NCBI RefSeq assembly: GCF_008360935.1
Contig: NZ_SRXO01000017.1
Location: 1-64,000 of the forward strand
Direction of reading: 5' to 3'
Length of the DNA stretch: 64,000 bases
From: Siccirubricoccus phaeus
GTDB lineage: Bacteria; Pseudomonadota; Alphaproteobacteria; Acetobacterales; Acetobacteraceae
The stretch's first letter is position 1. Every line of letters begins with the position of its first letter. Below the pieces are notes generated by a model, which saw only the letters and a list, made by a program, of their open reading frames with translations, was not told the origin of the DNA and ran no database searches. Positions 1-64,000 of the stretch are shown in pieces. Position numbers and translations under genes: made by a program.

Positions 1-451
1 GCGGGACATTGCTCAGCGGCACCGGGGCGAGGAGGGCACCACCCAGCAGCAGGACGACGGCGCCGACCACGCGCTTCGTCGCCTCGAAGGGCGTGGTCCA
101 GCGCGGGCGGATGAATCGCTCCAGCCAGCGCAGCGCCGGCACGATCCGGCGGACCGTTCGGGCCAGCCGCCGTGCCTCGAAGCGTCGGGCAGCGATGCGG
201 CGGGGGAACACCGGGCCGGGGCGCGCCAGGATCATCTGTGCCGCGGGGACCATGAGCAGCACGCCGGCGACCGCGGACACCCCGGGGAGCAGGCCGAGGA
301 GCGCCAGGAGGAGCAGGACAAGGCCGAAGGAACGGTCGCCCAGCCTCGCCATCAGCCAGTCCAGCGTCACCTGCGCGGTCGGCGCCTCGCCGAGCAGCTC
401 GTCCAGCACGGCGGAAGTGGGCCTGCGCGCCAGCATCTCGGGTCGGAGCAT
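1..451 (-). CDS. exoD: ExoD family membrane protein, 3' part beyond the window edge
   Basis: The frame opens with ATG at 451 and runs off the left edge without a stop, giving 150 visible residues. After a short N-terminal stretch (LDELLGEAP) comes a long hydrophobic pair of segments around LLGLLPGVSAVAGVLLMVP, then a basic cytoplasmic stretch and another hydrophobic segment ending at the edge. This pattern, with LPG at the first helix turn, is that of ExoD proteins, which affect exopolysaccharide production in rhizobia; their biochemical role is unknown. It is divergent from nhaA with about 160 bp between them. The C-terminus is missing only because of the window boundary. Confidence 0.75.
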   Translation of the reverse strand, partial: MLRPEMLARRPTSAVLDELLGEAPTAQVTLDWLMARLGDRSFGLVLLLLALLGLLPGVSAVAGVLLMVPAAQMILARPGPVFPRRIAARRFEARRLARTVRRIVPALRWLERFIRPRWTTPFEATKRVVGAVVLLLGGALLAPVPLSNVP

Positions 452-613
452 ACATGCCCGCGGCCGCAACGGACCAACCTCTCCCCATCGGGTCGCAGAC
501 ATGCGCGCTCCGGTCCACGACACGCGCGCCTTAATTCCGCGCCTGCCGTCCGCGCGCTGCGGCGGTCCGATGGCGTCACCATATCCCGAAGATCGTCGTC
601 GGGGGTGGCAGGG

Positions 614-1972
614 ATGGATCGAGACCAGAAAGACGACCCGCGGCTCAGCCGGCTGCCCAGGGAGCCCATCGACCGGGTCACCGGGCCGCTGGCACGGTTC
701 CTGCGCATCGAGACCGCCGGCGGCCTGGTCCTCCTCCTGGCTGTCGCCGCGGCGCTGGCGCTCTCCAACTCGCCCTTGGCCGACGGCTTCCTCACCGCCT
801 GGGAGACGCCCATCGGCGTCCAGCTCGGCCCACTGGCGCTCGTCCACCCGACGAGGGACTGGATCAACGACGGCCTGATGGCGCTGTTCTTCTTCGTCGT
901 CTCGCTGGAGCTCAAGCGCGAGCTGGTCCTGGGCGAGCTCAGGAACCCGCGCGTCGCCGCGCTGTCCGTCGCAGCCGCGCTGGGCGGCATGCTGGCGCCC
1001 GCTGCGCTCTACCTTGCGCTGCAGCTGGGCCAGCCTGGCGAGCGTGGCTGGGGCACGGTGATGGCGACGGACACCGCCTTCGTCATCGGCTGCTTGGCGC
1101 TCCTGGGGCGACGCGCCCCGCAAGGGCTGCGCGTCTTCCTGCTCTCGCTCGCGGTGGTGGATGACCTCGGCGCCATCCTGGTTGTCGCGATCGGCTACAG
1201 CGGCGCGCTTGACTGGGCCGCGCTCGCGGTCGGCAGTGTCGGCCTTGCCGTGGTCCGCGGCATGGCGCTGCTCGGCGTGCGGAGCGTCCCGGTCTACGTG
1301 CTCGCTGGCGTCCTGGTCTGGCTCGCCATCGACGCGTCGGGGATTCACCCCACCGTCACCGGCTTGGCGCTCGGGCTGCTGACGCCGACCCGCGGCTGGG
1401 TGAGCGACCGGCGCCTGCGCGCCATCCTGGGACGGGTCCTCGCCCGTCCGCCGGGCGGCGACCGCTGGAGCGGCGACGCCGAGGGCCGCCGGGCGCTGCG
1501 TTCGGCCGGGAGGGCGGCACGGGAGGCGCTGTCCCCGGTCGAGCGGTTCGAGGCCGCGCTGCACCCCTGGGTCGCCTTCGGTGTCATGCCGCTGTTCGCC
1601 CTGGCCAACGCCGGGGTGCCGCTCTCCCTCGACGCGCTCACGGACCCCGTCGCCCTGGCCGTGGTGGCGGGCTTCGTGCTCGGCAAGCCGGCCGGCGTCG
1701 TGGGCTTCGCCTGGCTGGCGGTGCGCTCGGGCTTAGCGGCGCGACCGGCAGAGCTCGGCTGGGGCGCACTGGCCGGGGGCGGCATGCTCGCCGGCATCGG
1801 CTTCACCATGGCGCTGTTCATCGCCGGCCTGGCGTTCCAGGGCGCGCTGCTCGACGCCGCCAAGCTGGGCATCCTGGGCGCGTCCGTCCTCTCGGCGGCG
1901 GGCGGCCTCGCGCTGCTGGCCTGGCTGGCCCGCGGCGGCGGCGATCGTCTCGCCGTCGCAGACGGCCTGTGA
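614..1972 (+). CDS. nhaA: Na+/H+ antiporter NhaA (copy 1)
   Basis: Inner-membrane antiporter that exports Na+ (or Li+) in exchange for protons. The 452-aa product has about a dozen hydrophobic helices and the family landmarks: ATDTAF near residue 149 (E. coli Asp133 region), VVDDLGAI near 181 (the Asp163/Asp164 pair) and GKP near 356 (Lys300 region). I chose ATG 614 over the in-frame GTG at 605 because the second copy at 60980 begins with the same MxRDxxDDPRL pattern. A GGCAGGG stretch lies directly upstream. A diverged paralogue sits at the other end of the window. Confidence 0.95.
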   Translation: MDRDQKDDPRLSRLPREPIDRVTGPLARFLRIETAGGLVLLLAVAAALALSNSPLADGFLTAWETPIGVQLGPLALVHPTRDWINDGLMALFFFVVSLELKRELVLGELRNPRVAALSVAAALGGMLAPAALYLALQLGQPGERGWGTVMATDTAFVIGCLALLGRRAPQGLRVFLLSLAVVDDLGAILVVAIGYSGALDWAALAVGSVGLAVVRGMALLGVRSVPVYVLAGVLVWLAIDASGIHPTVTGLALGLLTPTRGWVSDRRLRAILGRVLARPPGGDRWSGDAEGRRALRSAGRAAREALSPVERFEAALHPWVAFGVMPLFALANAGVPLSLDALTDPVALAVVAGFVLGKPAGVVGFAWLAVRSGLAARPAELGWGALAGGGMLAGIGFTMALFIAGLAFQGALLDAAKLGILGASVLSAAGGLALLAWLARGGGDRLAVADGL

Positions 1973-2119
1973 GGGCATCGGACGGCCGGGGCCAGGCAGG
2001 ATGGCCGCGGACAGGGGCAGATTCCGCTTGCGAAGGGGTGAAGGAAGCAGGTGGGGTGCCCGGGCGTTGGCTCCGGCATGGTCAGCCGATCCGATGACAA
2101 CACCCTGGTGGAGGGGTGC

Positions 2120-2488
2120 ATGACCCTGAGGCTCGTGTCTTCCGGCGACGGCCCGGCGTTGGCGCTCCGCGACCACCTCCTGCCGCTCGTCCGCGAACGC
2201 GGCATCCTAGAGGTCCAGAGCGGCGCAGTCAGGCTGGTCGCGCTGCGGACGGCAGCCTGGACCGTCGAGCACTGGACCCCGTTCAACGACCTGTCGCCGG
2301 GCGAGGCGTCGTCCCCGGGCTACCGGCATGCCCTCGAGCATCAGCGCACGAGGCCGGACCTGCCCTACGGGCTCGACGTGTGGCACACCGGCGCGAAGGT
2401 GCTGAGCGTCCTCTGGGCTGACGACGGGGCCTTCGAGGTGGTCCACTTCGCCCGCGGCCCCTGGGAGGCCGAGGCACTGGCGCTGTAA
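2120..2488 (+). CDS. Hypothetical protein, 122 aa
   Basis: I do not recognise this family. It is a compact soluble protein with no signal peptide or membrane segment, containing the stretches RLVALRTAAWTVEHW and YGLDVWHTGAKVLSVLW and ending in acidic residues. ATG 2120 is chosen because GGAGGGG precedes it at normal spacing; the frame stays open upstream to a GTG at 2051. Codon use matches its neighbours. It lies downstream of nhaA in the same direction, with about 150 bp between them. Confidence 0.6.
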   Translation: MTLRLVSSGDGPALALRDHLLPLVRERGILEVQSGAVRLVALRTAAWTVEHWTPFNDLSPGEASSPGYRHALEHQRTRPDLPYGLDVWHTGAKVLSVLWADDGAFEVVHFARGPWEAEALAL

Positions 2489-2761
2489 CGGTGCCGCCGC
2501 TTCGTCGCCGCGAAAGGCCGCCGGACGGATGCAGGTCCGGCCGGGGTGCCTACCATCGTCCTTCCGTCCTTCCCGCCCTTCGGGCGGCGTGGTGCCTCCC
2601 CGAAGCGGCGCAGCCGCGCGCGGTGGCTCTCCGGCCCGGAGCCCTGGCGATCCCGTCGTCGCCGACGGCCTCCGACGGCGGGGACATGGGCTGACCCAGA
2701 GCGGGGCCGTTCCGCTGGCGCCGGTCGCGCCGCCTTCGCGCCGCGGGCCCGCCTTTCCTGC

Positions 2762-3295
2762 TCAGCACCATCCCGCCGATGTGCCGTGCGCGACCCGGAC
2801 CAGGGTCTTCGTCTCGCCGAAGAGCGGGATCCCCACATAGATCCGCGCCACGATCAGGTCGGCGGATCGGAGTTCCGCCGAGACCCGGTACGTCTTCCCG
2901 TCGTCCGGGTTATAGAACCAGCCGCCTCCCCAGCGGTCGGGGCCGGCGGGGCGCAGGCCCCAGAGAACGGTCAGGCCGCACAGCGGGCGCTGCCGCAGCG
3001 CCGGGTCGGGGTTGTTCCTGTCGCGATTCAGCCGCCCCTGAGGATCGCGCGGCGTTAGCAGCCAGAGGATCCGGCCGCACAATTGACCGGTGCAGTCGAA
3101 GATCTGCACGGCCGCCTTCCCGTCGATGAGCCACACACCGGCGGGAACGGCTGCCGAGGCCCTGGTGCATGGGACCGCCAGGACCATGAGGATCGCGAGC
3201 AGCAAGGCAGCGCGGTGCAGCCCTTGCGGTAGGCCCGGACAGGGAGTCCGTGTCCGGCTTCGGCGGGGCTGAGCGGGAACGGAGCACGGCGGCAC
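2762..3295 (-). CDS. DUF2147 family secreted protein (copy 1)
   Basis: A 177-aa protein with an N-terminal hydrophobic signal-like segment (LLLAILMVLAVP) ending near ASA, followed by the DUF2147 domain: GVWLIDGKAAVQIFDC, CGRILWL, RDPQGRLNRDRNNPD and a GGGWFYNPDDGKTYR stretch. DUF2147 proteins are periplasmic or secreted and their function is unknown. The start is set at GTG 3295 because GAGGAGG lies six bases upstream; where the second copy (63501-63992) has its ATG this copy reads ACA, so the two starts differ. Upstream frame to 3364 is open but has no ribosome site. Confidence 0.85.
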   Translation of the reverse strand: MPPCSVPAQPRRSRTRTPCPGLPQGLHRAALLLAILMVLAVPCTRASAAVPAGVWLIDGKAAVQIFDCTGQLCGRILWLLTPRDPQGRLNRDRNNPDPALRQRPLCGLTVLWGLRPAGPDRWGGGWFYNPDDGKTYRVSAELRSADLIVARIYVGIPLFGETKTLVRVAHGTSAGWC

Positions 3296-3502
3296 GGATG
3301 CCTCCTCGATGCCCCCGCCCGGCGCGGAGGACGCCGGAGAGCACGGAATGGTGCTTCCTCGCATACTGTTATTCCTGGGCCCGAATCACGATCTCATGTG
3401 GACAGGCACTTTACCCGCGACCGCTCGGACCGTTGCGTACCGCGAGCATGCGCCGGGCCGCGATCAACGCGGCCGAATGTGCCGTTTGGAAAGACAGCCG
3501 TC

Positions 3503-3784
3503 ATGAACGCGAAGCTCAACGACGAGATCGCCGACCGCACCGCCGAGGAGCGGAGCGAGAACGAGGGCATGCCGGAGCATGCCGCCAAGGCCCGCGACCC
3601 GGTGCGATGGGCCGCGGATCGTCACGCGAGGGCGAGTCAGCTCAGGTCGGAACGCCCCTCTGGCCACATCGGTATATCCGGCATCGCCTTGATGTCGTGT
3701 GCCGCGCTGGCCGCGCTCGCGTCCGCCCGCGGTGCGGTCCGTTGGATGCGGCACAAGGGCAGCGCCCTGAGGCTTCCCCGCTGA
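3503..3784 (+). CDS. Hypothetical protein, 93 aa, possible membrane segment
   Basis: Unrecognised. It begins MNAKLNDEIADRTAEERSE, a charged helical stretch, and has one weakly hydrophobic segment near residues 57-73 (ISGIALMSCAALAALASA) followed by basic residues. That gives a charged N-terminus with one C-terminal membrane anchor, a layout shared with small DUF-type stress proteins. The ribosome site before ATG 3503 is weak. It lies in a run of small genes between the DUF2147 gene and the BON gene. Confidence 0.45.
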   Translation: MNAKLNDEIADRTAEERSENEGMPEHAAKARDPVRWAADRHARASQLRSERPSGHIGISGIALMSCAALAALASARGAVRWMRHKGSALRLPR

Positions 3785-3877
3785 GCGGCCCGAACGAGGC
3801 CACTGGCGCTGGCCGCGTATCCACCATGCCCCAGGGACGGCCGGCGCCGCCGTGCGCCCCGATCACAGGAGAAAGCC

Positions 3878-4015
3878 ATGGCCAAGGGTCAGAAGCGGAG
3901 CAGCCGGGAGGCGAAGAAGCCCAAGCAGCCGAAGGCGAAGGTCATCGCCGCCGTGTCCCCCTTCGCGACCGCGCGGGCGCAGGCCGCCGCGCCCGCGCCT
4001 GCGAAGAAGCGCTAG
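3878..4015 (+). CDS. Small basic Lys/Ala-rich protein, 45 aa
   Basis: A very short gene opened by ATG 3878 with AGGAGA seven bases upstream, ending with TAG at 4013. The product starts MAKGQKRSSREAKKPKQPK and is strongly basic with an Ala/Pro-rich tail ending AKKR. Similar tiny Lys-rich proteins are common and uncharacterised in alphaproteobacteria; the charge suggests nucleic-acid contact, but that is only inference. It precedes the BON-domain gene by 32 bp. Confidence 0.55.
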   Translation: MAKGQKRSSREAKKPKQPKAKVIAAVSPFATARAQAAAPAPAKKR

Positions 4016-4047
4016 CGGCGGAACGCAGTTCGGCGGGAGAGGCCGTT

Positions 4048-4740
4048 ATGGGCGAGGACAGGATCAGGCCGAACATGGACGAGACGCCCGCACGGCCCGG
4101 AACGCAGGGCACGCCAGCGCAGCGGGCGGGCAACGCCACTGCCACACATGGGGTCGCGGCCCAGCCGCCGGCGGCCCAAACCGAACCCGGCCGCGGGCGG
4201 ATGCAGGCCCAGGCCGGTGCCGTCGCACCACGGATCGAGGTCCGCCTCCCGCCGGAGGCCGACGGGTCGGACGAGGCGATCGCCGAACGGGCGCTGCAGG
4301 CCCTCTTCTCGGCCGCCCCGCTGCGACGCGAGCGCATCCTGATGAGGATCGCGCGGGGGCGGATCACGCTGAGCGGCTCGGTCGGCACCGACGCGGAGCG
4401 CTCCGCCGCCGAGCGGCTGGCCGCCGGCATCGAGGGCGTGGTGGAGGTCACCAACCTGGTCGCGGTGGAGCGGCATGGGCGGACCACCGAGGCCACCCAA
4501 AGCGTCGCCGAGGCCTATGGCGGCGATGCGGAGAGCGGCGACGTCGCTGGCCGGATCGAGGCGCTGTTCGTGCGCGAGGCCGGGCTGGGAGCGACCGAAG
4601 TCGTGATCAGCGCGGTCGGCGGCAAGGTCGTCCTGAGCGGGCGCGTATCCAGCTGGCGCGAGCGCGACCTGGCCGAGCGCATCGCCTGGGCGGCCCCCGG
4701 CGTCACCGAGGTGCTGGACCGCATCACGGTGGGGTCGTGA
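4048..4740 (+). CDS. Protein with two BON domains
   Basis: A 230-aa protein with two BON domains, at about residues 70-135 (GRITLSGSVGTDAERSAAE, then GVVEVTNLVAVE) and 165-230 (GGKVVLSGRVSSWRERDLAE, then GVTEVLDRITV). BON domains are thought to bind phospholipids or to act as modular attachment domains in stress and envelope proteins. There is no signal peptide; the first 70 residues are low-complexity and polar. ATG 4048 has GGAGAGG five bases upstream. The frame is open much further 5', but that part runs antisense to the DUF2147 gene and is rejected. Confidence 0.8.
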   Translation: MGEDRIRPNMDETPARPGTQGTPAQRAGNATATHGVAAQPPAAQTEPGRGRMQAQAGAVAPRIEVRLPPEADGSDEAIAERALQALFSAAPLRRERILMRIARGRITLSGSVGTDAERSAAERLAAGIEGVVEVTNLVAVERHGRTTEATQSVAEAYGGDAESGDVAGRIEALFVREAGLGATEVVISAVGGKVVLSGRVSSWRERDLAERIAWAAPGVTEVLDRITVGS

Positions 4741-4817
4741 CGCCGGCTCGGCAGGGCGCTCGGGGGGAGCAGTCAGGTGGAGAGTGAACGCCGCAGCACG
4801 CGGCCAAGGAGGCCAGA

Positions 4818-4997
4818 ATGCAACCGAACCCCATGCGTCCGAACCCCGCCGGATTTCCCGGCTATGTGTCCGAGCGCCGCTTTGGCCTGATGATGCTGGC
4901 CTGCGCGCTGGCGCTCGCCGTCATGCTGGCGGTCGTCTACGGCACCGTGGGCTTTGCCCCGGTCTGGGCCGTCCACGCCGTTCCTGCGTCGCCGTAG
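4818..4997 (+). CDS. Small single-pass membrane protein, 59 aa
   Basis: ATG 4818 follows AAGGAGG at ideal distance. The product has a Pro/Asn-rich start (MQPNPMRPNPAGFPGY), a basic RR pair and one long hydrophobic helix from about residue 24 to 54 (LMMLACALALAVMLAVVYG). It is probably a single-span inner-membrane protein with its N-terminus in the cytoplasm. No family is recognised. Confidence 0.6.
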   Translation: MQPNPMRPNPAGFPGYVSERRFGLMMLACALALAVMLAVVYGTVGFAPVWAVHAVPASP

Positions 4998-5165
4998 GCG
5001 GTAGTCCCTCAGCAGTCTGCCGGTGGTTGGCCCCGAACCCGGCGCTGTGGGACGGCGGACGGCACGGTGGACGGCCGAATGGCCGGTCCGCCGCAACTGG
5101 TGGCGGTGGCGCGTGATGTCGGCGGGCGCCTCCGCCTGGAACCCACGCCGAGGAGGACGCATCCG

Positions 5166-5693
5166 ATGAATGCCGACCAGCCGAGCGATGCCGGTGGTGC
5201 CCGGGGCGGCGGGCGGCCTGCCCAGCCCGCGGCGGCCGAGGGTTCCCGGCCTCTCTTCTCCCTGTCCCTCGACGCGATGTACGCGGCGCGGGATGAGCGG
5301 GAGCGGCGCAGTGAGGCGGCGGCGGTGGAGGCCGCGCGGCGGGAGGACGAGCATCGGGCCGGCAACCGCGGCCGCTTCGAGGCCCGCGGCCTGACCGACG
5401 CCGACCGCGTGGACATGATCTCGAAGGTCAAGGCGGCGTTCGAGGGCGGTCAGGGGGAGGTGATGCTGGTGTCGTTCCCCTCCGACTACTGCACGGACGG
5501 CGGGCGCCGGATCAACAACCGCCTTCCCGGTTGGCAGGACACGCTGCCGGCCGGCGCGCGGGTGTTCCTCGAGTTCTGGCACGACGCCCTGCGACCGGGC
5601 GGCTTCGGGCTCGGTGCCCGGATCCTGAACTTCCCGGGCGGCGTGCTCGGCGAGGTCGGCCTCTTCGTCACCTGGCCCGAAGGCAGGGGCTGA
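5166..5693 (+). CDS. Hypothetical protein, 175 aa
   Basis: Unrecognised soluble protein. Residues 1-70 are Gly/Ala/Arg-rich and helical. The C-terminal half looks globular, with DMISKVKAAFEGGQGEVMLVSFPSDYCTDGGR in two runs, then LEFWHDALRPGGFGLGARI and a FPGGVLGEVGLFVTW end. ATG 5166 has GAGGAGGA upstream. The stop overlaps the start of the desaturase gene (TGATG at 5691-5695), so the two are probably translationally coupled. Confidence 0.6.
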   Translation: MNADQPSDAGGARGGGRPAQPAAAEGSRPLFSLSLDAMYAARDERERRSEAAAVEAARREDEHRAGNRGRFEARGLTDADRVDMISKVKAAFEGGQGEVMLVSFPSDYCTDGGRRINNRLPGWQDTLPAGARVFLEFWHDALRPGGFGLGARILNFPGGVLGEVGLFVTWPEGRG

Positions 5694-6934
5694 TGCCGGG
5701 GGTCGCCGGCACCGACGCCAACCGTCCCCCTGCGGAGCAGACCCGTGCCGATCGGCACGAGTTGAGAACGGTCGCCCTCCGTTTCCAGGAGGCCGCACCC
5801 CGGACCGCCGCGCTGCAGCTCGCCACCACCTTCCTGCCCTTGCTGGCGCTGCTCGCGGCGACGCAGGCCGGCCTCGCCTTGGGCTGGTGGTGGGCGCTGA
5901 CGCTGGGCCTGCCGGCGGCAGGGTTGACGGTGCGCGTCTTCGCTCTGCAGCATGATTGCGGGCACGGCTCCTTGTTCCGCACGCCGCGCGCCAACGACCT
6001 TGTTGGGCGGCTCTGCTCGCTGTTCACTTTCACGCCCTACGGGCACTGGCGGCGGCAGCACGCCGGGCACCACGCGGTCTGGAACGACCTCGACCGCCGC
6101 GACCGCGGCACCGACATCTACTCGACCTGCGAGACTGTTGCTGAGTACCGGGCCATGGGTCGCGCGCGGCGCCGTGCCTACCGCATCCTGCGTCATCCGC
6201 TGCTTATGCTTCTGGTATTCCCGCCCCTGGTGTTCCTCGTGCTCTACCGCGTCCCGTATGACGCGCCGGTCGGCTGGGGCCGGGAGCACCGCAGCGTGCA
6301 CCTGACGAACCTTTCGTTGCTCGCCTTTTACGGCGGCTTCTCGGCGCTGCTCGGCATCGGGCCGGTGACAGCCGGCGTCCTCGCCGTGATGGTGCCGGCC
6401 AGCATCGCCGGCGTCTGGCTCTTCTCGGTGCAGCACCGCTTTGACGGGGTACATTGGGCGCGCCACGCGGCCTGGGATCGAGTGACCGCGTCACTCGCGG
6501 GCAGCTCCTACCTGCAATTGCCGGCGGTTTTGCGGTGGTTGACGGCAAGCCTCGGCTTCCATCACGTGCACCACTTCGCGCCGCGCATCCCGAATTACCT
6601 GCTGGAGGCCTGCCACGACGCGCACCCCGCCTTCGCTACTGCGCGGGTGGTCACGCTGCGTGAGGCTTTCTCGGCGCCCGGCCACCTGCTGTGGGACGAG
6701 GAGGCCGGCCGCATGGTGACCTTCAAACAGGCCGAGGAGGCGCCGCCCAATAAGGGGCTTGATGGTCTTCGCGGCGGACCAGGCTTGCCCAGCCGAAGCG
6801 CAGCCTCGGCGGCGGCCCCTCACGCTGGCCGGTTCCGACGACGCCTGGTTCTGGGCGAGACCCGCTCCGCCCTGCCGGACATACCGCCGGCTCTGAGGGA
6901 GACCAGCGCGACCGATAGGAACAGCGCGACATGA
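5693..6934 (+). CDS. Membrane fatty acid desaturase
   Basis: A di-iron integral-membrane desaturase that introduces double bonds into membrane acyl chains using O2. The three histidine clusters are present: HDCGH (near residue 86), HAGHH (near 123) and HHVHH (near 289), with hydrophobic helices between the first two and after the second. The length is 413 aa. The last 65 or so residues after MVTFKQAEE are Ala/Arg-rich low-complexity sequence not expected in the family, so the real 3' end may have been extended by a frameshift. ATG 5693 overlaps the stop of the preceding gene. Confidence 0.9.
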   Translation: MPGVAGTDANRPPAEQTRADRHELRTVALRFQEAAPRTAALQLATTFLPLLALLAATQAGLALGWWWALTLGLPAAGLTVRVFALQHDCGHGSLFRTPRANDLVGRLCSLFTFTPYGHWRRQHAGHHAVWNDLDRRDRGTDIYSTCETVAEYRAMGRARRRAYRILRHPLLMLLVFPPLVFLVLYRVPYDAPVGWGREHRSVHLTNLSLLAFYGGFSALLGIGPVTAGVLAVMVPASIAGVWLFSVQHRFDGVHWARHAAWDRVTASLAGSSYLQLPAVLRWLTASLGFHHVHHFAPRIPNYLLEACHDAHPAFATARVVTLREAFSAPGHLLWDEEAGRMVTFKQAEEAPPNKGLDGLRGGPGLPSRSAASAAAPHAGRFRRRLVLGETRSALPDIPPALRETSATDRNSAT

Positions 6935-7004
6935 AATCGGGGGGTGATGGCTCACGGTGGGGCCAGGGTCCTTGCCCTGATGCAGTCCGGATCGGGGGAA
7001 CACT

Positions 7005-7442
7005 GTGACGATCACAATATACCATGACCCGAACTGCGCCACGTCACGCGACGTCCTGGCGCTCATTCGCAACAGTGGCGAGGAGCCGGAGACTATCGAG
7101 TACCTGAAGGCGCCGCCCTCGCGCGAGACGCTCGTAGGCTTGCTCCGGCGCATGGACATCCCCGTGCGCGACCTGCTGCGCCAGGAAGTGCCGTCATACG
7201 AGGAGTTCGGTCTCGATGACGCCAAGTGGGCTGACGACGCGCTGATCGACCTGATGCTGCGGCACCCCGTTCTGATGGATCGCCCGATCGTGGTCAGCCC
7301 GCTTGGCGTGCGGCTGTGCCGGCCATCGGAGACGGTCCTGAACATCCTGCCCGCTCCACAGGAGGGCGCCTTCCGCAAGGAAAATGGCGCGCCTGTTATC
7401 GATGACCAGGGAAGACGCGTTGATCGGACCGCTTTGGATTGA
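7005..7442 (+). CDS. arsC: ArsC family arsenate reductase (glutaredoxin type)
   Basis: A 145-aa thioredoxin-fold protein. It has the active-site Cys11 in HDPNCATSR, IEYLKAPPSRETL, and a C-terminal MDRPIVVS followed by VRLCRPSE supplying arginines of the arsenate site. ArsC reduces arsenate to arsenite with glutaredoxin and glutathione. No arsB, acr3 or arsR is adjacent, so a role outside arsenic resistance (the related YffB/Spx-like branch) stays possible. The start codon is GTG with GGGGGAA upstream. Confidence 0.85.
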   Translation: MTITIYHDPNCATSRDVLALIRNSGEEPETIEYLKAPPSRETLVGLLRRMDIPVRDLLRQEVPSYEEFGLDDAKWADDALIDLMLRHPVLMDRPIVVSPLGVRLCRPSETVLNILPAPQEGAFRKENGAPVIDDQGRRVDRTALD

Positions 7443-7596
7443 GCGCATCCCGGACAGGGCCAGTCGCGGCGGCATGTGCACTGCCTCGGGGGCAGCGAGG
7501 ATCACCCCGTCCGTGCGGGCCGCTGGGGAAACGCACCTTCATACCGGGCCGCGATGAGGTGCCGTGCCGGCGGCATCCCCAGGGCCTTGAGCAGGC

Positions 7597-8445
7597 ATGA
7601 CCGCGAGATCAAGCCGGCACGAGGCAGTGCTGGAAGCGGAGAACGCACGCCTGCGGGCTGAGCTTGCCGCCGCTGAGAGCCGTGCCGCAAAGAACGCCGA
7701 GGTGCGAACATACGAGCTCGCCGACGCGCGCACTGATCTCGCCAGTTCCGAGGCGCTGAACGCGGAGCTTCGCCGGGCTAACGCCGAACTGGCGGGGAGC
7801 GAGCGGCATCGGGACCTGCTACTGGCCGAACTGAACCACCGCGCAAAGAATATCCTTGCCACCGTGCAGGGGCTTGCCGCGCAGACGTTAAAGGGAGTCG
7901 GTGGTAATCCTCGGCGCTTCGCCCAGCACTTCGGAGCGCGGCTGCGAACCTTGGCGCGGGCGCAAGACATGTTGGCGGCGCGCGGGTGGGAGCCGGCCAG
8001 CATCGAGGACACCGCGCGGAATGCGCTGGCGCCGTGGCTGGGGACCGGCCGGGCCGTTCAGCTCAACATCTCGAGCAGTTGCCTCGGCGTGACGGTATCG
8101 CCGCGGCAGGCGCAGGCCCTGGTACTCGCCTTTCACGAGCTGGCCACCAACGCCACCAAGTACGGTGCGCTCTCCGTTTCCGAGGGGCGGGTCGAGATCC
8201 GGTGCGAGGCGGGAGCGGACGGAGCTATGGCGATCCATTGGGCAGAGGCGGAGGGCCCGCCGGTGGTAGGGCCGCCGGACCGGCGGGGCTTTGGCACCCG
8301 GCTGCTGGAGCGCGGCCTGGCAATGGACCTCGGACCCGGCAGCAGCGTCGAGCTGCACTTCGAGCCAGCCGGTTTCCAGGCGGCAATCCACTTCATCCCC
8401 GCGCAGGGACCGCACTGGCCGACCAACCGCCATCGGAGTGCCTAA
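7597..8445 (+). CDS. Short cytoplasmic HWE-type histidine kinase
   Basis: A 282-aa kinase without sensor or membrane domain. Residues 8-75 form a coiled coil. The phospho-acceptor His is near residue 82 in ELNHRAKNILATVQ, the N-box is HELATNATKYGAL near 180, and the HWE signature appears as IHWAEAEGPPV followed by a glycine-rich lid (RRGFGTRLLERGL). HWE kinases often belong to alphaproteobacterial general stress and light responses. With no input domain, it probably gets its signal through protein contact via the coiled coil. No response regulator gene is adjacent. Confidence 0.85.
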   Translation: MTARSSRHEAVLEAENARLRAELAAAESRAAKNAEVRTYELADARTDLASSEALNAELRRANAELAGSERHRDLLLAELNHRAKNILATVQGLAAQTLKGVGGNPRRFAQHFGARLRTLARAQDMLAARGWEPASIEDTARNALAPWLGTGRAVQLNISSSCLGVTVSPRQAQALVLAFHELATNATKYGALSVSEGRVEIRCEAGADGAMAIHWAEAEGPPVVGPPDRRGFGTRLLERGLAMDLGPGSSVELHFEPAGFQAAIHFIPAQGPHWPTNRHRSA

Positions 8446-8929
8446 CGATTCGCGCGCCGGCTGCCGGTCCAGAGAATGTTAGCGCCCGGTTTCTCTCGCC
8501 ACACCATTCCTGCCTGGAAACTCGCTCTCCGGCTGGGCAGGGACCACGCGGAACCGCAGGTTTCGCCAGGGTTGGCGCGTGAACCTTGGGAGTGCCGGAA
8601 GCGGAGCGGGCCGGAATTCTCTCTCCGGACGGGCGATTCTCTCCAAACCTGGGGACTTGGCCGATTTAGTCCCGAGGTTTGGATCCAGGAAAATGGCCGG
8701 TTTCCGAGCGGCAGGTCCCGCGGTGGTTGGAAACCCGAATGCCCGACCGCTTGCCTCTAGCCGAGAACTGCGAAGCGCTCTCCATTTCGAAATCCGATCC
8801 TGGTCCATAATGGACTGACGCCGCTTAGGGCCGGACCTCCGCCGTAACCCATGGAAGGGGTCTAAGCCTCGCACCCATCGGGCAGGTGGAGGATCGCGCG
8901 TCCGTTTAGCATAGACCGCTGTCCTTCCT
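8446..8929. other. Gene-poor stretch upstream of the methyltransferase island
   Basis: No convincing gene on either strand. The base composition is less GC-rich than the preceding genes. Two short perfect palindromes are visible: ATTTCGAAAT at 8784-8793 and GTCCAT-A-ATGGAC at 8803-8815. This is probably the junction between host DNA and the acquired island that begins with the promoter at 8931. Confidence 0.5.
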
Positions 8930-8959
8930 GTTGCGCAACGCCCATTGTGGATTTATAAA
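8930..8959 (+). promoter_or_regulatory. Sigma-70-like promoter with a palindrome over its -35 box
   Basis: TTGCGC at 8931-8936 and TATAAA at 8954-8959 are separated by 17 bp, 36 bp before the ATG of the MerR-like gene. The -35 box lies inside a perfect palindrome, GTTGCGCAAC (8930-8939), a plausible binding site for the regulator encoded first in the operon. Autoregulation is inference. Confidence 0.55.
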
Positions 8960-8994
8960 CGGCGCCAGATTCTCGTTGTTAACCACAGGATTTC

Positions 8995-9465
8995 ATGGGC
9001 ATCAGGACGATTCACTTCACGCAGGAGCAGGCCCGAGACGTTGTCGGCGTGTCGGCCGAGAAGCTGCGTCATTGGCGGAAGACCATCCCGTACCTCCGGC
9101 GAAAAGCGGGGAAATCGGCAAGGTTCACCTTCTCCGATCTCGTCGGCCTAGCCGTCACGCTCGAAATTGTCGATCGGCTGGGAGTCGGCATTGCCAGCAT
9201 CCAGAAAGGCGTGGACGAACTCTTCGAGCTACTCGGCCAAACCGACCTCACCCGCCTCCGCCAACTAGTTGCCGTCGTCTCGCCGGATAGTGTCCGCCTC
9301 TGCTCGGCCACTGAACTTCCTTGGTCCGACCCGGGTGAGCCCATGATTGCAGTACCGTGTCGACCCCTGGTGGACAGAGTGAGTGGTCATGTCCTGCCGA
9401 TCACGCCAAAGCCGCAATCAGCACTGCCGTTCCCGCCACAGGCGTTGCGAGCCCGGTCGAAATGA
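8995..9465 (+). CDS. MerR-like winged helix-turn-helix regulator
   Basis: A 156-aa protein whose first 75 residues match the MerR DNA-binding fold: FTQEQARDVVGVSAEKLRHWRKTIPYLRR, then RFTFSDLVGLAVTLEIVDRLGVGIASI. The remainder lacks the long MerR dimerisation helix and has no metal-binding cysteine pattern, so no ligand can be assigned. It is first in a three-gene operon; its stop overlaps the methyltransferase start (ATGA, 9462-9465). It probably controls expression of the methyltransferase and nuclease, much as C-proteins do in restriction systems. Confidence 0.75.
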   Translation: MGIRTIHFTQEQARDVVGVSAEKLRHWRKTIPYLRRKAGKSARFTFSDLVGLAVTLEIVDRLGVGIASIQKGVDELFELLGQTDLTRLRQLVAVVSPDSVRLCSATELPWSDPGEPMIAVPCRPLVDRVSGHVLPITPKPQSALPFPPQALRARSK

Positions 9466-12400
9466 GCCAGAGCCCTCTAAATCGCGTTCTTGAGGCGACC
9501 GGCTACATCCAGGATGGCGCTCCCGCCCACGGGGTGCAGTTGGGCGATGATGCGCGGCGGGCTAGGCGTGGACGATGCTTTGTGCCCGATGCCCTCTGGC
9601 GCGGCGCCTCCGCGCTCACCGTTTATTTCAAGTATTGGGAAGCTCAGCCCGCCGAAGCAGCGGTCGAGGAATGGCGCCGCGAGATCTGGAATGAGGGGTT
9701 TGCCCCGCTGCTCTGGGTGATCTCCCCGCAGCGGATCGAACTCTATAATGGCTTCGGCCGCCCAGTATCGCGCGACGATGCAGGACGACACCTGCTGCGG
9801 ACCTTCACAACGATCGAGCGTGAGCTCCAGGAACTGGACCAGCTCGCGGGCCGCCTAGCGATGGAGACCGGACAATTCTGGCTTCGACCGGAAGCCGTAA
9901 ACCGCAAGACGAGCGTCGACGAGCAGCTCCTATCCGACTTGGCTGTGCTCGAACGTGATCTCGTGCGCGCCGATCTCAATCGCGCAACCGCTCAGGGCCT
10001 GATTGGCCGTTCGATCTTCACTCAGTACCTGATCGACCGGAAGATCGTTGGGCCTGACCGGCTCACCGCCGAATGCGGCGTGAGCAGCCTACCCTCAGCA
10101 CTCCGCGACCCGGTGGCGAGCGGCCGACTGTTCACTTGGCTCGCCAATGTCTTCAATGGCGACATGTTCCCGGAGTCGGCTGCGACCGCAAACCTCTCGG
10201 AGCGGCACCTGTCGCGTGTGGCCGATTTCCTCGAGGCGATCGACCCCGAAACTCGGCAGCTGACATTCTTTCCCTACCAGTTCGACGTAATCCCCGTCGA
10301 ACTCATCAGCTCTATTTACGAGCAATTCGCACACTCAAAAACCGGTGCTGCGTCAGCAGACGGCGATGCTGCCGATGAGGACGCAGGTCTGGCTGATGAG
10401 GCGGTCGCTGCCCACGCCATAACGCCCGCCGAGGCCAAGCGCCGAGGGGTTCACTACACGCGGCTTCCGGTTGTGTCGCTGATCCTCGACGAGATCATGG
10501 ACGGGATCACGGGTGCCGAGACAGTCCTCGATCTTACCTGCGGCTCGGGAGTTTTTCTCGTTGAGGCGTTTCGACGGCTTGTCGCCCGCAAGGGCGGCGA
10601 CGCGCCTGCCCGCGAACTAATTCGGTCAACCCTCTATAACCAGGTTTACGGCGTTGACATTAGCGACGCTGCCGTCCGGGTCGCCGCTTTCAGCCTGTAC
10701 CTTGCGGCGCTCGAGCTCGACCCCGATCCGCAACCGCCCGAGGGGCTCAAGTTTGAGCGCCTGATCGGGCGAACGCTCCTTGTCGGCGACGCCCACGACG
10801 TCGAGACTACACCGGAAGGCACAGCGCTACTCGATGAGGAGGGCGAGCGGCGGCGGTTCGATATCGTTGTTGGCAATCCGCCATGGACCTTTCGAGGCAA
10901 GCAGGGGACGCAGGAGCGCCGTCATCGCTCCCGACCTGATGCGCCTCGCCAGCCGCGGGGCGAAGGTCTGGACTTCGTGCTTCGAGCAACCGAGTTCGGA
11001 CACGACGGCACGCGATACGGCCTCGTGCTGAGTGCAATGCCTTTTTTTGCAGGCAGCAAGACAGGTGCCGCTGCCGCTCGCTACATTGTACAGCGACTCT
11101 CTCCCGCGACGCTCGTCAACCTCGCCTCGCACACCAAGTGGCTGTTTCCTACAGCCAAGATGCCGGCCGTAGTGCTCCTAGCACGCCACCGCCCCCAGAG
11201 CCCCGACCAGCTAACCGTTGTTAATGTCCCCTGGTCGCCTTCGGCCGAGAAATCTTACACCTTCGAAATCGCTCCGAGCGACATCACCGTCCTGTCTTTG
11301 GCAGATTGGGCGCGCGACCCAGAGCGCCTGAAGACGGCGGCGTTCGGGCGTGGGCGCGACATGCTGCTACTTGACGATCTACGGTCGCGCTTCGATGACC
11401 TTAACAGCTGGCTGACCTCCATCGGCTCGGGATGGCGCGACGGGCTGATTCTTGGCAAGTCGAAGCAGTGGACGCGGGACGCCTCACATCTCGAAGGCCT
11501 CGAGGTCCTCGGCACGAAGGATCTAACTCCATTCCAGGTTCCCTCAGGGCTGACGATCTTCAAACATGCAAAAGCACAATGGCCCCGCGCACGAGAAACC
11601 TACGGGAAACCGATTCTCCTCATTAAGGAATTCCTAAAAGCCGGACCGCGACCTGTCGCGGCTGTTGCCGACCGCGATCTCGTCTACACGGATGCGTACT
11701 TCGGAGCCTCAGTCGGGGAGGCACACCGCGAGAGCGCCCACCTAATCGCAGCAGTGCTCAATTCGGCGCTGGCATCCTGGTTCTTCTTGATGACCGCCTC
11801 CGAGTTCGGCGTGTGGAAGCGCCGGCTGCTGACTAATGATGTCGGGCTCCTGCCGTTGCCCGACCCCGCCGCCGCCGGCCGGACAAAGGCCGGCCAGCGG
11901 ATTCTCACCCTTGAGGCCGGGTTCCGCACCCGTGCCGTCGACCAGGAAGGCTGGGCCGAACTCGACCGCGCCGTGTTCGACCTTTACGGCCTTGATGCCT
12001 CCGACCGCTTGGTGGTTGCAGATGGGCTCACCCGCGCGAGCTGGCAGTGGGCCGAGGGCCGCGAGTACGCAACTCAGTCCGCTCAACTGAAGCAGGATCT
12101 GTGGCCATACGCCGAGGCATTTATAAGCGGTGTCGACGCTTGGCTGCAGGCAACGAAAAAGCGGCGGATGCGCGCGGAAATCCTCGACGTCGCCGACGGT
12201 GCGCCGCTGCGCGTGATCAGGTTCCTTCTCGAAGCACGGCAGGGTCCGCCAACGGTCGAGGTCATCCCGGTCGAAGGCGAGCTGACCGACGTACTCGACC
12301 GGATCGGGCGGCGCCTCGACGTGCGCCTTGGCTCCGCCCTCGTCGGCGGGCGCGAACTACGCGTGCACGGGCCCAACGAGATCGTCGTTATTAAACCTGC

Positions 12401-12485
12401 TGCCCGGCGGTTTTGGATGCCAGCCGCGGCGCTGGAAGACGCTGATGCCGTCGTGGCCGAGAGCTTCGCCGGGGCGGCCGCGTGA
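9462..12485 (+). CDS. N6-adenine-type DNA methyltransferase, 1007 aa
   Basis: A large SAM-dependent DNA methyltransferase of the type I/IIG kind. In order: an N-terminal 300-residue region with PDALWR and ALTVYFKYWEAQP that may be a decayed nuclease fold; a motif X-like GVHYTRLPVVSLI near 330; motif I DLTCGSGVFLVEAF near 354; motif IV VGNPPW near 471; and a C-terminal target-recognition region to residue 1007 with DVGLLPLP. Use of NPPW points to adenine methylation. The start ATG 9462 is coupled to the regulator stop, and the stop overlaps the nuclease start. GC content is lower than in the flanking host genes, consistent with acquisition. Confidence 0.85.
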   Translation: MSQSPLNRVLEATGYIQDGAPAHGVQLGDDARRARRGRCFVPDALWRGASALTVYFKYWEAQPAEAAVEEWRREIWNEGFAPLLWVISPQRIELYNGFGRPVSRDDAGRHLLRTFTTIERELQELDQLAGRLAMETGQFWLRPEAVNRKTSVDEQLLSDLAVLERDLVRADLNRATAQGLIGRSIFTQYLIDRKIVGPDRLTAECGVSSLPSALRDPVASGRLFTWLANVFNGDMFPESAATANLSERHLSRVADFLEAIDPETRQLTFFPYQFDVIPVELISSIYEQFAHSKTGAASADGDAADEDAGLADEAVAAHAITPAEAKRRGVHYTRLPVVSLILDEIMDGITGAETVLDLTCGSGVFLVEAFRRLVARKGGDAPARELIRSTLYNQVYGVDISDAAVRVAAFSLYLAALELDPDPQPPEGLKFERLIGRTLLVGDAHDVETTPEGTALLDEEGERRRFDIVVGNPPWTFRGKQGTQERRHRSRPDAPRQPRGEGLDFVLRATEFGHDGTRYGLVLSAMPFFAGSKTGAAAARYIVQRLSPATLVNLASHTKWLFPTAKMPAVVLLARHRPQSPDQLTVVNVPWSPSAEKSYTFEIAPSDITVLSLADWARDPERLKTAAFGRGRDMLLLDDLRSRFDDLNSWLTSIGSGWRDGLILGKSKQWTRDASHLEGLEVLGTKDLTPFQVPSGLTIFKHAKAQWPRARETYGKPILLIKEFLKAGPRPVAAVADRDLVYTDAYFGASVGEAHRESAHLIAAVLNSALASWFFLMTASEFGVWKRRLLTNDVGLLPLPDPAAAGRTKAGQRILTLEAGFRTRAVDQEGWAELDRAVFDLYGLDASDRLVVADGLTRASWQWAEGREYATQSAQLKQDLWPYAEAFISGVDAWLQATKKRRMRAEILDVADGAPLRVIRFLLEARQGPPTVEVIPVEGELTDVLDRIGRRLDVRLGSALVGGRELRVHGPNEIVVIKPAARRFWMPAAALEDADAVVAESFAGAAA

Positions 12486-13141
12486 GGATACCTTTCGGTC
12501 AGTCGGCCGCAATCGGCCGCACCTTTATCAACCTCAATACCGAGCTGACCGTAGCGATCCTTCGAACGGTTGAGGCTGGTTGGGAGCTCGCCGCTAAACG
12601 CGAGGTCGTGCATCCGGGGGCGGACGAAGTCGCGATAACCGAGACGCTGCGCGACGCGATGCGCGAAGCCCTTGCCCTGCGACGCTTGCCCTGGCGCAAG
12701 ACGATGATCGTGGCTCCAGGCTCGGAGTCGCGTTCACGGCCAGGCATGACAGCGCCAGACGGTCGGACCGACATCCCGCTTTACCTCACACGGATCTTCG
12801 CCCGATCGGGCGAGCACGACCCGCATGTGATCATCGAATGCAAGCGCGTTGCCGCCGGTGACACAGATCTCGCTCGGGAGTATGTCGTCGAGGGTATCGA
12901 CCGTTTTCGGAACGGAAAATACTGCGAAAATCACGCCCGCGGCTTCATGGTGGGCTATGTTCTGTCAGGCTCTCCCGCAGCTGTGGTAAATGGCATCAAC
13001 AGTTATCTAACCGGCCGGAAGCGTCTGGCGGAGCTCCTCTCACTGGCTGGCGCTCCGGAGTTGGCGGGCTGGATGAGCGAGCACGACCGGGTCACGCCTA
13101 ACGTTCCCATCCTGCTGCACCATTCCATGCTGGTGGTCTAA
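12482..13141 (+). CDS. PD-(D/E)XK nuclease-like protein
   Basis: A 219-aa protein opened by GTG 12482, overlapping the methyltransferase stop by four bases. It carries a probable PD-(D/E)XK core: Asp96 in DGRTDIPLYL and Glu118/Lys120 in HVIIECKRV, the spacing expected of restriction endonuclease-like folds. The C-terminal half (FMVGYVLSGSPAAVVNGI) resembles the end of such domains. With the methyltransferase it would form a restriction-modification pair; whether it cuts DNA is not shown by sequence. No known restriction enzyme family was recognised. Confidence 0.65.
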   Translation: MRIPFGQSAAIGRTFINLNTELTVAILRTVEAGWELAAKREVVHPGADEVAITETLRDAMREALALRRLPWRKTMIVAPGSESRSRPGMTAPDGRTDIPLYLTRIFARSGEHDPHVIIECKRVAAGDTDLAREYVVEGIDRFRNGKYCENHARGFMVGYVLSGSPAAVVNGINSYLTGRKRLAELLSLAGAPELAGWMSEHDRVTPNVPILLHHSMLVV

Positions 13142-13451
13142 GCAGCAACGGAACACGAAGGCGCCACCGACCTCGATGCTCAAGAGTAGGCAATGGCGAA
13201 CTCAACGCCTGTGTGGTGGCCGACAGGCGCGGGCAGATGATGGCCGTCGCCCAGTCAGGTCTATGAACTGCCCATGGCGCCGAGCCTGCTCAACCACCTG
13301 TCCGACCTGTCGGGCTAAGTGATCGGCAACCGCTGTTTCGCCTCCAACATCTCACGCGCCCAGGTCCGGGACATGGGTGCACCCGGCCGTCTTGCCCAAA
13401 AACAGGGGTGCACCAGCTGTGCGATCATATGATCAATGAGACGGGGTTGGC
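13142..13451. other. Intergenic stretch between the island and the recombinase cassette
   Basis: No supportable gene. It contains two copies of the palindrome GGTGCACC (13376-13383 and 13407-13414) and the 12-bp palindrome GATCATATGATC (13423-13434), all next to the end of the serine recombinase operon. This could hold an attachment site. The left prophage boundary most likely falls here, but no matching copy was found near 58 kb. Confidence 0.4.
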
Positions 13452-13841
13452 TTACGGTTCGATTGCAGCGCGCTGTTCGCTCCAGCTGCTTGGCAAGTGC
13501 TCTATCAACGCCGGTAGCATCAAATCGATTGGCTGCCGTCGGTCCAGGATCGCTTCTACGATGTCCGGCGCCAGCAGCGTGAGCCGCAGCATCTTCCCGA
13601 GATAGGACCGGTCGATCTTCTCGGTCGCGGCCAGCTCGCCGAGGGAAGCAAAGCGTCCGCTCTCCAACAGCCGCTTCCACCGGTGCGCCCGGGCCAGTGC
13701 CTTTACCAGGGCTGGGTCGGCCCGCGTGCGCGCTGGCGTGGCGCCAGGGGCGCTGCCATCTGGCGTGACCACCAGCTTCCGCCCGCCGCGGCGGCGAATC
13801 GCCAGCGGGACGCGGACCGTGATGCTGGTGGCCGCCGTCAC
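13452..13841 (-). CDS. Recombinase-associated HTH-like protein, 129 aa
   Basis: This small protein typically follows DUF2924-linked recombinases. A basic N-terminus (RVPLAIRRRGGRKLVV) is followed by a helix-turn-helix-like stretch, SLGELAATEKIDRSYLGKMLR, read here in two parts as an HTH and a recognition helix, then LLAPDIVEAILDRRQP. It overlaps the recombinase gene by four bases (ATGA at 13838-13841). It probably assists or regulates the recombinase; no activity has been established. Confidence 0.75.
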   Translation of the reverse strand: MTAATSITVRVPLAIRRRGGRKLVVTPDGSAPGATPARTRADPALVKALARAHRWKRLLESGRFASLGELAATEKIDRSYLGKMLRLTLLAPDIVEAILDRRQPIDLMLPALIEHLPSSWSEQRAAIEP

Positions 13842-15183
13842 GCCGCCCTCCGGGTCTCGGTCCCGATGCCGCCGAGGTCGCGCACCAAGCTGGCCAGCCC
13901 CTCTAGCCGCAGCCGGATGTCGGCGCCGGCGGGACCGACCTCGACCCGCTCGACCAGCAGCCGGACGATGCGGGCCTGCTCGGCCGGGAACAGCTCCTCC
14001 CAGAGCGGGTCCAGCCGCTCCAGGGCCGCCAGGGTCTCCGCCTCGGTCAGGTCGACTGCCTCGGCACGCGCCGCCCGCCAGGTGCCGACCACCACCTCGG
14101 GCTGGCGCAGCAGCGCCCGGACCTGGTCCACCACCGCGGCCTCGATCTCGGCCGCGGGGAGGCGCCGGACCGGGCAGTCGTCGGCCGTCCCCTTCAGCAC
14201 GGCCTGGCTGACGTAGTAGCGGTAGAGCCGCCCCCGTCGCCGGGTGTGGGTGGGCGACATCGCCCGGCCGTCCGGCCCGAAGATCAGGCCGCGTAGCAGG
14301 GCCGGGGTCTGCCGGCGGTTCCGGTTGGCGCGCACCCGCGGGCTCTCCCGCAGGATGTCATGGACCCCGTCCCAAAGCTCCCGCGGCACGATGGCCCGGT
14401 GCTCGCCGGGATGCACCTTCCCCTTGTGCGCCACCTCGCCGAGGTAGGTTCGGTTGTTCAGCAGCCGGTAGAGCGCCCCCTTGTCGAAGGGCCGGCCGGT
14501 CTTGGTCAGCACGCCCTCGGCGCGCAGCCGCCGCACCGCCTCCACACCGGAGCCGGTTTCGGCGAAGAGCTCGAACGCCCGCCGCGCCCGCGCGGCCTCC
14601 GCCTCGTTCACCACCAGCTTGCGGTCGCGCACATCGTAGCCGAGCGGCACCGAGCCCCCCATCCACATGCCGCGGGCCTTCGAGGCGGCGATCTTGTCCC
14701 GCACCCGCTCGCCGATCACCTCGCGCTCGAACTGGGCGAAACTAAGCAGGATGTTCAGCGTCAGCCGGCCCATGCTGGTCGTGGTGTTGAAGCTCTGCGT
14801 CACCGAGACGAAGGTGACGTCGTTCGCGTCGAATACCTCGACCAGCTTGGCGAAGTGCATCAGCGAGCGGCTCAGGCGGTCGATCTTGTAGACCACCACC
14901 ACGTCGACCCGGCCGGCTTCGATGTCGCGCAGCAGGCGCTGCAGTGCGGGGCGCTCCAGGGTGCCGCCGGAGACGCCGCCATCGTCGTAGTGGTCCGGCA
15001 CCAGCACCCAGCCCTCGGCGCGCTGGCTGGCGATGAAGGCCTCGCAGGCGTCGCGCTGGGCATCGAGGCTGTTGAACTCCTTCTCCAGCCCTTCCTCGGT
15101 CGACTTCCGGGTGTACACGGCGCAGCGGAGCTTCTTCACCGTGGCCGGCATGGTGGCGTCGGCCGCGGCGGTCCCCTTGCGCC

Positions 15184-15187
<4 letters not shown>
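13838..15187 (-). CDS. Large serine recombinase (probable prophage integrase)
   Basis: A 449-aa site-specific recombinase. The N-terminal resolvase domain has the catalytic Ser29 in YTRKSTEEG, then DHYDDGGVSGGTLERP, YKIDRLSRSLMHF and the arginine-rich LSFAQFEREVIGERVRDKI. Next come the recombinase domain (GYDVRDRKLVVNEAEA, then LLNNRTYLGEVAHKG) and a C-terminal DNA-binding region. The usual four-cysteine zinc ribbon is not evident; only a single Cys (DDCPVRR) remains there. No tyrosine integrase exists in the window, so this is the best candidate for prophage integration and excision. It is translated with DUF2924 upstream and the 129-aa gene downstream through four-base overlaps. Confidence 0.88.
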
Positions 15188-15695
<508 letters not shown>

Positions 15696-15699
<4 letters not shown>

Positions 15700-15902
15700 G
15701 CCTGTCTCCGACGAGTCGGATTGGCATGACGGCGCTGCCGGGGCGCGGAGTGTAGGTGAACCTCTCCCCGGTCCCGGGCCCGTTCGGCATCACGGGCCAG
15801 TTCCTCGGCAGCGCGGCTGCGCAGCCGCAGGAGACCGGCGGCCAGGAGGGCGCAGACCTCGCGGAGGTGGGGCGGCAGGTGGAGGTTCGGTGGCTGGGGC
15901 AT
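15696..15902 (-). CDS. Small conserved protein of the recombinase cassette, 68 aa
   Basis: Starts at ATG 15902. The N-terminus LPPHLREVCALLAAGLLRLR forms one amphipathic helix, followed by a charged, Arg-rich tail. Short proteins with this helix sit directly before DUF2924 genes in related elements. It may be a partner of DUF2924 or the recombinase. Its stop overlaps the DUF2924 start. Confidence 0.65.
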
Positions 15903-15914
15903 CGCGTTTCATCG

Positions 15915-15940
15915 TCGTCCTGCCCCTCATCTACCGATCG
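15915..15940 (-). repeat. 26-bp inverted repeat, left copy, with a vestigial gene end
   Basis: A 26-bp block identical (as reverse complement) to 18574-18599. Read on the minus strand, the sequence before it encodes RAGRGKDRRHDR and stop, which resembles the C-terminus of the sigma-like protein (ARGKKRGADR and stop) that precedes the right copy. So this is the remnant 3' end of a second sigma-like gene plus the following leader. Confidence 0.7.
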
Positions 15941-15986
15941 TGCCGCCGATCCTTCCCGCGCCCGGCCCGCGGCGCCGCCGGGCCGG

Positions 15987-16655
15987 CTACGCCGTCTTCC
16001 GGCGGGCCTCCGGCGCGAACATGGCCCAGAGGTCCTTCAGCCGCTTCTGCAGCGTGCTCTCGTCCGGCACCTTCCGCCCCTTCGCCGCGAACCACGCCTG
16101 CACGTGCCGGATCAGCGCCGCCTTCGATTCCGGCACCCCCTCGAAGTAGAACAGCCGGAACACCTCCAGCTGGCAGGCGTCCCAGTCGTGCGTCGGCTGG
16201 ACGCCGCGGCCCCGCGCCGCCGGCGCCGCCGGGGCCTCATCACCGCCCAGCATGGCGGTCAGGCGCTCGAGATCCTCGTGCCGGATGCCGAGGTCGTCGC
16301 GGGTCACGTCGTGGCCCGGCCGCTCCGGATGAGAGCCGATCACCCGCCGGAAGCCCGGCGACGGCGCGTCGAGCCACAGCAGTGTCCCGCTGCCATGGCG
16401 CACGATGGCCAGGGCGTCCTGCGGCCGGAGGTCGACGAGCCCGGTGAGCAGCTGCCGGTCTTCCGCCACCGCGTACTGGTCGGGCTCGCCCTCGTTCTCC
16501 CAGAGCCCGACCTCGACCGGCAGCGCCGCCACCGGGGTGCACAACCGGATGTGCCTCTCGGCGAGCAGCGCCCCGATGTCCACGAAGCCGAGGTCGAGCC
16601 GCGCCGCGATGTCGTTCAGGGTGTAGAATACCTTCTTCCTCTTGCGCGATGGCAT
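15987..16655 (-). CDS. Hypothetical prophage protein, 222 aa
   Basis: Unrecognised. The N-terminus RKRKKVFYTLNDIAARLDLGFVDI reads like a short helix-turn-helix or MerR-like element; the C-terminus includes ESKAALIRHVQAWFAAKGR and LQKRLKDLWAMF. It may be a DNA-binding regulator or replication adaptor. ATG 16655 is preferred to 16679 because GGAGGAGG lies just upstream. It is third in the leftward operon after the ImmA and XRE genes. Confidence 0.6.
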   Translation of the reverse strand: MPSRKRKKVFYTLNDIAARLDLGFVDIGALLAERHIRLCTPVAALPVEVGLWENEGEPDQYAVAEDRQLLTGLVDLRPQDALAIVRHGSGTLLWLDAPSPGFRRVIGSHPERPGHDVTRDDLGIRHEDLERLTAMLGGDEAPAAPAARGRGVQPTHDWDACQLEVFRLFYFEGVPESKAALIRHVQAWFAAKGRKVPDESTLQKRLKDLWAMFAPEARRKTA

Positions 16656-16668
16656 GCGCCTCCTCCCT

Positions 16669-16953
16669 TCACCGGCCACCCGTCGCGCGCATGCGCCGGT
16701 AGGCGAGCACCACGCGCCCGATGTCCTTCTGCATGTCAGGCGGCAGCCGCCGCGCCTCGACGAACAGGTCGTCCAGCCGCAGCGCGAGAATCGCCGCGGC
16801 CTTCTCGATCAGCTCGTCGCGCGGCGGGCTCTCCAGGTCGCGCTCGACGCGCGACCAGTAGGCCGCCGAGATGCCAAGGCGGGCCGCCATGTCGTTGAGC
16901 CCGATGCGCATCTCGGTGCGCCGAGCGCGGATCACCTCGCCGAACGCCATCAC
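16669..16953 (-). CDS. XRE family repressor-like regulator
   Basis: A 94-aa single-domain HTH_3 protein. MMAFGEVIRARRTEMRIGLNDMAARLGISAAY (positions 1-32) gives helices 1-3 with the recognition helix AAYWSRVERDL, and the tail includes IGRVVLAYRRM. It partners with the ImmA/IrrE protease gene, whose stop overlaps its start. This pairing matches ImmR/ImmA of ICEBs1, where the protease cleaves the repressor on induction. It probably binds the GGTGCCGAAAT sites at 17.77-17.89 kb. Confidence 0.82.
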   Translation of the reverse strand: MMAFGEVIRARRTEMRIGLNDMAARLGISAAYWSRVERDLESPPRDELIEKAAAILALRLDDLFVEARRLPPDMQKDIGRVVLAYRRMRATGGR

Positions 16954-17678
16954 ACCCCTCCCCGGACGAGGCCGTAGCGCGCGGCGCGCACGGCGATGAA
17001 CCGCTCCGTGACACCGAACTCCGCGGCGAGCGCCGCCAGGACGCCGGCCACGAGGTCGGGTGGGTTGCCCGGCGCGACGACCGGGCTCGCCGGCCGTCCC
17101 TCGTGCGGGGCGCGCGCGAGGCGGAGCCCCTCGGCGCGGGCGAGGGCCAGCAGGCGTGTGTGCAGCGGCACCGGCGGCGCCAGCAGCGCCCCCATGAACT
17201 CGTTCGCGCGCCCCTCGGCGCCGCGCCCGGCGCGCTCGAGCGCCTCAGGCGACGCGGCGACCGCGCGGTAGCGGCGGAGGCCGCCGCCGAGCGCGCCGGG
17301 CACGTCGAAAACCAGGTGCCCGAGCTCGTGGGCGGCGGTGCTCAGGGCGAGGTCAGGCCGATTCGCGGTGGCAGGCGCGTCGATGGAGACGTAGGCCCAG
17401 TCCGGCTCGTCGGGATCGACATCGCAGATTCCGAGGACCGCCCGCCCGTGCTGGTCGCAGAGCGCCCGGGTCAGGTCCCACTGCACGGAGAAGGCGCGGC
17501 CGTTGACCGTGATCTCGCGCGACTCGGCGAGCAGCCGCGGCAGCGGCACGGCGAGGGTGTCGCCGGCCGACAGCAACTGCCGGCGCACCTGCGCGGCGAC
17601 CGCGCGGAGGGTGGCGAGCGGCAGCGGAAGCGCCGCGCCGGGCGATGGCTGGCAGGGGTAGCAGACGACAAGTGCCAT
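16950..17678 (-). CDS. immA: ImmA/IrrE family metallopeptidase
   Basis: A 242-aa zinc protease with HELGH at residues 117-121 and a downstream EGRANEFMGALLAP segment supplying the third ligand, as in ImmA/IrrE. It is first in the leftward operon and overlaps the XRE gene. By analogy it would cut the adjacent repressor after DNA damage or a cell signal and so induce the prophage. Confidence 0.87.
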   Translation of the reverse strand: MALVVCYPCQPSPGAALPLPLATLRAVAAQVRRQLLSAGDTLAVPLPRLLAESREITVNGRAFSVQWDLTRALCDQHGRAVLGICDVDPDEPDWAYVSIDAPATANRPDLALSTAAHELGHLVFDVPGALGGGLRRYRAVAASPEALERAGRGAEGRANEFMGALLAPPVPLHTRLLALARAEGLRLARAPHEGRPASPVVAPGNPPDLVAGVLAALAAEFGVTERFIAVRAARYGLVRGGV

Positions 17679-17771
17679 CGGACGACGTTCCTAGACTCGG
17701 GAATGCTGTGGCGCGTGTTGTTCACTCTATGTTCGCGTTGCGCGATAAGTCCAGGGTCATCACGGCGAGGG

Positions 17772-17894
17772 GGTGCCGAAATCAGGGGCGCGCCGCACCC
17801 CCGCCGCCGTCCCTTCCGCCCCGAACGCGCCAACCGACTGAAAATCCACGGTGGTGCCGAAATCCGGGCGGGCATTTCGGCACCTTTCGGCACC
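17772..17894. promoter_or_regulatory. Operator cluster between the divergent prophage arms
   Basis: A perfect inverted repeat GGTGCCGAAAT-N10-ATTTCGGCACC at 17853-17884 is followed directly by a third half-site, TTTCGGCACC (17885-17894). A fourth, GGTGCCGAAAT, lies at 17772-17782. The cluster sits in the 293-bp gap between the leftward immA gene and the rightward sigma-like gene, where a lysogeny repressor would act. Confidence 0.7.
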
Positions 17895-17971
17895 TTTGCG
17901 CCCTGGCGGCACCCTCTGCGGTGGTGGTGCCCTGCGGCCACCGCAACCGCGAATCACCGGTGCTCCGCATT

Positions 17972-18583
17972 ATGTCCACACTTCACGGCGGGAAGCCCCT
18001 GCCGGCCGCCCGATGGGATAACGATCACATGGGAGTGGCGCTGGCCGCCGCCCGCCACCACGCCGCCCAGTGGGCGCGCCGGCTGGGCCGCCAGCGCCCC
18101 GACGAGGAGGATCTCCGCCAGGACATCCTGCTCGCGGTCGTCGAGCGCGCTGGCCGATTCGATCCCTCCTGCGCCTGCTGGGCTACCTTCGTCGCGCTGC
18201 TCGCCCGGCACGCCGTGGCGGACCGCCGCCAAGCCGAGCGGCGCCGCCGCGCTGTCGAGATGATCCCGCTCGATCTCGACCAGGTCGACGCCGATGCCGC
18301 GGCGGCGTGGTCGGCGGCCTGGGCCGGTCGGCGCGACCCGTCCGCGGACATGGCCCTGCGCATCGACCTGCACGCGCTGGTCGGTGACCTGCCGCCGACG
18401 CAGCGGGCGACGCTCGCCTTGCTGCTGCGGACCGACGGCGAGCCGGCGGCGGCGCGGCGCGCCAGCGGCCGGTCCTCATCCGCCTTCCACCGCGACGTCC
18501 AGGAGCTGCGGCTGTGGCTGCTCGCCTCCGGGCTCGTCGAGGCGCGTCGGGCGCGTGGGAAGAAGCGCGGGGCCGATCGGTAG
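17972..18583 (+). CDS. Sigma-70-like early transcription factor
   Basis: A 203-aa protein resembling ECF-type sigma factors. Region 2 is RLGRQRPDEEDLRQDILLAVVERAGRFDPS with WATFVALLARHAVADRRQAERRR. A region 4-like helix-turn-helix is LPPTQRATLALLLRTDG with ARRASGRSSSAFHRDVQELR. It is first in the rightward arm and could direct RNA polymerase to phage promoters. ATG 17972 is the first Met with sensible spacing after the operator cluster. Confidence 0.72.
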   Translation: MSTLHGGKPLPAARWDNDHMGVALAAARHHAAQWARRLGRQRPDEEDLRQDILLAVVERAGRFDPSCACWATFVALLARHAVADRRQAERRRRAVEMIPLDLDQVDADAAAAWSAAWAGRRDPSADMALRIDLHALVGDLPPTQRATLALLLRTDGEPAAARRASGRSSSAFHRDVQELRLWLLASGLVEARRARGKKRGADR

Positions 18584-18599
18584 ATGAGGGGCAGGACGA
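18574..18599 (+). repeat. 26-bp inverted repeat, right copy
   Basis: Perfect reverse-complement match to 15915-15940. It spans the last codons of the sigma-like gene and the possible start codon of the next gene. Similarity continues weakly for about 25 bp upstream in both copies. Confidence 0.75.
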
Positions 18600-19036
18600 A
18601 AAGACGAGAGGACAGCCTGCCGATGACTCTCCTGTTGGGCCGCGACGGCGCCGCACCGGCCGCCGGCGCACACGCATCGATGCGGGACATCCCACGCGAC
18701 ACGAGCGCGCTGTGCGAGCGCGTCATGGCGGCGGCGCCCGGCGAGGCGATCGTCTACCACCTCGGCCTGCTGGCGCGCGACCGCGACCGGGTCGCGTCGG
18801 AGCTCACGGAGGCGCAGCGGTGCGAGCTGAACGCCGTCGCCGGCTACGCCTGGCGGCTGGCGGAGGCGGGCTGGTGCCACCTGCTCCAGCGGCGCGTGGC
18901 GCTGGAGTGCTTCGCCTACCTCCTCGTCGTGCGGCCTCGCCCACGGCAGCAGCGCGCCGCGGTGCCGGCGCCTCCGACCCAGAAGCGTTGGGTGACCTCT
19001 CCCGTCCCGGTTCCCGCCCTGGCGGAGGCGGCGTGA
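18584..19036 (+). CDS. Hypothetical prophage early protein, up to 150 aa
   Basis: Unrecognised. The central part EAIVYHLGLLARDRDRV and LNAVAGYAWRLAEAGWCHLLQRR with ECFAYLLVVRPR is helical; the end is Pro-rich. ATG 18584 lies directly after the sigma-gene stop (inside the 26-bp repeat); ATG 18623 is an alternative giving 137 aa. Its stop overlaps the next start (TGATG). Confidence 0.6.
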   Translation: MRGRTKRREDSLPMTLLLGRDGAAPAAGAHASMRDIPRDTSALCERVMAAAPGEAIVYHLGLLARDRDRVASELTEAQRCELNAVAGYAWRLAEAGWCHLLQRRVALECFAYLLVVRPRPRQQRAAVPAPPTQKRWVTSPVPVPALAEAA

Positions 19037-19578
19037 TGAGGGCGCGCAGCAACCGCCCGACGCTCGACGCCGTGCGCGCCATGCCGGTCGGCGACGTCAT
19101 CGCGCTCCCTGCCGAGCACCTCGCCCTCCTGCAGGCGGACGCCCGCGAGGCGGTCGAGGCCGCCAGGCGCCTGCAGGACTGGATCGAGGCCGCCGTCGCG
19201 CTGCGCTACGAGCAGCGCGCGGTCGGCGCCCGCGCCGCGGCCGGCAAGGACACCGGCACGGTCCGCTTCCAGGACGGCGCGGTCGAGATCGCCGTCGAGC
19301 TCCCGAAGCGCGTCGAGTGGGACGGAAGGCGCCTGGCCGCGCTCGCGGAGCAGATCCGCGCCGGGGGTGAGGATCCGGCGGAGTACATCGAGACGGCGCT
19401 GCGCGTCTCGGAGCGCGCCTACGCCGCCTGGCCCGAGCGCATCCGCCAGGCCTTCGAGCCGGCCCGCACGGTCCGCACGGGGAAGCCCGTCTACCGCCTG
19501 ACGGTCTGCACCGACCGCGAGCTGCGGGACGGCCCGCACGGCCCTGGCATCCGGCAGTCCCGGGGAGGGTCGCGCTGA
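19036..19578 (+). CDS. Hypothetical prophage early protein, 180 aa
   Basis: Mostly helical and charged: REAVEAARRLQDWIEAAVALRYEQRA, then GTVRFQDGAVEIAVELPKRVEWDG and LAALAEQIRAGGEDPAEYI. Residues 85-140 resemble the compact phage proteins that sit before Sak4-like ATPases, but no defined family is recognised. It overlaps both neighbours by one base, part of a tight early operon. Confidence 0.65.
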   Translation: MRARSNRPTLDAVRAMPVGDVIALPAEHLALLQADAREAVEAARRLQDWIEAAVALRYEQRAVGARAAAGKDTGTVRFQDGAVEIAVELPKRVEWDGRRLAALAEQIRAGGEDPAEYIETALRVSERAYAAWPERIRQAFEPARTVRTGKPVYRLTVCTDRELRDGPHGPGIRQSRGGSR

Positions 19579-20417
19579 TGGCGCTACGCATCGTCACGGC
19601 CGATGAGCGGCTCTCGCGCGCGGCCAACAAGACCACGGTCGCGCTGTTCGGCCCCACCGGCGTCGGCAAGACCACGCAGCTCCGCACGCTGCCCGCGGAG
19701 GAGACCATTTGCATCGACCTCGAGGCCGGCCTCAAGTCGGTGCAGGACTGGCGCGGCGACAGCATCCCGGTGCGCCGCTTCGACGACGCCATCGACATCG
19801 CCTGCCTGGTCGGCGGGGTGAACCCGGCCGCGGATCCAAACGGGTTCTTCTCGGAGGCGCACTACCGCCACCTCGCCGCGGCGCATCCGGATCTGGTCCG
19901 GCTGCTCGCCGCGAAGTCGATCGTCTTCCTCGACAGCATCACCGACCTCACCCGCCAGGCGATGGCCTGGGCCAAGACCCGGCCCGAGGCCTTCTCCGAG
20001 AAGACCGGCAAGCCCGACACGCGCGGCGCCTACGGCCTGATGGCGCGAGAGGTGATCGGGCTGCTGAAGCACCTGCAGCACGCCCCGGGCAAGACCGTGA
20101 TCATGGTCGGCATCCTGGAGCGGGTCACCGACGACTTCGGGAAGGTGAGCTGGCAGCCGCAGATGGAGGGCGGCAAGGCCGCCCGCGAGCTGCCCGGCAT
20201 CGTCGACCAGGTGGTGTCGATGTCGCTCTTCGCCCGCGAGGGCGAGGGCGCGTGGCGGCACGACCCCGAGCGCGGGACCGAGCGTCGGCTGGTCTGCCGC
20301 GCCGGCAACGCCTTCGGCCTGCCGGCCAAGGACCGCTCCGGCCGCCTCGACGAGACCGAGCCGCCCGACCTCCGCGCCCTGCTCCACAAGATCAACGCCC
20401 AGCCCGCCCGCGCCTGA
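19578..20417 (+). CDS. Phage AAA ATPase, Sak4-like recombination protein
   Basis: A 279-aa RecA-fold ATPase with Walker A GPTGVGKTT at residues 25-33, the strand after it (ICIDLEAGL), a Walker B-like SIVFLDSITDL and a later VIMVGILERVTDDFG. This matches the phage nucleotide-binding family (AAA_24) that includes Sak4 single-strand annealing proteins. It probably works with the following protein and the PD-(D/E)XK exonuclease in phage recombination. Confidence 0.8.
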   Translation: MALRIVTADERLSRAANKTTVALFGPTGVGKTTQLRTLPAEETICIDLEAGLKSVQDWRGDSIPVRRFDDAIDIACLVGGVNPAADPNGFFSEAHYRHLAAAHPDLVRLLAAKSIVFLDSITDLTRQAMAWAKTRPEAFSEKTGKPDTRGAYGLMAREVIGLLKHLQHAPGKTVIMVGILERVTDDFGKVSWQPQMEGGKAARELPGIVDQVVSMSLFAREGEGAWRHDPERGTERRLVCRAGNAFGLPAKDRSGRLDETEPPDLRALLHKINAQPARA

Positions 20418-20439
20418 CCGCCAGCCGAGAGACCCTGCC

Positions 20440-21174
20440 ATGTATGACATGAACGACGCCGAGCTGCCGCGCAGCTCCGACCTGATCCCCGACGGCACCT
20501 TCGCCAAGGTCACCATGGTGATCCGCCCCGGCGGCCTCGACGGCCAGGGCGAGGTGGACCGCGGCCTGCTGAAGGCCTCCCGCAGCGGCGGCGACGTGCG
20601 GATGATCGACGCCGAGTTCACGGTGATCGTCGGCCCGCACGCCAAGCGCAAGTTCTGGCAGAACTTCACCGTCGCCGGCGGCAAGGTCGACGAGCAGGGC
20701 GTGTCGATCGGCTGGAAGATCTCGAAGGGGACCTTCCGGGCGATGATCGACAGCGCCTGCGGCCTCGACCCGCAGGACATGAGCGAGGCGGCCCGGGCCA
20801 AGCGCGTGCTGCGCGGCCTCGCCGACCTCTCGGGCATCACCTTCGCCGCCAAGATCTGCGTCGAGCCGTCGAGCGACGCGCGCTACAGCGCGAGCAATCG
20901 GCTGGACCGCGTCGTCCTGCCCGGCGAGCCGGAATACGCGCGGATCATGGCCGGCGAGCCGGTGCCGGCGTCGCCTTCCGCCCCGCGCCCCGCCAAGCAG
21001 GCCGTAGCACCCGCGCCCGCACCCGCGGCCCCGGCCTGGGCGAGCGCGAGCCCGCCCGCCGCGGCGCCCGCCGCGCACCACCAGTGGGCGGCCCCGGCGG
21101 CCCAGCCGCCGCTCCCGCCATCGCCGGCCGCCCAGGCCCCGCTCGCGGGCGGCCCCGCCTGGCTGAACGGCTGA
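20440..21174 (+). CDS. Probable ssDNA-binding partner of the Sak4-like ATPase
   Basis: A 244-aa protein. Residues 1-165 form a beta-rich domain (SDLIPDGTFAKVTMVI, DAEFTVIVGPHAKRKFWQNF, GITFAAKICVEP); the rest is a Pro/Ala-rich tail ending in GGPAWLNG. This domain-plus-disordered-tail layout resembles SSB proteins, and the location after a Sak4-like ATPase supports it. No SSB signature is strong enough to be certain. Confidence 0.55.
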   Translation: MYDMNDAELPRSSDLIPDGTFAKVTMVIRPGGLDGQGEVDRGLLKASRSGGDVRMIDAEFTVIVGPHAKRKFWQNFTVAGGKVDEQGVSIGWKISKGTFRAMIDSACGLDPQDMSEAARAKRVLRGLADLSGITFAAKICVEPSSDARYSASNRLDRVVLPGEPEYARIMAGEPVPASPSAPRPAKQAVAPAPAPAAPAWASASPPAAAPAAHHQWAAPAAQPPLPPSPAAQAPLAGGPAWLNG

Positions 21175-21181
21175 TGGCGGG

Positions 21182-21640
21182 ATGGCGCGACGTCGCTGGG
21201 GCGGCCGGCCGCGGGAGGTGCGGCCGCCCCCGGGCCGGCAGCCGCCGCCGCGCGGCTGCACGCCGGAGGACCAGGTGCGCCGCCTGGTCTGCGCGCTCTG
21301 CGGCCGCGAGGCGAAGGGCTTCGGCTACGTACACGAGATGCGGCTCGGCGAGTTCCCGCACCACCGCTTCTGCTCGATGGCCTGCTGCGACGCCGGCGGC
21401 GCGCTGGCGCGGAGATCGAGCGGCGTGATCGACAGGACGCCGATGGAGGCCCAGGCGGTCAAGGAGGCGCGCCGCCCCTTCGCCGAGGTGCTGACGGAGT
21501 TGGGCCTCATGACACCCTTCGCCGACCGCAGCGCGGCCGAGATCGACCGCCTGATCGAGGCCTGCGTGGACGGCTTCCAGGCCTCCATGCGCCGCCAGGC
21601 GGCCGAGCGCGACCCGCTCGACGACCCGATTCCGTTTTGA
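21182..21640 (+). CDS. DUF6511-like phage protein with a zinc-finger pattern
   Basis: A 152-aa protein with a Cys pair LVCALCGREAKGFGYVH, then FCSMACCDAGGA, together resembling a treble-clef zinc site, followed by a helical segment EAQAVKEARRPFAEVLTELGLM and an end of DPLDDPIPF. Proteins with this layout occur in alphaproteobacterial prophages under DUF6511; function unknown. Confidence 0.6.
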   Translation: MARRRWGGRPREVRPPPGRQPPPRGCTPEDQVRRLVCALCGREAKGFGYVHEMRLGEFPHHRFCSMACCDAGGALARRSSGVIDRTPMEAQAVKEARRPFAEVLTELGLMTPFADRSAAEIDRLIEACVDGFQASMRRQAAERDPLDDPIPF

Positions 21641-21641
21641 G

Positions 21642-22430
21642 GTGCCCGTGCCGCTCGACATGAACCATGGCTCCGGCGTCGTCTACGGCCGGGGTGACGC
21701 GCCGCCCGGAGATGCCGCGGAGACCACCGCGCGGGTCAACGCGCTGGTGGACGCCGCGCTGGTGGCGCGCAACCGCCGCCAGCGCCCGCGCGACTACCTC
21801 GGCGGCAGCCGCGTCGGCGAGCCCTGCGCCCGCAAGCTCGTCTACGAGGTCGCGCACGCGCCGAAGGATCCGGGACGCGACTTCGACGGCGGCATCCTGC
21901 GCGTGTTCGATGCGGGCCACCAGTTCGAGGCGCTGTCCACCCGCTGGCTGCGCGAGGCCGGCTTCGACCTGCGCGACCGCGGCGCGGACGGCGGGCAGTT
22001 CGGCTTCTCGGCGGCCAGTGGCAGGCTGCGCGGGCACGCCGACGGGGTCATCGTCGCCGGGCCCGACGTCGGCCTCCGCTGGCCGGCCCTGTGGGAGCAC
22101 AAGGCGCTCGGGCAGCGGTCCTGGTCCGACCTGGTCAAGCGCGGGCTGCGCCTCTCGAAGCCGATCTACTTCGCGCAGGTGCAGCTCTACATGGCCTACC
22201 TCCAGCTCGAGGTGACGTTCTTCACGGCGCTGAACCGCGACACGCTCGCGCTGTACCACGAAGCCGTGCCCTTCGACGCTGCCGAGGCGCAGCGCCTGTC
22301 CGACCAGGCAGTCGGGATCCTGCGCGCGGTCGAGGTGGGCGAGCTGCCGCCGCGCATCGCCCAGGCCGCCGATTTCTATCTGTGCCGGCTTTGCCCTTAC
22401 GCCACCCGCTGCTGGGAGGCGCCGGCATGA
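21642..22430 (+). CDS. PD-(D/E)XK exonuclease (Cas4/RecB-like)
   Basis: A 262-aa nuclease. After GSRVGEPCARKLVYE, which includes a conserved Cys, the catalytic motif is Asp in LRGHADGVIV and E-x-K in LWEHKALG, followed by QVQLYMAYLQ. C-terminal cysteines CRLCPYATRCW could bind an iron-sulfur cluster as in Cas4/AddB. It would generate single strands for the Sak4-like annealer. Start GTG 21642; ATG 21660 is an alternative. Confidence 0.8.
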   Translation: MPVPLDMNHGSGVVYGRGDAPPGDAAETTARVNALVDAALVARNRRQRPRDYLGGSRVGEPCARKLVYEVAHAPKDPGRDFDGGILRVFDAGHQFEALSTRWLREAGFDLRDRGADGGQFGFSAASGRLRGHADGVIVAGPDVGLRWPALWEHKALGQRSWSDLVKRGLRLSKPIYFAQVQLYMAYLQLEVTFFTALNRDTLALYHEAVPFDAAEAQRLSDQAVGILRAVEVGELPPRIAQAADFYLCRLCPYATRCWEAPA

Positions 22431-23710
22431 CCGTCACGCCCTCGCCCCAGCAGGCCGCGGCTATCGCCGCCATCGTGGAGTGGTATCGCCACGGCCGCGG
22501 TCAGCAGCAGGTGTTCCGGCTCTTCGGTTTCGCCGGCACCGGCAAGAGCACCATCACCGCCGCCGCCATTCAGGCCCTCGGGCTGGATCCGATGGCGCGC
22601 GACGGCGGTGGCGCGGGCGGCGTGCTGTTCGCGGCCTTCACCGGCAAGGCGGCGCTGGTGATGACCCGCAAGGGCACGCCCGCCTCCACCATCCACTCCC
22701 TCATCTACCGTGTCTCGGAGGCGACGCCGGAAGAGATCGCCCGGGTCGAGAAGGAGCTGTTCGACCTGCAGCGCGGCCTCGGCCGGATGGCGTCCGCCGA
22801 GCGCGCCTTCGCCGAGACGCAGATCCGCCGGCTCGAACTGCGCCTCGCGGACATCCACCGCCCCACCTTCCTGCTGAACGACCAGTCGCGCGTCCGCGAC
22901 GCCGACCTGATCGTGCTCGACGAGGTCTCCATGGTCGGCCCGGAGATGGCGGCCGACCTGCTGGCCTTCGGCAAGCCGATCCTAGTGCTCGGCGACCCCG
23001 GGCAGCTGCCGCCGATCAAGGGCGCCGGCGCCTTCACGCAGGCGGCGCCGGACGTGATGCTGACCGAGATCCACCGCCAGGCCGGCGAGAGCGCCATCGT
23101 CCGCCTCGCCACCCTGGCGCGGCAAGGCATCGAGATCCCGCCGGGCGCGCACGACGAGCACGTCTGGAAGCTGCCGCGGAACGCGATCGCGCCGGCGCAG
23201 ATGCTGCGCGGCGGCCAGGTCATCTGCGGGCGCAACAGCACGCGACTGTGGCTGAACAGCGCCATCAAGGCCGCGGCCGGCTTCCCTGCCGTCTACCCGG
23301 AGGGCCGCGCCGAGAAGATCATCTGCCTCAAGAACCGCCACGACCTCGGCCTGGTCAACGGCATGTTCGTCTCGCTCGCCGAGGTGCGGGACGAGGGCCG
23401 GCTTGCCTTCTCGGCCACGGTCACGACCGAGGACGGCACCGCGATCGCCGGCCGGCACCGGTTCTACAAGGGCCACTACGACGACCACGTCCGGCCGGAG
23501 CCGGACCGCGCGCGGCAGGACTGGCGCGAGCTGCGCGGCCTGGTCGAGACCTCCTGGGGCTACGCCATCACCTGCCACAAGGCGCAGGGCAGCCAGTGGG
23601 AGAACGTGGTCGTCTACGACGACGGCCTCTCGCGCACCGCCGAGGACCGCGCCCGCTGGCTCTACACCGCGATCACGCGCGCCGAGCGCGGGCTGGTGCT
23701 GCTTGATTGA
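22427..23710 (+). CDS. RecD/Dda-like SF1B DNA helicase
   Basis: A 427-aa helicase. Motif I is GFAGTGKST (residues 34-42), motif II LIVLDEVSMVG near 165, motif III LGDPGQLPPI, then EIHRQAGES, and in the C-terminal UvrD_C_2 part TCHKAQGSQW and LYTAITRAERGLVLL. It should move 5' to 3' on ssDNA like phage T4 Dda. ATG 22427 overlaps the nuclease stop. It sits between recombination and primase genes. Confidence 0.88.
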   Translation: MTVTPSPQQAAAIAAIVEWYRHGRGQQQVFRLFGFAGTGKSTITAAAIQALGLDPMARDGGGAGGVLFAAFTGKAALVMTRKGTPASTIHSLIYRVSEATPEEIARVEKELFDLQRGLGRMASAERAFAETQIRRLELRLADIHRPTFLLNDQSRVRDADLIVLDEVSMVGPEMAADLLAFGKPILVLGDPGQLPPIKGAGAFTQAAPDVMLTEIHRQAGESAIVRLATLARQGIEIPPGAHDEHVWKLPRNAIAPAQMLRGGQVICGRNSTRLWLNSAIKAAAGFPAVYPEGRAEKIICLKNRHDLGLVNGMFVSLAEVRDEGRLAFSATVTTEDGTAIAGRHRFYKGHYDDHVRPEPDRARQDWRELRGLVETSWGYAITCHKAQGSQWENVVVYDDGLSRTAEDRARWLYTAITRAERGLVLLD

Positions 23711-26603
23711 CCTGAACGACGCCAGCACCGGGCCCGCGCGGTATGACCTCGAGGCGATCTCCGAGCGGCTGCGCGACACCGCCCATGCCTGGGTGCCGGG
23801 CCTGTTCCCGAACGGGCGCCGGCAAGGCGATGAGTGGCGGCTCGCCAACATCGCGGGTGCACCGCCACGCCGCTCCGGCTCCTGCGTCATCATGCTGCGC
23901 GGCGAGCACGCCGGCGACTGGCACGACTTCGACGGCGGCGAGGGCGGCGGGCCGCTCTCCACGCTGGCGCACGGCACGGGCCTGGCCGACCGGGCGCTGT
24001 TCGCCCACGCGGCGGGGATGACCGGCTGGAGCGGCGAAGGCCCCGCCCGCCAGGAGCCGCCGCCCGCGCCGAAGCCGGAGCGCGACGCCGCGCGCGAGAT
24101 CGCCTTCATCCGCGAACACGCCCGGCCGATCCAGGGGACCGCCGCGGAGCGCTACCTCCAGGGCCGCGGCCTTGCCGTGCCGGCGGGCGCCGACCTGCTC
24201 TTCCACCCGGACCTGGCGAACTTCGAGACCCGTGCCGGCTACCCCGCGATGCTCGGGCTGGTGCGGAACCTCGCCGGCCAGGTGGTGGCGGTGCACCGGA
24301 CCTACCTGTGGGAGGACGGCGAGGCGGTCCGCAAGGCGGCCATCCCGAAGCCGCGCATGGTGCTCGGCAGGACCGGCGGCGGCACGGTGCGGCTCGCCCC
24401 GCTCGGTCGGCATGGCGTGCTCGGCCTTTGCGAGGGCATCGAGACCGGCCTCGCCGCGATGCTGGCCTGCCCCGGGCTGCCGGTCTGGGCAGCGCTGTCC
24501 ACGTCCGGCCTGGAGCAGGCGCTGCTGCCGCCCGAGGCGCGCCGCATCGTCATCCTCGCCGACCACGATGCGTCCGGCGCCGGGCTCCGCGCCGCCGAGG
24601 CCACGGCGGCGAAGCTCCGCCTGGAGGGACGCGAGGTCTCGATCGCACCCCCGCCCACGCAGGGTGACGACTTCAACGACATGCTGCTGCGCGACGGCGC
24701 GGAGGCGATCGCCTCCCTGGTGGACCAGGCGATGCGCGGCTCCGTCGCCGAGCCGCTGCCGCAGGAGCCCGAGACGGGCCGACACCTGCCCATCGGCTTC
24801 GTGGAGCCGGCGCAGCCGCTGCCCACGGCCCGCGCCGACGAGGGCAACCTGGACCGCGCCACCGCCCGCGCCTGGGGCCTCGTCCTCGGCGCGAACCGCT
24901 CGCCCTGGCTGTTCCGGCTTGGTGGAGAGCCATCCTGGGTCGTGCCCGACGACGAGGGCCGCCCTGTGCCGGTGACGGTCCGTGAGGAGCGCCTGCGGCA
25001 CATGCTGGCGAAGCTCGCCGACTGGCGGAAGCTCAACGCCAAGGGCGACCTGGTGCCCGCACCGCCGCCGACCGGCGTGGTGAAGTCGATGGTCGCCACC
25101 CCCGACCCGGCGCTGCCTGTCCTCGCTGGCATCGTCACCGCGCCGGTGCTCGGACGCGGGGGCGTCCTGCTGACCGAGTCCGGCTACCACCCTGATGCGC
25201 GGCTCCTCTACCGGCCGCCGCCAGGCTTCGTGCTGCCGCCGGTCCCCGAACGCCCTTCCGCGGCGGACATCGCCGCCGCCAGGTCGCTGCTGCTCGACGA
25301 CCTGCTCGGGGACTTCCCTTTCACCTCGGAGGCGGAGCGGGCCCACGCGCTCTGCCTCCTGCTGCTCGGCTTCGTGCGGGCGATGGTCGACGGGCCGACG
25401 CCGCTTCACCTCATCGAGAAGCCCACGCCCGGCACCGGCGCCACGCTGATGGTCGACGCCATCGCCACAATCCATACGGGCTGCGGCGCGTCGGTGATGA
25501 CGGAGGGTAGCGACGACGAGGAGTGGCGCAAGCGCATCACCGCGAAGCTGCGCCAGATCCCCTCGCTCGTGCTCATCGACAACCTGCGTTCGGAGCTCGA
25601 CAGCGCAGCCCTTGCCGCGGCCCTCACCGCGCCGTTCTGGGAGGACCGCATCCTTGGCGCGTCGGAAATGGCGCGCCTCCCGATCCGCTGCACCTGGGTC
25701 GCCACCGGCAACAACCCCAGTTCCTCGCACGAGATCGCCCGCCGCCTCGTGCGGATCCGCCTCGACGCGCGAACCGACCAACCGTGGCGTCGCGACGGCT
25801 TCCGCCATCCCGACCTGATGGTGTGGGTGCGTGCGAACCGCGCGAGGTTGGTCGCGGCCTGCCTGACCCTCTGCCGTGCCTGGGTCGCGGCGGGCCGTCC
25901 GCGCGGCGAGCGGAGCATCGGCAGCTACGAGGCCTGGTCGCAGGCCATGGGCGGCATCCTCGCCGTCGCCGGCGTGCCCGGCTTCCTCGGCAACCTCGAG
26001 GAGCTGATGGAGGCGTCGGACGCCGAGGGCGGCGCCTGGCGCGGCTTCGTGCAGACCTGGTGGGACCGCTTCGGCACGGCCGAGGTGAGCGTCAGCGACC
26101 TCTTCGGCCACGCGAAGCTCGCCGATCCACCGCTGCCGATCAGCGCCAAGGACGAGAACGGGCAGCGCGTGCGTCTCGGCCTCGCGCTCCGGAAGCTGCG
26201 GGACCGCGCCTTTCGGGTCGCCGACCGCCTCGTGCATGTCCGGCCCGCTGCCACGCTGCACAACGCGCAGCGGTGGCGCCTCGAGCCCTCCGCGGATCGA
26301 GACGGTGGGAGGGTTGCGGCAGGCGTGGGAGGGTTGGCGCTCAACCCTAACACCGTGCCACGCCAGGAAATCCCTGGGGTTGGGGAGGGTGGGGAGGGTT
26401 GGGAGGGTTCTTCCACCCCTCACACACACGCGCACGCGCGCACGCACATGATGCCGGAGGGGAGCGGGAAACCCTCCCAACCCTATCAACCCTCCCCGAG
26501 CCCTGCTCCGAGCACGGTTCTCGGCGGGGAGGGTTCTCGGGAGGGTTTGCACAGACCCTCCCAGGCATCCCCCGCGCCCGGCTGGCTGGACGGCGTGCCG
26601 TGA
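23703..26603 (+). CDS. Phage primase-helicase (Toprim plus D5-like ATPase)
   Basis: A 966-aa two-domain replication protein. The N-terminal half is primase-like: WHDFDGGEGGG, GTAAERYLQGRGL, then Toprim motifs LCEGIETGLAAM (near 240) and VILADHDASG (near 282). The second half is an ATPase with EKPTPGTGATL near 572, IPSLVLIDNLRSELDS and TWVATGNNPSSSHEIARR. The P-loop lacks the usual lysine, a feature worth noting. The last 100 residues are low-complexity and encoded by repeats. No ATG fits; TTG 23703, overlapping the helicase end, is the likely start. Confidence 0.85.
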   Translation: MIDLNDASTGPARYDLEAISERLRDTAHAWVPGLFPNGRRQGDEWRLANIAGAPPRRSGSCVIMLRGEHAGDWHDFDGGEGGGPLSTLAHGTGLADRALFAHAAGMTGWSGEGPARQEPPPAPKPERDAAREIAFIREHARPIQGTAAERYLQGRGLAVPAGADLLFHPDLANFETRAGYPAMLGLVRNLAGQVVAVHRTYLWEDGEAVRKAAIPKPRMVLGRTGGGTVRLAPLGRHGVLGLCEGIETGLAAMLACPGLPVWAALSTSGLEQALLPPEARRIVILADHDASGAGLRAAEATAAKLRLEGREVSIAPPPTQGDDFNDMLLRDGAEAIASLVDQAMRGSVAEPLPQEPETGRHLPIGFVEPAQPLPTARADEGNLDRATARAWGLVLGANRSPWLFRLGGEPSWVVPDDEGRPVPVTVREERLRHMLAKLADWRKLNAKGDLVPAPPPTGVVKSMVATPDPALPVLAGIVTAPVLGRGGVLLTESGYHPDARLLYRPPPGFVLPPVPERPSAADIAAARSLLLDDLLGDFPFTSEAERAHALCLLLLGFVRAMVDGPTPLHLIEKPTPGTGATLMVDAIATIHTGCGASVMTEGSDDEEWRKRITAKLRQIPSLVLIDNLRSELDSAALAAALTAPFWEDRILGASEMARLPIRCTWVATGNNPSSSHEIARRLVRIRLDARTDQPWRRDGFRHPDLMVWVRANRARLVAACLTLCRAWVAAGRPRGERSIGSYEAWSQAMGGILAVAGVPGFLGNLEELMEASDAEGGAWRGFVQTWWDRFGTAEVSVSDLFGHAKLADPPLPISAKDENGQRVRLGLALRKLRDRAFRVADRLVHVRPAATLHNAQRWRLEPSADRDGGRVAAGVGGLALNPNTVPRQEIPGVGEGGEGWEGSSTPHTHAHARTHMMPEGSGKPSQPYQPSPSPAPSTVLGGEGSREGLHRPSQASPAPGWLDGVP
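26307..26562. repeat. GGGAGGGT repeat cluster (candidate origin, G-quadruplex)
   Basis: Seven copies of GGGAGGGT on the + strand (starting 26307, 26327, 26383, 26392, 26401, 26527, 26539) and three inverted copies (26471-26478, 26489-26496, 26555-26562) within 256 bp at the end of the primase gene. The block 26376-26407 has seven G-tracts in a row, enough for a G-quadruplex. Iterons inside a replication gene recall the lambda ori in gene O. Confidence 0.65.
26421..26450. repeat. 30-bp alternating pyrimidine-purine tract
   Basis: Every step alternates between C/T and A/G across 30 bp, mixing CA and CG dinucleotides. Such tracts can adopt Z-DNA under negative supercoiling. It lies in the middle of the GGGAGGGT cluster and encodes HTHAHARTHM in the primase tail. 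Confidence 0.7.
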
Positions 26604-26731
26604 TGCCTCGTCCGCGCAGCCGCGGACCGCCGGAACGCGGTCCGCCCCGGAAAGCCGGGCAGCGACGGCGAGCTCCGCCAAGAACCGCGCCGTCGCCGCC
26701 CTCACCACGACGATCCTCTCTCGGAGACCCC

Positions 26732-27277
26732 ATGGCTCCCGCGACTCTCCCCATGCCCGCTCCCGGCGCAAGCGCTTCGCCCGCGGCGCCACTCTCGCTC
26801 GCTGTCGGACGCCCCGCCGTCCTTGCCCTCGACCTCGGCACCACCACCGGCTGGGCACTGCGCGGCCAGGACGGCGCTATCACCTCCGGCACGGTCACCT
26901 TTCGCCCCAGCCGCTTTGAGGGCGGCGGCATGCGCTACCTGCGCTTCCGCGGCTGGCTCGGCGAGCTGGCCGGGCTCACCGGCGGCCTCACGCGCATCGC
27001 CTTCGAGGAGGTGCGCTCCCATGCCGGCACCGATGCAGCTCACCTCTACGGCGGCTTCCTCGCCCACCTGTCGGCCTGGTGCGAGGAGCGGGGTGTCGCC
27101 TACGAGGGCGTGCCGGTCGGCACCATCAAGCGCTTCGCCACCGGCCGCGGCAACGCCGACAAGGCGGCGATGATCGCGGCGGTGCGGGCGCGCGGCTTCG
27201 CGCCGGCGGACGACAACGAGGCCGACGCCATCGCCCTGCTGCTCTGGGCGACAGACCCGCAGGGCGGCCGCGCATGA
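26732..27277 (+). CDS. RuvC-like Holliday junction resolvase (phage)
   Basis: A 181-aa RNase H-fold nuclease: first catalytic Asp in LALDLGTTTGWAL near residue 33, Glu in IAFEEVRSH near 91, and the C-terminal DNEADAIALLLW near 161-172. PVGTIKRFATGRGNADKAAM is the typical middle segment. It resolves branched recombination or replication intermediates before packaging. ATG 26732 is the first Met before the domain and no strong ribosome site is visible. Confidence 0.85.
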   Translation: MAPATLPMPAPGASASPAAPLSLAVGRPAVLALDLGTTTGWALRGQDGAITSGTVTFRPSRFEGGGMRYLRFRGWLGELAGLTGGLTRIAFEEVRSHAGTDAAHLYGGFLAHLSAWCEERGVAYEGVPVGTIKRFATGRGNADKAAMIAAVRARGFAPADDNEADAIALLLWATDPQGGRA

Positions 27278-27501
27278 GGCTGCCCGGTGCGCCGCAGCCG
27301 CCCCGGTCGAGTCTGGACCTGGCACGCACCTCGACCACCGCGGTGGACCTCGACGCCATGCGCGCCGCCGCCTGGCACCGGCACGGCGTCGCCGCCCTGG
27401 CCGTGGCGGAGATCGCCGATCCCTGGCTGCGCCAGGCCGTCATCAACGAAGCCAGCCGGCGCTGGGGGCGCCGCCACGGAGGGGACCGTCATGGCCGGTA
27501 A
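27274..27501 (+). CDS. Small hypothetical prophage protein, 75 aa
   Basis: Overlaps the resolvase stop (ATGA, 27274-27277). The product contains DLDAMRAAAWHRHGVAALAV and PWLRQAVINEASRRWGRR, two amphipathic helices. No family recognised; probably a small regulatory or adaptor protein in the early operon. Confidence 0.6.
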   Translation: MRLPGAPQPPRSSLDLARTSTTAVDLDAMRAAAWHRHGVAALAVAEIADPWLRQAVINEASRRWGRRHGGDRHGR

Positions 27502-28045
27502 GCGCAAGCCGAAGCGCGCAACGACGGGGCAGGAGGAGCTGTCGAAGCCGTCGAAGTGGCGGCTGCAGCACGGCGGCTTCGAGGGGCCGGTCCGCGCCGC
27601 CGATCCCGAGACGGGCAGCCCGGTTGAGCACCGCCGCGCGGTGGACACGCTCGGCATGATGCTGGCGAACGGCACGATCACGCCGCAGATGCATGAGGCG
27701 GGATGCGTCTTCCGCACGCTGTTCCGCAGCGCCGCGATCGACAGCATGTCCACCTCCCAGCTGGTCCGGCTGCCCGGCGCCACGGCCGACGGGATCTCGA
27801 ACCGCCAGTTCGAGGCCCGGCGGCGCGTGGCCGACGCCCTCGACGCGCTCGGCGGCCACGGCAGTCCGGCCGGCTCCTGCGTGTGGTTCGTCGTCGGGCT
27901 CGAGTTCTCGGTCCGCGAGTGGGCGATGCGCCAGGGCTGGTCCGGGCGCCCGGTGCACGGGCCGGTGGCGCAGGGCATGCTGGTCGCGGCGCTCGGGACG
28001 CTGGCCTCCCACTTCCGCCTGACGCCGCGCTCGCAGGCGGCGTAG
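27491..28045 (+). CDS. Hypothetical phage protein, DUF6456-like layout
   Basis: A 184-aa protein. A basic N-terminus (MAGKRKPKRATTGQEE) is followed by VDTLGMMLANGTITPQMHEAGCVFRTLF, FEARRRVADALDALGG, VWFVVGLEFSVREWAMRQGW and LVAALGTLASHFR. This resembles the helical DUF6456-type domain seen at the end of phage early operons, possibly DNA-binding. It is last in the early operon, where antitermination or late activators usually lie. Confidence 0.6.
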   Translation: MAGKRKPKRATTGQEELSKPSKWRLQHGGFEGPVRAADPETGSPVEHRRAVDTLGMMLANGTITPQMHEAGCVFRTLFRSAAIDSMSTSQLVRLPGATADGISNRQFEARRRVADALDALGGHGSPAGSCVWFVVGLEFSVREWAMRQGWSGRPVHGPVAQGMLVAALGTLASHFRLTPRSQAA

Positions 28046-28068
28046 ACCGGCAAGGGAAGACAGCGGGC

Positions 28069-29064
28069 CTACGCAGCGGCCACGCCGACGTTCGCGCTCT
28101 GCGGCGGCGTGGCGGCCAGGGCCGCCTTCAGTCTCGGACCGAAGACGGCCTTGAACTTCAGCAGTCGCTTGACGACCCAATCGCGGATTTCTTCCTCGTG
28201 AGTCGATGCATCGGCGATCGACGTGTTCTCACGGACGACCGAGATGCGGGACGCGCGCCTGGCGTCGAGCCGCTCCCAGGTGAGCGGCTCGGCGATCTCC
28301 TTCTCGATCTGCTGCTCCTGCGCCTTCAGCGCGTCGAAGATGGCCTTGTTCTTCGTCATGTCGCCGACGTCGATGTACAGCTCGACCCGGAGCCGATTTC
28401 CCGACGCAAACGCGGTGCTGTAGGAAATGCCCGTCGTGCCGCTCGAGAACGCGTACCAGCTCTGAGGTTGGGCGGCCTTCGCGTTGGTGAATTTGTGCTT
28501 CTCGCGAAGCTCGTCCATGAGCCCCTGGTAGAACTCCTGGTACGCGACGGTCTTGTCGGTGAGGGTCTTGCTCGCCGATGCGGCGGCCGTCTTCGCCCAG
28601 GCGTTCGGTGATGCGGCCAGCCTGAACACGACGGCGGGCGGCGAGCCGGAGATGCTGATGACCTCCAGCGCGATCATGAAGAAGTCGACCGTCTCGCGGG
28701 TGTGCCGGTTCAGGAAGTCGATGGCCTCGCGATGCTCCTCGCGGACCTTCGGCGCGATCCAGACGACCACACCGGCCTCGAGACCGGCCGCGTAGGTGAT
28801 GAGCTGGCCGAGGTGCCCATGGTCGGTCTCGGACAGCTGGTTCTCGATGATCACGCGCCGCCCGCTACCCGTGTCGCGGGCCTCGATGTCGCACGCGAAG
28901 GAGCCGACCGGCGCCTCCATCCTCACCAGCTCGAGGTCGAGCCCCAGGGCCTCGCCGAGCAGCCCCAGGTTTCCGGCGAGCCACGGCGTGAAGTCCTTCG
29001 CCTCCATGGGCCATAGCTGTCGCGGGTCGATGTTCTCCAGCTTGCCCAGGGTCACCGCCACCAT
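28069..29064 (-). CDS. DUF4268-type protein with a PD-(D/E)XK-like N-terminus
   Basis: A 331-aa protein. The N-terminal domain has FACDIEARDTGSGRRVIIENQLSETDHGHLGQLITYA, a restriction-like core with Asp and E-x-Q (Gln where Lys is usual). The C-terminal domain (residues 190-330) carries YQEFYQGLMDELREKHKFT and AFSSGTTGISYSTAF, as in DUF4268. It is encoded against the early operon and uses codons slightly less GC-rich. The position suggests a lysogen-expressed moron, perhaps for defence against other phages. ATG 29064 has GGGGAG upstream. Confidence 0.7.
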   Translation of the reverse strand: MVAVTLGKLENIDPRQLWPMEAKDFTPWLAGNLGLLGEALGLDLELVRMEAPVGSFACDIEARDTGSGRRVIIENQLSETDHGHLGQLITYAAGLEAGVVVWIAPKVREEHREAIDFLNRHTRETVDFFMIALEVISISGSPPAVVFRLAASPNAWAKTAAASASKTLTDKTVAYQEFYQGLMDELREKHKFTNAKAAQPQSWYAFSSGTTGISYSTAFASGNRLRVELYIDVGDMTKNKAIFDALKAQEQQIEKEIAEPLTWERLDARRASRISVVRENTSIADASTHEEEIRDWVVKRLLKFKAVFGPRLKAALAATPPQSANVGVAAA

Positions 29065-29137
29065 GCCCACTCCCCTTCCATCGGCGCGACTTTGCCGGCC
29101 CGGCGCCCGAGCGTCCATCGATGCGGGTGCCTGGCAG

Positions 29138-29350
29138 TCACTCGCTCCCGAGCACGTAGGCGACCGCCTCGGCGATGAGGGTCATCGGCAAGGCGGGGTG
29201 GTGCGCCAGGACGGCCTCGCGCACCGCCCTGCCGTCCCCGGCGCCGAGGCGGGGAATGGCCCCGGGCGGCCGCCGCGCCGCGCGGGCAGCGGCCAGGGCG
29301 GCGCTGCTCAGCCACGGGGGCGGAGGGCGGGACGGAGGGCCGTCGGGCAT
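29138..29350 (-). CDS. Small hypothetical protein, 70 aa
   Basis: On the same strand as the DUF4268 gene and upstream of it. The Pro/Ala-rich first half precedes RAVREAVLAHHPALPMTLIAEAVAYVLGSE in two helices. Third codon positions are almost all G or C, supporting coding. Possibly an expression or toxin-antitoxin partner of DUF4268, but nothing specific shows it. Confidence 0.45.
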   Translation of the reverse strand: MPDGPPSRPPPPWLSSAALAAARAARRPPGAIPRLGAGDGRAVREAVLAHHPALPMTLIAEAVAYVLGSE

Positions 29351-29428
29351 GCCCGACGATACCGCCCCCTACCGGAACAATACAAGAACATGCTACACCC
29401 CCCGGGACATCCCAGGAGCACTCGGCCC

Positions 29429-29767
29429 ATGGCTGCTCGCAAGCCCCGGGCGGCGCGTCCCGTCGACGCCGCCCTCAAGCGCCTGCTGGCGCTCGCCGCA
29501 CGCGGCGTGTCCCCGAACCGCATGGCGCGCGAGGCGGACGCCATCGTCGCCGAGTGGCGGCAGGGCGCGGCCGGCGAGGAGGGGGCCGACATCGATGAGC
29601 AGCTCGACGAGCTGTGCGAGCAGCTCACCGCCGGCGTCGCTGCGGCCGAGGAGGCCGTCTCCGACGTCGATGCGAGCGACGCGGGCGCGGTGAAGCAGGC
29701 GCGTCACATGCTGGCCGCGCTCGCCGCGACACGCGACGCCGCGCAGGAGGCAAGGGCTTCGGCCTGA
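29429..29767 (+). CDS. Hypothetical phage protein, 112 aa
   Basis: Helical protein with a basic start (MAARKPRAARPVDAALKRLLALAARG) and a long acidic coiled-coil-like part (DIDEQLDELCEQLTAGVAAAEEAVSDVD). Divergent from the 70-aa gene. No family recognised. Confidence 0.5.
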   Translation: MAARKPRAARPVDAALKRLLALAARGVSPNRMAREADAIVAEWRQGAAGEEGADIDEQLDELCEQLTAGVAAAEEAVSDVDASDAGAVKQARHMLAALAATRDAAQEARASA

Positions 29768-30115
29768 ACCGCGTCGCCGCTCCGGTCGCGCTGTTACAAT
29801 TCACCCCGTGGCGGCGCGCAAATCGATGGGGCTAGGTTGAGGCTACGTCGAGATCGTGTAGCTCGATGCGGCGGTGGCTCCCGAGCCACGCAGCCGGTCA
29901 ATCCGCAGCGTGGCTCGCGAGCCGCAGGGTCCTTCCTGGGCCCGGCGTATGCGGGGGGCGGAAGCGCGCGACTTCGCCAGCGCCAGGCCGAAAACATGGT
30001 TCGCAGTTCGCACCACACGGCCCTGATCTCAATCGTTTAGCTGCGAACCGTGCCGGCGCGCGGTTCGCGCCGGCTGCCCGCACGGTTCGCACCCACCCTG
30101 ATCCCGGATGGCCCG
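29768..30115. promoter_or_regulatory. Repeat-rich control region before the phage methyltransferases
   Basis: A 348-bp gap with no gene. It holds two related palindromes (GTGGCTC-CC-GAGCCAC at 29874-29889; GGCTCGCGAGCC at 29912-29923) and five copies of GGTTCGC(A) or its complement (29998, 30006, 30042, 30062, 30084). Copies at 30042-30053 and 30080-30091 form a perfect 12-bp inverted repeat enclosing an inner 8-bp one (30053-30060 with 30066-30073). Confidence 0.7.
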
Positions 30116-31582
30116 ATGACGCTCCCCTGGATGGCGGCGAAGATCCTGCTGCGCCCGGTGGCGGATCTGCGCGCCCACCCCGGCAACGCCCGCCTGCACG
30201 GCGCGGCGCAGCTCGAGCAGATCAAGGCCAGCATGCTGGCCTTCGGCTTCACGAACCCGCTGCTGGTGGACGAGGCGGGCGTGCTGATCGCCGGTCACGG
30301 CCGGCTTGAGGCGGCCGTCGCGCTCGGGATCGCGAAGGTGCCGACCATCGTGCTGCGGCACCTCTCTGCGGCGCAGAAGGAGGCGCTGCGGCTCGCCGAC
30401 AACCGCATCGCCGAGAACGCGAGCTGGGACCAGGCGCTGCTGCGCGAGGCACTGGCCGCGGTGCAGGCGGAGCCCGACCTCGACCTTGCGGCGCTCGGCT
30501 TCTCGGCCGCGGAGCTCGACGACATCCTCGCGGCGGCTGGAGACGCCGTGTCCGACGGCGACGCGCCCGAGGCCCTGTCGGCGCCCGCGGTCCAGGGGGG
30601 CGGGGATGGCGCGGCGGGGACGGAGGAGGCGGCGGAGAATGATCCCGCCGACGCCGAACCGGACCCGCCGCGCCAGGCCGTCAGCCGGCCAGGCGACCTG
30701 TGGCGGCTTGGCGAGCACCGGCTGCTTTGTGGCGACAGCACCGATCCGGCCACCGTCGCCCGCGTCATGGGCGACGACCGCGCGGCGCTGCTGTTCACCT
30801 CGCCGCCCTACGGCAACCAGCGCGACTACACCACCCGCGGCGTCTCGGATTGGGACGCGCTGATGCAGGGCGTGTTCCAGCATCTCGACGCGGCAATGCG
30901 GCCGGATGGCCAGGTGCTGGTGAACCTCGGCCTGATCCACCGCGACAACGAGTGGCAGCCCTATTGGGCCGGCTGGCTCGACTGGATGCGCGCCCGCGGC
31001 TGGCGCCGCTTCGGGCTGTATGCCTGGGACCAGGGGCCCGGCCTGCCGGGCGACTGGAACGGTCGCCTCGCACCTGCCTTTGAGTTCGTCTTCCATTTCA
31101 ACCGCCAGGCGCGGCAGGCGAACAAGATCGTGCCCTGCAAATGGGCCGGCACGCCGAACAAGGGCAGCGGGCTGCGCGCCGCCGACGGGAGCATCTCCGA
31201 GTACCAGCACGCCGGGCTGCCGGTGCAGGACTTCCGGATCCCCGACAACGTGCTGCGCCTGACCCGCCACAAGGGCCGCGGCATCGAGACCGAGCACCCC
31301 GCGGTATTCCCGGTGGTGCTGCCGGAATTCCTGATGCGCACCTACACGGACGAGGGGGAGGTCGTATTCGAGCCCTTCTGCGGCAGCGGCACCACCATCC
31401 TCGCCGGCCAGCGCACCGGGCGGCGCGTCCGCGCGATCGAGCTGGCGCCCGCCTATGTCGACTTGGCGATCGCTCGCTGGCGCATGCTGCACCCGGACCT
31501 GTCGGTAAATCTGGCCGATGATGGCTGCGACTACGACGCCGTGGCCACGGCGCGGCTGGAGGTCATCGCCAGTGCAGCCTGA
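30116..31582 (+). CDS. ParB-domain DNA methyltransferase 1 (SPPY type)
   Basis: A 488-aa protein with two parts: a ParB/Srx-like N-terminus (residues 10-110, VADLRAHPGNARLH, VLIAGHGRLEAAV, LRLADNRIAE) and a beta-class methyltransferase with motif IV TSPPYG near 240 and motif I FEPFCGSGTTILAGQ near 420. SPPY is common in N4-cytosine enzymes, but adenine activity cannot be excluded. Such phage enzymes modify phage DNA against host restriction. The second enzyme starts inside its last codons. Confidence 0.85.
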   Translation: MTLPWMAAKILLRPVADLRAHPGNARLHGAAQLEQIKASMLAFGFTNPLLVDEAGVLIAGHGRLEAAVALGIAKVPTIVLRHLSAAQKEALRLADNRIAENASWDQALLREALAAVQAEPDLDLAALGFSAAELDDILAAAGDAVSDGDAPEALSAPAVQGGGDGAAGTEEAAENDPADAEPDPPRQAVSRPGDLWRLGEHRLLCGDSTDPATVARVMGDDRAALLFTSPPYGNQRDYTTRGVSDWDALMQGVFQHLDAAMRPDGQVLVNLGLIHRDNEWQPYWAGWLDWMRARGWRRFGLYAWDQGPGLPGDWNGRLAPAFEFVFHFNRQARQANKIVPCKWAGTPNKGSGLRAADGSISEYQHAGLPVQDFRIPDNVLRLTRHKGRGIETEHPAVFPVVLPEFLMRTYTDEGEVVFEPFCGSGTTILAGQRTGRRVRAIELAPAYVDLAIARWRMLHPDLSVNLADDGCDYDAVATARLEVIASAA

Positions 31583-32840
31583 TCTCGTCGTCTCCACGCT
31601 GCCGGTCGCATCCCTCGTGCCCTATGCCGAGAACGCCCGCACGCATTCGCCGTCGCAGGTGGCGCAGATCGCCGCCTCCATCGCCGAGTTCGGCTTCGTG
31701 AACCCGGTCCTGGTCGATGCCGAAGGTGTGCTGATCGCCGGCCACGGCCGCGTCATGGCCGCGAAGCAGCTCGGTCGCCCCTCCGTGCCGGTGCTGCGGC
31801 TCGGCCATCTCTCCCCGGCGCAGGCGCGGGCGCTGCGCCTGGCCGACAACCAGATCGCGCTGAACTCGGGCTGGGACGAGGCGCTGCTCGCCGCCGAGAT
31901 CGCCCGCATCCGCGACGACGCGGCGGTCGACCTCGACATCCTCGGCTTCTCGGGGATGGAGCTCGACCGGCTGCTGGCCGCCGCCGATGTCGGCCGCGAG
32001 GACGACGTCGACGACGCGCCGGAGCCGCCGGCCGTGCCCGTCACCCGCGCCGGCGACCTCTGGCGCTGCGGCGACCATCGCCTGCTGTGTGGCGACGCCA
32101 CGAAGCCCGCCGATGTGCAGCGGGCGATCGGCGCCGACCGCCTGGCCGACATGGCCTTCACGGACCCGCCTTACAACGTCGCCTACCAGGGCGGGACGGC
32201 GGCGAAGATGACCATCGCCAACGACGCGCTCGGCCAGGGCTTCCTCGACTTCCTCCGCCCGGCGCTGGCCAATCTGCTCTCCGTCACCAAGGGTGCCTGC
32301 TACGTCTGCATGTCCTCGTCCGAGTGGCCGACGCTGCACCGCGCCTGGCAAGAGGCGGGCGGCAAATGGTCGAGCACCATCATCTGGGCCAAGAACACCT
32401 TCGCCCTCGGCCGCGCCGACTACCACCAGCAGTTCGAGGCGATGCTCTACGGCTGGAAGGCAGGCGCGCAGCACTACTGGTGCGGCGCCCGCGACCAGGG
32501 AAACGTCTGGCACTTCGACAAGCCGGCGCGGAACGACCTGCACCCCACCATGAAGCCCGTCGCGCTGGTGGAGCGTGCGATCCGCAACAGCAGCAAGCAG
32601 CGCGACACCGTGCTCGATCCCTTCGGCGGCTCGGGCACGACGATGATCGCGGCGGAGCGGACCGGGCGGCGCGCGGTGCTGCTCGAGCTCGATCCCGCCT
32701 ATGCCGACGTCATCGTCCGGCGCTGGCAGGAGGCCACCGGGGAGGCCGCTGTCCTGGACGGCGAGGACCGCACCTTCGCCGGCGTCGCCGCAGTGCGCCG
32801 CATCGTCGATCATGATGTGATCCAGATCGCCGAATCATAG
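31572..32840 (+). CDS. ParB-domain DNA methyltransferase 2 (DPPY type)
   Basis: A 422-aa homologue of the preceding protein with the same layout: ParB-like N-terminus (VASLVPYAENARTHS, VLIAGHGRVMAAKQLG, LRLADNQIAL), motif IV TDPPYNVAY near residue 197 and motif I LDPFGGSGTTMIAAERTG near 350. DPPY points to N6-adenine methylation. Start GTG 31572 overlaps the end of the first enzyme by 11 bp, so the pair is co-translated. The pair may target two different sites. Confidence 0.85.
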   Translation: MQPDLVVSTLPVASLVPYAENARTHSPSQVAQIAASIAEFGFVNPVLVDAEGVLIAGHGRVMAAKQLGRPSVPVLRLGHLSPAQARALRLADNQIALNSGWDEALLAAEIARIRDDAAVDLDILGFSGMELDRLLAAADVGREDDVDDAPEPPAVPVTRAGDLWRCGDHRLLCGDATKPADVQRAIGADRLADMAFTDPPYNVAYQGGTAAKMTIANDALGQGFLDFLRPALANLLSVTKGACYVCMSSSEWPTLHRAWQEAGGKWSSTIIWAKNTFALGRADYHQQFEAMLYGWKAGAQHYWCGARDQGNVWHFDKPARNDLHPTMKPVALVERAIRNSSKQRDTVLDPFGGSGTTMIAAERTGRRAVLLELDPAYADVIVRRWQEATGEAAVLDGEDRTFAGVAAVRRIVDHDVIQIAES

Positions 32841-32939
32841 CAATTCCGCGACGCTGCATCTTGCTTGGCTCGTGAGCGGCACAGCGCGAATGGTCCGTCA
32901 CGCGCAGGGGATGCCCTGCACCACACGACGGAGACCAGC

Positions 32940-33176
32940 ATGACCGACCGTGAAGCCCGCGCCGCCCGCAACCAGCAGAAGAGCCTCGATGCCTTCCTGC
33001 AGCAGAAGGCCCGCTTCGACGCGATGGTCGCCGAACTGGAGCAGATGAGCGCGGACCACTTCGGGGCCGATCCCGAGGACGTCCTCTGGGGCAAGGCCGT
33101 GACGCTCGAACACTGGAACAGCCGGCTCGCGAGAGTGACGGATTGCTACTTCAAGCGCGGCGAATACGCCGAGTAG
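32940..33176 (+). CDS. Small hypothetical phage protein, 78 aa
   Basis: Charged helical product (SLDAFLQQKARFDAMVAELEQM, then VTLEHWNSRLARVTDCYFKRGEYAE). It starts at ATG 32940 about 100 bp after the methyltransferase. Family not recognised. Confidence 0.55.
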   Translation: MTDREARAARNQQKSLDAFLQQKARFDAMVAELEQMSADHFGADPEDVLWGKAVTLEHWNSRLARVTDCYFKRGEYAE

Positions 33177-33277
33177 CGCGCCGCGCCGCGCCTCCCGCGC
33201 CGCCCCGACCGGCCCTCCCGGCGGGGCTCGGGGTGGTAGCACCCGGCTGGTCGGGTGCTGGACCGAGGACCCCGACG

Positions 33278-34096
33278 ATGAAGCTCACCGACACTCAGCA
33301 CGCGATCCTGGCCGCCGCCGCGCAGCATCCCGAGCACCTGACCTACCCGCCCGAGCGGCTGCCTGCCGCGGCGCGGCAGACGGTGGCGAAGGCGCTGCTG
33401 AAAGGGGACCTGGTGATCGCGGTGCACCGCCCCGCCTACGACGCACATGCTCTCTGGACCGTGGACGGGGACACGGTGCTGCTGAAGATCACCGACGCGG
33501 GGCTGCGTGCCATCGGCATCGACCCGAGCGACAGCACCGCCGCGGACGACGCCACGCAGCACCACCGGCCGGAGCCCGGCGAGGCGGCGCCCACGGGCGG
33601 GGAGGATCCCGCCCCGCGGGGCGAGGACGCCTTGATGCCCGAGGCGGCCGGGGCCGCGCCCACGCGCGCCCCGCGGGCGAGCCTGCGCGACGCCGCCGCA
33701 GCCCTTCTCGCCGCTTGGGACGGGGTCGCCGAGCGCGGGTTCGATGGCCTCCGGCCAGAGGGACAGGACGACGGGATGGCGGCGGCCGTTGCACAGCTCC
33801 GCGCGGCGGTCGGCACGAAGCCCGCGCGCGCCCCGCGCGAGCCCGGCGCCGGGCGCAAGCCGCGCGAGGGCACGAAGCAGGAGCAGGTGCTGGCGATGCT
33901 GCGCCGCCCCGAGGGAGCGACGGTGGCGCAGATCGCCGAGGCGACCGGTTGGGCGCCGCACACCGTGCGGGGCTTCTTCGCCGGCCTCAAGAAGCGGCAG
34001 GGCATCGCGGTCGAGGTGCTGGAGCGGGTGCGCCAGGTCGGGCCGAACAAGGAGGGCGCCCGCGGCTCCTACACGGTGTACCACATCGCCGGATAG
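33278..34096 (+). CDS. DUF3489 family protein
   Basis: A 272-aa protein. The N-terminal part MKLTDTQHAILAAAAQHPE is a winged-helix-like start; the C-terminus has the DUF3489 signature GTKQEQVLAMLRRPEGATV, QIAEATGWAPHTVRGFFAG and LKKRQGI, a winged helix. The middle is low-complexity. DUF3489 proteins occur in alphaproteobacterial phages and are likely DNA-binding. Confidence 0.8.
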   Translation: MKLTDTQHAILAAAAQHPEHLTYPPERLPAAARQTVAKALLKGDLVIAVHRPAYDAHALWTVDGDTVLLKITDAGLRAIGIDPSDSTAADDATQHHRPEPGEAAPTGGEDPAPRGEDALMPEAAGAAPTRAPRASLRDAAAALLAAWDGVAERGFDGLRPEGQDDGMAAAVAQLRAAVGTKPARAPREPGAGRKPREGTKQEQVLAMLRRPEGATVAQIAEATGWAPHTVRGFFAGLKKRQGIAVEVLERVRQVGPNKEGARGSYTVYHIAG

Positions 34097-34211
34097 CGCC
34101 CCGCGTTTCGAGACGCCCGATCCGCGCCGGGAAGTCGTCTTCCCGGTGCATCGCGCTCGTGACGAGAGCGCATCTCATCCGCTATGACGTATACGACAGC
34201 AGCGGGGCCGT

Positions 34212-34463
34212 ATGGTGCGGGTTTTCCTTGACGACGGAGGCGAGAAGCGGCTGGTCGGGCGCGCCGACATCCCGGACGACGTCGGCGCGGTCTACGAGCT
34301 GCGCCTCTTCGGGCCGGCCTCGATCATCCGCGAGCAGTTCACGGTCGGGACCGTCACGCATCTCGGCCCCGGCAGGCTCGATCTCGCGGCGGAACGCGTG
34401 ATTCTGCTCTCACCCGGCCAGCGCCCTGAACTGCTGCCGGGATGGCAGCCGCTCGCATCGTGA
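34212..34463 (+). CDS. Small hypothetical phage protein, 83 aa
   Basis: A compact beta-rich product: MVRVFLDDGGEKRLVGRADI, DDVGAVYELRLFGPAS and TVGTVTHLGPGRLDLA. GC at third positions is high, supporting coding. It lies between the DUF3489 gene and the terminase genes; function unknown. Confidence 0.55.
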   Translation: MVRVFLDDGGEKRLVGRADIPDDVGAVYELRLFGPASIIREQFTVGTVTHLGPGRLDLAAERVILLSPGQRPELLPGWQPLAS

Positions 34464-34798
34464 GCGCGCAGGCTCTCACGTCCGTCCGGATCGGACGCCT
34501 CGTTCGGACTGCCGCCGTTGCAGTACTTGCCGCCGGTCAGCCAGGAGCCGGTGCGGCCAGCGAGGCGGCGCTCATCCCGCCGGGCCTGCTCGCCGAGGTC
34601 CGGGGCGATGACGGCCAGGCGATTCCGCTCAATGCGGACGGTGTTCCCGCGCGATCGCTGTCTGACCCTGAGCTCTTCCGCCTGCTCCTGCACCTGTCGC
34701 GCTTCCTCGATGAGGCAAGCCTTCGCCTGGCGCTCTGCCATGCCTCGGGCGTGCCCTTTGGAGATCCCGGCTGGCGCGCCTGCGTCGAGGGGCGCTGA
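34442..34798 (+). CDS. Hypothetical phage protein, 118 aa
   Basis: Overlaps the end of the previous gene by 22 bp. Residues 45-118 look globular (LIPPGLLAEVRGDDGQAIPL, LSDPELFRLLLHLSRFLDEA); the first 45 may be extra if a later start is used. It precedes the small terminase. No family recognised. Confidence 0.45.
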   Translation: MAAARIVSAQALTSVRIGRLVRTAAVAVLAAGQPGAGAASEAALIPPGLLAEVRGDDGQAIPLNADGVPARSLSDPELFRLLLHLSRFLDEASLRLALCHASGVPFGDPGWRACVEGR

Positions 34799-34831
34799 TA
34801 CGACACAGACGTGTGGCGGGAGATCGCCGCC

Positions 34832-35347
34832 ATGCCCGAGCTGACCCCCTCGAACCGTGAGGCCGCGCGGCGCATCGGCATCAGCGAGACGGCGCTGCGG
34901 AAGGCCGAGGGGAGCGGCCGCATCGCCCGCGAGCCGGACGGCCAGTGGGACATCGACAAGACCCGCCGCCGGCTGGTCGAGACCGCCGACCCGCACCGCT
35001 CGCCGCTCGCGGCCGGCGGTGCCGGCGCCGACGGCACGCCCTATGCCCGGCTGAAGGTCGCGCAGCTGGCGCTCAAGGTCGAGGCGCAGCGCCTCGCCTT
35101 GGATGAGAACAAGCGGCGGCTGCTCGACGTCGCCGAGGCCAACGCCACGATCGACGAGATCGCCGGCGCCATGCGGGATGCACTGCTGAACTGGCCGGCC
35201 CGCGTCTCCGGCTTGATCGCCGCCGAACTCGGCGTCGACCCGCACCTGCTGCAGACGGTCCTGCAGGCGCACATCACCGACCTGCTCTCGGAGGCCGCCG
35301 ATCGCTTCGATCCACCAGGCCTCGGAGATCGGGCCGCGAACCCGTGA
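34832..35347 (+). CDS. Terminase small subunit (Nu1-like)
   Basis: A 171-aa protein. The N-terminal helix-turn-helix LTPSNREAARRIGISETALRKAEGS and QWDIDKTRR is followed by a coiled coil (LKVAQLALKVEAQRLALDENKRRLLDVAEA) and a region matching Nu1-type small terminases (AMRDALLNWPARVSGLIAAELG). It recognises phage DNA for packaging by the large subunit that follows. ATG 34832 is preferred to GTG 34811 on ribosome spacing. Confidence 0.8.
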   Translation: MPELTPSNREAARRIGISETALRKAEGSGRIAREPDGQWDIDKTRRRLVETADPHRSPLAAGGAGADGTPYARLKVAQLALKVEAQRLALDENKRRLLDVAEANATIDEIAGAMRDALLNWPARVSGLIAAELGVDPHLLQTVLQAHITDLLSEAADRFDPPGLGDRAANP

Positions 35348-35351
35348 GCAT

Positions 35352-37265
35352 GTGCGGCGCCGGGCCGGCGCCATGCTCCGCCCGCCGCCGCAGCTCACCG
35401 TGTCGCAGTGGGCGGAGCGGCACCGGATCCTGGGCAGCCGTGCCTCCTCGGAGCCTGGCCCCTGGCGGACCAGCCGGACCCCGTACTTGCGCGACGTGAT
35501 GGACGCGCTCTCGGCGGTGCATCCCGCGCGGCGGGTTGTGTTCATGAAGGGCGCCCAGGTCGGCGCCACCGAGAGCGGCAACTGCTGGCTCGGCTACATC
35601 CTGCACCACGTGCCGGCGCCGGTGCTGGCCGTGCAGCCCACCGTCGAGCTCGCGAAGCGCTTCTCCCGCCAACGCATCGACCCACTGCTTGAGGAGACCC
35701 CGGCGCTCAAGGAGCGGGTCGCCCCGGCCCGCGCCCGGGACAGCGGGAATACCCTGCTGTCGAAGGAATTCCCCGGCGGCATCCTGGTGCTGACCGGGGC
35801 GAACAGCGCGGTCGGGCTGCGCTCGATGACGGCGCGCTTCCTCTTCCTCGACGAGGTGGACGCCTATCCCGGCGACGTCGAGGGCGAAGGCGACCCGATC
35901 TCGCTGGCCGAGGCGCGGGCTCGCACCTTCGGCTGGCGGCGCAAGGCCTTCCTGGTCTCGACGCCGACCATCGCCGGGCGCAGCCGGATCGAGCGGGAAT
36001 ACGCCGCCTCCGACCAGCGGCGCTACTTCGTGCCCTGCCCGCACTGCGGCGAGATGCAGTGGCTGAAGTTCGAGCGGCTCCGCTGGGAGAAGGGCGACCC
36101 GCGCTCGGTCCGCTACCGCTGCGAGGGCTGCGACGAGGGCATCGAGGAGCACCACAAGACGGCGATGCTGGCCGGCGGCGAGTGGCGGGCCACGGCGGTG
36201 CCCGAGGACCCGCACACGGTCGGCTTCCACATCTCGGCGCTGTACTCGCCGGTCGGCTGGCTGTCCTGGGAGCAGATCGCCCGCGACTGGGAGGCGGCGC
36301 AAGGGAAGCCCGAGGACCTGAAGACCTTCCGGAACACCGTCCTCGGCGAGACCTGGCAGGAGCAGGGCGAGGCGCCGGACTGGGAGCGGCTGGTCGAGCG
36401 GCGGGAGGCCTTCCGGATGGGCGTGGTGCCCACCGGCGCCCTCTGCCTTACCGCGGGCGTGGACGTGCAGGACGACCGCCTCGAGTGCGACGTTTGGGGC
36501 TGGGCGGAGGGGTTCTCCTCCTGGCTGGTGGACCACATCGTCATCCCCGGCAGCCCGCGCGAGCGCGAGCCCTGGGACGCGCTGGCGAGGCTGCTGGCGC
36601 GGGACTGGCCGCGAATGGGTGGAGGGACGATGCGCATCGCCAAGGCCTGCGTCGACACCGGCGGGCGCGACACGGCGGCGGTCTATGGTCACCTCCGGCG
36701 GCTGCACGATCCGCGGATCGCGCCCACCAAGGGCGTGGACGGCTGGAACCGCGCGCAGCCGGTGCAGGGCCCGACGCCGGTGGATGCGTTGGTCGATGGC
36801 CGGAAGCTCCGGCGAGGCCTGAAGCTCTGGACCGTCTCAGTCTCGACCTGGAAGGCCGACCTCTATCGCCGGCTCTGGCTCGGGCGCGGCGATGCCAAAG
36901 AGTTCCCGCCCGGCTGGGTGCATCTGCCACGGGCGGTCGAGGTGGAATGGATCAAGCAGCTGGTCGCCGAGCAGCTGCGCACGACGAAGGACCGGCGCGG
37001 CTTCGCCCGGCAGGAATGGGCGAAGCTCAGGGAACGGAATGAAGCGCTGGACTGCGCCGTACTGGCGCGTGCGGCGCTCTGGCTGCTCGGTGCCGACCGC
37101 TATGGCGAGCGCTTCTGGCAGCAGCTGCGCGAGCAAGTCGCCAACGCTCCACTGCAACCGAGCGAGCTTCCCACCGGCGGGAATGTCGCTCCGCCACCGC
37201 CGGTCGCGCCCGACACCCATCGCCCGCGTGGCTGGCTCGCACCGCGCAGTGGCTGGCTGCGCTGA
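35352..37265 (+). CDS. Terminase large subunit, GpA family
   Basis: A 637-aa packaging ATPase-nuclease. Walker A is KGAQVGATES near residue 66 and Walker B FLFLDEVDAY near 165. A zinc site CPHCGEMQW and CEGC follows near 229-260. The nuclease domain has TAGVDVQDDRLE near 368 and CVDTGGRDTAAVY near 435. It matches the lambda gpA family. Start GTG 35352; ATG 35373 is possible. First of the late structural genes. Confidence 0.92.
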   Translation: MRRRAGAMLRPPPQLTVSQWAERHRILGSRASSEPGPWRTSRTPYLRDVMDALSAVHPARRVVFMKGAQVGATESGNCWLGYILHHVPAPVLAVQPTVELAKRFSRQRIDPLLEETPALKERVAPARARDSGNTLLSKEFPGGILVLTGANSAVGLRSMTARFLFLDEVDAYPGDVEGEGDPISLAEARARTFGWRRKAFLVSTPTIAGRSRIEREYAASDQRRYFVPCPHCGEMQWLKFERLRWEKGDPRSVRYRCEGCDEGIEEHHKTAMLAGGEWRATAVPEDPHTVGFHISALYSPVGWLSWEQIARDWEAAQGKPEDLKTFRNTVLGETWQEQGEAPDWERLVERREAFRMGVVPTGALCLTAGVDVQDDRLECDVWGWAEGFSSWLVDHIVIPGSPREREPWDALARLLARDWPRMGGGTMRIAKACVDTGGRDTAAVYGHLRRLHDPRIAPTKGVDGWNRAQPVQGPTPVDALVDGRKLRRGLKLWTVSVSTWKADLYRRLWLGRGDAKEFPPGWVHLPRAVEVEWIKQLVAEQLRTTKDRRGFARQEWAKLRERNEALDCAVLARAALWLLGADRYGERFWQQLREQVANAPLQPSELPTGGNVAPPPPVAPDTHRPRGWLAPRSGWLR

Positions 37266-37279
37266 ACCTGGAGAACCCC

Positions 37280-37633
37280 ATGACCACCATCGTCCCGGTG
37301 CGCACCAGCATCGCCGCCGGCCAGGCGCTGAGCGGGCCCGTCGCCAGCGTCGGCTACGGCGTCTGCCTGCTGCTGCTGCCCGCCGCCTGGACCGACGCCC
37401 CGCTCACCCTGCAGGGCTCGCTCGACGAGGGGGAGCCCGCGGCCTGGGCCGACCTCCACGACCACCTCGGCAACGAGGTGGTGCTGACCGTCGCCGCCGG
37501 CCGCGCGCTCACCCTGCCGCCGACCCTGCTGCTCGGCTGGCGCTGGCTCAGGCTGCGCTCCGGCCTCGCCGCGGCGCCGGTGAATCAAGCGGCGGAGCGC
37601 CTCCTCACCCTCGGCATCCGGCCCCTCGCATGA
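37280..37633 (+). CDS. Phage virion protein of unknown role, 117 aa
   Basis: Beta-rich: VGYGVCLLLLPAAWTDAPLTLQ, GEPAAWADLHDHLGNEVVLTV, and the conserved end SGLAAAPVNQAAERLLTLGIRPL. Similar small proteins lie next to structural genes in other phages and may decorate heads or fibres. It overlaps the next gene by four bases (ATGA). Confidence 0.55.
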   Translation: MTTIVPVRTSIAAGQALSGPVASVGYGVCLLLLPAAWTDAPLTLQGSLDEGEPAAWADLHDHLGNEVVLTVAAGRALTLPPTLLLGWRWLRLRSGLAAAPVNQAAERLLTLGIRPLA

Positions 37634-38235
37634 CCGCTCTGTTCCAGCACTACCTGCCGCCCGCGCCGGCGATGCTGCCCTACGTCTCAGGGCGCTTTTA
37701 CGCCTCGCAGCATGCGCGCGCGGTCGGCGGCGCGGTGGCGATGGTGGCCAACCGCCTCTACTGCGTGCCCTATGTCCTCGCCCGGCCCGGGCTGTTCTCG
37801 GCCATGGCGGTGAGCGTGACGACCGGCGCCGCCGGCCTCCTGCGCATGGCGCTAGCGGGCGACGATAGCGCTGGGCGTCCAGGGCGCCTGATTGAAGAGC
37901 CCGTGGTGGACGCCGACACCGCGGCCACCGGTAACGCGCTATGCCCCTTCGCGCAGCCACGCTGGATCCCGGCGGGGATCTGGTGGCTGCTGCTGTGCTT
38001 TTCCGGCGCGCCCACGGTGCGCGGCACCAGTACCCAGGCCTTCAGCGGGGGGAATGCGCTGCTGCTCGGTTCGGCCGCGGCGGATGGCGGCGCCGGTGGC
38101 GGCACCGGCAGCGAGAACGGGTTCTTCGCGGCGCTGACCCACCAGGCCGACGTGCCGATCATGCCCAGCGCGCCGAGCGGGCTGTCCTATCTGGCCAACG
38201 CGGCGACGCCGCTGCCGACGCTGCGGGCCGCGTGA
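37630..38235 (+). CDS. Phage virion-associated protein, 201 aa
   Basis: Unrecognised. It has beta-strand and Gly/Ala-rich stretches (GLFSAMAVSVTTGAAGLL, AQPRWIPAGIWWLLLCFSGAPTV and AFSGGNALLLGSA), the style of fibre or decoration proteins. Encoded between a small virion protein and gpW with one- or four-base overlaps, so it is probably made late. Confidence 0.5.
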   Translation: MTALFQHYLPPAPAMLPYVSGRFYASQHARAVGGAVAMVANRLYCVPYVLARPGLFSAMAVSVTTGAAGLLRMALAGDDSAGRPGRLIEEPVVDADTAATGNALCPFAQPRWIPAGIWWLLLCFSGAPTVRGTSTQAFSGGNALLLGSAAADGGAGGGTGSENGFFAALTHQADVPIMPSAPSGLSYLANAATPLPTLRAA

Positions 38236-38471
38236 TGGATCCCGCTGTCCTCGCATGGGCGCTGGCGCAGCCGATCGGCAGCCGTGCGGCGGGGCTGGCC
38301 GCGGCCTATACCGGCGGCACCACGCGCGTCACCTTCGACGGCCGCACCGTGGAGTACCGTAGCCTCGATGAGCTCGGCCGCGCGCTCGCGGCGCTGCATG
38401 GCGCGGAGAACAGCGCTGCGCGGCGGCCTTCGATGACGCTGGCCAGCTTCACCCGTGGAGGTGGCGCGTGA
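38235..38471 (+). CDS. Head-tail joining protein, gpW-like
   Basis: A 78-aa protein. PAVLAWALAQPIGSRAAGLAAAYTGG is a helical start; TRVTFDGRTVEYRSLDELGRAL is the gpW hairpin (x-V-x-F-x-G-R-x-V-x-Y-x-S-L-x-E-L). In lambda gpW joins the head to the tail at the portal. It precedes the portal gene and overlaps it by four bases. Confidence 0.78.
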   Translation: MDPAVLAWALAQPIGSRAAGLAAAYTGGTTRVTFDGRTVEYRSLDELGRALAALHGAENSAARRPSMTLASFTRGGGA

Positions 38472-39955
38472 TCGATCGCATGACACGGCGCCTTCGTGAT
38501 GCCTTGAATGTGCTGCGTGGCTATGCCGCCGCCCAAGACCATCGCACTTCGACCTGGGCGCCCTCGGGTGGCAGCGCTAATACCGAAGTCGGCATGGCCG
38601 CGGCGACGGTGGCGCGCCGTGCCCGCGATGCGGTGCGCAACGACCCCTACGCCAGCCGCATCGTCGACCTCTGGACCGGCAATGCGGTCGGCGCCGGCAT
38701 CACCACCCGCTGGCCCGACGACGCGCATGGCCGGGCCTGGCAGCGCTGGGCCGAGAGCACCGCCTGCGATGTCGAGGGCCGGCTCGACCTCTACGGCCTG
38801 CAGGCGCTGGTGATGCGAGCTGTCGTCGAGAGCGGCGAGTGCTTCGTGCGCTTCCTGATGACTGCGCCGTCGCCTGCGAACCCGATCGGCCTGCGCCTGC
38901 AGGTGCTGGAGGCGGATCATCTCGACACCGCGCGGAACGGCATGGTCGACGGCGCGCCGACCATCCAGGGCATCGCGCTTGGCGAGGCCGGCGCACCGAT
39001 TGGCTATTGGCTGCATCGCATGCATCCGGGCGCCGCCTGGATCCTGCCGGGTTCGGCCTGGCAGAGCAGCCAGCGCATCCCGGCATCGGAGGTCCTGCAC
39101 ATCTACCGCAAGCGCCGGCCCGGCCAGTTGCGCGACGTCTCCTGGCTGGCCCCGGTGCTGCTGCGGCTGCGCGACCTCGGCGACTACGAGGCCGCGCTGC
39201 TCATGAAGGCCAAGATCGAGGCGTGCCTGGCGGCGGTGGTCACCGAGGAGGGCGACGAGGCGCTCACGGGTACCGCGGCCGGCCTGCTCCGTGACGCCCA
39301 GGGCCGGACGGTCGAGAGCTTCGAGCCGGGGATGATCCTCTATCGGCGCGGCATGGGATCCGTGGAGGTGGTGAACCCGAGCGGCGGCGGCAGCCACGCC
39401 GCCTTCGCCCGCCGCGCGCTCGAGGCTGCGGCGGTGGGCGCGGGCCTGACCTACGACCAGGTCTCGGGCGACCTGACGCAGGCGAACTACTCCTCGCTGC
39501 GGGCGGGCAAGATCGAGTTCCGCCGCCTCTGCGAGCAGATGCAGTACGGCATGCTGATCCCGATGCTGGTCCGACCCATCGCGGAGCGGTTCCACCGGCA
39601 GGGCGCGCTGCTCGGGCTGTGGGACGCCGACATGCCGGACGGCGTCAGCCACGTCCCGCCGGCACATGAGATGATCGATCCGCTGAAGGACACCACCGCG
39701 CTGATCGCGCAGGTGCGCGCCGGCTTCGTGCCGCAGCCGGAGGCGGCGGGCGCCTTCGGCTACGACTTCCGCGCCGCGGTGGAGATGATCCGCGAGGCCA
39801 ACGCCCTGCTCGACGACGCCGGCCTAGCGCTCGACACGGATCCGCGCCGGGTCGCGAAGTCCGGCGCCGCGCAGGACGCCGCGCAGATGGCCGCGGTGGA
39901 GATCGCCGCCACCGGCGCCGCGGCGCCACCACGAGAACCTGCACCCCAGGGCTGA
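38468..39955 (+). CDS. Phage portal protein (lambda gpB family)
   Basis: A 495-aa portal. Characteristic segments are RDAVRNDPYASRIVDLWTGNAVGAGI, VESGECFVRF, LQVLEADHLDT, HIYRKRRPGQLRDVSWLAP and GLTYDQVSGDLTQANYSSLR. The C-terminus is Ala-rich. It forms the ring for DNA entry. Start GTG 38468. Confidence 0.9.
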   Translation: MIDRMTRRLRDALNVLRGYAAAQDHRTSTWAPSGGSANTEVGMAAATVARRARDAVRNDPYASRIVDLWTGNAVGAGITTRWPDDAHGRAWQRWAESTACDVEGRLDLYGLQALVMRAVVESGECFVRFLMTAPSPANPIGLRLQVLEADHLDTARNGMVDGAPTIQGIALGEAGAPIGYWLHRMHPGAAWILPGSAWQSSQRIPASEVLHIYRKRRPGQLRDVSWLAPVLLRLRDLGDYEAALLMKAKIEACLAAVVTEEGDEALTGTAAGLLRDAQGRTVESFEPGMILYRRGMGSVEVVNPSGGGSHAAFARRALEAAAVGAGLTYDQVSGDLTQANYSSLRAGKIEFRRLCEQMQYGMLIPMLVRPIAERFHRQGALLGLWDADMPDGVSHVPPAHEMIDPLKDTTALIAQVRAGFVPQPEAAGAFGYDFRAAVEMIREANALLDDAGLALDTDPRRVAKSGAAQDAAQMAAVEIAATGAAAPPREPAPQG

Positions 39956-39957
39956 AC

Positions 39958-42066
39958 ATGACCGAGCCGATCGAACCGGGCGGCAACAATGCCGCGCCGG
40001 AGCCTGCTGCTGCGCCGACGGCCGGGGACCTTCCCCTGATGGCGCAGCGCGCCATCACCGCGCCCGCTACCGTCGACCGCGCCGCGCGCACGGTCGAGGT
40101 CGTGTGGAGCACTGGCGCTCGTGCCCGCAACTTCGTGCCCGCCCTCGGCCTGATCACCGAGGAGCTGGAGATGTCGCCGAACGCGGTGCGGATGGAGGCA
40201 CTGCGCTCTGGCCGCGCCCCGGTGCTCGACACCCATCGCCGCGGGGGTGCGCGCGACGTGCTCGGCCGCGTCACCGCCGCCCGGCTCGATCGTGGCCGCG
40301 GCTACGCCACGCTGCAGTTCAGCACGGCCGCCGATGTCGAGCCGATCTGGCAGCGCATCGCCGACGGCACGCTGCGCGCGGTGAGCGTCGGCTATCGCGT
40401 GCACCGCTACGAGCCGCGGCCCGATGCCGCCACCGGCGAGACCGTCCACCGCGCAGTGGATTGGGAGCCCTTCGAGATCTCCGTCGTGCCGGTCCCTGTC
40501 GACCGGGACGCATCCGTGCGTGGCGAGGCGCCTCAGGGCGCGCCCGCCATCGCGATCGAGCCTGCCCTGCCTGACGAGGACCCACCCATGCCCGAGACGA
40601 CGCCGGAAGCCCCGGCCACGCCGGCCGCCCGGGACGTTCCCGCGCCGTCCGCGCCGCCCACCCCGCCCCAGGAGACCACCGTGACCACCAGCCTCGCACC
40701 GGCCGCGCCCGCCACGCCGCCCGAGCCGACCCGCGCCGCGCCGCCCGATCTCGATGCGGTCCGGGTCGAAGCAAGCCGCGCCGAGCGCGAGCGCATCGCC
40801 GGCATCGACACCGCGGTGGAGGCCGCCCGTGCCCTGCTGCCGGCAGAGCGCATCACCCCGATCCGCGCCGAGGCCATCGCCCACGGCTGGACCGGCGACC
40901 AGGCCCGCCGCGCTCTGTTCGATGCCCTGGTGGCGCAGGGCCCGCGGCCGTCCATCCCCGCCCGCCCCGAGACCGGCCCCGGCCACGACGACCCGGCACA
41001 GATCCGCGACGCCATGGCCGAGGCGCTCGCCGCCCGTGCCATGCCCGGCTACCAGCCCCAGGGCGCAGGTCGCCACGCGGAGTTCATGGGTTGGCGCCCG
41101 TCCGACATGATCGGCGAGCTGCTCCGCGCCCGCGGCGAGCGGAGCGTGCCCCGCAATCCGACCCTGCTCGCCGAGCGCGCCTTCCACACCAGCTCGGACT
41201 TCCCGCTGCTGCTGGCCGCCGCGGCCAACAAGATGCTGCTCGCCGCCTACCAGCCGGCGGAGCCGACCTACCGGCAGATCTTCCTCCGGCGCGACTTCCG
41301 TGACTTCAAGCCGCACCGGCACCTCCGCATCGGTGACTTCCCGACCCTGCTGCCGCTCGCCGAGAACGGCGAGATCCAGGTCGGCACCATGTCCGAGAGC
41401 CAGGAGATCGTGCTCCTGCAGACCTTCGCGCGGCGCATCCGCGTCACGCGACCGATGCTGGTGAACGACGATCTGGGGGCCTTCACGGACTTCGCCGCCG
41501 CCATCGGCCGGCGCGTCGCCGAGTTCGAGAACGCCACCGCCTACAACCTGCTGAACTCGGCCAATGGCGATGGCCCGACGCTCACCACCGGCAGCGCGCC
41601 CGTATTCGCCACCGGTGCGGCGCGCTCCAACAAGGCCAGCACTGGCACGGTGCTCGACACCGCGACCATCGGCGCCGGCCGCACCGCCATTATGAAGCAG
41701 CGCACGCTGGATGGCCTGCCGATCTCGATGGGCCAGACCATGCGGCTGCTGGTCGGGCCCAACCTCGAGCTCGCCGCGCGCCAGGCGACGGTGGTGGTGC
41801 AGGCAGCCGAGATCGGCAAGGCGAACGTCTTTGCCGGCTTCGTGCAGCCGGTGATCGAGCCGCTGATCCAGGCCAACCGCTGGTACCTGTTCTCCGACCC
41901 GGTCGCGGCGCCGGTCTACGTCTATGGCTATCTCAACGGCGCCGAGGGGCCGCAGGTCACCACCGGCCCGGTGCAGGGCGCGGACGGCGTCGAGGTCAGC
42001 GTGATCTTCGACTTCGGTGTCGGCGCCATCGACTGGCGCGGCGCCTGGTTCAACCCGGGCACCTGA
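39958..42066 (+). CDS. Prohead protease - major capsid protein fusion
   Basis: A single 702-aa frame joins two late functions. Residues 25-190 form a prohead protease, with likely His in VLDTHRRG near 89 and Ser in AVSVGYRVHRYE near 143. A Pro/Ala-rich linker covers about 190-265. Residues 330-702 form an HK97-type capsid protein with TYRQIFLRRDFRDFKPHR, TRPMLVNDDLGAFTDF and the closing RGAWFNPGT. The protease probably cleaves itself off during maturation. Such fusions are known in several alphaproteobacterial phages. Confidence 0.88.
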   Translation: MTEPIEPGGNNAAPEPAAAPTAGDLPLMAQRAITAPATVDRAARTVEVVWSTGARARNFVPALGLITEELEMSPNAVRMEALRSGRAPVLDTHRRGGARDVLGRVTAARLDRGRGYATLQFSTAADVEPIWQRIADGTLRAVSVGYRVHRYEPRPDAATGETVHRAVDWEPFEISVVPVPVDRDASVRGEAPQGAPAIAIEPALPDEDPPMPETTPEAPATPAARDVPAPSAPPTPPQETTVTTSLAPAAPATPPEPTRAAPPDLDAVRVEASRAERERIAGIDTAVEAARALLPAERITPIRAEAIAHGWTGDQARRALFDALVAQGPRPSIPARPETGPGHDDPAQIRDAMAEALAARAMPGYQPQGAGRHAEFMGWRPSDMIGELLRARGERSVPRNPTLLAERAFHTSSDFPLLLAAAANKMLLAAYQPAEPTYRQIFLRRDFRDFKPHRHLRIGDFPTLLPLAENGEIQVGTMSESQEIVLLQTFARRIRVTRPMLVNDDLGAFTDFAAAIGRRVAEFENATAYNLLNSANGDGPTLTTGSAPVFATGAARSNKASTGTVLDTATIGAGRTAIMKQRTLDGLPISMGQTMRLLVGPNLELAARQATVVVQAAEIGKANVFAGFVQPVIEPLIQANRWYLFSDPVAAPVYVYGYLNGAEGPQVTTGPVQGADGVEVSVIFDFGVGAIDWRGAWFNPGT

Positions 42067-42116
42067 TCTCTTCCACCAACTCAGCAGCTTCGTCGAGGGC
42101 GCCCGTCCCCCGGGTC

Positions 42117-42142
42117 CCCAGCCAAGCATTTGCTTGGCTGGG
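42117..42142 (+). terminator. Perfect 12-bp hairpin after the capsid gene
   Basis: CCCAGCCAAGCA-TT-TGCTTGGCTGGG, a GC-rich stem of 12 bp with a two-base loop, 51 bp after the capsid stop and before DUF2190. No U-run follows, so it may be a processing or mRNA-stabilising element or a weak terminator rather than a strong one. Confidence 0.6.
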
Positions 42143-42180
42143 CGGGGTGGGGCGCCTTCGGCGTTTCAGGAGACCCTTCC

Positions 42181-42531
42181 ATGCGCAACTGCATCCGTCC
42201 CGACGCGCGCTCCGTCCCGATGCTGGTGCCCTACACGGGCGGCATCCTCTCCGGCCAGGGCATGCTGGTCGGCGCCTTCTTCGGGGTGGCGGCGTCCGAC
42301 GCCGCCCAAAGCGCCAGCGTCGAGTGCGAAACCCGCGGCGAGTTCGAGCTTGCCAAGGAGCCCTCGCTCGCCATCAGCCAGGGCGCGCGGGTGTTCTGGG
42401 ACAACACCAACCGCCGCATCACCACCACCGCCACCGGCAACTACCAGGTCGGCCTCTGCACGGTCGCGGCCCTTGCGGCCGATGCCACGGTCCGGGTGAT
42501 GCTGGCCCGCGTGCCGGCCTCGGGGGCGTGA
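42181..42531 (+). CDS. DUF2190 capsid decoration (cement) protein
   Basis: A 116-aa beta-rich protein: MLVPYTGGILSGQGMLVG, EFELAKEPSLAISQGARVFWDN, GNYQVGLCTVAALAADATVRV. DUF2190 proteins resemble lambda-D-type cement proteins that stabilise the capsid. Stop overlaps the endolysin start (TGATG). Confidence 0.85.
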   Translation: MRNCIRPDARSVPMLVPYTGGILSGQGMLVGAFFGVAASDAAQSASVECETRGEFELAKEPSLAISQGARVFWDNTNRRITTTATGNYQVGLCTVAALAADATVRVMLARVPASGA

Positions 42532-42923
42532 TGCTGCTGCCGCGCGACCGCGTGCGCCTCGAGGGCGTACACCGCGATCTGGTGCGCGTCGTCGAACGGG
42601 CCCGCCAGGCGGTGCCCTTCATCGTGACGGAGGGGCTGCGCTCGCGCGAGCGCCAGGCCCGCCTCGTCGCGATCGGCGCCTCGCGCACCATGAACAGCCG
42701 GCACCTTACCGGCCACGCCGTCGATCTGGCCTACTGGCTGGACGACGGCGACGGCGCGGTGGAGCAGGGCGAGATCCGCTGGGACTGGCCTCTGTATGAG
42801 CAGATCGGCGCGGCGATGAAGGCTACGGCCGGGGAGCTCGGCGTGCCGATCGACTGGGGCGGCGATTGGACCTCCTTTCGCGACGGCCCGCATTTCGAGC
42901 TCGACAGCAAGGCGTATCCTTGA
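42531..42923 (+). CDS. Endolysin, M15 (VanY-like) peptidase
   Basis: A 130-aa peptidase with zinc ligands His58 and Asp65 in SRHLTGHAVDL and a later His in GPHFEL. Matches L-alanyl-D-glutamate endopeptidase phage lysins (T5-type), which cut peptidoglycan at lysis. No signal peptide, so release needs a holin. Overlaps both neighbours by one base. Confidence 0.88.
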   Translation: MLLPRDRVRLEGVHRDLVRVVERARQAVPFIVTEGLRSRERQARLVAIGASRTMNSRHLTGHAVDLAYWLDDGDGAVEQGEIRWDWPLYEQIGAAMKATAGELGVPIDWGGDWTSFRDGPHFELDSKAYP

Positions 42924-43312
42924 TGGGCGCAGCGATCCTCGCGCTGCTCAGCCGGCATGCGCTGGCGATCGGTCTGGCAGCAACTGTCGCCATGACGGCG
43001 CTGAGCGCCTGGCACCTCCGATCGCAGCGCGACGCGGCGCGTGCTGAGGCCGCTGTGGCCAGCCGCACAGCGGAGGCCAATGCGGCCGCGCTCACGCAGG
43101 CCACGGCCGAGCACGCGCGCCACATCGCCGCGCTCACCGCCGAGGCCGAGCGCGCCCGCGCCCAGGCGGCGCGCCTTGGTGCCAATCTGGAGGCTCTCCG
43201 CCGTGACCCGAGCCACGCGACGGGCGCTGCCCCTGTGCTGCGCGATGCTGTCGAGCGCCTGCGCGCCGGCCGCACCGCCGGAGATCCGGCTGCTGCCGCT
43301 CCGTCTCCCTGA
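42923..43312 (+). CDS. Rz-like inner-membrane spanin
   Basis: A 129-aa protein with one N-terminal membrane helix (LSRHALAIGLAATVAMTALSAW) and a long coiled coil of Ala, Glu and Arg (ARAEAAVASRTAEANAAALTQATAEHARHI in two parts). This is the i-spanin layout. Its 3' half overlaps the Rz1-like gene in another frame. Confidence 0.8.
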   Translation: MGAAILALLSRHALAIGLAATVAMTALSAWHLRSQRDAARAEAAVASRTAEANAAALTQATAEHARHIAALTAEAERARAQAARLGANLEALRRDPSHATGAAPVLRDAVERLRAGRTAGDPAAAAPSP

Positions 43313-43478
43313 CGCGCTGCTGGTCTGCGCGGAAGCGCCAGCGCTGCCTGTTTCGGATCGCCTGACCCAGGGACAGGTGGCGGAGCTGCTCCTGGCCTAC
43401 GACGCGGCGCACGCCGACTGCGCGGGGCGGCTTACCGCGGTGCGGCGGCTCAACCCCGCCGACGGGGGCGAGCGATGA
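43203..43478 (+). CDS. Rz1-like outer-membrane spanin lipoprotein
   Basis: Starts at GTG 43203 inside the Rz gene in the +1 frame. The 91-aa product has a short signal (MTRATRRALPLCCAMLSSAC) with a lipobox ending at Cys20, a Pro-rich start (APAAPPEIRLLPL) and a soluble tail. Nested or overlapping Rz1 lipoproteins with Pro-rich stretches are characteristic of phage spanins that fuse inner and outer membranes. Confidence 0.75.
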   Translation: MTRATRRALPLCCAMLSSACAPAAPPEIRLLPLRLPDALLVCAEAPALPVSDRLTQGQVAELLLAYDAAHADCAGRLTAVRRLNPADGGER

Positions 43479-43783
43479 ACGCCTTCGCCGACGCGATGGC
43501 GGCGCTGGTCGCCGATCCAAACCTGGGCACCGAGGCAATCTACCGAAAGGGCGGCAGCGGCCCGGCAGTTCCGGTCCGCGTCCTGCGCTCCTCGCCCGAT
43601 CGCGTCGGAGACGCCTTCGGCACCGAGATCCTCTCGGCCACCGACATCCTCTCGGTCGCCATCGCCGCCCTGCCCGACCTCGCCGCCGGCGACAGCTTCG
43701 CCCTCGGGCCCGACCTGCTCACCGTCACCCATGCCGAGCGCGACGCCTCCGGCACCGCCTGGCGCGTGCTCTGCCAGCGATAG
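43475..43783 (+). CDS. Phage head-tail connector protein
   Basis: A 102-aa protein. YRKGGSGPAVPVRVLRSSPDRVGD and GTEILSATDILSVAIAALPDLAAGD resemble the stopper/attachment proteins (lambda gpFII-like). Overlaps the Rz1 stop by four bases. Function inferred from position and length. Confidence 0.65.
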   Translation: MNAFADAMAALVADPNLGTEAIYRKGGSGPAVPVRVLRSSPDRVGDAFGTEILSATDILSVAIAALPDLAAGDSFALGPDLLTVTHAERDASGTAWRVLCQR

Positions 43784-43792
43784 GAGCGTGCC

Positions 43793-44113
43793 ATGCCGCA
43801 GACCACCCTCACCCTGCTGGAGATGCTGCGCGACCTGCTGCTGGGTGCCGCCGCCGGCCTCGCCGGTGGCTTCGTGCGCTGGAACAATCCCGAGCGTCGG
43901 CGCTTCGGCTGGTGCCTCGCCTGGGAGGTGCCCTCCGCCGCCCTGGTCGGCAGCGCCGGCTATGCGCTCGGCGGCTTCCTCGAGTTCAACGAATACGGCC
44001 GGTTCCTGTTCGCCTTCGTGTTCGGCTACCTCGGCCAGGCGGCACTGCACGACCTCGCGGTCGCCATCATCCGCCATCGCACCGGCCTGCCGCCGGGCGG
44101 TGGCACGCCGTGA
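43793..44113 (+). CDS. Holin-like small membrane protein
   Basis: A 106-aa protein with three hydrophobic helices (LLLGAAAGLAGGFV, PSAALVGSAGYALGGFL, FLFAFVFGYLGQAALHDL) and a basic tail. Topology and its place near the endolysin and spanin genes suggest a holin; other small phage membrane proteins are possible. Confidence 0.6.
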   Translation: MPQTTLTLLEMLRDLLLGAAAGLAGGFVRWNNPERRRFGWCLAWEVPSAALVGSAGYALGGFLEFNEYGRFLFAFVFGYLGQAALHDLAVAIIRHRTGLPPGGGTP

Positions 44114-44838
44114 GGCTCGCCGCTCGCATCGTTGGCGACCTGCGCCAGTTGCTGGCGGCCGAGGTGCGCGCAGGCGAGCGCGCGGCGATGACGGCGATCC
44201 GCGCCGAGACCGAGCAGGTGAAGGCCGAGTTGCGCCGGCAGGTGACCAGCAGCTTTGGGGGCAACGCGCGGGGGATCGCCAATGCCTGGCGTTCGCTGGT
44301 GTTTCCCCGCTCAGGCCAGTCGCTGCGGCCGGCTGGGCTGATCTGGACCAAGGTGCCGAACGTCATCGACGCCTTCGAGCGCGGCGCACTGATCCGCGCC
44401 AAAGGCGGCCGCAAATATCTCGCCATCCCGACCGGCTTCAACGCAGCGCGGGGACGCCGAGGACGCGGTGAGAAGGGCCTGCGGGTGACGCCGGCGCAGA
44501 TGGTCGCCTCTGGCCAGGGTTTCCTCCGGCCGTTCCAGTCGGGCCGGGGCTTCGTCTGGTGCCTGCCGCTGCGCCAGGGGACACAGACCGGACGGCAGCG
44601 TCGCACCCGGCTCATCGCCGGCGGCCTCACCGAAATCGGCACCGGCAACCGCAAGGGCCGCGAGGCCTGGGCGCGTGGCATGCTCGCCCGCGGGATGGTG
44701 CCGATGTTCCTGCTGCTGCCGCAGGTGAAGCTGGCCAAGCGGCTGGACGTGAAGGGCGCCGCCGAGCGCGGGCTGCGCCGGCTGCCGGGGCGCTTCGTCG
44801 CGGCCTGGGAGCGCGAGAGCGGGAGGACGGCACCGTGA
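44110..44838 (+). CDS. DUF6441-type minor tail protein (gpZ-like)
   Basis: A 242-aa protein. The helical start RIVGDLRQLLAAEVRAGERA, then RRQVTSSFGGNARGIANAWRS and GQSLRPAGLIWTKVPNVIDAFERG, are typical of DUF6441. It probably joins or terminates the tail. Start GTG 44110. Confidence 0.72.
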   Translation: MRLAARIVGDLRQLLAAEVRAGERAAMTAIRAETEQVKAELRRQVTSSFGGNARGIANAWRSLVFPRSGQSLRPAGLIWTKVPNVIDAFERGALIRAKGGRKYLAIPTGFNAARGRRGRGEKGLRVTPAQMVASGQGFLRPFQSGRGFVWCLPLRQGTQTGRQRRTRLIAGGLTEIGTGNRKGREAWARGMLARGMVPMFLLLPQVKLAKRLDVKGAAERGLRRLPGRFVAAWERESGRTAP

Positions 44839-45281
44839 GCATGCGCGAGGCCGCGATCGCGGCGTTGCATAGCCGGCTGCAGACCGCGCTCGCCACCCAC
44901 AATCCCGCGCCCCTGGTCCTGCGCGGCGAGACCGCGCCGCAGCGCCTGCCACCGGGCGGCCTGGTGGTCATCCGCGACGGCGAGACGGTGGAGGAGACGG
45001 CGATCCTCTCACCGCTCGCCTGGGCGATCGAGCATCGCGCTGAGGTCGAGGTCACCGTCGGCGGCGCGACGCCGGCGGCGCGCACCATCCTTCTCGACGC
45101 CCTGCTGGTGGACATCGCCGTCGCGATCATCGCCGACCGCACGCTCAGTGGCGCGGTGGAGTGGGCGCAGCCCGGCGCGCCGGAGTTCGAGGATGTCGAG
45201 GTCGAGGGCGCCGCCGCGGCCCGCGCCGCCTCGGTCCCCGTCACGCTGTTCTTCACCGTCGTCGGCTCGCCGCTGGCCTGA
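44835..45281 (+). CDS. Tail terminator-like protein, 148 aa
   Basis: AAIAALHSRLQTALATHNP, then APQRLPPGGLVVIRDGET and SVPVTLFFTVVGSPLA are the style of gpU-type tail terminators that stop tube polymerisation. Start GTG 44835 (ATG 44841 possible) overlaps the DUF6441 stop. Confidence 0.6.
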   Translation: MSMREAAIAALHSRLQTALATHNPAPLVLRGETAPQRLPPGGLVVIRDGETVEETAILSPLAWAIEHRAEVEVTVGGATPAARTILLDALLVDIAVAIIADRTLSGAVEWAQPGAPEFEDVEVEGAAAARAASVPVTLFFTVVGSPLA

Positions 45282-45313
45282 CGCTCCCCTCCTGCTGATC
45301 CCGGAGATCTCCG

Positions 45314-46270
45314 ATGCCCCGTGCCATCGGCGCCAATTGCCGTCTGCTCATGATCCCCGAGGCGACCTACGGCACCGCGCCCGCGGGCGACTGGCTGCGC
45401 CTGCCGTTCCTGTCCTGCGACCTCGGCGCCGAGCAGCCGTTGCTCGATGCCGATGTCATCGGCGTCGGCAGCAGCCGCGATCCCGCCGCCCCCTTCCTCG
45501 ACACCGTCACCGTGCAGGGCCAGGCGGTGGTGCCGGTGGACCTCATCAACATCGGCCACTGGCTGCGCCTGTTGCTCGGCCCGCCGACCACCACCGGCAC
45601 CAGCCCGAACTTCATCCACAGCTTCGGATCCGGCGCGGCCGCGCTGCCGTCCAACAGCATCGAGATCGGCTATCCGGACGTGCCGAACTACGATCTCTGC
45701 ACTGGCGTGCGCGCCGACACCCTGGAGATCGATTTCTCGCCGACCGGCCCCGCCACCGCGACCTTCGGGCTGATGGGGCAGGGTTCGACGCGCGGCGCCT
45801 CAAGCTCCGGCGGCACCCCGACCAGCGCCGCCTACACGGCCTTCCACAAGGCGCAGGGGGCGATCAGCCGCAACGGCGCGGCGCTGGCGCAGGTGACCGG
45901 CGCGCGGCTGACCTACGCGAATGGGATGGAGATGGTTCGCACCATCCGCGCCGATCGGAAGGTGGAGGGCGTCGATCCCGGCATCGCGCGCGCCACCGGC
46001 CAGATCACCGCGCGCTTCGCCGACACCACGCTGCTGACCCAGGCGCAGAACAACGCGCCGGCGGAGTTCGCCTTCAGCTACACTATCGACGCGAGCCGTA
46101 GCCTCAGCTTCACGCTGCACGAGGTCTACCTGGCGCTCGCCAAGACGCCGATCGAGGGGCCGGGCGGCGTCGAGGCGAGCTTCGAGTTCCGCGCCGCCTA
46201 CAACGCGACCGTCACCCGCATGATGACGGCGGTGCTGAAGAACCAGCAGGCGGGGACGGAGTACGCGTGA
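45314..46270 (+). CDS. Phage tail tube protein
   Basis: A 318-aa protein. ANCRLLMIPEATYGTAPAGDWLRLPF, DLINIGHWLRLLLGPPTT, VTGARLTYANGMEMVRTIRADRKVEGVDPG and the C-terminal TVTRMMTAVLKNQQAG are in line with long tail tube proteins. It forms the stacked rings around the tape measure. Its usual downstream partner (the tail chaperone) is displaced 3.5 kb by the KaiC/kinase insertion. Confidence 0.8.
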   Translation: MPRAIGANCRLLMIPEATYGTAPAGDWLRLPFLSCDLGAEQPLLDADVIGVGSSRDPAAPFLDTVTVQGQAVVPVDLINIGHWLRLLLGPPTTTGTSPNFIHSFGSGAAALPSNSIEIGYPDVPNYDLCTGVRADTLEIDFSPTGPATATFGLMGQGSTRGASSSGGTPTSAAYTAFHKAQGAISRNGAALAQVTGARLTYANGMEMVRTIRADRKVEGVDPGIARATGQITARFADTTLLTQAQNNAPAEFAFSYTIDASRSLSFTLHEVYLALAKTPIEGPGGVEASFEFRAAYNATVTRMMTAVLKNQQAGTEYA

Positions 46271-46285
46271 ACTGCCGCACGCGCG

Positions 46286-47980
46286 TCACTCGCCCTGCAA
46301 GCCAAGCGCGTTACGTGTCGCGGCGGCGAGTTCCTCCAAGCGGTACGGCTTCGGGAGCACGACAATGCCCTCAGCCTCGGCATCGTACCTGGATGCCTCG
46401 ACATGAGCCGTCGTCAGCAGGATCGGCAGCTCGGGGCGACGCCGCTTCACTTCGCGGGCAAGATCCACACCGCTCATGCCGCCTGGCATCATCACATCGG
46501 AGAAGACCAGATCGACTGCGCGGCCGTTTGCCAAGGCGCCCAGCGCCGCCGCCGCGCTTGACGCCCGCGTCGACTCCAGACCGAGTTGCCCGAGCATCTC
46601 GATGACGAGCGCTGCGACCTCATCATCATCCTCGACGAGGAGGACATGGCCGCTCCGCGCATCGGCATGGCCTTCCACTCCGGCATCGACGACGGAGCGC
46701 CTACTCGCAACAGGTGCCGCGCCAACCGATCGCTGGAGAAGCAATGCGATCCTCGTGCCACGTCCGACGGCGGTCTCAATCCGGACGCCCCCACCGGATT
46801 GCCTCGCGAAGCCATACACCTGGGCAAGGCCCAAGCCGGAACCCTTGCCGATATCCTTTGTCGTGAAGAAGGGCTCGAAGGCACGTGAGACGACCTCGGG
46901 TGGCATCCCGGTTCCAGAGTCGATAACGGACAGCCGCACGAAGTCACCCCGAAGATCATCGTCGATCAGGCCAGGAAGGTTCTCGGCCCGGATGGTGATG
47001 GTGCCACCCGCGGGCATCGCGTCCCGGGCATTCACGGACAGGTTCAGGATGGCCAGCTCGAGCTCGCCAGGATCGACGGCGACCGGCCATAGGTCCCTGG
47101 CAAAGTCGAGCGTCACGTCGACGTCGCCCCGCAGGCTGCGGTCCAACAGCTCGCGCATGTCCCCAACCTGCCGCGCGAGGTCAAGGGGCTCGGGCCGAAG
47201 CGGTTGGCGACGCGAGAAGGCGAGGAGCTGGCGCGTCAGCGTCGCACCGCGTCCGGCCGCCTGCCGCATGCCATCCAGAAGACGTTGGCGCCGCACCGGA
47301 TCGGTCTGGCGATCGAGCATGTCGAGACCACCGGCAATCACCATCAAGAGATTGTTGAAGTCATGCGCCACGCCGCCGGTCAGCTGCCCGACGGCTTCGA
47401 GCTTCTGCGCGTGCCGAAGCGATTCCTCCACGCGCGCACGCTCGGCCATCTGCGCCTGCAGTTCGCGGTTTGCCACCTCCAGCTCGCGTGTACGCGCGGC
47501 CACCAGATCCTCAAGCTCGCGTGCGGCCCGGTCCCGCTCGGCGAGATGCTCACGGACCTCGTATTGCCTCCGTCGCGCGCGCAGCGCGGCCTGGACGGTG
47601 CTTGTCAGCGTGATGGCCTGCACCGGGCGCTCAAGGAGCGAGACATTCCTGAGGGCTGCAACCAGCTTTCCACGCCACGCCATGACCACGGGATGCTCGC
47701 GACGGCCGGTCAACATCACAAACGGCATGTCCGACCAGGGCGGCTGTCCCTCAACCCAGCCTACCAGGGGTTCGATAGGCTGGTTGAGCAACGCCTCCTC
47801 GGCGATGAAGGCGGCGTCGGCCCCAGCCTCAAGCCCGGCGACAAGCTCCGTCAGATCGGCGCAGATGCGGGCCGATACGGCCGAACGGCGCAGCAGTTCA
47901 GCCGAGGCCGGGCCGTCCCGGCCCGTTGGCGCGAGAACGAGGACCTCGGCCCATCCTGGGTTAGTTCTCGCCGGAGTCAT
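46286..47980 (-). CDS. Hybrid histidine kinase with C-terminal receiver
   Basis: A 564-aa soluble signalling protein. Residues 10-135 are a receiver-like domain without the usual Asp pocket. Then a coiled coil; HisKA with His near 204 in GGVAHDFNNLLMVIAGG; the ATPase with NARDAMPAGGTI and KGSGLGLAQVYG; and a full receiver (LLVEDDDEV, FSDVMMPG with Asp near 493, LPKPYRLEEL). Its start overlaps the end of the KaiC gene by 20 bp, so the two are coupled. It is convergent to the tail tube gene, 15 bp away. Confidence 0.9.
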   Translation of the reverse strand: MTPARTNPGWAEVLVLAPTGRDGPASAELLRRSAVSARICADLTELVAGLEAGADAAFIAEEALLNQPIEPLVGWVEGQPPWSDMPFVMLTGRREHPVVMAWRGKLVAALRNVSLLERPVQAITLTSTVQAALRARRRQYEVREHLAERDRAARELEDLVAARTRELEVANRELQAQMAERARVEESLRHAQKLEAVGQLTGGVAHDFNNLLMVIAGGLDMLDRQTDPVRRQRLLDGMRQAAGRGATLTRQLLAFSRRQPLRPEPLDLARQVGDMRELLDRSLRGDVDVTLDFARDLWPVAVDPGELELAILNLSVNARDAMPAGGTITIRAENLPGLIDDDLRGDFVRLSVIDSGTGMPPEVVSRAFEPFFTTKDIGKGSGLGLAQVYGFARQSGGGVRIETAVGRGTRIALLLQRSVGAAPVASRRSVVDAGVEGHADARSGHVLLVEDDDEVAALVIEMLGQLGLESTRASSAAAALGALANGRAVDLVFSDVMMPGGMSGVDLAREVKRRRPELPILLTTAHVEASRYDAEAEGIVVLPKPYRLEELAAATRNALGLQGE

Positions 47981-49487
47981 CGTCGGCCAGGAGCGGGGAG
48001 CTGGTGCCTGTGTACTGCGGCGTGCCGGTGAAGACGCCGCTGAAGTCCTTCAATGGCGGTCCGATTGCCAAGCCACGCGGACTGAGTCGAAATTCGCGGA
48101 TGGTCTGCTCGTGGCCGCCGCTGCGCTTCTTCACCACGGAGAGGGCACGACGCACCGTGCCCTCGAATTCGAAGTAGCGCAGCATCAGGACCGAGTCGCT
48201 GAGATAGCTGAGGTCGATCGGTGTCTGCATCGGCCCGACCAGACCGTGCTGGGCCAGCACAAGGATCGACAGCACGCCCAACTGGTTCAGGTAACTCAGG
48301 AGCTCGTGCATCTGCAGGACGAGGAAGCGCTCGTCAGGCATCGCACTGAGATAGCCGTTGAGGCTGTCGATGATGACGACCCGGGCGTCATCCACCTCGA
48401 CGGCGTTCCTGACCAGGCTGGTAAACTCGCCCGGCGAGAGCTCGGCGGGATCGACCTGCTGTATCCGGATGAGTCCAGCGTCCATTGCGGGTTGAAGCTG
48501 CAGCCCCAACGAGGCGGCACGGGCGGAGATGGTGCCCTGCCCCTCGTCGAAGGCGTAGATGACCGAGCGCTCGCCACGCTCCGCGGCAGCGATGGCGTAG
48601 CTCAGCGCGAGCGAGGACTTGCCGACGCCGGCCGCGCCAAGCAGGAGGGCACTGGTCCCCCGCTCGAGGCCACCGCCGACCATGGCGTCGAGCCCTTCGT
48701 GGCCGCTCGACACCACACCGCCGTCGAAGCTGCGGTGATGTTCGGATGCGACCAGCCGCGGGTAGATCTCGATGCCACCGGTCTTGATGGTGAAATCGTG
48801 GTAGCCGCCGCGGAACGGCATGCCGCGCATCTTGACGACACGAAGCCGCCGGCGCTCTCCGCCATAGTCCACGGCGATCTGCTCCAGGTGGATGACTCCA
48901 TGCGCGATCGAGTGCAGCTGGAGGTCGTCGCCCTGTGACGACATGTCGTCGAGCATCAGGACTGTGCAGGCGCGGCTGGTGAAGAAGTGCTTCAGCGCCA
49001 GGATCTGACGACGGTAGCGTAGCGAGTTCTGCGCCAGCAGCCGCATCTCGGAGAGGCTGTCGAAGACGATCCGCGACGGGTTCAGGGCGGTCACCCGGTC
49101 GAAGACCATCTGCGTCGTCTCGCTGAGCTCCATCTCGGCGGGGTGAAAGACCGTCAGCTCGCGGCTGGGGTCGAGACTGGCTTCCGGCGGCACGAGTTCG
49201 AATACCGCGATGCCGTCGAGCGACCAGCCATGCCGCTTCGCGACGAGGCGCAGCTCGCGTTCCGTCTCCGACAGGGAGATATAGAGCGTGGTCTCGCCCC
49301 GGCGGGCGCCCTCTAGCAGGAACTGGAGGGCGAGCGTCGTCTTGCCGGTGCCGGGCCGCCCCTCGCAGAGGTAAAGCCGGTCTGCATCGAGGCCGCCGCC
49401 AAGGATGTTGTCAAGGCCCTCGCTGCCGGTGGAGATCCGCGGGGGATCCACATCCTCCGCCTTTGGGTCTTTGCTCGGCTCTCCCAC
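47961..49487 (-). CDS. kaiC: KaiC-like double RecA ATPase
   Basis: A 508-aa protein with two KaiC/RecA domains. CI has GRPGTGKTT at residues 43-51 and IVFDSLSEMRLLAQN; CII has GAAGVGKSS near 282 and VVIIDSLNGYLSAMPDERFLV, and ends KKRSGGHEQTIREFRLSPRGLAIGPP. KaiC-like proteins without KaiA/B are common in proteobacteria beside histidine kinases and signal in stress or light pathways. Start GTG 49487 with AGGGAAGG upstream. It is out of place in a phage tail operon. Confidence 0.9.
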   Translation of the reverse strand: MGEPSKDPKAEDVDPPRISTGSEGLDNILGGGLDADRLYLCEGRPGTGKTTLALQFLLEGARRGETTLYISLSETERELRLVAKRHGWSLDGIAVFELVPPEASLDPSRELTVFHPAEMELSETTQMVFDRVTALNPSRIVFDSLSEMRLLAQNSLRYRRQILALKHFFTSRACTVLMLDDMSSQGDDLQLHSIAHGVIHLEQIAVDYGGERRRLRVVKMRGMPFRGGYHDFTIKTGGIEIYPRLVASEHHRSFDGGVVSSGHEGLDAMVGGGLERGTSALLLGAAGVGKSSLALSYAIAAAERGERSVIYAFDEGQGTISARAASLGLQLQPAMDAGLIRIQQVDPAELSPGEFTSLVRNAVEVDDARVVIIDSLNGYLSAMPDERFLVLQMHELLSYLNQLGVLSILVLAQHGLVGPMQTPIDLSYLSDSVLMLRYFEFEGTVRRALSVVKKRSGGHEQTIREFRLSPRGLAIGPPLKDFSGVFTGTPQYTGTSSPLLADDDSGEN

Positions 49488-49590
49488 GCCTTCCCTCTCA
49501 TCTCAAGAACATTGGTCAACGCCGTCGCGAGCGGCCGAACGGGCGCGCACGACCGCAGCCTGAGTTTCCGCAAAGGCTTCCCGACCTCGA

Positions 49591-49615
49591 AACGCTATCG
49601 CTGGCCAGGGTTTCC
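49591..49615 (-). promoter_or_regulatory. Possible EcfG-type stress promoter for kaiC
   Basis: On the minus strand GGAAA-N16-CGTT lies about 100 bp before the kaiC GTG. The EcfG consensus is GGAAC-N16/17-CGTT, so there is one mismatch. It would place KaiC and kinase under the alphaproteobacterial general stress sigma factor. Confidence 0.3.
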
Positions 49616-49756
49616 GGTGAAGCAATCACAGGTTGAGGCACGCGCGGAGCAGCGCTCAGTCGTAGCGCGACAGATAACGTCCTCCAGTCGCGCCGGCTGC
49701 GCCGATCTTTTCGAGCGTCGGCCGTTCGTACCCCCACCCTCTCACATGAGGCTTGC

Positions 49757-50134
49757 ATGCTCACCCTCGACCTCCCGGCCGAGCCGTACTGGCTCGACCT
49801 GCCGCGCGGCGTGCGCGTCGAAATTCGCCCGGTGACGACGGCGGTGATGGCCGCGGCGCAGGCCGCCGCCGCGCGCCGCCTCGCCGCCATCCGGATTGCG
49901 GATCCTGATCTCGACCCTGACATGTTGCGCGGCCTGTCCTTCGCCTTCCTGGTCAAGGCGCTCGCCCGCCACGCCGTCACCGCCTGGGAGGGCGTCGGCG
50001 ATGCCGCCGGCAAGCCGCTGCCGCTATCGCCTGAGGCGGTCGAGTGGCTGATGGATCTCGACGATATCGCCGCCGCCTTCTGGGATCGTGCGACGGCGCC
50101 GGTTGCCGCGGTGGCCGCCGAGGGAAACGGCTGA
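49757..50134 (+). CDS. Tail assembly chaperone gpG-like
   Basis: A 125-aa protein: LPAEPYWLDLPRGVRVEIRPVTTAVMAAAQAAAARR and AFLVKALARHAVTAWEGVG are typical of tail chaperone N-terminal parts. A canonical slippery heptamer in its last codons leads to a longer product. ATG 49757 has ATGAGG upstream. Confidence 0.8.
   Translation: MLTLDLPAEPYWLDLPRGVRVEIRPVTTAVMAAAQAAAARRLAAIRIADPDLDPDMLRGLSFAFLVKALARHAVTAWEGVGDAAGKPLPLSPEAVEWLMDLDDIAAAFWDRATAPVAAVAAEGNG
50122..50128 (+). promoter_or_regulatory. -1 ribosomal frameshift site G GGA AAC
   Basis: The heptamer G GGA AAC stands in the reading phase of the gpG-like gene, two codons before its stop (TGA 50132-50134). Phage lambda uses G GGA AAG at the same place in G/GT. 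After the slip, reading continues in the -1 frame as CGG CTG AGG GCC. Confidence 0.75.
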
Positions 50135-50448
50135 GGGCCCGCGCCGCCTGGCACTTTGGCCGCGGGCCCGAGTACTGCCGTGGCTGCGCTGCCCTCGGCC
50201 GCGATTGCACCGCCGCCTGCCCCTACGCCGCGCACGCCCCCACCAGCCTTGAGGGCCACGCTTGCTGGTCCGCCGGCACGGCCTGCGCCGAGGCGAGCAT
50301 GGCTGGTCTGACGCTCGACATCGCTGGCGCGCTCGCCGCGGCGCGCGAGTTCAGTGCCACGGGCTGGGCTGCCGCCGAGTTGCTGCTCGCCATCCGCATC
50401 GGCATGACCGAGGGCGCCACCGCCCGCCGCGAGGGGGAGACGACCTGA
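50128..50448 (+). CDS. gpT-like C-terminal part of the tail chaperone (frameshift product)
   Basis: This frame has no ATG, GTG or TTG near its beginning but is open into the slippery site, as in lambda GT. It adds 106 residues including WHFGRGPEYCRGCAALGRDCTAACPYAA, a Cys-rich piece, and SMAGLTLDIAGALAAAREFSATGW. The joined product would be 230 aa. It precedes the tape measure gene by one base, as T does in lambda. Confidence 0.75.
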   Translation, partial: RLRARAAWHFGRGPEYCRGCAALGRDCTAACPYAAHAPTSLEGHACWSAGTACAEASMAGLTLDIAGALAAAREFSATGWAAAELLLAIRIGMTEGATARREGETT

Positions 50449-50449
50449 C

Positions 50450-52618
50450 ATGGCCGACGCCACCCGCCGCGTCTCGGTCCGCCTCTCGCTGGACGATGCC
50501 GCCCGGGTCAAGGCCGGCCTGCGCGAGGTCGGCGAGGCCGGCCAGCGCTCGCTGGACCAGATCAAGGGCGGAGCCGAGCGCGCCTCCCGCTCGCTCGAGC
50601 TGCTCGACTTCGCCACGCGCGGCCTGCAGGTGGCTGGCGTCGCGGTCGCCGCGCGCGCCCTGCTGCAGGCGGGCGACGCGCTCACGCAGGGCCTGTCGCG
50701 CCTGCAGAACGCCACCGGCTCGGTCGAGCGGGCCGGCCAGGTCTACGAGGCGCTCTATCGCAACGCGCTTTCCACCGGCGTCGCCGTCTCCGAGAGCGTC
50801 GACGCCTTCCAGCGCTTTGCGATCGCCGCCCGCGAGATCGGCGCCACCTCCGACCAGGTGGTCCGCCTGGTCGGCGGCCTGCAGCGCGTCGCCATCGTCT
50901 CCGGCGCTTCGACCCAGGAAATCTCTTCCGCCACGCTCCAGCTGGCCCAGGCACTGGCCTCGGGCGTGCTGCAGGGTGACGAGCTGCGCTCCATCCTGGA
51001 GGCCATGCCGCTGCTGGCCGAGGGGCTGGCCAAGGAACTCGGCGTCTCCATCGGCGAGCTGCGGCAGATGGGCTCCGAGGGCAAGCTCACCGCGGAGCGC
51101 GTCTTCCCCGCGCTGCTGCGCGCCACCGAACGGCTCGGCGCCGAGCTCGACCGCGCGCCGCTCTCCCTCGGCCGCGCCTTCGGTCAGCTGACGGCGGCCA
51201 CCGAGAACTTCCTCGGCCAGCTCGACCGCGCCATCGGCCTCTCCAACGCGCTGGCCCGCGCGCTCTCGGCCGCGGCGCGCGCGGTGGACAGCGTCCGCCA
51301 GGGTGCCGGCCTGCGCAGCGAGGAGGAGCGCCTCGCCGGCCTCCGCCGCCAGGCCGAGGCGCTGTCAGCCCAGATCGGCCGGCTGGAGAGCGAGCAGGAC
51401 GGCCGCGACAGCCTGCGCGCGCCGGTCCGCCGCGGCAGCATCCGTCCCGGCCTGGTCGGCGCCGCCGAGCGGCAGGCCGGCGTCGACAGCCGGGCGCGGC
51501 TGGAGGAGCTGCGGCGGGACTACTTCGCCACCCTTGCCGAGATCGACACCGCCGAGCGGGAGTCGCTCAACCGCCGCCTCGAGGAGCAGGAGCGCGCCGG
51601 CCAGGCCGCGGCCGACGCCCGCCGGCGCCGCGCCACGCAGGACGTCCAGGAGCTCACCCGGGACCTCGACGACCGCTTCCGGATCAACCGCGACTACGAG
51701 GAGCGCGTCCGGCGGCTCCGCGAGGCAGAGGCGGCCGGCGCCGTCACCGCCGCGGAGCGCACCCGCCTCGAGACCCTGGCGCTGCAGGAGCGCGACGCGG
51801 CGCTGCGCCGGCTGGAGCCGCGCATCGCCGCCGCGCGCCGCGCCAGCACCGAGGGGGCGCGGGAGGCACGCGACGCCGAGCGGCAGCTCAACGACCTGCT
51901 GCGCGAGCGCGAGCGGCTGATCCAGGACAACGAGACCGCCTACGAGCGCTACCAGCGCCGGATGGAGCGGCTGTCCGACCTGGTGCAGCGGTCGGAGCGG
52001 ATCGGCCGGCCGGTGCCGGACGCCACTGTGCAGCGCGAGGCCGAGCGCGCCATGGAGGATTTGGAGAAGGCGGAGGAACGGCTGCAGCGCGGCGCCGAGC
52101 GGACCTCGGACACCGTGCGCGAACTCGGGCTCAGCTTCAGCAGCGCCTTCGAGGACGCGATCGTGCGTGGTGAGAAGCTGTCGAAGGTGATGCAGGGCCT
52201 GCTGCAGGACATCGCGCGGGTCATCGCCCGCCGAACCATCACCGAGCCGCTCGGCAACGCGATGTCCTCGGCCCTGTCCGGCGTCTCGTTCGACGGCATG
52301 TTCAGCGGCATCGGCTCCTGGCTCGGCGGGCTGTTCCGCGCCGACGGCGGGCCGGTCGCGGCCGGGCAGCCCTACATCGTCGGCGAGCGCGGCCCCGAGT
52401 GGTTCGTGCCCGACCGGGCCGGCACCGTGCTGCCGAACGGCGTGGCGCCGGGCGGGCCGGTCATCCAGCAGACCATCAACATCGATGCGCGCGGGGCGGA
52501 CGCCGGCGTCGAGGCGCGGCTGAGGCTGCTCGCCGGGCAGATCGCCCGCCAGGCCTCGGCGATGACGCTGGACGCCATCCGCCGCGGTGGGTCGGCCTAC
52601 GAGACGGTGCGGGGGTAG
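50450..52618 (+). CDS. Tape measure protein
   Basis: A 722-aa protein. The N-terminal tape-measure domain (GLREVGEAGQRSLDQIKGGAERASRSLE, SVDAFQRFAIAAREIGA, ATLQLAQALASGVLQGDELRSILEAMPLL) is followed by long coiled coils (residues 300-560), a hydrophobic stretch and a Gly-rich C-terminus (SGVSFDGMFSGIGSWLGGLFRA) that includes DGGPVAAGQPYIVGERGPEWFVP. It sets tail length, here for a tail of roughly 100 nm by the usual residues-to-length ratio. It directly follows the chaperone. Confidence 0.9.
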   Translation: MADATRRVSVRLSLDDAARVKAGLREVGEAGQRSLDQIKGGAERASRSLELLDFATRGLQVAGVAVAARALLQAGDALTQGLSRLQNATGSVERAGQVYEALYRNALSTGVAVSESVDAFQRFAIAAREIGATSDQVVRLVGGLQRVAIVSGASTQEISSATLQLAQALASGVLQGDELRSILEAMPLLAEGLAKELGVSIGELRQMGSEGKLTAERVFPALLRATERLGAELDRAPLSLGRAFGQLTAATENFLGQLDRAIGLSNALARALSAAARAVDSVRQGAGLRSEEERLAGLRRQAEALSAQIGRLESEQDGRDSLRAPVRRGSIRPGLVGAAERQAGVDSRARLEELRRDYFATLAEIDTAERESLNRRLEEQERAGQAAADARRRRATQDVQELTRDLDDRFRINRDYEERVRRLREAEAAGAVTAAERTRLETLALQERDAALRRLEPRIAAARRASTEGAREARDAERQLNDLLRERERLIQDNETAYERYQRRMERLSDLVQRSERIGRPVPDATVQREAERAMEDLEKAEERLQRGAERTSDTVRELGLSFSSAFEDAIVRGEKLSKVMQGLLQDIARVIARRTITEPLGNAMSSALSGVSFDGMFSGIGSWLGGLFRADGGPVAAGQPYIVGERGPEWFVPDRAGTVLPNGVAPGGPVIQQTINIDARGADAGVEARLRLLAGQIARQASAMTLDAIRRGGSAYETVRG

Positions 52619-52623
52619 CGGCG

Positions 52624-53310
52624 ATGGTCGAATACGCCTGGCCGGAGGCGCTGCGGCCCTCGCGGCTGAGCTTCTACCTGCAGCACAACACGCTCCGCTT
52701 CGTCTCGCCGGTCACCCGCGCCACCCAGGTGATGCGGCGCGAGGGCGCGCGCTGGGTGGCGGAGGCGAGCTTCGACCCGCTGAGCCCAGCCCGCGCCGGC
52801 CTGCTGGAGGGGCTGCTGGCGGCGCTCGCCGGCTCGCTGAACACGGTGCGCATCTGGGACTGGCGGCGCGAGTACCGCACCGGCGATCCCCGCAGCCAGG
52901 GCCAGGTGCCCGCAGGCCCGTACAGCTTCTCGGACGCCACGCTCTTCACCGACGGCACCGGCCTGGTGGTGGGCAGTGGTAGCCCGGCGCTGGCGGCCGG
53001 GGCGCCGCGCGGGGCGCTGTCGATCCAGACCGCGGGCTGGTGGCCCGGCGCGGTCGCGGTCGGGGCCGGCGACTACCTCGGCCTCGGCGGCCGGCTCTAC
53101 ATGGCGACCGAGGCGGTGACCGCCTCCGGCGCCGGCACCGCCACCATCCCGATCGGCCCGCCGCTGCGCGCCGCGGCCTCCATCGCCGAGCCCCTGGTGC
53201 TCACCCGGCCCACCGTCGCCATGCGCCTGGTGTCCGACGACGAGGCGGCCAATCCCACGCGGCCCGGCCGCTTCACCGCGATCACGATCCGCCTCGAGGA
53301 GGCGCTGTAG
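52624..53310 (+). CDS. Minor tail protein (distal tail region), 228 aa
   Basis: Beta-rich product with WPEALRPSRLSFYLQHNTLRF, SLNTVRIWDWRREYRTGDPR, then GDYLGLGGRLYMATEAVTAS and FTAITIRLEEAL. Placed after the tape measure where distal-tail proteins lie. Family not recognised with confidence. Confidence 0.62.
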   Translation: MVEYAWPEALRPSRLSFYLQHNTLRFVSPVTRATQVMRREGARWVAEASFDPLSPARAGLLEGLLAALAGSLNTVRIWDWRREYRTGDPRSQGQVPAGPYSFSDATLFTDGTGLVVGSGSPALAAGAPRGALSIQTAGWWPGAVAVGAGDYLGLGGRLYMATEAVTASGAGTATIPIGPPLRAAASIAEPLVLTRPTVAMRLVSDDEAANPTRPGRFTAITIRLEEAL

Positions 53311-53885
53311 TGTCCGACACGCACGGCACGCCGCGGCTGTCGCCGCACGCGGCCGCCTCCGCCACCTCGCCGGTCGCGGCGCCCGTCGTGCTGGTCGAGC
53401 TCGACTTCGCCTCCGGCGCCTTCCGCGCCTGGACCGGGCTCGGCCCGCTGCACTGGGCCAGCATAGTCTTCGAGGGGGTGGGCTCGATCGGCGCCATCTC
53501 CGAGGTGGAGGAGACGGTCGAGCTGCGTGCTGTGCGCCTGACCCTGGTGCTCTCGCCGGTGCCGCAGGAGGTGGTCGACATCGCCCTGGCCGAGCGCAGC
53601 TTCCGCCTCCGACCGGCTCGGCTCTGGGGGGCGCTGCTGGACGATCAGGGCGCCTTCGTCGCCGATCCCTTTCCGCTCTGGGCCGGGCTGATGGACACCA
53701 TGGAGGTGGTGGACGGGGCCGAGCCGCGGGTCTCGCTCACCTGCGAGAGCCGGCTCGTGGACCTCGAGCGCGCCGAGGTGCGCCGCTACACCGACGCCGA
53801 CCAGCAGGCCGAATACCCGGGCGACCGCTTTTTCGAGTTCGTCCCGGCGCTGCAGGAGGCCGAGATCAAGCTGCCGGCGCGGTGA
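53310..53885 (+). CDS. Tail hub/baseplate-like protein, 191 aa
   Basis: VVLVELDFASGAFRAWTGLGPL, IGAISEVEETVELRAVRLTLVLS, DPFPLWAGLMDTMEVVDG and YPGDRFFEFVPALQEAEIKLP resemble DUF2163-type or gpL-like tail proteins of siphoviruses and gene transfer agents. GTG 53310 overlaps the previous stop by one base. Confidence 0.65.
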   Translation: MSDTHGTPRLSPHAAASATSPVAAPVVLVELDFASGAFRAWTGLGPLHWASIVFEGVGSIGAISEVEETVELRAVRLTLVLSPVPQEVVDIALAERSFRLRPARLWGALLDDQGAFVADPFPLWAGLMDTMEVVDGAEPRVSLTCESRLVDLERAEVRRYTDADQQAEYPGDRFFEFVPALQEAEIKLPAR

Positions 53886-54256
53886 CGCGGCGTCCGGACT
53901 GGGCGGCGCGGCTGGCGGCCCTGCTGGCGGCGGCCGAGGCGCGCCCCTTCGACGCGCGGCGCTGGAATTGCGGCCGCTTCGCCCTGGTCGCGGTGGAGGC
54001 GGTCACCGGCACCAGGCCGCGGCTCCGCGTCCTGCCGGATCTCGAGGCCACGGCCGACAGCGCCGGCTTCCCGCGCCTCCCGCCCGCCTTCGCCCGCCCG
54101 GGCGATGTCGTGCTCGCCGGCGATCCGCCGCGCCTCGGTGTCGTCGTCGATGGTGGCCGGGCTGCCTTCGTCGGCCCGCGCGGCCTGCTGCGCCAGCCGC
54201 TCAGCACCTGCACCACCGCCTGGAGGATCGGCCGATGCCCGCCGCCGTCCCGCTGA
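53882..54256 (+). CDS. DUF6950-like peptidase-related tail protein
   Basis: A 124-aa protein with WNCGRFALVAVEAVTG, a Cys preceding a helix as in NlpC/P60 cysteine peptidases, and RPGDVVLAGDPPRLGVVVDGG. The His pair of the catalytic triad is not clear, so activity is uncertain. Such proteins lie next to TipJ genes and may locally open peptidoglycan on entry. Overlaps both neighbours. Confidence 0.65.
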   Translation: MTRRPDWAARLAALLAAAEARPFDARRWNCGRFALVAVEAVTGTRPRLRVLPDLEATADSAGFPRLPPAFARPGDVVLAGDPPRLGVVVDGGRAAFVGPRGLLRQPLSTCTTAWRIGRCPPPSR

Positions 54257-56229
54257 TCGCCGTCGTGGCCTCCGGCGTCGCCTCGGCCGCGGTCGGCGGT
54301 GGCGTCATCGGCGCCCTGGTCGGCGCCGGCGCCGCCCTGGTCGTCTCCGCCGTCGGCGGCGCCATCTTCCCGGCCAAGAAGCCGAGCGTGCCGACCACCC
54401 CGGCGACCACCGGCTTCGACGCCAGCGCGCCGGGGGCTGGTCGGACCCAGTCCTTCCGCCAGCCCATCACCGAGCACCAGATCGTCTTCGGCCGCTGCAA
54501 GGTCTCGGGGCCGATCGTCTTCCTGCACTCCGCCCCCGACGACCAGGGGCGGGAGGACGGGTACTTCTACGCCGTGGTGGTTTTGGCCGCACACAGCGTG
54601 CGGGCGATCGGCGAGGTCTGGCTCGGCGACAAGCTGGAGACGGACGCGTCCTTCACCGGCCTGGTCCGGGTCGACCGCCACCTCGGCGCGCCCGACCAGG
54701 CGGCCAACGCCAACCTGGTGGCGGAGACCGGCGGCAAGTGGACCGCAGCGCATCGCGGCCGCGGGCGGGCCTACATCGCGGTCCGGCTGAAGCTCACCGC
54801 CGAGGCCTTTCCCTCCGGCCCGCCCAACATCGCGGCGATCGTCGAGGGCGCCGACACCATCCTCGATCCGCGCACCGGCGCGACCGGCTGGAGCGACAAC
54901 CCGGCGCTGTGCCTCGCCTGGTATCTGACCGCGCCCTTCGGCTGGCGCGCCTCCTGGACCGACATCGACATCCCCGCCCTGATCGCCGCGGCGAACGTCT
55001 GCGACGAGTTGGTCGGCACCCGTCGTGGGGTCTACGAGCGCCGCTACACCTGCAACGGCCGCGTCTCGCTCGGCGAGGGCAAGATCGCCATCACCCGCAA
55101 GCTCATCTCGGCCATGGCCGGCGCCCTGGTCGTCTCGGGCGGGCGCTTCTTCATCCACGCCGGCGCACCCGCGCTGCCAGCAGCGACGCTGACCAGCGAC
55201 GACCTGCGCGGCGACGTCACCATCCAGGGCAGCCGGCCCCGGCGCGATCTCTTCAACGGGGTGCGCGCGGTCTATGTCGAGCCGGCCGCCAACTGGCAGC
55301 CGACCGACGCACCGCCGCTCCTGGCCAGCAACTACGTCGCCGAGGACGGGGGCGAGGCGATCTACCGCGACATGGAGTTCCCGCTCACCACCTCGGTCAG
55401 CACGGTGCAGCGGATCATGAAGGCCGAGCTGGAGCGCAACCGCCGCCAGCGCGAGGTGGCCTTCCCCGCCAACCTCTCCGCCCTGCGGCTGCGGCCCTGG
55501 GAGGCGGCGATGGTCGCGCTCGACCGCCTGGCGCCCTTCCCGGCGCGGGTCACCGGCTGGTCGCTGTCGCCGGACGGCGGGGTGAACCTGACGCTCGCCG
55601 AGGAGGACCCGGCGGTGTGGGCCTGGAACCCGGCAGTGGACGAGCGCGCCACCGGCGACAGCCCCGCGGTGGTGCTGCCGAACCCGGGGCGCATCGCCGC
55701 GCCGGCGAGCATCGCGGTCGGCACGCCCACCGGCACCAGCTTCGCCGCCCTGGCGGTGTCCTGGGCGGCCGTGGCCAGCGCCCACCTGGCGAACTACGAG
55801 GTCGAGTTCATGCCGGCCTCGGTCGCCGCCTGGCAGGGCTACGGGGCCGGGCAGGGCGCGACCGCGGCCTCGATCCCCACCGCCGAGCCGACCGCCTTCC
55901 GGGTGCGCGCCGTGGCCCGCAGCGGGGCGGTGTCGGGCTGGCGCGAGGCCCTGGTGCCGGCCGCCGTCTCCGCGCCGACGGCCACCGGCATCACCGGCGG
56001 GATCCGCCTCTCGGGCGGCTTCCCCGCCGATGCGGTGCGGCTACAGATCTTCGAGGCCGCCTCGAACAGCCTGGCCGCGGCCGCGAAGCTCCCGGCCGAG
56101 CCGACCGGCCTCTTCTACGACCGCACCGGGCTCAGCGCGGGCGAGACCCGCTGGTACTGGCTGCGCGCCGTCTCGGCCGAGGGCAACGCCTCGGCGCTCG
56201 CCGGGCCCGTCTCCGCCACCGCCCTCTGA
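54235..56229 (+). CDS. Tail tip / host-specificity protein (gpJ-like)
   Basis: A 664-aa protein. A Gly/Ala-rich membrane-like start (VVASGVASAAVGGGVIGALVGA) is followed by QPITEHQIVFGRCKVSGPIVFLHS, PALCLAWYLTAPFGWRASWTD, DVTIQGSRPRRDLFNGVRAVYVEP and fibronectin-III-like repeats (residues 475-664, NYEVEFMPAS, AFRVRAVARSGAVSGW). It is the central tail-tip protein contacting host receptors. Confidence 0.85.
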   Translation: MPAAVPLIAVVASGVASAAVGGGVIGALVGAGAALVVSAVGGAIFPAKKPSVPTTPATTGFDASAPGAGRTQSFRQPITEHQIVFGRCKVSGPIVFLHSAPDDQGREDGYFYAVVVLAAHSVRAIGEVWLGDKLETDASFTGLVRVDRHLGAPDQAANANLVAETGGKWTAAHRGRGRAYIAVRLKLTAEAFPSGPPNIAAIVEGADTILDPRTGATGWSDNPALCLAWYLTAPFGWRASWTDIDIPALIAAANVCDELVGTRRGVYERRYTCNGRVSLGEGKIAITRKLISAMAGALVVSGGRFFIHAGAPALPAATLTSDDLRGDVTIQGSRPRRDLFNGVRAVYVEPAANWQPTDAPPLLASNYVAEDGGEAIYRDMEFPLTTSVSTVQRIMKAELERNRRQREVAFPANLSALRLRPWEAAMVALDRLAPFPARVTGWSLSPDGGVNLTLAEEDPAVWAWNPAVDERATGDSPAVVLPNPGRIAAPASIAVGTPTGTSFAALAVSWAAVASAHLANYEVEFMPASVAAWQGYGAGQGATAASIPTAEPTAFRVRAVARSGAVSGWREALVPAAVSAPTATGITGGIRLSGGFPADAVRLQIFEAASNSLAAAAKLPAEPTGLFYDRTGLSAGETRWYWLRAVSAEGNASALAGPVSATAL

Positions 56230-56245
56230 TCCGGAGGCACGCACC

Positions 56246-58075
56246 ATGCCCGCCCGCATCGACGACCTGCTGGTGCTCGACGCCGCGGTCAGCAAGACCG
56301 ACCTCGCCAAGTACCTGCGCGACCGCGAGGCGGTGCTGCCCAGCGACTTCGGGGGCCTCGGCGACGGCGTCGCCGACGACCGCGCGGCCATCCAGGCCGC
56401 CTTCGACCGCGCCGCGGCGGACCAGAAGTTCGCGGTGGTCCCGCCCGGCACCTGGAACGTCTCCGCCGGCGTCACCCTCGGCGGCGGCGCGCGCGGCCTG
56501 CTCATGCGCGGCATGATCCAATACACCGGCACGGCGCCGGCGACGGTGCTGACGCTCGGCGACGGCGGCACGGTGCGGAACGGGGAGAAGCTCTACGCCG
56601 GCCTGCAGGTGCGCCGGCGGACGCAGTCCGATTGGCTCTCCGAGGCCGACATCGGCATCCTGGCCCGCAACCTCGACGCCAGCGTGCTCGACCTCCGCCT
56701 GGTCGAGGGCTTCACCATCGGCCTGCGCACCCTCGGCGACGGCCGCGGCTTCGAGGACACGACGCTCCACCTCGGGCGCATCCTCAACAACAAGATCGGG
56801 CTTGACGTCCACTGCGCGACGGTGACGGCCTGGAACACCTCGGTCCGCTACTACGGCGGCCACTTCGCCTGCGCCACCGGCATCAACCCGACGGTCGACC
56901 GCTTCGGGATCCGGCTCGGCCAGGCGCCGGGGGCCTACACCAACCACAACCGGCACGTCTTCGACGCGCCGAACTTCGAGCTCCGCCAGCTCGACCCCAA
57001 CGTCGCCATCCCCTTTCTGAACGAGACCAACGGCTCGGCGGTCATCGGCCGGGCGCTGCGCATGGAGGCCTGCTCGCCGATCGTGGCGCGGCACACCGGC
57101 GCGGCGCAGGACTGCGAGTACGAGGTGGCCTGGAGCAACACCTACGCGGTCGGCATCGAGTACACCGCCACCGCCACCCGCTGCGGCAACGCCGTCCTCA
57201 ACCGCCACCGCGCCCCGGCCTCGCGCCACCTGCGGCTGCTCGGCAATGTGCCGAACCTCCGCGCCGCCGCCTTCCGGCACAGCGCCGCCGAGATCGGCGT
57301 CGAGGGGCTGGCCGCCGTCGCCACCTCGACCACCAGCGCCACCACGCTCGCGGAGCTGTCCTTCAACGGCCTGGACGGAATCACGCCGACCGCCCGCGGG
57401 CTGCTGCTGGAGGCCACCAAGGGCTTCGCCTTCGTGGTGGACTGCTCCCGGGCGAAGGAGTTCGCGCTCGCCCACTGGCTGGTCGGCGGCGCCGACGGCG
57501 GGCGGATCTTCGTGCGCTGCTTCGACGCGGGCATGGCCGTGCGCGAGGACGTCGCCGGCGACGTGCTGGCCTCGCTCAGCACCATGCTGTGGAACGCGCC
57601 CTCGAAGGCCTGGACCGGTGGCGCCACCATGGCGGATTCCTCGCTGAACCGCCGCATGACGGTGCGGCTCGGGCCCGCGGTCGCCGTCGCCCAGATCGGC
57701 ATCGTCGGCTTGGACGGGGCGATCGAGCTCGAGGCGCTGCGGCTCTACGGCCTGCCGGAGAACGCGCCGGCGCTGCTCTGCGGCACGCCCGCCCTGCCAG
57801 TGGGCCAGCGGGAGTTCGCGGCGGAGGTCGCCTGGGACCTGCCCTCGCTGGCGCCGGGCGCCACCAGCCTGCTCGACGTGACGGTCACCGGCAGCCGGCA
57901 GGGCGACCTGACCGACGCAGCGCTCGCCGCCTCCACGCGCTTCGTCGAGCTCGACACGACCGCCTGGAGCAACAACACAGTCCGGGTGATGGCGCGGAAC
58001 ATCTCGCCCACCGCCACCTTCGACCTCGGCCCGGCCACGCTGTCCGTGCAGGTGACGAAGCGCAGGGTGCCGTGA
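56246..58075 (+). CDS. Tail spike with pectate-lyase-like beta helix
   Basis: A 609-aa receptor-binding protein. The head LLVLDAAVSKTDLAKYLRDREA is followed by the Pectate_lyase_3 start FGGLGDGVADDRAAIQAAFDR (read in two parts) and a long beta helix. Spikes of this fold bind or degrade surface polysaccharide. CCGGAGG precedes ATG 56246. It is the last phage gene; its stop is 3 bp from the stop of the convergent response regulator gene. Confidence 0.82.
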   Translation: MPARIDDLLVLDAAVSKTDLAKYLRDREAVLPSDFGGLGDGVADDRAAIQAAFDRAAADQKFAVVPPGTWNVSAGVTLGGGARGLLMRGMIQYTGTAPATVLTLGDGGTVRNGEKLYAGLQVRRRTQSDWLSEADIGILARNLDASVLDLRLVEGFTIGLRTLGDGRGFEDTTLHLGRILNNKIGLDVHCATVTAWNTSVRYYGGHFACATGINPTVDRFGIRLGQAPGAYTNHNRHVFDAPNFELRQLDPNVAIPFLNETNGSAVIGRALRMEACSPIVARHTGAAQDCEYEVAWSNTYAVGIEYTATATRCGNAVLNRHRAPASRHLRLLGNVPNLRAAAFRHSAAEIGVEGLAAVATSTTSATTLAELSFNGLDGITPTARGLLLEATKGFAFVVDCSRAKEFALAHWLVGGADGGRIFVRCFDAGMAVREDVAGDVLASLSTMLWNAPSKAWTGGATMADSSLNRRMTVRLGPAVAVAQIGIVGLDGAIELEALRLYGLPENAPALLCGTPALPVGQREFAAEVAWDLPSLAPGATSLLDVTVTGSRQGDLTDAALAASTRFVELDTTAWSNNTVRVMARNISPTATFDLGPATLSVQVTKRRVP

Positions 58076-58078
58076 GAG

Positions 58079-58444
58079 TCAGGCTGCGCGGGAGAGGAGG
58101 ATCTGGACCTCGGCGGCGAGGCGTCGTGGATCGAATGGTTTCGCGTAGGTTCGCTCATAGGTCCCAGGAGGCAAGCGCTCCAAGTTGCTGGTGTCGCCGC
58201 TGACCACAACAAGACAGACCCGTGGCCAGCGCCGACGCACCTCGCCCGCAAGAGCAATGCCGTCCATCCCGGTGCCAAGATTCACGTCGGTGATGATGAC
58301 AGTCGGCGGCGCCGCATCATCATGGATCCTGGCGAGGGCGACTTCGGCGCTCGATGCCTCGGCGACAGAGAGGCCAGTCTCAGCCAATTCTTCAGCGATC
58401 AATTCGCGGACCAGCGGTTCATCGTCTACTACCAAGACTTCCAT
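58079..58444 (-). CDS. Single-domain response regulator
   Basis: A 121-aa CheY-like receiver with acid pocket VVDDEP, phospho-acceptor Asp53 in IITDVNLG, VVVSGD and KPFDPRRL. No output domain. It lies convergent to the spike gene at the prophage right end and may serve the hybrid kinase 10 kb away or an upstream phosphorelay. Confidence 0.88.
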   Translation of the reverse strand: MEVLVVDDEPLVRELIAEELAETGLSVAEASSAEVALARIHDDAAPPTVIITDVNLGTGMDGIALAGEVRRRWPRVCLVVVSGDTSNLERLPPGTYERTYAKPFDPRRLAAEVQILLSRAA

Positions 58445-58772
58445 GCGCCTGACCGTCCTCGTGTGCGAACCGCAGCGGTGATGACGCTTTTCGAGTCCCG
58501 CGGCGTCGCAGAGCTAAGCCGTCGCGTTCGGGTCGGTTTGTTGCCATGCTCAACCAGCCCTGCTGTCAAGCTTCCGATCACGGGCAGTTGTGAGTACGCG
58601 AGCAGGTCTCGTGAGCTACGCCTCGATCGCAGGCCAGGTTTCGGAGATTCCGACTTGGTTGCAGGATGCGGTCAGAGAATTTCTAGATACCCAATTTTTG
58701 GAATGCCGCGAACGTGGGTGGGTTTATTTGTCATTATCTTCTACGCTGCGCCGCAGCAAAGAGGATTTATTC
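58445..58772. other. Intergenic region between the response regulator and hemerythrin genes
   Basis: 328 bp without a supportable gene, AT-richer near 58670-58740 (GAATTTCTAGATACCCAAT). Divergent promoters should lie here. The right prophage boundary may also fall here, but I found no repeat shared with 13.3 kb. Confidence 0.45.
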
Positions 58773-59969
58773 GTGAACTTCAGAACAATGATGCAGAGCG
58801 GCCCGGCCAAGGCGATCGAGCTGTTCTCGCGGCTGGCCGACACCTCGGATGGTGCGGTGAAAACCCGGGAAAGGCTGTTCGCCGAACTCAAAGCGGAGCT
58901 CGAGCTCCACAGCAGCCTCGAGGAACAGCACCTGTTCCCGATCCTCCGCAAGAACGCGGAGACCCGCGACCTGGTCGCGGACGCCATCCGGGACAACAAG
59001 GAGGTCCGTGCGAAGCTGACTGAGCTCGAGGCCATGCCCAAAAATGACCCGGCCTTCGCCGAGAGGGTCACCGAGCTGCAGAAGGCCTTCCGTCAGCACG
59101 CGCGCGACGAGAAGAAGGAGTTGCTGCCCGCCGTGCAGCGCGCGCTCAGCGACGAGCAGGTGCAGGACGTGACCGAGCGGATGGAAGCCGGCTTCGCCGA
59201 AGCGGAGCAGGCGAAGCAGGATGAGGCGGAGGAGCGCCGCGCCAGGCTGCGGCAGGAGCGCGAGGAGGCCGAGTTCATGGCCCGCCAGGCTGAGCTCCGG
59301 GTCGAGCAGGCGCAGGCAGCCGAGCGTGAGCGCGCCGCCGCCGAGCAGCGCGCCCGTGCCGAGGCGCGGCGGATAGCCGATGTTGCAGCCATGCCGGCCA
59401 AGGCCGTGGGCGAGACCGCTCGCCTGGTAACGGCCGCCTCCGACGATGCGCGCCGACGCACTCAGGCGCAGGCGACGGCTATGACCAACATGTTCATGTG
59501 GCCCTGGATCGGTGTCATGCAGAACATGTCGCAGCCTCGGCAGGCCACGCCGGCACGAGGCCCCTCCGGCATGGAGGAGGTTATCCCGCTCGGCGAGGAA
59601 GTCCTTGAGATCGGCAAGCGCACCGAGAACCGCGGCATGGCGCGCATCCATCGCTTCGTCGTCGAGACCCCCGTGGAGCAGCAGGTCACCCTGCAGCGCG
59701 AGAGGGTGGTTGTGGAGCGCCGGCGTCCTGTCAGCGACAAGGTGACGGGGGAGATCCTGACCGAAGTTACGGTCGAAGTTGTCGAGACCGAGGAGGTCCC
59801 GACTGTCGGGAAGCGCATGCGGCTGCGCGAGGAAGTTGTCGTCCGCACCGAGCGCACGCAGCGGGTGGAGACGGTGCGAGATACGGTCCGCCGCGATGAG
59901 GTCGAGATCGAGCAAGCAGGCCGGAAGGGCGCGAACCGGCAGCTTCGGACGGTTGCCGCGGAGCACTGA
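58773..59969 (+). CDS. Degenerate hemerythrin domain fused to DUF2382
   Basis: A 398-aa protein. Residues 1-135 fit a hemerythrin four-helix bundle (ELHSSLEEQHLFPIL, RQHARDEKKELLP), but the helix A DH reads GP and the helix C EH reads NK, so two iron ligands are missing. Residues 150-225 form a coiled coil rich in Arg and Glu. The C-terminus (265-398) is DUF2382/YsnF (VIPLGEEVLEIGKRT, VVETPVEQQVTLQRERVVVERR, RLREEVVVRTERT). DUF2382 proteins are linked to stress. GTG 58773 has GAGGA upstream; ATG 58788 is possible. Confidence 0.78.
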   Translation: MNFRTMMQSGPAKAIELFSRLADTSDGAVKTRERLFAELKAELELHSSLEEQHLFPILRKNAETRDLVADAIRDNKEVRAKLTELEAMPKNDPAFAERVTELQKAFRQHARDEKKELLPAVQRALSDEQVQDVTERMEAGFAEAEQAKQDEAEERRARLRQEREEAEFMARQAELRVEQAQAAERERAAAEQRARAEARRIADVAAMPAKAVGETARLVTAASDDARRRTQAQATAMTNMFMWPWIGVMQNMSQPRQATPARGPSGMEEVIPLGEEVLEIGKRTENRGMARIHRFVVETPVEQQVTLQRERVVVERRRPVSDKVTGEILTEVTVEVVETEEVPTVGKRMRLREEVVVRTERTQRVETVRDTVRRDEVEIEQAGRKGANRQLRTVAAEH

Positions 59970-60163
59970 ACTCTCGGACGGTCAAACAGGAGGCGAGCAT
60001 CAGGAGGCTGTCTGAACAGCCGACCTGGTGCCCGCCGCGACCACGCTGGTGGGAAGATCACGGCTCCGCGCCGAGCACGGTCATTCCCGGCCGGTGCATC
60101 AGGGCTGGCTCGCGCCCGCTCCGCTGCCGCTACGAATCTGCCGAGGTACAGTCTTCCGCACCT

Positions 60164-60313
60164 CTATGCGGCAATGACAAAGCGCACGCCGAGCATGATG
60201 GTGGCAAGCGCCACGAGGACTGCGAGACCGGGCCCGATATGTATCCAGGTCAGAGCTGCAGCAGCAGCTGCGAGCAACGCCGCTACCCCCCAGTAGATCA
60301 GAGCACCGGCCAT
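60164..60313 (-). CDS. Small membrane protein, 49 aa
   Basis: Two hydrophobic helices (IYWGVAALLAAAAAALTW and GLAVLVALATIMLGVRFVI) joined by a short loop; GGAAGGA lies seven bases before ATG 60313. It resembles small stress-linked membrane proteins of the DUF1328 size class, though the sequence differs. Confidence 0.6.
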   Translation of the reverse strand: MAGALIYWGVAALLAAAAAALTWIHIGPGLAVLVALATIMLGVRFVIAA

Positions 60314-60518
60314 GGTGTGGATCCTTCCGGGCATTGGGTGTAGCCGAGACACAGCTCCGCCGCAGGTAGCGGTCGGCGGGACATCGGCTTATCTGGCTGC
60401 CGGACGAGCTCCTGTCCGGACCTGCAGCGGATTCTGAAAGGACAATGCGCCCGTGCAGGGTCTTCGGCACGGCGGCAAGGCCTCCCTGCGGAGGCGGTCT
60501 GCGTCCGGCCTGACCCTA

Positions 60519-60698
60519 CTAGGTTTGGTGCCCCCTGGACTGTGCGGGGGGATAGGCCGATTGCGTCTCGGCTTCAATGCGCTCGCGCGCGCGATACCAG
60601 TACTCGTCAGACCTACCCTCCGGCCTGCCCTCCGCTTCCCACATCAGGTAGGCACACAGCTGGATGCGGCGTTCAAGGTCCTGATCGGCTTCTGACAT
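60519..60698 (-). CDS. DUF2934 family small protein
   Basis: A 59-aa protein matching DUF2934: RIQLCAYLMWEAEGRPEGRS and DEYWYRARERIEAE. Function unknown; members occur near stress genes in alphaproteobacteria. ATG 60698 has GGAGGAAGG upstream. Confidence 0.8.
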   Translation of the reverse strand: MSEADQDLERRIQLCAYLMWEAEGRPEGRSDEYWYRARERIEAETQSAYPPAQSRGHQT

Positions 60699-60979
60699 GC
60701 CCTTCCTCCCGCCATGCAGCCCCCAACGCTCTTGCATGGGAGAACGCCGCACGCCGCAGCAAAATGAATCGGGTTGGACGTCGCGCACGGCGCGAGTCAT
60801 TGCCGGTACGAAGGTGATTCGAGTTCTCCGGTGCGACCTCCTGGGCGACGGGGCGACTGAGACAGAACTCGAGTGGGAGATCGGGCGACGAAGGCATCGT
60901 GACATTGAGCTTGTCGTTCAGCCGCCGACCTGCACCGAGCGTTACCATGTGACAGGCGATCATCGTCAGGGCCACGGGC

Positions 60980-62389
60980 ATGCATCGAGACTTGAGGGAC
61001 GACCCGCGGCTGAGCCAGCTGCCCAAAGAGCCCATTGATCGCCTGACCAGGCCGCTTACGCGTTTCCTGCGCATCGAGACGGCCAGCGGCGCAGTGCTTC
61101 TCCTGGCAGCCGCGGCCGCGCTGATCCTTTCCAACTCGCCGTGGGCCGACAGCTTCCTCGCGGTCTGGGAGGCGCCTCTGGGCCTCCAGATCGGCACGCT
61201 GACGCTCGTCCACCCGGCAAGGGACTGGATCAACGATGGCCTGATGACGCTGTTCTTCTTCGTCGTCGCTCTGGAGCTCAAGCGCGAGTTGGTGCTCGGC
61301 GAACTCAGGCACCCGCGGGTGGCGGCGTTGTCCATCGCAGCAGCGCTCGGAGGGATGCTCGTGCCGGCAGCCATCTATCTCGCGCTGCAACTAGGCGAGT
61401 CTGGCCAGCACGGCTGGGGCACGGTGATGGCGACGGACACCGCCTTCGTCATCGGATGCCTCGCCATCCTCGGCAGGCGCGCCCCGACAGGTCTGCGCGT
61501 GTTCCTTCTCTCGCTCGCCGTTGTCGACGACATCGGCGCTATCCTCGTGGTCGCGGTCGGCTACAGCGACGAGATCGGCTGGGCCTCCCTCATCGCCGCC
61601 GGAACCGGTGTCGCAGCCGTGCGGGCGCTGGCGCTGGTCGGCGTCCGGAGCGTCCCGATCTACATCCTGGCGGGAGCTCTGATCTGGCTCGCCGTCGATG
61701 CGTCCGGGATCCATCCCACTGTTACCGGTGTGGCGCTCGGCCTGCTGACGCCGACACGCGGCTGGGTGAGCGACCGGCGCCTCCGCGCCATTCTGGGCCG
61801 TGTCCTCGCCTTCCCACCAGGCGGCGACCACTGGAGTGGCAGCACGGAGGACCGTAGGGCGCTCCGCTCAGCTGCACGAGCTGCGCGGGAGACGCTGTCC
61901 CCGGTCGAGCGGCTTGAGGCCGCCCTACACCCCTGGGTCGCCTTCGGCGTGATGCCACTCTTCGCTCTCGCCAATGCTGGAGTGGTCCTCTCCTCGGACG
62001 CCTTAGCTGAGCCGCTTGTCTTGGCCATTGTGGTGGGCTTTGTGTTTGGCAAGCCTCTCGGCGTGGTGAGCTTTGCCTGGCTCGCGGTGCGCTCGGGCCT
62101 GGCAGCTCGACCCCGCGATCTTGGCTGGGCCGCGCTGGCCGGAGGCGGCATGCTCGCCGGCATCGGCTTTACCATGGCGCTGCTGATCGCTGACCTCGCC
62201 TTCGAGGGCGCGCTTCTCGACGCCGCAAAGCTCGGCATCCTGGCTGCGTCCATCGTGTCGGCGACCGCCGGGCTAGCCCTCCTGGCCTGGCTGGGCCGAC
62301 CAGGCCGGGACTTCGCCTCGATTTCGGACCGCACGAATGCAGACGGCCGGTCCCACATCAGGTCCGAGAGGAAGGAGTCCGCAGTATGA
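60980..62389 (+). CDS. nhaA: Na+/H+ antiporter NhaA (copy 2)
   Basis: A 469-aa antiporter with the same landmarks as copy 1 (ATDTAF, VVDDIGAI, GKPLGV). The proteins are clearly alike along their length, and the DNA differs at many third positions, so the duplication is old. This copy extends further at its C-terminus with a polar tail. It overlaps the next gene by four bases. Confidence 0.95.
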   Translation: MHRDLRDDPRLSQLPKEPIDRLTRPLTRFLRIETASGAVLLLAAAAALILSNSPWADSFLAVWEAPLGLQIGTLTLVHPARDWINDGLMTLFFFVVALELKRELVLGELRHPRVAALSIAAALGGMLVPAAIYLALQLGESGQHGWGTVMATDTAFVIGCLAILGRRAPTGLRVFLLSLAVVDDIGAILVVAVGYSDEIGWASLIAAGTGVAAVRALALVGVRSVPIYILAGALIWLAVDASGIHPTVTGVALGLLTPTRGWVSDRRLRAILGRVLAFPPGGDHWSGSTEDRRALRSAARAARETLSPVERLEAALHPWVAFGVMPLFALANAGVVLSSDALAEPLVLAIVVGFVFGKPLGVVSFAWLAVRSGLAARPRDLGWAALAGGGMLAGIGFTMALLIADLAFEGALLDAAKLGILAASIVSATAGLALLAWLGRPGRDFASISDRTNADGRSHIRSERKESAV

Positions 62390-62859
62390 CCAACCTAAAT
62401 CTGGAGAACAGCCGTCGCGCCCTCGCCCTGGCGAGCAGCGCTCTGAGGGCAGTTGGGATCCGGCGTGTCTGGATCGAACAGGGAGGCGCCCACGGCGCGG
62501 TGTTCCTGGTCGAGACAGAGACACCCGGCCCGAGTGCCTCCGATCCGCCGCGTGAGGCCACCGCCGCGCTGCGCCAGGCTCTCACCGGTCTGCATGCACC
62601 GCGCTGGCAGGCTCGGGACGGATCTCTCACTCCAGACGAGTTGGTGGTCTGCCGTGTCAGCGCTCCGGGGGCAGGGGCATCACACGGCGTGGATTCGATC
62701 GCCTGGCCGCCCGCCGAGATAGCTGTGGCGCTCGAGCGCGACCTGACGCGTGGCGACGAGTACAGCAGGCGTCTGTCCGAGGCCCTCGCGGAACTGATCC
62801 GACTGGAGCAGAAGAGCGGCGCGAGCACTGCCGTAACGCCGCCTGAGAGCGACGACTGA
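62386..62859 (+). CDS. Hypothetical protein translated with nhaA copy 2
   Basis: A 157-aa soluble protein: NSRRALALASSALRAVGIRRVWIEQ, HGAVFLVETETPG, then GVDSIAWPPAEIAVALERD and YSRRLSEALAELIRLEQKS. The ATG overlaps the nhaA stop, so the two are co-translated. No family recognised. Confidence 0.6.
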   Translation: MTNLNLENSRRALALASSALRAVGIRRVWIEQGGAHGAVFLVETETPGPSASDPPREATAALRQALTGLHAPRWQARDGSLTPDELVVCRVSAPGAGASHGVDSIAWPPAEIAVALERDLTRGDEYSRRLSEALAELIRLEQKSGASTAVTPPESDD

Positions 62860-62939
62860 CCGAGGTCCTCGGGCTTCAGGGTGCGCCTGCGTGAGTGATG
62901 GCTGCCCGGTGGCATCCCCCAATGCTGCCACTCTACCGT

Positions 62940-63278
62940 TCAGCCGCGCTGGCCCTCTTCGTCCTGGCTTTCGAGCCTCCGCAGCAGACTGACAGGTTCG
63001 TCGTTGACATGGATTTGGCCGCCCGTGCCGACCTCGACCTCGTATGGTCCCCAGGTGCCGCCCCCAGCCTGGATTGCCCGCGCACACGCAATGAGCGTCA
63101 TGGCGCCGGCTGCGGTGTTCGTATCGCCCGGTGCGTCTCGGTGCCCCTGGCGGACGCGACAGGGCGCCACCTCTCCTGAAAGCTGCCGCTCTCGCTGTTG
63201 GTCCGAGGCGTCTTGCGCCAGACCCTGCAGCGGCAGAGCGAGCGCGAGGGTCAACGTCACTCCCTGCATGGTCCTCAT
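62940..63278 (-). CDS. Small secreted protein, 112 aa
   Basis: N-terminal signal peptide (MRTMQGVTLTLALALPLQG) cleaved near LAQ-DA. The mature part has two cysteines (APCRVRQG and LIACARAIQAGG) and an end of EVEVGTGGQIHVNDEPVSLLRR. Probably periplasmic. AGAGGAA precedes ATG 63278. Confidence 0.65.
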   Translation of the reverse strand: MRTMQGVTLTLALALPLQGLAQDASDQQRERQLSGEVAPCRVRQGHRDAPGDTNTAAGAMTLIACARAIQAGGGTWGPYEVEVGTGGQIHVNDEPVSLLRRLESQDEEGQRG

Positions 63279-63500
63279 GACGTTTCCTCTGCGAACGCCG
63301 GACACAGTAGACCTCCAAGGGGATCGCATGCCGCTTGTCGTGTGAACTTGATTTCCCTCGCTCCCGATCCCGCCTGGTCGCAGTGGTCGCTCGTCTTGGA
63401 CGCGCACCGATTAGGGATAATGGCCAGTCGCCGGCCGCCATACCAGGGCGGCCAGAGCGACGCCGGTCGGATCATGTATCACTTGGGACGCTTCCCGTGC

Positions 63501-63992
63501 TCAGCACCACCCATCCGACGTTCCGTGGCGGACCCGGACCAGGCTCTTGGTCTGGCCGAGGATCCGGACGCCCGAGTAGATGCGTGCCACGATCAGATCG
63601 GCAGACCTGAGTTCTGCCGTAACGTTGTAGGTCCTTCCATCCTCCGGATTGTAGAACCAGCCGCCGTCCCAGCGACTGGGACCAGACGAGCGCAACCCCC
63701 ACAGAATGGTCATCCCACACAGCCGCCGCTGCCGCAGCGCCGGGTCGGGGTTGTGCCGGTCCCGGTTCAGCTGACCCTGTGGGTCGCGGGGCGTCTGCAG
63801 CCAGAGAATCCTCCCGCAGAGCAGACCGTCGCAGTCGAAAATCTGCACGGCCGCCTTCCCGTCGATGAGCCAAACGCCCTCCGGAACGGCAGCCAAGGCG
63901 CTGGTGCGCAGAATCGCCAAGGCCATGAGGGCAGTGAGTATTAAGGCCGCTCGACAGAGCCTGTGCGGCAAGCCGGACCGAGAGTTCCCCAT
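63501..63992 (-). CDS. DUF2147 family secreted protein (copy 2)
   Basis: A 163-aa homologue of the protein at 2762-3295: signal segment LILTALMALAIL, then GVWLIDGKAAVQIFDC, CGRILWL, RDPQGQLNRDRHNPD, and a matching C-terminus ending HGTSDGWC. Like copy 1 it is convergent with a preceding nhaA. Start ATG 63992, close to the window edge. Confidence 0.85.
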   Translation of the reverse strand: MGNSRSGLPHRLCRAALILTALMALAILRTSALAAVPEGVWLIDGKAAVQIFDCDGLLCGRILWLQTPRDPQGQLNRDRHNPDPALRQRRLCGMTILWGLRSSGPSRWDGGWFYNPEDGRTYNVTAELRSADLIVARIYSGVRILGQTKSLVRVRHGTSDGWC

Positions 63993-64000
63993 TCGATCCG

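Follow-up and report, generated by a model that had tools for sequence, protein, structure and literature searches.

The locus analysed here raises the question of whether three overlapping genes in the window (the whole stretch of 64,000 nucleotides of Siccirubricoccus phaeus DNA) make up a restriction system and, if they do, which of their products would cut. As a preliminary description of this DNA had stated, three plus-strand ORFs are joined by an ATGA overlap between genes 1 and 2 and a GTGA overlap between genes 2 and 3, with four bases common to each neighbouring pair (Table 1). The same description had noted a lower GC content, and this too was borne out: the operon has a GC content of 0.63, and the remaining parts of the window have 0.71 (left side) and 0.718 (right side). 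A value as low was found in five of 300 sliding windows of equal length, those overlapping the operon being counted. ArsC and an HWE kinase are encoded on the left side of the operon; on the right are a serine recombinase and a DUF2924 protein.

Table 1. Positions of the operon's genes, domains and motifs, and of one neighbouring gene, in the window.
Feature	Position	Strand	Detail
Upstream operator-like palindrome GTTGCGCAAC	8930..8939	+	Overlaps -35 position; spacer two bases under family pattern
TATAAA, -10-like box	8954..8959	+	Between the two palindromes; read by eye
Downstream operator-like palindrome GTTGTTAACCAC	8975..8986	+	One mismatch to GTTG-N4-CAAC
Gene 1: MerR-like HTH regulator	8995..9465	+	ATG start, 156 aa; Pfam MerR_1 E 0.00099
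Gene 2: type IIG-like N6-adenine DNA methyltransferase	9462..12485	+	1007 aa
N-terminal domain of gene 2, residues 1-115	9462..9806	+	Probably nuclease-like, without active site
N6-methyltransferase catalytic domain, residues 321-589	10422..11228	+	Pfam N6_Mtase 1.4e-13
Motif I DLTCGSG, residues 357-363	10530..10550	+	D357, C360, G361, S362 and G363 invariant, 43 sequences
Motif IV NPPW, residues 472-475	10875..10886	+	Invariant, 43 sequences
TaqI_C-like target recognition region, residues 694-798	11541..11855	+	Pfam TaqI_C E 0.0033, below cut-off
Gene 3: predicted PD-(D/E)XK-like nuclease, unnamed family	12482..13141	+	219 aa; without significant family match
Putative catalytic Asp97 codon	12770..12772	+	D in 73/73 ungapped rows of 78
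Putative catalytic Glu119-Cys-Lys121 codons	12836..12844	+	E and K in 73/73 ungapped rows of 78
Serine recombinase, neighbour outside the operon	13838..15187	-	Pfam Resolvase 4.8e-41, Recombinase 2.7e-14

A genome-contig scan with a six-row alignment of gene 3 recovered 75 loci. These lie in alpha-, beta- and gammaproteobacteria, and gene 3 is also found in assemblies labelled Acidobacteria, Dadabacteria, Verrucomicrobiia, Vicinamibacterales, Gemmatimonadetes, Puniceicoccaceae and Rhodothermaceae. Together with a plasmid locus (L009), a viral contig (L010) and the window, the scan provided 78 sequences; 51 gene 3 copies of at least 180 aa differ by more than 10%. Conservation of the gene neighbourhood, proposed earlier as a check, was evident in this set. 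A gene 2 relative adjoins gene 3 in 71 of the 78 sequences, and a gene 1 relative stands upstream of the methyltransferase in 45 of those 71 (that of L061 only at E 0.00075), which makes the trio complete in 45 of 78. Linkage and gene order were observed directly on these contigs. Where gene 2 is missing, the contig begins at or inside gene 3 (L010 and L051), the gene 3 copy is truncated (the four copies of L047-L050), or no methyltransferase lies upstream of a gene 3 whose ORF start is, by our own reading, foreign (L070). A start codon permitting the four-base overlap is present at 38 of 45 gene 1-gene 2 junctions and 34 of 71 gene 2-gene 3 junctions; fragmentation of one gene leaves L036 and L082 (2/71) with no such start codon within 32 bases.

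Whole-genome searches gave a similar picture of linkage. A single-protein search found gene 3 relatives in 7 of 289 genomes of the class, the window's included. Among 398 genomes of the phylum, a draw that shares at least one genome with the contig scan, gene 3 occurred in 7 and gene 2 (E ≤ 1e-60) in the same 7, again counting the window's own; by coordinates the two genes are adjacent in all 7, of which six were read apart from the window. The operon is present in 2 of 60 near relatives of the window's genome, the window included. Between genes 2 and 3 the distance matrices correlate with r 0.97 (47 nonredundant pairs); the matrix of gene 1 correlates with that of gene 2 or gene 3 at r 0.90 (29 pairs), shared descent being left in both values. 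At the level of sequence distances, these correlations show joint inheritance of genes 1, 2 and 3.

The large middle gene has the gamma-class adenine methyltransferase domain, with motifs I and IV, that characterises type IIG enzymes. Of the methyltransferase motifs reported in the preliminary description, motif I (D357-x-x-CGSG) and NPPW (motif IV, N472-PPW) show no variation in 43 of 43 aligned sequences. Besides N6_Mtase, gene 2 matches Pfam Eco57I (5e-9). Its best PADLOC match is a type IIG model (residues 323-802, 5.5e-45), and type IIG PADLOC models are matched by all 43 aligned members. A Foldseek search with the predicted structure (pLDDT 82.4) gave 83 PDB matches at E ≤ 0.001; CamA was the best match, and M.BseCI, BpuSI, DrdV and BREX PglX were also matched, as was MmeI in a profile search. 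CamA is a methyltransferase that is not known to have a restriction partner. Its rank as best structural match of gene 2 would suit a CamA-like orphan epigenetic methyltransferase with gene 3 as an irrelevant neighbour, a reading that we consider very improbable because gene 3 is adjacent across phyla and its catalytic residues are invariant.

Type IIG enzymes are defined, in a passage of PMC4081073, by an active nuclease domain and a methyltransferase in one polypeptide. No active nuclease domain was found within the gene 2 chain. The strand expected to bear the type IIG E-x-K corresponds to residues 49-62 of gene 2; [ED]-x-K is absent from this strand in 64 of 64 relatives, and none of the 64 has D or E at residue 55, the expected acidic position. 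Of the 64, 34 retain D43 and 33 retain K57, largely within the window's own branch, which is rich in near-identical copies. An [ED]-x-K triplet occurs elsewhere within residues 1-115 in 16 of 64 relatives, unaligned with the expected strand. In a 32-row alignment of the domain, no column reached 60% K or 70% acidic residues. W76, N77 and L84 are invariant, and the domain is conserved apart from the active site. By definition, therefore, the operon is not type IIG, since that class consists of one chain and the active site sought in gene 2 was not found there.

It had been suggested earlier that the N-terminal region of gene 2 could be a decayed nuclease. Its position, its predicted topology and the partial D43...K57, lacking the E, speak for this suggestion, while no sequence or profile match showed a nuclease fold. 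The profile of the domain had zero matches among solved chains, and a profile comparison detected no relation to gene 3 (probability 0.06%); a shared origin of this domain and gene 3 is thus unsupported by profile comparison. A nuclease fold for the domain is plausible from its position, predicted secondary structure and partly kept D...K, and we regard the domain as probably nuclease-like, its active site lost and a structural role kept.

The D...E-x-K core that the preliminary description placed in the third protein proved invariant across the family at D97, E119 and K121 (Table 1), three residues that were left out of the pattern with which the contig scan gathered the relatives. In the same 78-sequence alignment, E49 is kept in 71 of 72 ungapped rows, and E-x-K is also kept in 9 of 9 gene 3 relatives obtained from the whole-genome searches. 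In the predicted structure (pLDDT 84.6, pTM 0.84), D97 is at the start of one strand and E119 and K121 are in the next, followed by a helix and a strand. The order of helices and strands is that of PD-(D/E)XK enzymes, and D...E-x-K falls, as in those enzymes, on adjacent core strands. No separate recognition domain is evident in this 219-aa model.

Gene 3 resembles no catalogued family. By itself it had no match at E ≤ 1 in Pfam, PADLOC or NCBIfam, none among PDB sequences, and a single match in PHROGs (0.13). Of 51 family members none matched PADLOC, one matched Pfam TfoX_C (0.0045) and one NCBIfam TruD (0.0038), both of which we take for chance; the 51-member profile had no match among PDB chains. 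With Foldseek, 0 of 623 matches of the model to PDB structures and 0 of 353 to viral models reached E ≤ 0.001. Proteins named nucleases were found only among the insignificant structure matches, such as Can2 (E 0.44, TM 0.33). The earlier reading of the third protein as a nuclease stands in part: the motif and the topology of the model predict a PD-(D/E)XK-type nuclease with fair confidence, and a significant structural match was not obtained. Several distant relatives differ in detail. In one distant gene 2-gene 3 branch (L113 and L109) the putative nuclease deviates around E-C-K; at L007, which covers the site of L113, the gene 2-gene 3 pair is followed by a long ORF with, by our own reading, a P-loop-like stretch; and at L112 (9870-12903) a distant relative has its methyltransferase broken into two ORFs, the adjoining nuclease ORF being open.

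For the suggestion that the locus is a possible restriction or defence system, the linkage, the invariant motifs, an HTH gene with a conserved palindrome and the mobile DNA are all favourable; the weaker part is the nuclease fold, with no significant structural match. We judge it rather probable that the locus is a mobile, self-regulating restriction-modification operon of type IIG-like character, its cutting part residing in a separate protein, a guided nuclease. The gene 2 protein would recognise a DNA site via its C-terminal specificity region and methylate adenine there, and the gene 3 protein, as a PD-(D/E)XK nuclease, would cut DNA without the methyl mark. Because it is small and has no evident recognition domain, gene 3 would most likely be positioned by gene 2, through a contact between the two proteins that we infer.

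Separate genes for methyltransferase and nuclease are also the arrangement of classical type II systems, and the gene 3 motifs are intact; gene 3 might then recognise and cut alone, with gene 2 only protecting the site. An ordinary two-enzyme system of this kind seems unlikely to us, given that the gene 3 protein has 219 aa with no evident separate recognition domain in its model, and that gene 2 resembles a type IIG enzyme both across residues 323-802 and in structure. We think it improbable that gene 3 is a suicide or modified-DNA nuclease that acts under gene 2 control and spares unmethylated DNA. Such a role would agree with an operon that has no helicase or further recognition subunit and with the insignificance of gene 3's fold matches to named nucleases, but a methyltransferase tightly coupled to a nuclease and to a controller-like regulator follows the usual restriction-modification logic. 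If gene 3 is instead a nuclease guided by gene 2, a more detailed reading can tentatively be offered as a possibility: a built-in type IIG nuclease may have lost its active site and become a docking platform, a separate nuclease of a new family would cleave, a MerR-like controller would regulate and conjugation would spread the operon.

Gene 1 scores slightly under the Pfam MerR_1 threshold (19.6 bits, cut-off 21.6); it is MerR-like and presumably not of the usual C-protein family. A promoter with a palindromic -35 box had been described upstream of it. A sigma-70 consensus scan of this region found no site; read by eye, TTGCGC-17 nt-TATAAA is present and overlaps GTTGCGCAAC, with a second palindrome at 8975-8986. 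The upstream element GTTGCGCAAC sits at the place where relatives have a second, weaker copy of GTTG-N4-CAAC, near -63. From the 45 sequences with gene 1 we removed L061 and one that lacks the anchoring column; the 43 remaining upstream regions included 27 nonredundant ones. A perfect GTTG-N4-CAAC, a motif picked after some of these regions had been seen, is present in 13 of the 27; over 200 shuffles the mean count was 0.095 and the highest 2. If one mismatch is allowed, 16 of the 27 have it, and the shuffles gave 1.6 on average and 7 at most. The conserved palindrome was thus observed directly, and branches without it have other palindromes, identified by eye, at the same place.

The gene 1 protein would bind the two palindromes around the promoter and set the expression of the whole operon, including its own, in the role of a controller protein. 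In six loci without gene 1 (L060, L064, L069, L073, L077 and L078), other small ORFs resemble, by our own reading, HTH or RHH regulators. That genes 2 and 3 remain where the regulator is exchanged speaks for control of the pair by gene 1. Gene 1 is not obligatory, since 26 of the 71 sequences that have gene 2 lack it, some of these being cut by contig ends.

Comparison with described systems places the operon near, though outside, several of them. Like type IIG enzymes of the BpuSI, DrdV and MmeI type, it combines a gamma-class adenine methyltransferase with a C-terminal specificity region; unlike them, it has its putative nuclease active site outside the gene 2 chain, in a separate gene that follows. 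In type IIT heterodimers such as BtsI, BsrDI and BspD6I, parts of PMC4081073 and, for BtsI, of PMC2909958 describe a small nuclease subunit without specificity that works with a large recognition subunit. The operon would likewise pair a small nuclease with a large recognition partner, an analogy of mechanism only; in type IIT enzymes the large subunit also cleaves and the methyltransferases are separate proteins, whereas here the large partner is itself the methyltransferase.

A small HTH gene in first position and palindromes at the promoter also recall C-protein regulated type II systems, as portrayed in parts of PMC6237814 and PMC3695507; unlike in those systems, the palindromes here vary between clades, and other small genes replace gene 1 in some loci. 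RptR, according to part of PMC12255303, is a repressor of type I restriction operons that binds a promoter palindrome with the site TAGCTA. It resembles gene 1, by description and not by sequence, in being a small restriction-linked regulator with a palindrome at the promoter of those genes, and differs in its type I system and its TAGCTA site.

BREX PglX, DISARM DrmMI and MADS MAD2 have a methyltransferase core related to that of gene 2, but the other core genes of these systems are absent from the window's operon. For BREX, the NCBIfam PglX models scored 23.7-42.4 bits against cut-offs of 400-900, and neither PglZ nor BrxC was among the matches listed for the operon. For DISARM, the DrmA helicase and DrmB were not among the matches listed, and the match of gene 2 to DrmMI was weak (2.2e-5). 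For MADS, NCBIfam MAD2 scored 13.8 bits against a cut-off of 720, and other MAD genes are not in the operon; in PADLOC, mad2 matched the gene 2 methyltransferase core at 1.8e-13 and mad1 matched gene 1 at 0.036. No helicase family, as type I or type III would need, was among the matches listed for the three proteins (for gene 2 in PADLOC, the best 25 of 42). With the remaining defining genes of BREX, DISARM, MADS and the type I and type III systems missing from the operon, all five were rejected as identities for it. In the broad sense of type II, a methyltransferase and a nuclease are encoded together here, the identity of the nuclease being taken from its motif and predicted topology.

The preliminary description had also held that the operon matches no named layout. 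This was right for the trio and for the putative nuclease, which are in no library that we searched; it was too broad for gene 2, which alone matches PADLOC type IIG models (43/43), so that the operon is a variation on an already known type. Pfam, PADLOC, NCBIfam and the PDB gave no significant match for the nuclease family, and the trio is undescribed in the libraries searched, a set that did not include REBASE or DefenseFinder. A search of journal articles, preprints and most subscription papers being outside its scope, returned no recognised description of the operon or of the nuclease family. Should the nuclease activity prove true, restriction-modification would gain a nuclease family not catalogued so far, together with a split architecture. 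It would also show a route by which a restriction enzyme made of one chain could become one made of two, leaving cleavage and methylation open to separate regulation or exchange. The PADLOC models searched would record a type IIG-like methyltransferase only and miss the nuclease and the regulator.

The mobility of the operon was observed directly in its surroundings. In 13 loci (L019, L021, L022, L024-L027, L029-L032, L035 and L040) it lies between RadC and TIGR03756, two components of a PFGI-1 class integrative conjugative element; two further loci cut by contig ends (L023 and L028) keep one of the two. The operon is thus carried in a conjugative element in 15 of the 75 loci. This carriage, across several genera, suggests selective value. 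Four other loci (L047-L050) have genes of the same conjugative element and retain no more of gene 3 than its end; their DNA, from three genera, is 98.7-99.95% identical across 8.6-10.3 kb, which suggests recent transfer.

Relatives in collections of viruses and plasmids were few. An IMG/VR contig that starts at gene 3 (100% identical) and has the same recombinase as the window was the only relative from the viral-contig pattern scan, and the phage collection gave no gene 3 relative. In the plasmid collection two records, both from Agrobacterium, have gene 3 relatives. A short DNA match (8%) links seven Bradyrhizobium plasmid records to the operon of one relative, an operon without a near match in E. 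coli genomes. Among ORFs neighbouring the operon (153 selected from 40 loci, 100 of them within the size limit and 99 scanned after one more was removed by hand), the best 25 of 67 families included restriction, DISARM, BrxH-like, AbiEii, Hma and MAD2-type matches, counted as presence only and with no control set.

The left junction of the operon in the window has features of its own. A dispersed repeat of about 190 bases (8486-8671) lies there, and similar pieces (71-87% identity) recur elsewhere in the window's genome and in related genomes. Roughly 7.2 kb of the window (1520-8671) is present once more, at 95% identity, on another contig of the same genome; the right limit of this match, 8671, is also the right end of the repeat. 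Gene 3 is single-copy in this genome. Further along the window's contig, at about 71.5-74.3 kb (L104, 5542-8306), a different cargo stands between a repeat of the same type and a second copy of the serine recombinase: an N-6 methyltransferase and an unnamed 231-aa ORF on the opposite strand. From the end of the block at 8671 and the different methyltransferase cargo of L104, the junction appears to be a site at which restriction-type cargo changes.
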